22,614 bases of DNA, taken from NCBI RefSeq assembly GCF_000003605.2, contig NW_003137331.1:114730-137343 (forward strand), in the 5' to 3' direction. Positions 1 through 22,614 of the stretch are shown piece after piece. Position 1 is the stretch's first letter. Each line of letters starts with the position of its first letter. The notes below the pieces were generated by a model. The model searched no databases. It was not told where the DNA came from and worked only from the letters and a program-made list of their open reading frames with translations. The translations under genes and the position numbers were made by a program. Source of the DNA: Saccoglossus kowalevskii (lineage: Eukaryota; Hemichordata; Enteropneusta; Harrimaniidae).

Positions 1-56
<56 letters not shown>
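1..56. repeat. (TA)28 microsatellite
   Basis: The window opens with an uninterrupted run of 28 TA dinucleotides, cut by the window edge, so its true length is unknown. Such tracts are length-polymorphic and can extrude cruciforms. Confidence 0.98.
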
Positions 57-57
<1 letters not shown>

Positions 58-579
58 TTTCCTGTGTAGACTCAAGAGGGCGCTTTATATCAAACCCAAT
101 TCGTTCGACTGACATTTCACCTTTTTATTATTCACGGGCTTCTTTCATCTATCCTCAAGTGCTGTTTTCTTTCAATGAAGATGTTCGGATGCGTTTTGGG
201 AGTATCGTGTCTATATTGAATGCATCGTCAAACCGCAAATCCATGAAAACAGAAAAGAATACGCACAAATCTGCAATATAGAACCACATTCTCTGTATCA
301 GTAATTGACCGGGGTGTGATCAGAGGCTGTGAAAGAAAATCTGATCATTTATCGCCAATTTGCATGCTCACTGCGCCTAAACTTGAAGCATAAAAAAAGT
401 TCATTTTGTTATCCGGTTGTTTCGCTAATTTGCTGAAGATAAATCGGCACAATGGTCATAATTATATTGAGTGGACCTATCCCAGGGTGCGTCACAGTTG
501 GTATTTCAACGAGTGTGTGTATTCCTTGAAGGGATGGGGTAAAACTGACGGCCAGTCGTGGCAAATACAAGCCGTGTAT

Positions 580-593
580 GTTTCCGTGGCAAC
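580..593. promoter_or_regulatory. RFX X-box-like site beside a TATA-like box
   Basis: GTTTCCGTGGCAAC matches the palindromic RFX X-box (GTTNCCATGGNAAC) at all but one position, the central A. RFX factors are known to drive ciliary genes from promoter-proximal X-boxes. It ends 5 bp before TATAAATA, which is what makes it interesting. Function is inferred. Confidence 0.45.
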
Positions 594-597
594 TTCA

Positions 598-605
598 TAT
601 AAATA
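598..605 (+). promoter_or_regulatory. TATA-box-like sequence
   Basis: TATAAATA fits TATAWAWR. Such strings are common in AT-rich DNA, but this one lies in the CpG-dense block next to an X-box. If used, transcription would start about 25-30 bp downstream on the plus strand. No obvious coding exon follows. Confidence 0.3.
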
Positions 606-1006
606 CTAGTATTTCGTCCCCTTTAGCCACCTCATTGGGACTACTTTATTTCGCACCTGTAGATTCATTGTATTTATGCCAAGCGTGGAATTTTTCGGAA
701 TTGTCTGGATAACTGCAAAGATTTCCCTCCCCACTGGTCAAATTGGAGTCAGTCCGACGATCTAAGTGACCATACATCGACAGATTACATAGTGCTTTAG
801 TAACCCCCATTGGTATAGTAGCACGTCCCTTGCCGTTTATCGAGTTGTTGAATTTTACGCAATGAACATATTTAGTCGCGAGTAAAATCAATGCGCCGGC
901 GGAGGCAATTCTCCGGTGATGCGGCACTTGGAGGAATCAGAGACTCAGTGATTACGAATCGACATCATTACAACCTTTCTTGATAATTGTGGCTTTGTGT
1001 GGATAA

Positions 1007-1016
1007 GTCACGTGAC
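1007..1016. promoter_or_regulatory. CLEAR-type E-box palindrome (MITF/TFE/USF class)
   Basis: GTCACGTGAC is a perfect 10-bp palindrome identical to the core of the CLEAR element bound by TFEB/MITF-family bHLH-zip factors at lysosomal genes. USF and other CACGTG binders also use it. A specific 10-bp word is expected about 0.02 times in a window of this size under uniform composition. Binding is inferred. Confidence 0.5.
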
Positions 1017-1118
1017 AGGATGCGCAACATCCGAGACTGAATGAAATGTTGAATTGTAACAGCCAAGAACGTCAGATTCTTTTTAGCGTTCATTTTCCTA
1101 CCTCAAGGGGCCGACCAG

Positions 1119-1270
1119 GAATACTGAATAAGTGTGGATTTGGAATATTTTACTAAGGGGTTAAATACTTGATTTTCACTGAAGGGAAGATACAGTAAAA
1201 ATAAACTCCATACAAAACACCCAAAAGTAAAAAAATAAACGCCAGCTTAAATAGAGTATTTTACAGTATT
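1119..1270. mobile_element. Diverged TACTGTA-family foldback MITE
   Basis: The right end, GAGTATTTTACAGTA, is the reverse complement of a TACTGTAAAATACTC-type terminus. The left end near 1120 (AATACTG) is decayed. The inner parts align by eye with the element at 3134-3312: ATTTTCACTGAAGG against ATTTTCGCTGAAGG, then AAAATAAA-CTCCA, then CCAGC before the end. It is non-coding and about 150 bp long. It looks older than the other copies. The left boundary is approximate. Confidence 0.55.
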
Positions 1271-1555
1271 TGTGGCTAGATGTAAAAAAGTTGATAGAAA
1301 ATATGGATGAAATATTTGGAAAAAAACAAATTCATCCAGCTCCTTAGAATCAAGTCTTCGCCAAACAGCTCATCCAGTCCATATATCACATAGCAATATT
1401 GCCTGAATCAAATGCTACAATTTTCACGGTATTACATCATTTCAACTGAAAAAAATACAATTGACTTTTCATCACGAACCAGTGACGATATTGTTGCTAA
1501 CATCATTTGTGACTGCCAAATTATGTAACCCTCAAAATAGTGTCATATTCCATAT

Positions 1556-1569
1556 GTTGCCATGCCAAC
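1556..1569. promoter_or_regulatory. RFX X-box motif
   Basis: GTTGCCATGCCAAC differs at one position from the perfect palindrome GTTGCCATGGCAAC. A CATATG E-box overlaps its left edge (1551-1556). It is the first of four X-boxes within about 610 bp. Confidence 0.6.
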
Positions 1570-1603
1570 ACAGCCAGCATCTTTAAGATGCTATGAATGT
1601 GCA

Positions 1604-1617
1604 GTTGCTATGGAAAC
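1604..1617. promoter_or_regulatory. RFX X-box motif
   Basis: GTTGCTATGGAAAC fits the X-box consensus (GTTNCYATGGNAAC). It lies 48 bp start-to-start from the previous site, a spacing that would allow paired RFX dimers. Confidence 0.6.
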
Positions 1618-1786
1618 CATATCCTGTTATCTCACTAATTGTTAACGGCATGTTTTGAATATTAATAGGTACACTCCCTATTACAGAGATTCAAATTCAA
1701 TTCGCCAATCTCCATAACCCCAGATTTGCACATCTTGTAACGAAAAAAAAAATATTTCCTTAAATCTGTTAGATTGTGGTTCATGA

Positions 1787-1800
1787 GTTGCCATAGTAAC
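1787..1800. promoter_or_regulatory. RFX X-box motif
   Basis: GTTGCCATAGTAAC matches the X-box with the RG centre seen in many ciliary X-boxes. It is followed by AGTAATTAAT, a homeodomain-type TAATTA context. Confidence 0.6.
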
Positions 1801-2153
1801 AGTAATTAATCACTATTTCACTGGCCCGTCAAAACTCTTATTTACATAAGTATTAGATTTTAATAAAAATGAAGTCATCGCTGAAAAATTTAATCAGTGA
1901 ACAAATTGCGATTATTGCATCGCTACTTTGTGATAATTATAATTATAATATTGATGACTGATAATTAAGATCATGAATGGTATCAGAAACAGGCTACTAA
2001 TTTGTATAACCCATATGACACATTGTTTTCGCAATTCTTCAGAAACACGTCTTTAAACGACGATACAAAATTATTTGATGCCACATTTTTTTTCGATATC
2101 TTCAAGAAACTAATAACTGTAACTGAATCAATCAAAAATGGGTTTACTCAGGT

Positions 2154-2167
2154 GTTTCCATGGTAAC
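2154..2167. promoter_or_regulatory. RFX X-box motif
   Basis: GTTTCCATGGTAAC is a full consensus match. The flanks do not resemble those of the other X-boxes except for a trailing AGTA shared with the 1787 site, so this is not simply a recent repeat copy. Confidence 0.65.
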
Positions 2168-3133
2168 AGTATGTCTCTAATAATGAGGCCTTCTCACTCA
2201 ATGTAGACAACTTGTGATGCTGTTTTTTTTAGCCTAACCCGCTAAATTAAAACGTAACTGAGTAAAATAGTGTTATAACTCATTGTGTCACTGGACAATT
2301 TGTGAATTTAAAAAAACAGTGAAAATCATCACACATCAAAATAGTGAACTTAAATATCTGTTTATGATTTTTAAGTTTTCATGTTTCTAATATAAGTTCT
2401 ATTAAACATGTGCACCTCGTAACTTGTTTGTTTTAAAAGATAACTGATTTAAAAATTTCAATTTTAATGGATGAAAAAATCTAGGCGTATATCATTTTAC
2501 TATAATGACAACTTGAAAATTAAAACAAAATGACTAGAAACTATTTTATTTTTTTCAGAGTCTAAATAAAAAAAATTAAATAAATACAATTTTGATACTA
2601 ACCTGAACTACAATATCACCAGCAATCATTACCAAGATTAAAGAAGTGTTTTTTGTCATATATTTTAATCCAAGTAACACTGAACCAAAATGACCCATGT
2701 TGTCAAGTATTAGAATATTCATGCTTCATGTATACAACTTGAAACATCACCTAGAATGCCGAAAAATGAGTTTTTTGTGACCAAAAATCCATTTTCTAGC
2801 TATTATCATAAATATATGTCATGTCACATCATCATGTGTTCAATTCATTTTTTACAAAGCTGATTTTGATTCAATATTACTATATTTGCTTTATTTATTT
2901 ATTGGCGTAAAAGAGAAAGGTGTTTTTATGGTCAAAATAAATCATAAAATAATGATTTACGGTTTATGTGTCATTCAGCTGGAGGTGTGCTTCTGATACA
3001 ACACATATGGCAAATGGACTTAAGAAGGTGATGCTCTTTTAATACTCAGATCTATGATAAAAATAGGCAGATTTTTTTTTATATCACTGGAAATGCATTA
3101 ATTTTTCGCTGGATATTAATTTTTTTTAATAAG

Positions 3134-3312
3134 TACTGTAGAATACTTTATTTTCGCTATTTTCGCTGAAGGAATGATTCCGTGAAAATAAAATCCAGCG
3201 AATATACTTTTTTTCTTATATTTCACAATCGACTCATCAAAAATCAGTGAAAATAAATTCAATAAAGAACGCCTAAAAAGCAATTCCAGCGAAAATAAAG
3301 TATTCCACAGTA
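3134..3312. mobile_element. TACTGTA-family foldback MITE, TTTTCGCT subfamily
   Basis: A 179-bp non-coding element with terminal inverted repeats of about 25 bp. The left end is TACTGTAGAATACTTTATTT; the right end is its reverse complement with one mismatch in the first ten bases. Inside, the short word TTTTCGCTG and its complement CAGCGAAAA recur in both orientations, so the element can fold at several points. Target-site duplication is unclear. With no transposase, it would have to be moved in trans by an unknown autonomous element. Confidence 0.8.
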
Positions 3313-4524
3313 ATATGCGCTATTAAATTAAATCTACTTGAACATGTAAAATAACAGTAACACCCAAATTTGTGAGATTAAAACACAGTCAATATGCTCA
3401 AAATATTGAAATTGAATGTCAGTGCAAATAAATGGTTTTACAGTGAGCTTGAGATGAATCAGACTAAAATAGACTGAATAATGACAGAACAATAAAGAAA
3501 AACAAGTAACGACATTTGCAGCTCATTTACATGAAGGCAAATACAGCTTGATTTAGTTATGTTGTGTTAATTTTATTTTCACTTTGGTAATATAAAACCA
3601 AATCAGAATGTGTCTTCTATTCTCGCCTCCAGCACACAGTTAAACATAGGTCCTGAGTGGAAACTAATGAACCTACAGCCTTCTGTGTTCAGACACTGGG
3701 TGGTTAATACAGTTAATACTTTATTTACTATTATAAATTATTAAGTCATCTCATCTGACGACACGGTGAAAGAACGAATGTTCAAATACATGTTAACAAT
3801 GTATTTTACAAGCACTGTGTACATCTTACATGACCCACATGGAACACACTGTGACACGATGTGACAAATGTGGCAGTACTTCAACCATAATGTACACGCA
3901 CAAGATATGCTGTATAGATGTATAAATGTAATTTTTTATATTGTTTTATGAAATCACTGTTCTCACCGCGCACAAAAAGCAGACTCATTTGATGAACTAA
4001 TAAAATTCCCGCATGTGCACCGATTGTTTTGTTACGTACATTACAACATTCAATGTACAAGTTTTGATTTTTTATCCAAGCTATACTGTTGAGTGTCATA
4101 CAAATGTAACACTATCAGTTTATGATAAATTGCAATCCGATTTGCTCTACAATATGGAGTATCAAAAAATATGTTTTCGTCCATATTGCATCTTCAATAC
4201 ACCATTCATTTGATTCCACACTAAAAGTGTAACATCGTGCAGTGTGTGTTCAAATTTATGTAAACACTGCATAAAGTCTGCATTTCACACATGCATGTCT
4301 TACCAATGTCAAGACCAATACTAAACACAATGGTACAGCAAAATACACATTATTAATGTGTGGAATAGAATTCCAATAATCGATTTATAAAACTGGAAAA
4401 TTGTTGCATATTTTTTATTCTTTCCAGTAATTTATTATTTTTCAATATGCTTCAATCAATACTAACTTTGTTAACTTTCATTCAAATGAAATAGAAAAAC
4501 CTTGAAAGGTTTGGTTTCGGTCAT

Positions 4525-4547
4525 GGTTAATTAATACATTATTAACC
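4525..4547. promoter_or_regulatory. HNF1-like inverted repeat
   Basis: GGTTAAT and ATTAACC face each other across 9 bp. The left part, GTTAATTAATAC, resembles the HNF1 palindrome GTTAATNATTAAC with two mismatches. AT-rich composition makes this a weak call. Confidence 0.3.
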
Positions 4548-4639
4548 TTATTAAGCCCCCAGGGCCTGTGTTGCTAAACCTGTTCTTCTCAATCCTTGAA
4601 ACTTGTATGTAGTCACACAGCATTTTGGCTTCAGGCTCA

Positions 4640-4653
4640 GTTTCCATGACAAC
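4640..4653. promoter_or_regulatory. RFX X-box motif
   Basis: GTTTCCATGACAAC is a good X-box match with the RR centre typical of many functional sites. It lies about 100 bp from an HNF1-like site and 66 bp from a DR1-like sequence at 4719-4731 (AGGTCA-A-GGGTTA). Confidence 0.6.
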
Positions 4654-5327
4654 ACAAGACTGTGTGAGTGGATGACCCTGGTGATCAGAATATGATAGAG
4701 AACTTCAAAACCTGGCAAAGGTCAAGGGTTACAATGTTTGTTTATGGAAACAGTTCTCCTTATTAATTGCCAGAAAAAATCTTAAATGAAAACATAGACT
4801 CCAATAAATCTGCAACAAATTCTCCAGTATGATGAACTCCTTAAAAAAGGAAAAATGTGTCTGGTAAATTTTTCAAAAATTTATGCCCACGTGCATAATT
4901 ACAATTTTTTATTATTATTCATTTTTAAAAATTGTCATTGAAATTGCACTTTTTATTCATAAAAATTATACTTTACAATTATATTTTTTCTAAATTCCAG
5001 TAAAAAAAAAATGTTAATTGTTACACATGTAAGTAAAATGCAATTGTGTTCAATATTTGAACTTTACATCATATTGCTGGATTTGAATTTATTATTTTGA
5101 TAGTAATCAATCAATTCTACTGTTTTCAAATAGTTTTAACTAAAGAGAAATTAAACTAAACCAACCATTATGCATAATGCTGAATATCATAAATACATTA
5201 AATATAAAATTACACAGAAAAACAAAAAATACTAGATATTTTGGGATTCATATTTACAAAAAAAAAAAATTGATCATCGCTAAGCACAGTAACATTTTAA
5301 CACGTTTGAAAATGGCATTTTGAGAAG

Positions 5328-5340
5328 GGGTCAAAGGTCA
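5328..5340 (+). promoter_or_regulatory. Nuclear receptor DR1 element
   Basis: GGGTCA-A-AGGTCA is a direct repeat of two receptor half-sites spaced by one base, the layout used by HNF4, RXR homodimers and PPAR/RXR. Only the first base of the first half-site departs from AGGTCA. Twelve bases downstream is an NR5A/ERR-type site in the other orientation. Confidence 0.6.
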
Positions 5341-5351
5341 TACAGGTTTAA

Positions 5352-5360
5352 TGACCTTGA
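5352..5360 (-). promoter_or_regulatory. NR5A / ERR monomer site
   Basis: On the minus strand this reads TCAAGGTCA, the full extended half-site of NR5A (FTZ-F1/SF-1) and ERR receptors. With the DR1 at 5328-5340 it makes three half-sites in 33 bp. Confidence 0.55.
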
Positions 5361-5761
5361 ATTTATTATACATATTAATGTGGTTAAATTAGAGAATATG
5401 GCTTGAATTAATGAAAATAAAATAATTTGCCAATATTGAAGCAAATATGCGACAAATAGTAAAAAGAGAGTGTTTTTGTTGTTGTTGAAATCTCCAAAAT
5501 CAATATTAACCATTTTTATTCAGGTCACTTTTATGAATTGATTATACATATGATTTTCACCATAAAAATATAAATCAGATATTATCAAGAAACGCAGAGA
5601 ATTGTTATTGTTTTAATCAGGTTTTTCTGATTACAAATAATATGAACACAATTTGATGCAGTTTAAATTTTGTATTTTTACACTAAGGGGTTGTATTAAA
5701 ATGCATCGCTAACAAGATACGTGGAAGTGTGAACCAATAGTAATATAATGTTATTTGTGAT
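5361..5761. other. AT-rich non-coding DNA, nothing distinctive
   Basis: No gene, repeat family or notable motif was recognised. The frame on the minus strand at 5331-5513 is low-complexity and has no domain. Confidence 0.6.
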
Positions 5762-5851
5762 GGAGAGAGAGAAGAGAGAGAGAGAAGAGAGAGAGAGGAG
5801 AGAGAAGAGAGAGAGAGAAGAGAGAGAGAAAAGAGAGAGAAAAGAGAGAGA
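5762..5851. repeat. GA-rich polypurine microsatellite
   Basis: About 90 bp of almost pure purine on the plus strand, built from GAGAGA and GAAGAGA units with occasional GGAG and AAAAG interruptions. Such tracts can form triplex (H-DNA) structures and bind GAGA-type factors. A serine/leucine-rich minus-strand frame through it (5683-5883) is an artefact of the repeat. Confidence 0.95.
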
Positions 5852-5929
5852 CAGCGAGTGAGCAAGAAACTAAAAATTAACAAATGATCTCTTCATTGTA
5901 TTCCACTATTTAAATATGATAATTCTCGT

Positions 5930-6170
5930 ATCTGCTGCTGCCGTAAGAGACGTAATAATGAAACCTTAATCGGAGCAATAACATCAGAGTGCGTCGTGAT
6001 TATTGTGAGTTACGTCTGCTGAGTGATGAGTCATAACGTGGATTCATCGCCGAACGGCATGGTAAAACAGACAGTTACAGATAAAACGATGAATGGTTCG
6101 AGGATAAGCTGGGATGGAGACAGCAGCCATGTTGGTAATCCGGCCCCTGGAGACATACCAATAATTTGCA
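5930..6170. other. CpG-dense, motif-rich block; candidate conserved regulatory element
   Basis: Twelve CpGs lie between 5941 and about 6100, in contrast to the AT-rich flanks. Visible motifs are AGACGTAA (5948-5955) and its exact reverse complement TTACGTCT (6010-6017), both ATF/CREB half-site like; an AP-1 site ATGAGTCAT (6026-6034); and a YY1-type GCAGCCATGTT (6123-6133). No open reading frame crosses it. An enhancer or cryptic promoter is likely, by inference only. Confidence 0.4.
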
Positions 6171-6468
6171 CAGACACAGAGTGTTGAAGATATTAAAATT
6201 TAACGTTTTTCGTTTAGCCTTCTGTCATATTTTGATTTTTTAATAACTAATTCCCACTTAAACATGATACCTTCTTGAAATATTTTTCTATTGAGTAAAT
6301 TTGTTCATTTTATTCCCCAATTTATGTTAAAATTAAGGTACAGAGTAAATACCTTTTTTTACAGTGTAAAATTATCTGATAATTAAATTACATTATTAAT
6401 TATGAAGCATTTTTCCCCTATATTTCTGACAAGAGATGTAATAAGTACAGAATGGAAATATCAGACTG

Positions 6469-6482
6469 GTAACCATGGCAAC
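6469..6482. promoter_or_regulatory. RFX X-box motif
   Basis: GTAACCATGGCAAC, or GTTGCCATGGTTAC on the minus strand, is a strong X-box match with an intact CCATGG centre. Confidence 0.6.
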
Positions 6483-6639
6483 TTGCACATTTTGACCTGA
6501 TAGGATTTAAAAACATGAAAGCATTAATTTGTATGATTTTCATTCTGTGTTGTGAATGCTAGGGTACAGTGCTAAAATAAAATTAGAAAAAAAACAAACA
6601 ACATAAAATACAAAACTATTCATAACATCTGTGACACAT

Positions 6640-7560
6640 CGATGCATTTTTTTTTGTCTAGCTCAATTAGCAACATTCTCCACAGCTAGCGTTTTGACGT
6701 TTACTGTCTAATAGAATTAATGATATGTTGCCGGTAAAGCGAGAGTTTTGTGACGAAACGGTAGTTTATATTTCACTAAAGCCAGTGTTGAAATCACAGC
6801 GCCTACGATGAGACTGAATTCTGTCATTCATTATGTCACAATTCGAGTCACACCGACATTCATTATGCGCGGTGCAAACTAGAGTAGTCAGCACATCAGA
6901 CTGCTATTCAGCTCAGCATGCATTTATCTCTATATCCAGTCTTTGTCCATGATAACAATGAATGGACACCAGAATCCTAATAACAAAATATATTCCATTC
7001 ATGCAGTAGGAGGGGTCAACCCCCATAAAGGGAGGGGACTCGCTAATGGTTGGAAAAAATTGGGGAAGATTTTCAATCATAGTTGCTCAACCTTAGCGTG
7101 AACTAAGCAATAACCTGCACACATTTAAAGCGTGAATATTCTGAAAAATATACACCTCAATAAGGATTAATATACAATGTTACAACTACAGCGGTTGGCC
7201 GGGATATAAAAGCGTTATTACATGCTGCTTTCTATTCATTTTCATTCCCTTCTTTGTAATCTAATATTGGCCTTCAAGGCAGTCCAATTGAAAGAAGCCT
7301 AACGTGATAACAAATGCACAGCAGTTCCAGCTCATTAGTGATACAGGAGCCAGTTAGAAAGGGCAGCTATAAGGGGGGCATTTCCCTACATTGGTGTGAC
7401 AAGTTGATTTATGAGTTTTTGCCATGCCGCATTCAAATAACTGGCCTTGTCCTCACACACTCATAAAGCAGCCAGACAGTCACTGTTTAGAATCGCTTAG
7501 GTAAGCCATAGTCCCCTCTATGATGGAGGGTCTGTAGGTAAGCCCTCCCCCTGCTTTCTG
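6640..7560. other. Non-repetitive, less AT-rich block; possible enhancer region
   Basis: No long homopolymer runs and higher sequence complexity than the surroundings, but stops in every frame, so not coding. Contains a Sox-type ATAACAATGAATGG stretch near 6952, a weak X-box-like TTGTCCATGATAAC (6943-6956), a CTTTCATT-rich segment near 7240 and two splice-donor-like AGGTAAGCC words, at 7499-7507 and 7536-7544. It resembles conserved non-coding DNA near developmental genes, but conservation cannot be seen from one sequence. Confidence 0.35.
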
Positions 7561-8343
7561 AACAGAGAAAACATGAATGCCTTGGTAGATTACAAGCCAC
7601 TGTGATTTTATGTTGGCAACTTACAAGATTACAGTATTACATTATTTATTTGAAAAAATCATGAAATGGAGTTGTCTTTGTAATGAAAATACACCTTTAA
7701 ACACCATATATTTTATCAAAATTCTAGTGCAGATTCTATTTTTATGAAAATTCTATTTTTATGCGTTTATCCACAATTTGGTTGATATTTGTGTACTAAA
7801 TGAACATTACTTTCTATTAACTACAAGTTTTGATTGAAATTTTTAAAAAATAAGAGAAAAAATTATAATTTTGTGATAACAGTTGACATAAAGATAAAAA
7901 GGTCAAAAGCTATATTTTGTGCAAGACTAACTTACATAGATTTTGCGAGTCTGGCAATGTTGTGAAATTCTGTAGTCGTCAACATTTCATCGGGTCACGA
8001 GAGGTTATTGCGACTTTTACTGAACTTCAACCCCTTACACATATCAAACCGCGAACATTCATAAAAGCGGTGACAGTTAACAATCAAGTTATTTATTTTT
8101 AATAAAGAAGAGTTTGTCATGAAATTTATCACACTAATTCTGGAAAATATATGTGTAAAACATTTATTATTATTTTTTAACTGAAATTAACTTAATTTTC
8201 TGTTCTAATTTGATCTGAGATGTTGATATACCACAGGATAGCTCCCAGCATACAAAACCAGCAGAACTCCCATAGACAATATTGTATAAAGCTGTAGAAT
8301 ACCATAATGCTATATAGGGAAGTTGGTAGTTTCTAACTAAAAG
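7561..8343. other. AT-rich non-coding DNA, no gene seen
   Basis: Mostly A/T runs. A 61-codon frame at 7917-8102 has no recognisable content and no supporting splice or promoter context. Confidence 0.6.
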
Positions 8344-8555
8344 TACTGTAAAAGGGTAAAATTATTCACTGGGTTTTAATTTAGCTTATTTTGCTGACTG
8401 GAAAATGCGCTAAATTAAAACCCAGTGAATATGTAAAATTGATCATAGAACACATTATCTAAATGATAAAACCGTGAATTTAAAACCTACTGAATATGCC
8501 TGAAATGGTAAATCAGTGAAATTTAAACCCAGTGAAAATTAGTCATTTTACAGTA
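8344..8555. mobile_element. TACTGTA-family foldback MITE, CACTGGGTTTTAATTT subfamily, copy A
   Basis: A 212-bp non-coding element that starts TACTGTAAAA and ends TTTTACAGTA. The inverted repeats extend about 38 bp with small gaps (TTCACTGGGTTTTAATTT against AAATTTAAACCCAGTGAA). The word CCAGTGAAT and relatives recur inside in both orientations. It is about 90 percent identical by eye to the copy at 17664-17875, so both are fairly recent. TSD is uncertain. Confidence 0.88.
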
Positions 8556-10273
8556 TTTAATTTGATCTATACAAACAAAAAATCAGAATTTTTTTTAACT
8601 TTTTGATCATGATATTTGGTATCGACAACACCAAGTATAATTTTTTGTCCATGCTCAGGAGCATATTTTATTTGAACATGTTTTCACTTTACTTTTTATT
8701 TGATTTGGAGAGGGGGGGGAAGGCTTGAAATTAACTGAATCTGTTCGAAGAATGGAGTGTCGGCCTTTCAGTGTGGATTCCATTCTTTCAATGTGTCTTG
8801 TTGTTGTGCACCAAGTAGAAACAAATCACTTGTAGTTGCTCAATTCATCTCCTGTATTATCCCTTGCGTTTGTTGTATAGCAAACGGAATTCAGGGTTGG
8901 GGGGCTTTTCTTCACATCAAGCCACTCTTTTATGAAGTAGCAACTTAGACATAGGGAATTAGGTCTAATTTCCTACAAGGCCTGAGAGGGATTAGTCAGA
9001 TTCTCCACAAAAAAACATGAGGAAAGGGGGAAAAAGTGAATAACAATCACTTTTTTTAAAAAGAATTGCTCTACCTCCATGCTCTAGATGTAAATGACTA
9101 AGCCTGTCCTTTGTGCTGCAAATAAAGACCAAACTTTTGCAAGCAGGCAAACATTGTAAAAAAAAAAAATTTATAAGTCGTACATTGTTAGACATGGAGT
9201 GTTTGCAATGCTGACTCTTTGCCACAGATACCAGTGTATAGGGAGTGCTTTTGAAATAATCAACAGCAGTGGAAAAGCTGAGAACCAATCAAGAGAGTCT
9301 TTAGAGGTTGATGCAAACCAGCTGCCTGTTTCAACAGAGAGTTTTGATTGGTTCATTTCGCTGCTAAACTGTCACACATACACAGCGTCAATAAAGAGGG
9401 CTACAAATTTGAGTTGGACTATTTTTAAACAGCGCTGATAAATTACATCTGCTGTACGTGAAGCGGCTGGCAGCGAGGACTTAAAGACTCCAACAGACAT
9501 AGATTTATTTAGTTTTCAATATTCATTGCAATTTTAAAACCATAAATCAGTGTTTTTTTTATTTATACTCAAAATAACGCGCATTAATTTCTCTTCAATA
9601 ATAATTGATTCCCAGGGAGCAACAGGATGGTAGCAGCATTTTTTTTTCACAGTGTAAAGCCATCAATTTTATTAGCACAACAGAAACTCATGCAATTTCC
9701 AGCAAGGATGTCAAGGCCACAATTTCATGGAAATTTTTTCTCTGGAGATCTGTAAAAAATTGTGACCATGAGTGTTAGGATAGAGAGTCACAGACACTTA
9801 CAGCAAATGTTGTTTTTGAAAATGTCTTTGAATTTCCAAATCACAAAAAATTTCCATCGGTGAGAATGAAAGTGAATTTTATACTTTGTGGTAAATCAGT
9901 GACAGTGTACAACTCTTAAATTGTTTGCAATTTTTGTAAACCATGTAATAACAAGCAAAAATTACTTTTGTGATAAATACCCAGTAATATCAGAACATGG
10001 TGACATGTTATATAACACAGTGTGTATTTATTACAAGCACATGCAAAGATAATTTAAAAAAAAAAAAAACATTTTCCAGGTGTCTGGATGCTATTTCCAT
10101 ATGCATAACAGGAACATTCTAATATTTCTTGCTTATGTGCATGCATTTCTATCACAAACGATTATGAATTGGGAAAAAATCAGGTGCAAAATGCAACTTA
10201 TGCCTCTTGAAATTGTCAATTTCTAGTCACTAAATTTAACAAGATATGGTATTTTGTATTACAGGTTTTTTTT
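8556..10273. other. Non-coding DNA; denser block around 8750-9480
   Basis: Between about 8750 and 9480 the sequence is less AT-rich and carries several overlapping short frames on both strands (8757-8948 plus, 8992-9288 minus, 9171-9356 minus, 9199-9438 plus). None has a recognisable domain, and their overlap argues against coding. An inverted CCAAT pair lies at 9282-9354. From 9500 to 10273 it is plain AT-rich DNA with poly-T and poly-A runs. Confidence 0.5.
9282..9354. repeat. Inverted pair of CCAAT boxes
   Basis: GAACCAATCAA (9282-9292) and its exact reverse complement TTGATTGGTTC (9344-9354) are 51 bp apart. Each holds a full NF-Y type CCAATCA. They could be promoter CCAAT boxes or the arms of a small foldback. 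Confidence 0.5.
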
Positions 10274-10530
10274 AGACATTGTATAACCTTTTCACCACCA
10301 GTTCTCTATTTTCATCACAAATTCACAAAATAGTCCCATTTATAGTCGGCACTTTCCTTCGGAAGATTGGAACAAAAACAGCCAAATTTTTTGAGTAAAA
10401 ACTGAAATTGACTAAAATTTTTTCTGTTGGCTGCAAAATTAGGATTCATTTCCAGAAATATTGAAAAATATAAGAAAATAATTGCAGAAAAATTTGTGTG
10501 AGAAAGTCTGGTGGTGAAAAACAATAGTCT
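10274..10530. mobile_element. CACCACCAG-TIR MITE, copy 1 (most complete)
   Basis: A 257-bp element. The left end reads AGACATTGTATAACC then TTTTCACCACCAG. The right end reads CTGGTGGTGAAAA then ACAATAGTCT, a reverse complement with a short gap. Two further copies lie at 13699-13911 and 14734-14966. A 69-codon minus-strand frame inside (10315-10524) has no known domain and is not kept whole in the other copies, so I treat it as chance. No transposase is present. Confidence 0.85.
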
Positions 10531-11346
10531 TCAGTGGATACATGCAAATAGATTTCAAATATTTAAAAAACAATTTGTCCCTGTTCACGTAAATACACCA
10601 ATATGCCATTTTTATTAAAAATTAAGTCATCAATGGTAGGAAAAAAATGGGACTGTACTAAAGAAAATAGATGTCTCATCACTGACAATAATTTTATTCA
10701 TATTAGAGTTTTTTAGCGTGTTTTTAAGAAAAAAACTACTATAAACCACTTTCATTTTGCAAAAAAGTAAATTCTGCGAGTCAATAAAAATCAAAAAATT
10801 TCACTGGGATCCTGAAGGCACATAGTCACAGCGACTTTCGCACAGCTTTGAGCAACATTAAATCGACAAATTATGAAATTGCCTAGAAGTGGAAAATTAA
10901 ACAGTTTAGCTTACTGAAAATGACACAGTCATAGTGACATGTAATATTCAGTATAGGTCCAACTGAACATAAATTGAGTTGTATTTTCACAAAATTAAAC
11001 CAGAGCATTATTGTCTATGTAAAAAAAATTGTATTGCTTTAGAAATAACCAATTTTAAGAAGTCACTTAATACAGATGAGCATAGACAAATAAAAATTGT
11101 TGACTGTGAATTTCTAATAAAAATTAAACAAACCGTACTGATCAATAATTTGTCTGCCTTAATTTGACAAGATCATTTTTTCCTTCTACAAACACCGGTA
11201 TGCTTTTTTTTTTAATTCAGTGTATATGAAAAGCCATCACCCACACTGCTTTACTTTTTATTGGAATTGGAATATGGGTATGGATGAAATTGGATTTTTT
11301 TTTTCTCGCAACAGGCATTTGTTAGCTGCGTATTGATCGAAATGGA

Positions 11347-11363
11347 AGGTCATGCAAAGGTCA
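11347..11363 (+). promoter_or_regulatory. Perfect DR5 retinoid-type response element
   Basis: AGGTCA-TGCAA-AGGTCA: two perfect half-sites in direct repeat with five spacer bases, the classical RAR/RXR element. Under uniform composition such a word is expected about 0.003 times in this window. It sits in a patch of higher complexity that also has TGTTTACTTT (forkhead-like) and TTGGCA about 110 bp downstream. Use by RAR or another receptor pair is inferred. Confidence 0.6.
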
Positions 11364-12107
11364 GAGGAAAACTGAATAAGTTCAAGAGTTGCTTCATAAT
11401 AGCTTCTTGCCCATCGAGCCATGCATATTTGTGCGAATTGAAAACCCTGCCGTTTAAATGTTTACTTTCCTTGGCATACTTCTCGTATCAGGGAGTTTAT
11501 TTTATCTTTAATTTATGAAAATATTGGGGATATTAAGTAGTTTATCCTGGAATGAGCTTTTAATCTTGTGTTGGGGTTTTTATCAGGACACTGATTTTAA
11601 TACTAGATTTATTGACAATATAAAAATAATATTTACAATGTATTCAAGATTTTTTTTACAAAAATATTTTTTTTTCTTGTCCTGAAATATTTTAAATAAC
11701 ATAAAACGACATAAATTTTTTTTCTTTCATTTCAATAATATTTTGCCAAAAAAGATATGAAGGGCATGGCATGCTGACTAGAAAATAGATCTATTCTTTT
11801 TTTTTGCCTTACCTGAAAAAAAAAATTGTACAGATAACATTGGATATAACATACATGACTGCTTGTCAGTATCAGACCATTCCGACATGTTTTACTAACA
11901 AAAATTAATCTGTTTTGTATAAAATTGTGAATTCGGAATGAGAAAAACACAAAAATCTGAGTAAAATGTCGGCATACTTACATTACTTATTGTTGTTCTG
12001 TTGTCTCTGAATTCGAGGCGAAAAATCTAAAGTTCTAGTTCATTCAATTGTAAAAGTTACATCAGTTAGGGATGGGGTAGTATCAGTGAAAAAATCCTAT
12101 CAACATC

Positions 12108-12121
12108 ATCTCCATAGCAAC
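12108..12121. promoter_or_regulatory. Weak RFX X-box-like site
   Basis: ATCTCCATAGCAAC has a good right half (minus strand GTTGCTATGG) and a degraded left half. It is listed because a better X-box follows 120 bp downstream. Confidence 0.3.
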
Positions 12122-12227
12122 TGCATTCAATTCGGAAGAGAAACATTTCGATCGCAATTTTTTAAATTAAACATGTCAAATCATTGATTAGATATGTGTG
12201 TGGGTAAGGGGGTAAAAACAGCCTTAA

Positions 12228-12241
12228 ATTTCCATGGAAAC
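12228..12241. promoter_or_regulatory. RFX X-box motif
   Basis: ATTTCCATGGAAAC matches the perfect palindrome GTTTCCATGGAAAC at 13 of 14 positions. Confidence 0.55.
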
Positions 12242-12547
12242 CACAGACATACTTCGTACTATTGTCAAAATTATATTGTTATTTAATTTGAACTCCGTTA
12301 AAAAGTCTGTTGCATATTTATGCGTTATATTTGTTTCCTGGTTGCATCATTTGACCGGAAATTAACATCACTTACATTTTCAAACCTTTAATATTAAGTA
12401 ATTAGATCCAGTAATTAGTCCTATTAAAGACTATTAAGTCAGAAATAATTAAATGAATTCTTAATTAGCTGCCAATGAATCATATAGGATTGGTGAAATA
12501 TAAAACGTTACAGTCAAATTTTGTATAAATGATATTACCGGGTAAGC

Positions 12548-12690
12548 ATTTTACATGTGTTGTATATGTTGCATGGGACCCATATCGAACAGGGTGCCTC
12601 ACAATGACTGATGCGTTAACAAGTATAGGTTGTCACGATGCCACCTCTTCAATATGGGACTTGTAACAATATACATAACACATGTAAAAT
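12548..12690. mobile_element. 143-bp foldback element (long hairpin)
   Basis: Starts ATTTTACATGTGTT and ends with the exact reverse complement AACACATGTAAAAT. Complementarity continues inward with small gaps through CCCATAT/ATATGGG and further, so nearly the whole element folds into one hairpin with arms of about 65 nt. It has no reading frame and is unrelated in sequence to the other MITEs here. It could be a snap-back MITE or a hairpin RNA source; a MITE is more likely. Confidence 0.7.
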
Positions 12691-13698
12691 ACAATCACTA
12701 CAATTTATAACTTTTCAACATGTTTTATGTTTACCACCGTCGTTATGAGTGTTCACACAAGACGGATATTAAACATACGCTGTGATAACTGTTGCTCAAT
12801 ATTTTTAACTTGGAATATAACTTTATTTTAAATCAAAATCAGAAAAATGAAATCTTGTGATGATATTTGTATTTATGAATATAATTTAAAAAGCAGTCAA
12901 AATCGGTGATTATCCGTTCAGTGCGAAATCTTGTGTACAGCGTGAAAGGCGGAATGATTTTGAACGGGAAGTCTTTTTTTTTAATTTTAAAACTCAATGT
13001 TGAAATGCCAATTTTTCAGGAAGAATATGGCATCGAACAGTACACAGCACAACAAAAACCGCTCTTTAAGCACGGAAATACCACAAAATAATGCCGCAAT
13101 AACCTTGCTTGTTTGTCTGTCCGGTTTTAAGTAGATTTTTACACATAATGTATGTAGGATCTCACAGTGAACAGGCAAAAGGGCTATTAATAACGTCAAA
13201 TTTAGTTTTCTATGCAAATAAAGTTTTAGATAAAATAATACCAAGAATTTTTAAGATTAGACTATACAACTTTTATAACTATGCATGGTAATATGCAATG
13301 AAGATATCACAAGAAGCAAACTCTTTTTCTTGAAAAAGATCTTGTTCATGTGTTTCAGTCATACATAATTCTAATAGCTTCACAGAGCACAGTGGGTGCC
13401 GAGAAAGATTTCATTGCACAATTGAAACAGATGTGCCCGGACACTATCGAAAACGATCTGAGATGAATACTAATTGGTTTTTCCAGTCTCATTAATTTGC
13501 ATCAGGATTTCTAGAAATTTCAGTATGTTATGGGATATTGTGGTCACCTCATAATTGGTGCGACTTCTTCAATTTATGTGAGATCTTTATCGCATACATG
13601 TATGCCATAATATCTGTGTTGTACTACAATATATAAGTTTTGTTTGTGCTTCACTTTATTAAAATAAAAATGGGCAATCGCAAATTTACAATTTTTTT
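12691..13698. other. AT-rich non-coding DNA, no gene seen
   Basis: Two overlapping frames of 60-85 codons on opposite strands (12906-13291) look like chance. Two isolated POU octamers lie at 13212-13219 and 13495-13502 (minus strand). Nothing else was recognised. Confidence 0.55.
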
Positions 13699-13911
13699 AG
13701 ACATTGTATAACCTTTTCATCACCAGTTCCCTATTTTCATCACAAATTCACAAAATAGTCCCATTTATAGTCTGTACTTTCCTTCAGAAGATTGGAAAAA
13801 AAAATAGCCAAAGTTTTTTAAGTAAAAACTGAAATTGACTAAAATGTTGTCTGTTGGCTATTTCCAGAAATATTGAAGAATATGAGAAAATAATTGCAGA
13901 AAAATTTGTGA
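13699..13911. mobile_element. CACCACCAG-TIR MITE, copy 2, right end missing
   Basis: Aligns with copy 1 from AGACATTGTATAACC through ATTGCAGAAAAATTTGTG, with about 15 bp missing internally after CTGTTGGCT. The right inverted repeat is absent. The tandem octamer array begins about 50-80 bp further on. Its left end faces the mirror-image end of copy 3. Confidence 0.8.
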
Positions 13912-13964
13912 AAAATGTGAAGCATTTGCTCAGTTTCAGCATGGGTATCATGGGGTATATGCAA

Positions 13965-14424
13965 TTAAGATATATTCAAATACTGAATATGCAAATAAAT
14001 AAGAAATATGCAAAAAAGATATATCCAGGTAACTTTTATACAAATAGGGTAATGCAGATATGTTGTATGCAAATAAGGTTTTTAACTACAGCATGCAAAC
14101 ACAGTATATGCAAATATGGAATATGTGTATGCAAAATAATGTGTTACATGCAAATAAGGTACATTCAAATATGGTAAATGTGTATATGCAAATATGGTAT
14201 ATGCAAATGTTACATGCAAATAAGGTATATTCAAATATAGTACATGTGTATATGCCAATATGCTACATGCAAATATGATATATGCAAATGTGGTACATGC
14301 AAATATGGTATATGCAAATGTTATACATGCAAATATGGTATATGCAAATGTGGTACATGCAAATATGGTATATGCAAATGTGGTACATGCAAATAAGCTA
14401 TATGCAAATAAGCTATATGCAAAT
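13965..14424. repeat. Tandem array of POU octamer motifs (ATGCAAAT)
   Basis: Eighteen exact ATGCAAAT words lie on the plus strand between 13989 and 14424, plus variants such as ATGCCAAT and ATTCAAAT. The left half is irregular. From 14282 to 14424 ten octamers start at exactly 15-bp intervals, alternating as a 30-bp dimer (TATATGCAAATGTGG then TACATGCAAATATGG). The octamer is the binding site of Oct1/POU-domain factors. Reading frames through it (13854-14177, 14060-14278, 14260-14463) give repetitive HANMVYAN-type peptides and are artefacts. Confidence 0.93.
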
Positions 14425-14570
14425 TCAAATTCTTTCCTTTCATTGGGCCTAAATTACCATTGATACACAGATTGCAAATAATGCAGAAAGTGTACGTGAC
14501 TTAGTTGCTGGTCAACCCTTCCTGAAATACAATACTACAAAATTAGAAATGAACAATCGCATTTATTGTA

Positions 14571-14627
14571 TACAGGATTATTCAAATATGACTTATGACC
14601 ACAGACACACCTCTGTCATTTACGTAA
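14571..14627. repeat. Dispersed repeat, copy 1
   Basis: TTTATTGTAT, GGATTATT, and CACACCTCTG followed by CATTTACGTA occur in the same order at 18022-18079 with a small gap. It is an old unclassified repeat fragment. Confidence 0.5.
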
Positions 14628-14733
14628 GCACACTACCATCAAGATGTAGATGTTTATGAAGCGTGAAACATTCCAAACATTCTGTACATCGTAGATGACT
14701 AAGACCATTGACAATTTAATACCAAGCCTGGTC

Positions 14734-14966
14734 TAACCTTTTTACCATCAGATTTTCTTGTCGAAATTTGTCTGCACTTTTTTCTTCAATGTTTCTAGAA
14801 ATAAACCCTAATTTTGGAGCCAACAGACAAAATTCGAGTCAATTTTCAGATTTTACTCAAAAAATTTGGCTATTTTTGTCCCAATCTTCTGAAGGAAATT
14901 GCAGACTATAAACAGGACTATTTTGTGAATTTGTGTAGATAAAAGGAACTGGTGGTGAAAAGGTTA
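14734..14966. mobile_element. CACCACCAG-TIR MITE, copy 3, inverted
   Basis: A 233-bp element in opposite orientation to copies 1 and 2. It begins TAACCTTTTTACCATCAG and ends CTGGTGGTGAAAAGGTTA. Inner landmarks such as TTCACAAAATAGTC and CTTCAGAAGATTGG appear as reverse complements. Its outer end shares AGAAGATTGG with copy 2 where copy 1 has GGAAGATTGG, so it may be closer to copy 2. Confidence 0.83.
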
Positions 14967-16029
14967 ACTCCATCATGTGGTCTATCTGACTAAAGATGTC
15001 TAGGGGGGAGGTCAGTAAAAAAAGAAGGGGGGCACTTGATGTTGTACAGGGTGATAATTTATTACCATCTTGTAATTTCATACAGGAAGAAAACTGACTG
15101 AGTTAAACTACACCTTTCTAACAAAGACAGGCATACTGTGCAGACCTGGCACAATTATGGTGCAACTTTTTTACCAAAATTTCGAAAGCTTTCTGTATAG
15201 TTTCATAATTTTGAACAATTTCACACTGACTGTACATAGGTAGGTCTTGAAAAAAAAATTTTTAAAACTAAAACTTTAGCATTTAAAAGGTAAATTAAAT
15301 AGATTTATGAATGAAAAAGTTGTATTATCATGAATATTCATGCATAATGTGCGTGTAGACAGAACTTTTTAAGACAAAGATGAGAGTAAAAAAAATTGGA
15401 AAATTGCCATTTGATAGAGAGATGGCCACACAGCCCTGTCATGTGTGCAGCCCCAAATCATGAATATTGCTTCTGTAGCAAAAATGCACAATATATCATC
15501 ACTTGCAACTTGCACATATAAAAAAAGAGAGTCAGGAGTCAGGAGAGACAACAGTGACACATTCAATGTCCAGAACTGTTGCCGGGCACACACACAAAAA
15601 AAGAAAAATGGAAAGGTGGGGATTGGAGTTTGGAAAACCAGGCCAACTGCACAATCAGGGAAAACTGCTGAACTATGACAGATTATGTATATCCAATTGT
15701 GTAAGCAGCTCAAGCACTGATAAATAACAGATAGGTTAAGTTGTGTACAATGTATGTCAACACTTGTACAGAAATCAATGTAATAGCACACCCTAGCCAG
15801 ATAATAAGATCTTGCTAGATATGCGGGTGTATCATAGAGGTCAGTACATACATCATGCCATCCAGTAAACAGCGAAGACTAAAAAATATCCAACTGAACT
15901 ATCAGTCAACCATTAATCTTTCTTTTAACAACATTTTCTGGTAAATATTTTTGGACATTTTTTGTTTAATCTCTACTTTAGATAAAACTAACAACTGTCA
16001 CTGTTAACAAGGCTGTGTGATTGCCTCTG

Positions 16030-16043
16030 ATTGGTTAACCAAT
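16030..16043. promoter_or_regulatory. CCAAT palindrome
   Basis: ATTGGTTAACCAAT is a perfect 14-bp palindrome holding two CCAAT boxes back to back around GGTTAACC. A further CCAAT lies at about 16064. Confidence 0.45.
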
Positions 16044-16886
16044 TGAAACAACTTGCCACTAAGCCAATGATAGAAGAGCACCAAATAAAGACGTGAATAA
16101 AATAAGGATGTTATAATTTACTTGACTATTCTAAGAAAAAAATGTTTGTTTAGGGTGTGGTGTGGTAGGGATAGGGCTTGCTTAAGAAAAATGGTGCTAT
16201 TATAAAGTTCGCCAATGAACAAATATTTAAACTCTGCGAACTGGTTTGAAAACTGGGCGAGGGTGTTTTACACATGAAATTCTTGATAAAGTCAAAGTTC
16301 ACTGAAATTTAACCAAATTATCACAAATAATTAATTTATAGATTTGTTCCATCAGATAAAGAAATGTCTAAATGCAATCAATTTACGATAAACGCTTAGT
16401 ACCACTTGTTTCAAATCACTCCACTTGTGATATCTACCATGTTGTGGTTCTATTGTGACACAAATGGTTAAACATTAAGATATAGACCCTAGAAACTAAC
16501 TGTATAGTCACAGCCTGGAATTTGGCGGTTGTTGCTGCCAGTATGTGATTAAGAAAGGATGGTATTTCCATTGGAAAGCTTTTATACATTGAAGTAGGTT
16601 TACAAAGAGGTGATTTCTTGCTCAAAAATAACCCAGTGAGAAAATCAGCATCATTTTTTGTGAACTTTGACCAAATACATTTGCCGTATTTGTGGCACAT
16701 GTGCCTAGACATACATTGAGGTCAAAATAAAACTATTATTATACATCTGTCACCATAACGCCATAGGTTACAGCGTGCCGTAATTTTGCGGTATTTTACA
16801 GGGTATTTCCAACCTACCATATTAGGAAATGCAAATTCCAAATCTGGAATGATTACGCACATAAGCGTTCTTTAATAATAAAAACA

Positions 16887-16909
16887 AACATGGCTGCCAC
16901 CAGGGGTTG
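16887..16909. promoter_or_regulatory. YY1 site adjoining a CTCF-like half-site
   Basis: AACATGGCTGC (16887-16897) fits the YY1 consensus AANATGGCNGC exactly. It runs into CCACCAGGGGTTG, which matches the first ten positions of the CTCF core CCASYAGRKGGCRC and then diverges. Whether the host's CTCF uses this core is not known from the sequence. Confidence 0.35.
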
Positions 16910-17008
16910 ACCAGACTGCACACAAAGAAGTTCACTGATTCTGTTCAAAATATTTTGGATTTTGGCATTCCCATCGTGTATCCTTGGAAGGAAAAGATGT
17001 ATAATAAA

Positions 17009-17101
17009 GTTATTACGAGAATACCTTAAAGTATGCACTCGGACAGTACGCTGCGCAGCTGTACTGTTTTCATGCATACTTTGAGGTATCCTCGTAATAA
17101 C
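17009..17101. repeat. 93-bp near-perfect palindrome
   Basis: Left arm 17009-17037 (GTTATTACGAG...AAAGTATGCA) and right arm 17073-17101 are reverse complements over 29 bp with two mismatches. Inside, after a 5-by-5 mismatch, ACAGTAC (17043-17049) pairs with GTACTGT (17061-17067) and GCTGC with GCAGC, leaving only a one-base bulge and a central CTGCGCAG. The whole can form a cruciform or one RNA hairpin. No flanking TSD is clear. It may be a miniature foldback element, a precursor-like hairpin, or a recombination-prone palindrome. Confidence 0.85.
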
Positions 17102-17663
17102 CTCATATTACGATAATCCAGCATAAAATAAAAGTACTTTTGGGTTAAAAATATGCTTCTAATAGAGCAAATACAAAAATGTATGATATTGTTGAAAAAA
17201 GTTTAATTCCAGAAAATTATACTTTTGCTACCCACGCACACCATACTTTTCACACACAAAGAGAAAGTTTTTAAGACAACACATACGATGGGTGTAAATG
17301 ATCTTAGAAGCAATCACAAAACGTACAGGCATACACAGTAATGAACACACACGACACTACATATGTGAGAATTGGTCATTAATCATAGTATAATTAACTG
17401 ATTTAATGGGATTCAAACGAAGACAAACACATTATGATGTTAGAGGTGATATCAATTTATCTTAGATCATGGAGTTTCATAGCGTAGGCGACCATCATGT
17501 CAAGCACAAAGACTGACCCCAGCATCACCAGACAAATCTCCACTAGTGGCAAGGCAATACTTTTTGAACTCATCAATGTGAAGATGAGAAAGTGCTGACG
17601 AATTGAAAATGACCACCATATGGCTTTAAACGGCAAAATTAAGTTTTGACAGCTTTCTCAAAA
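17102..17663. other. Non-coding DNA with short dispersed repeat strings
   Basis: TTCTAATAGAGCAAATA (17157-17173) recurs at 18095-18114, 18151-18162 and 18221-18244 with small changes. ATAATCCAGCAT (17113-17124) is the reverse complement of ATGCTGGATTAT near 18030. These suggest the arms of a decayed element. No gene seen. Confidence 0.5.
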
Positions 17664-17875
17664 TACTGTAAAAGGGTTAATTATTCACTGGGTTTTAATT
17701 TTGCTCATTTCGCTGACTGGAAAATGTGCTAAATTAAAACCCAGTGAATATGTAAAATTGAGCATAGAACACTGACATTATATAAATGATAAAACTGTGA
17801 ATTTAAAACCACTGAATATGCCTGAAATGGTAAATCAGCGAAATTTAAACCCACTGAAAATTAATCATTTACAGT
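17664..17875. mobile_element. TACTGTA-family foldback MITE, CACTGGGTTTTAATTT subfamily, copy B
   Basis: Starts TACTGTAAAAGGG and ends AATCATTTACAGT. It matches the copy at 8344-8555 along its whole length with scattered substitutions and a few short indels (for example an extra GA after GAACACT). Same orientation as copy A. Confidence 0.88.
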
Positions 17876-18450
17876 CCATCCATATTAGGCTTTTGCTCAA
17901 AAATTTTCATCAGGACCTGTAATCAACAGAAATTAATGAAATATGTCCCAGTTTCATCCTCAGAAACTAACTATAGTTTATCTTTTGAAGCCCATTTGAA
18001 TAGATGTGCACATAAACGAAAGTTTATTGTATGCTGGATTATTATAATTTATTTTCACACACCTCTGCCATTTACATAGAGTGAATATACTAAAAATAGA
18101 GCAAATATGGTATACATCACATGGAACCAACCTGGAAGGAGAAAACAAATTTAGAGCAAATACAGCACTTTAAGGTAGAATGGAATTTTAGGTTTACATG
18201 CGCTTCTATTCGAAATGCGGTTCTAATAGAACAAATATGGTATAAAAGATATGTGAACAGTAAAATCCTATCATCCTGATTCCAAAGACAAGCTTATTTC
18301 ACAAGACTTTACAGAATAATCACAAAGGTGCAAACATGAGTTCCTAATATTTTTCAGATTATTTTATTTTCATTTTCATTTTTGATGTTCAGTTCGTATA
18401 TTCACTACAAAATAAATTTTACAGCAAAATATAATCATTGCCAGTCATGT
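17876..18450. other. AT-rich non-coding DNA with repeat fragments
   Basis: Contains the second copy of the dispersed repeat (18022-18079) and three AGCAAATA-type strings. GCAAATATGGTATA at 18101-18114 is identical to a 14-bp stretch of the octamer array at 14.3 kb. No gene seen. Confidence 0.55.
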
Positions 18451-18454
18451 TGTT

Positions 18455-18660
18455 TAAGCGGGAGGGTTGTCACCTGTGTACGAGCGGGAATTGTGTCCTA
18501 AGCGACGATAACACATGTTAAAAATGCAAAGGCTTGTGGGTAGATGCTTGTTTGTAAACAATGACACGCTATGGCCATCTGTCGCATGCGCAGGTGACGA
18601 CTCCCTAGCTTTAAATGGCATCCTCTGGGAAATATAACAAATTGCCATCTTCAAATGATT
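18455..18660. promoter_or_regulatory. CpG-dense promoter-like patch
   Basis: Nine CpGs lie in about 150 bp. Motifs are forkhead TGTAAACA (18553-18560), an NRF1-like TCGCATGCGCA (18582-18592) and, on the minus strand, AAGATGGCAAT (18641-18651), which is YY1-like and puts an ATG in good Kozak context. This set is typical of TATA-less promoters of widely expressed genes. The minus frame from that ATG is about 64 codons (18454-18648) and has no recognised domain. It could be a first exon or a chance frame. Confidence 0.38.
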
Positions 18661-19418
18661 TGCCTTTGTTCAACTCGATAGAAGAACTAATATATTTCTA
18701 AAGTGTCAGCTTTGATACAAAATACAAATGACGCAAATGTGATGAGAAAAGAACTATTGAGAAACGGAAATCGAAAAAACCTGCTGAGTTTAGCTCATCA
18801 GCGAATGAACCATTTTTGATCAACCCAATTGAAATAACATGATTTATATCAAAAGGATGTTTCTTAATTCTTAAAGAATAAAATGAGTTTTTTTGAAGTT
18901 TATGAGAAAATGTCAATTCAGTATCATGATCTGACTTGCAATCAGCATCCATCTTTTTATGAAATGTTTTAGGGATGTACCATTATTACTGAGGTGGAGT
19001 AACTAGAGAATTGAGGTGGCTATTTTTAATACGTTGCATTTTTAATTGTCATTGTGTATGGTAAATTACTACTTAAAGGGGCTAGAAAGCTGAGACAGAT
19101 ATTTTCCATTACGTCATGTCTTCAACCATCATTAGAAAAGAACAATTATAACCACCCTTACTTGGTTTTGGGCCAATTTTTCTCAGTCTTATTTGCAAAA
19201 TTTCCTCCACTAATATTGTTGGAAGGAGAATAAATGCAGCAGAGCATACACTCAAATTTTGTGTAAAAAACCCTGAATTTTATACATGTTGCATGTAACC
19301 CACTATGATAGCGACAGTCTAAAACATTTTTTGGCACTAAAGATTGTATGAAAGATGAATTCTTCTGATATTTTGTAATAAAAGGGTAATGTAATAAAAA
19401 GTAGGTGCTAGAAGTCCA

Positions 19419-19432
19419 GTTTCCATGGAAAC
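19419..19432. promoter_or_regulatory. RFX X-box motif, perfect palindrome
   Basis: GTTTCCATGGAAAC is a 14-bp perfect palindrome and a full X-box match. A second full match follows 188 bp downstream. Confidence 0.65.
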
Positions 19433-19606
19433 AACACGTTTTTCCTCAGTCATCATTTAAGGATCCTAATTTGAACAAAAAAATTGAAAATTAACACAAA
19501 TTCATTTTTAAATTTTGAACCAATTGAGGACATTATGAAATAAAATATTAACAAACATTGAGAATAACATAGCCACCCCAGGTAGGACCACAGCAAGAAT
19601 GTTGGT

Positions 19607-19620
19607 GTTTCCATGGTTAC
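19607..19620. promoter_or_regulatory. RFX X-box motif
   Basis: GTTTCCATGGTTAC matches the X-box consensus; on the minus strand it reads GTAACCATGGAAAC. Confidence 0.6.
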
Positions 19621-20047
19621 CAGCAAACATAAACTGTCATCTGCAAAAAAAAAACACAATTCGAATAGATGGCAAAATACAATTTTTTAAGTGGTCTGAC
19701 AAAATTGATTTCTGAATGACATTGATTCATTTTATTTTAATGTAATTAAGATCATATTACTCACCAAATGCTTGCACATAATGATTGCTGTCAGCAAGCT
19801 GCCCTCCATGCTGAACTAAGGACATGTCAACATAGGTCAATTAACAAGGGCATACCAGTGCTAATAAATGACTATCTGAAAATCTTGCAGCCAGCGAGAT
19901 TTCGTTTACCTGTATAAACACATTGCATCTCCAAACAAGACATATTTGGATTCTGGGTTACAGTACTTTCAGAACTGTTGTTTTCAATATTTTACAATCA
20001 TTTTCCATAAACATGAAATAATAATAAATTTTTAAAACTACTGTTAC

Positions 20048-20207
20048 CCAATCAGAACAATCAATGCGACGTCTCTGCAGATAAATACACAACTCTGAAA
20101 TGGACAACCCAGTCAGCGCATGTGAAGCAGGAAATTTAAAAATTGACAAGAATTCTGATTGGCTTTGCGGCACAATGTGGAACACAGCATAAATTATTAC
20201 AGCCAAT
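20048..20207. repeat. Inverted CCAAT pair plus third CCAAT
   Basis: CCAATCAGAA (20048-20057) and its exact reverse complement TTCTGATTGG (20153-20162) lie 95 bp apart. A third CCAAT is at 20203-20207. The layout parallels the pair at 9282-9354. Confidence 0.45.
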
Positions 20208-21666
20208 CCAGTTGTCTCAAGCGGATTTGAAACGTTTGATAAATTTGTTATAAACTACTCATAAAATATGGAAATAGCTTTTCTGTATGACCACGAGCTA
20301 TATCATAATATGTTTTGTTTTGTTTTCCTGATATTGTGTTTCAATTGCCACAAATTCAGAAATAATTAAAAACATGTTTGTGGAAATAAAATTGCAAAAC
20401 ATTTCAAATAATTTTTAGCGATGCTAAACTTTTTAGAGAGTTTGCGCTTATCACACGATCAATCTAAAGTCTGACAGAAACACAACACTTAACATAATGA
20501 TTGGACCTAACAACTACTACGCAGTGTCGTTAACCACAAATACACGAAACAGGTCAAGTAGGAAACTTCATGACTTGATGACCAAGCCATTTTTCACATT
20601 TTACAGCCATATAGAAGATTAACATAACAAACTCTGACTCTACCTTGAACCATGAAAATGAAAAGTTTATGAAAATGGCAACAAAAACAGATATTTCCAC
20701 TCATTGACACATCGCAGCAAGGAAATAAATAAGTAGGGCCAATAAAACTCATTTGTTGTGTGGAGTTTGTATCCTGTTAAGAGACAGCTTCATATACATG
20801 CTACAAGGATTTTGCTGCATAAACAGAATTTTTTCAAGATTTCAAGATGTTCTTTTTCTTCATCCTTGTGAATGCCAGTCAATCTTTCACTGATATTGTG
20901 ATTGAGGCTGAAATTGAGGAATATTATCATAACCGAAATGTGAAAAATGGTTGGGAAAAATTACAGTGTTCACAAAAATAGTTTTGAAAGATTAGACTGG
21001 TAACATAGACTAGTATGCTTTTGACATCCTATGAAGGAAGTGATGTCATTTTACAATGCATTGTGGGTGAAATGTCTGTAAATATTTGCCTAAAACCGAA
21101 TGACATACATTACGCACTACAGAGTGAAAAAAAAAAAAATAGAAACCCATACAGTCCGGATACATTCAGTCTCCTGTGGTTACCTGCTGGGATAGACACT
21201 GTCCATGATTTCTACATTGTACAATACCCTGTACTGTTCTTGAAACATCAGACTGCCAAAGGGAGTGAACCAAGAAGAGCCGAGTGAAATAACCCAGATA
21301 GTTCACAGCAATAAAATCAATCAAAGTTGGAATTAAGGTATGCCAAGATAAACAGAAAGTGGAGGCAAATTTGATCCCCCATAATCAGAGTTAGTGATAT
21401 ATGTACTGAGACTAACTAATACATAAATATAACATTGTATTGTATTACCATCACAGTGTAAAAGCTGGATTCTTCTATTTTTTATCCTCCACCTCTCAGT
21501 GTTTGTTATCTACCATGTTACAGCATAGCGATAACGTTTACAGACTTCTGGGAACTGCAGCTTTTTTTGTTTTCTTGTTTAATCTTGCTGGATAATGCAA
21601 TAGAAACAGTGAAACCTGAAGACCCCATTTTTCAAAAGGAGTTTCACAGAGAAGGATTAGATATAA

Positions 21667-21842
21667 CACTGTAACCTCAATATAATGAACACCTTTATAA
21701 GAATTTTCTGATATAATGAACACATAGCATGTCTCCTGCTTACAACAAATCCAATGTATTATATGCTTCAATATAGTGAACATTTCACTATAACAAACTA
21801 ATTGTATGTCTTCCAAAGAGCTTGTTATAACGAGGCTACAGT
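21667..21842. mobile_element. Pogo/Tigger-like MITE (Tc1/mariner class)
   Basis: The left end is CACTGTAACCTC followed by ATATAATGAAC; the right end, read in reverse, is TACTGTAGCCTC followed by GTTATAACAAG. The ACTGTARCCTCNNTATAAYRA terminus resembles those of pogo/Tigger-type elements as I remember them. The word TATAATGAACA and its relatives recur about five times inside in both orientations. It is 176 bp, with no transposase. Superfamily assignment is tentative. Confidence 0.6.
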
Positions 21843-21853
21843 ATGTATGTAAA

Positions 21854-22031
21854 ACATGTCTTTTTAGCTAGCATGTTAATTTAGCTATTTTAGCTAATCT
21901 GTAATTTGGCGAATTCAAGATGTCACTAATTTAAAATAAAGTATATTCTCACAATGAGATTGTTGGCACTTTAGCTGAATTAAGATTCAGTTTAATTCAT
22001 GCATGGAATCAAATTCGCTAAAATGACATGT
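21854..22031. mobile_element. Foldback MITE, TTTTAGCTA type
   Basis: ACATGTCTTTTTAGCT at the left and, in reverse, ACATGTCATTTTAGCG at the right form the inverted ends. TTTAGCTA-type words recur inside in both orientations, the same architecture as the TACTGTA elements but with a different core word. About 178 bp. A TACAGTA shared with the preceding element at 21837-21843 leaves open that the true left edge lies there. Confidence 0.6.
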
Positions 22032-22044
22032 AGCTAATTCTACT

Positions 22045-22285
22045 AGTGTTTACAGAACATATAACCTCACTCCTAGCAGCTCACAACTCGCCAGTGTTTA
22101 CAGATCATACATGTATGAACTAGTGTTCACAGAACACATAAACTCACCAGGGTTCACAAAACATGAATCAAGTGTTCACAGAACAGAAGATGAACTTGCT
22201 TGCAAGTGTTCACAGACATGTGCTCATCAGTAAAATCACTTGTGCCCACAGCAAATGCATACTCACCTGCATTCATAGAACTAAA
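22045..22285. repeat. Degenerate GTGTTCACAGAACA minisatellite
   Basis: At least six clear copies of AGTGTTYACAGAACAT start at 22045, 22093, 22122, 22149, 22171 and 22205, with two weaker ones near 22240 and 22269. They are often joined by AACTCACC. Spacing is 22-48 bp. The copy at 22123-22137 is a perfect palindrome, GTGTTC-ACA-GAACAC. Confidence 0.8.
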
Positions 22286-22439
22286 ACTCACCACCAACTC
22301 TCAGCAGCACAAAGTGAGCATAAACAAATACATGTTCATAAAAGATGTGAATTTAGAAATTTTAAAAAGTAATAACACATTGAACAAGAAGTACAATCAA
22401 AATCAAACATGATACATGCAAAGAAATAAAAAAAAAGTA

Positions 22440-22614
22440 GTGTACACAGAACATGTACCACAGACAATATATACACCTAGCTGTGTACACAGAACATGTA
22501 CCACAGACAATATATACACCTAGCTGTGTATACAGAACATGTACCACAAGACAATATATACACCTAGCTGTGTACACAGAACATGTACCACACACACAAT
22601 ATATACACCTAGCT
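22440..22614. repeat. 43-45-bp minisatellite, four units, cut by window edge
   Basis: Units start at 22440, 22483, 22526 and 22570 (43, 43, 44, then 45 bp to the edge). Each begins GTGTACACAGAACATGTACC and ends ATATATACACCTAGCT. Units are nearly identical, so the array is young. The minus-strand frame through it (22362-22595) is a repeat artefact. Confidence 0.96.

What the first reader, a model, noticed from the sequence alone, without database searches (positions are those of the whole stretch)
13965..14424. Phased array of 18 POU octamers
Eighteen exact ATGCAAAT words occur in 436 bp, while I find only five elsewhere in the window (358, 10542, 13212, 13495, 16829). The last ten are at exactly 15-bp spacing. 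A minisatellite whose unit is a transcription-factor site could titrate POU factors, act as an enhancer, or bend and phase nucleosomes. It may also be a neutral expansion.
Basis: partly seen in the sequence, partly recalled or inferred. Interest (0 to 1): 0.75.

Follow-up and report, generated by a model that had tools for sequence, protein, structure and literature searches.

The report
Minisatellite built on POU octamer
A short stretch of DNA has been copied head to tail so that a well-known gene-regulator binding word repeats eighteen times; the array looks like ordinary repeat growth, although arrays on this word seem to turn up unusually often in the same genome.

Summary
Observation confirmed. 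Eighteen exact ATGCAAAT, all on the + strand, lie at 13989-14424; five others lie elsewhere in the window. The last eleven, not ten, stand at exact 15-bp steps.
The array is an AT-rich minisatellite grown by local tandem duplication: a degenerate left part and a regular right part with a 30-bp alternation. It sits between two opposed copies of an interspersed element with TTAA target sites, about 18 kb 3' of a frizzled-1/2/7-like ORF.
The octamer block is the least variable of 15, but 7 of 17 other array rows have an equally or more conserved 8-bp core, and in another octamer array (C766) only 75 of about 156 units keep it. No function is shown.
Unexpected: in contigs C1-C759, three clustered octamers occur at 31 loci (19 clearly tandem by eye) against 0, 2 and 6 for three frequency-matched words. 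A one-substitution control shrinks this to about threefold per background occurrence. Germline POU binding provoking duplications, transposon seeding or word composition could explain it; I could not separate them.

The parts
13959..14251 (+). older, degenerate part of the array: 7 exact and 9 one-mismatch octamers, spacing 13-30 bp; a 66-bp direct duplication (14142-14207 / 14208-14273, 91%) begins here
14252..14424 (+). regular part: twelve units at 15-bp steps (eleven with exact ATGCAAAT), linkers mostly alternating ATGGTAT / GTGGTAC (30-bp dimer), last two linkers AAGCTAT
13709..13910 (+). left flanking interspersed element, 3' end missing; shares about 17 bp of 5' flank with the copy at 10284
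14734..14966 (-). right flanking copy of the same element, opposite orientation, both ends present
10284..10522 (+). third copy of the element; a lone octamer lies just 3' of it (10542-10549), only weakly similar to the array units

Best explanation
The array is a minisatellite made by repeated local tandem duplication (slippage or unequal exchange) of a 15-bp AT-rich unit that contains ATGCAAAT. Shown: head-to-tail units, one strand, a degenerate side and a homogenised side, 30-, 60- and 66-bp higher-order repeats. Inferred: the octamer was carried along because it lay in the unit, and no POU protein needs to act at this locus. It is one of many octamer clusters in a genome rich in minisatellites, where this word seems to found arrays more often than words of equal frequency.
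For:: nested periods typical of minisatellite growth; 10 arrays with at least 8 copies in 169,534 bp not chosen for octamers, so arrays are common here; of 18 array rows, 7 of the 17 others have a best 8-bp core as conserved as or more conserved than this one (core/mean variation 0.00-0.14 against 0.18); one of the 7 is itself an octamer array (C4611); in the C766 array the octamer ranks 5 of 15, position 2 is G in 54 of 156 units, and 75 exact octamers remain; no Rfam family or tRNA in the window, and none of the 10 ORFs tested (of 18 of at least 80 aa) reached a Pfam cut-off.
Against: Octamer columns are the least variable block here (0.068 against 0.250 substitutions, rank 1 of 15) and near the top in C4611 (3 of 28) and C2512 (2 of 24). 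A simple neutral simulation with the block fixed in advance reached the observed contrast in 3 of 7,875 in-range runs over six settings; the block was noticed after the fact. The genome-wide octamer excess is not predicted by plain neutral growth; one search predicted many such arrays by chance, but direct word controls came out far below that estimate.
Confidence: 0.72

Rival explanations
1. Mutational founding by a germline POU factor: an octamer-binding protein sits on ATGCAAAT in germ cells, binding raises the rate of short tandem duplications over the site, and unrelated arrays anchored on the octamer accumulate without benefit.
For: 31 loci with three clustered octamers in contigs C1-C759 (19 clearly tandem by eye, repeat lengths about 11-60 bp, mostly unlike linkers) against 0, 2 and 6 for matched words. 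Precedent in humans: PMC8559717 (abstract and passages) reports 5-20 bp insertions at sites bound in spermatogonia that often duplicate the motif and build motif clusters.
Against: Only three matched words, with widely varying counts; the fits rest on these three values. The one-substitution union ATGCABAT gives 15 loci in C1-C532 against 25 for the octamer, so about 3-fold per background occurrence. No germline expression or binding data. The words POU and octamer have 0 occurrences in that paper's main text.
Confidence: 0.15
2. A selected homotypic cluster: the array is an enhancer, titration site or phasing element for POU factors, possibly for the frizzled-like gene.
For: Octamer columns least variable in the array; frizzled-like ORF about 18 kb away.
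Against: Conserved cores of this strength are common among the arrays examined; C766 octamers decay; the distance is large and crosses a run of N; nothing here tests activity.
Confidence: 0.08
3. Transposon seeding: mobile elements that carry octamers supplied the units, and arrays grew from such copies.
For: An element with two octamers 15 bp apart is dispersed (L001, L002, L005, L006, 87-97% alike); some loci share linkers (C513/C536, C217/C621). The window array lies between two element copies.
Against: No octamer lies inside the flanking element in the 30 loci or the 3 window copies examined; the one hit, in L010, is the octamer at 10542 just outside it. Most tandem arrays have unlike linkers by eye. 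The array itself matches other loci only at 69-76%.
Confidence: 0.1

Closest known systems
Minisatellites (tandem arrays, units about 10-60 bp)
   Same: head-to-tail units, higher-order periods, degenerate side and homogenised side
   Different: nothing structural; the unit contains an exact POU octamer
Homotypic transcription-factor site clusters formed by local duplication (PMC3188502, passages seen; PMC8559717, abstract and passages seen)
   Same: neighbouring copies of one motif with a common origin by duplication
   Different: those are tied to bound or regulatory regions; no such evidence here
POU octamer regulatory elements, e.g. the ATTTGCAT element of C. elegans aqp-8 (PMC2841177, start of abstract seen)
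   Same: same 8-bp word
   Different: that one is a promoter element bound by CEH-6; here 18 copies, no promoter or binding tested
TTAA-target MITEs of piggyBac type (type name recalled)
   Same: flanking element has 15-bp inverted ends CCTTTTCACCACCAG, a body of about 236 bp and TTAA at the ends
   Different: no transposase link was tested; the array lies beside, not inside, these copies

Membership tests
Minisatellite | head-to-tail copies of a 10-60 bp unit | tested here: met
   15-bp period at 14145-14424 and 60-bp period; unit table
Minisatellite | copy number varies between individuals | not testable with these tools
   one assembly only
Functional homotypic POU cluster | sites bound by a POU factor in vivo | not testable with these tools
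   no binding or chromatin data
Functional homotypic POU cluster | octamer conserved beyond what other arrays of the genome show for their best core | tested here: not met
   rank 1 of 15 in the array, but 7 of 17 other array rows show an equal or stronger core
Arrays founded by a word-specific duplication bias | octamer arrays in excess of frequency-matched words | tested here: inconclusive
   31 loci against 0, 2, 6 in C1-C759; 25 against 15 in C1-C532 for the union ATGCABAT, which is 1.7 times commoner
TTAA-target MITE (flanking element) | inverted ends and TTAA duplication | tested here: met
   26 of 30 loci could be scored at both ends; 7 of the 26 have perfect TTAA on both sides

The most novel reading that the evidence does not exclude
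This genome carries many independent minisatellites anchored on the POU octamer because a germline octamer-binding protein provokes tandem duplications over its own site; octamer arrays would be fossil footprints of germline POU occupancy, this array being one.
Probability: 0.15. Interest if true: 0.75.

Novelty: new member of a known kind. Interest (0 to 1): 0.4.

Why it matters
As a single locus it is an ordinary minisatellite. If the genome-wide excess of octamer arrays holds against a census of all 8-mers, it would suggest that a transcription-factor site influences where tandem repeats are born, and would make the idea of germline binding as a source of motif clusters testable outside mammals.

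Tried and rejected
Array inside one transposon: rejected; the two flanking copies are in opposite orientation and each carries its own arm, and the left one lacks its 3' end. Origin from the lone octamer at 10542: only a 28-column weak match, left open. Coding: the 123-aa frame over the array follows from 15 bp being five codons; it was not scanned with Pfam. The estimate that about 124-227 octamer arrays are expected by chance was not upheld by direct word controls (5 loci genome-wide for TTTCAAGA), so I do not use it as a null. Match totals (511, 543) are swollen by large satellites (C841 fills 92 of the 100 rows listed; C976 is large), so loci were counted by eye, merging rows within 2 kb. 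Listings stop after 100 rows, so locus counts cover only the stated contig ranges. Letters were blanked for most rows, so tandemness of control loci rests on coordinates; the 'tandem only' control counts 0, 2, 5 used are my judgement. Control words were drawn by script from 85 matched words; I took three of the first five in its order, skipping the first (overlaps the octamer) and one near-palindromic word. Two more planned controls (ATGDAAAT, TTGTTCAT) did not complete. Of nine paper searches, searches returned no paper, and the titles and abstract starts listed showed no report of octamer minisatellites; the papers themselves were not read except passages of two.

Full report
Observation. 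Shuffles of the window give 4.1 on average; other DNA of the same genome gives 23 in 168,984 bp, both strands. The regular run has eleven octamers at 15-bp steps.

Anatomy. From 13959 to 14251 the units are degenerate (7 exact and 9 one-mismatch octamers) and spacing varies from 13 to 30 bp; from 14252 to 14424 twelve units follow at 15 bp, with linkers mostly alternating ATGGTAT and GTGGTAC, hence 30- and 60-bp periods. A 66-bp segment is duplicated at 91%. This is the layout of a minisatellite with an old and a young side (inference).

Surroundings. The array lies between two copies of an interspersed element in opposite orientation: 13709-13910 (+, 3' end lost) and 14734-14966 (-). A third copy at 10284-10522 shares 5' flank with the left copy, so a local duplication is likely. 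The element has 15-bp inverted ends and TTAA at the ends: of 30 loci scanned, 26 could be scored at both ends and 7 of these have perfect TTAA on both sides. It is abundant: the first look of one search gave 2,753 candidates, of which 40 were scored. The window shows no Rfam family at gathering score and no tRNA, and none of the ten ORFs tested (of 18 of at least 80 aa) reached a Pfam cut-off. About 18 kb to the right, across a run of N, lies a single-ORF frizzled-like gene on the - strand with both frizzled Pfam domains and best PDB matches to Frizzled-7 and Frizzled-1; to the left are two fatty acid hydroxylase exons.

Is the octamer held by selection? The octamer block is the least variable of the 15 circular blocks. 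In a simple neutral simulation a block fixed in advance reached the observed contrast in 3 of 7,875 in-range runs over six settings. But the block was chosen because it stood out, and the empirical control matters more: among 18 array rows in the DNA held, 7 of the 17 others have a best 8-bp core with a lower share of variation than this array. Limits of that control: longer units offer more blocks, two pairs of rows overlap, and one of the 7 is the octamer array C4611. Of the two other 15-bp arrays, C3909 has a perfect core and C766 a weaker one. In C766 75 exact octamers remain among about 156 units, and position 2 is G in 54 of 156. Constraint is therefore not shown.

Genome-wide test. Two octamers at exact 15-bp spacing occur 126 times; part are dispersed elements. 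Three octamers with spacers of 2-32 bp occur 939 times. The 100 rows listed, C11 to C759, fall into 31 loci when rows within 2 kb are merged; by eye 19 are clear tandem arrays, mostly with unlike linkers and repeat lengths from about 11 to 60 bp. Words matched for background frequency (20-22 against 21 in 147,888 bp) give 0 (TTTCAAGA; 5 genome-wide), 2 (ATTCTTGT) and 6 (TTGATTCA) loci in the same range. The one-substitution union ATGCABAT, 1.7 times as common and rich in alternating purine-pyrimidine words, gives 15 loci in C1-C532 against 25 for the octamer, so the excess shrinks to about 3-fold per occurrence. The reversed word, which contains CpG, gave 29 matches with a background of 5. A negative-binomial fit to the three control words gives tails of 4e-5 for 31 loci and 0.002 for 19; with three values this is indicative only.

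Reading. The locus is best explained as neutral minisatellite growth. The excess of octamer arrays is an unexpected lead. A human precedent exists for duplication of motifs at sites bound in the germ line (PMC8559717, abstract and passages), and local duplication is reported as a source of neighbouring sites in flies (PMC3188502, passages). Whether the first, transposon seeding, or word composition causes the excess here is undecided.

Noticed in passing
window 10284-10522, 13709-13910, 14734-14966; L009-L038: Abundant short element with 15-bp inverted ends and TTAA target sites.
   Followed up: partly
L001, L002, L005, L006 around 1500: Dispersed element carrying two octamers 15 bp apart (spacers such as GAAAAGT, GATAAGT, GACAAGT), 87-97% alike.
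   Followed up: partly
L049 3728-6075: 15-bp octamer array of about 155 copies (C766) in which about a third of units have G at octamer position 2.
   Followed up: partly
L050 2820-4152: 28-bp array (C4611) of about 47 units with about 40 exact octamers.
   Followed up: partly
G000:C2888:147143-148864 (L060/L061): Single-ORF frizzled-1/2/7-like gene ending in ETTV.
   Followed up: partly
G000:C2888:165425-166422: About 31-bp minisatellite that stays open as a repetitive reading frame.
   Followed up: no
window 22440-22614: 43-bp tandem repeat running off the window end.
   Followed up: no
window 8351-8558 and 17670-17870: Two copies of another interspersed repeat, about 91% alike, with internal inverted repeats.
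   Followed up: no
G000:C841:38-4758: Large 38-bp satellite at a contig start.
   Followed up: no
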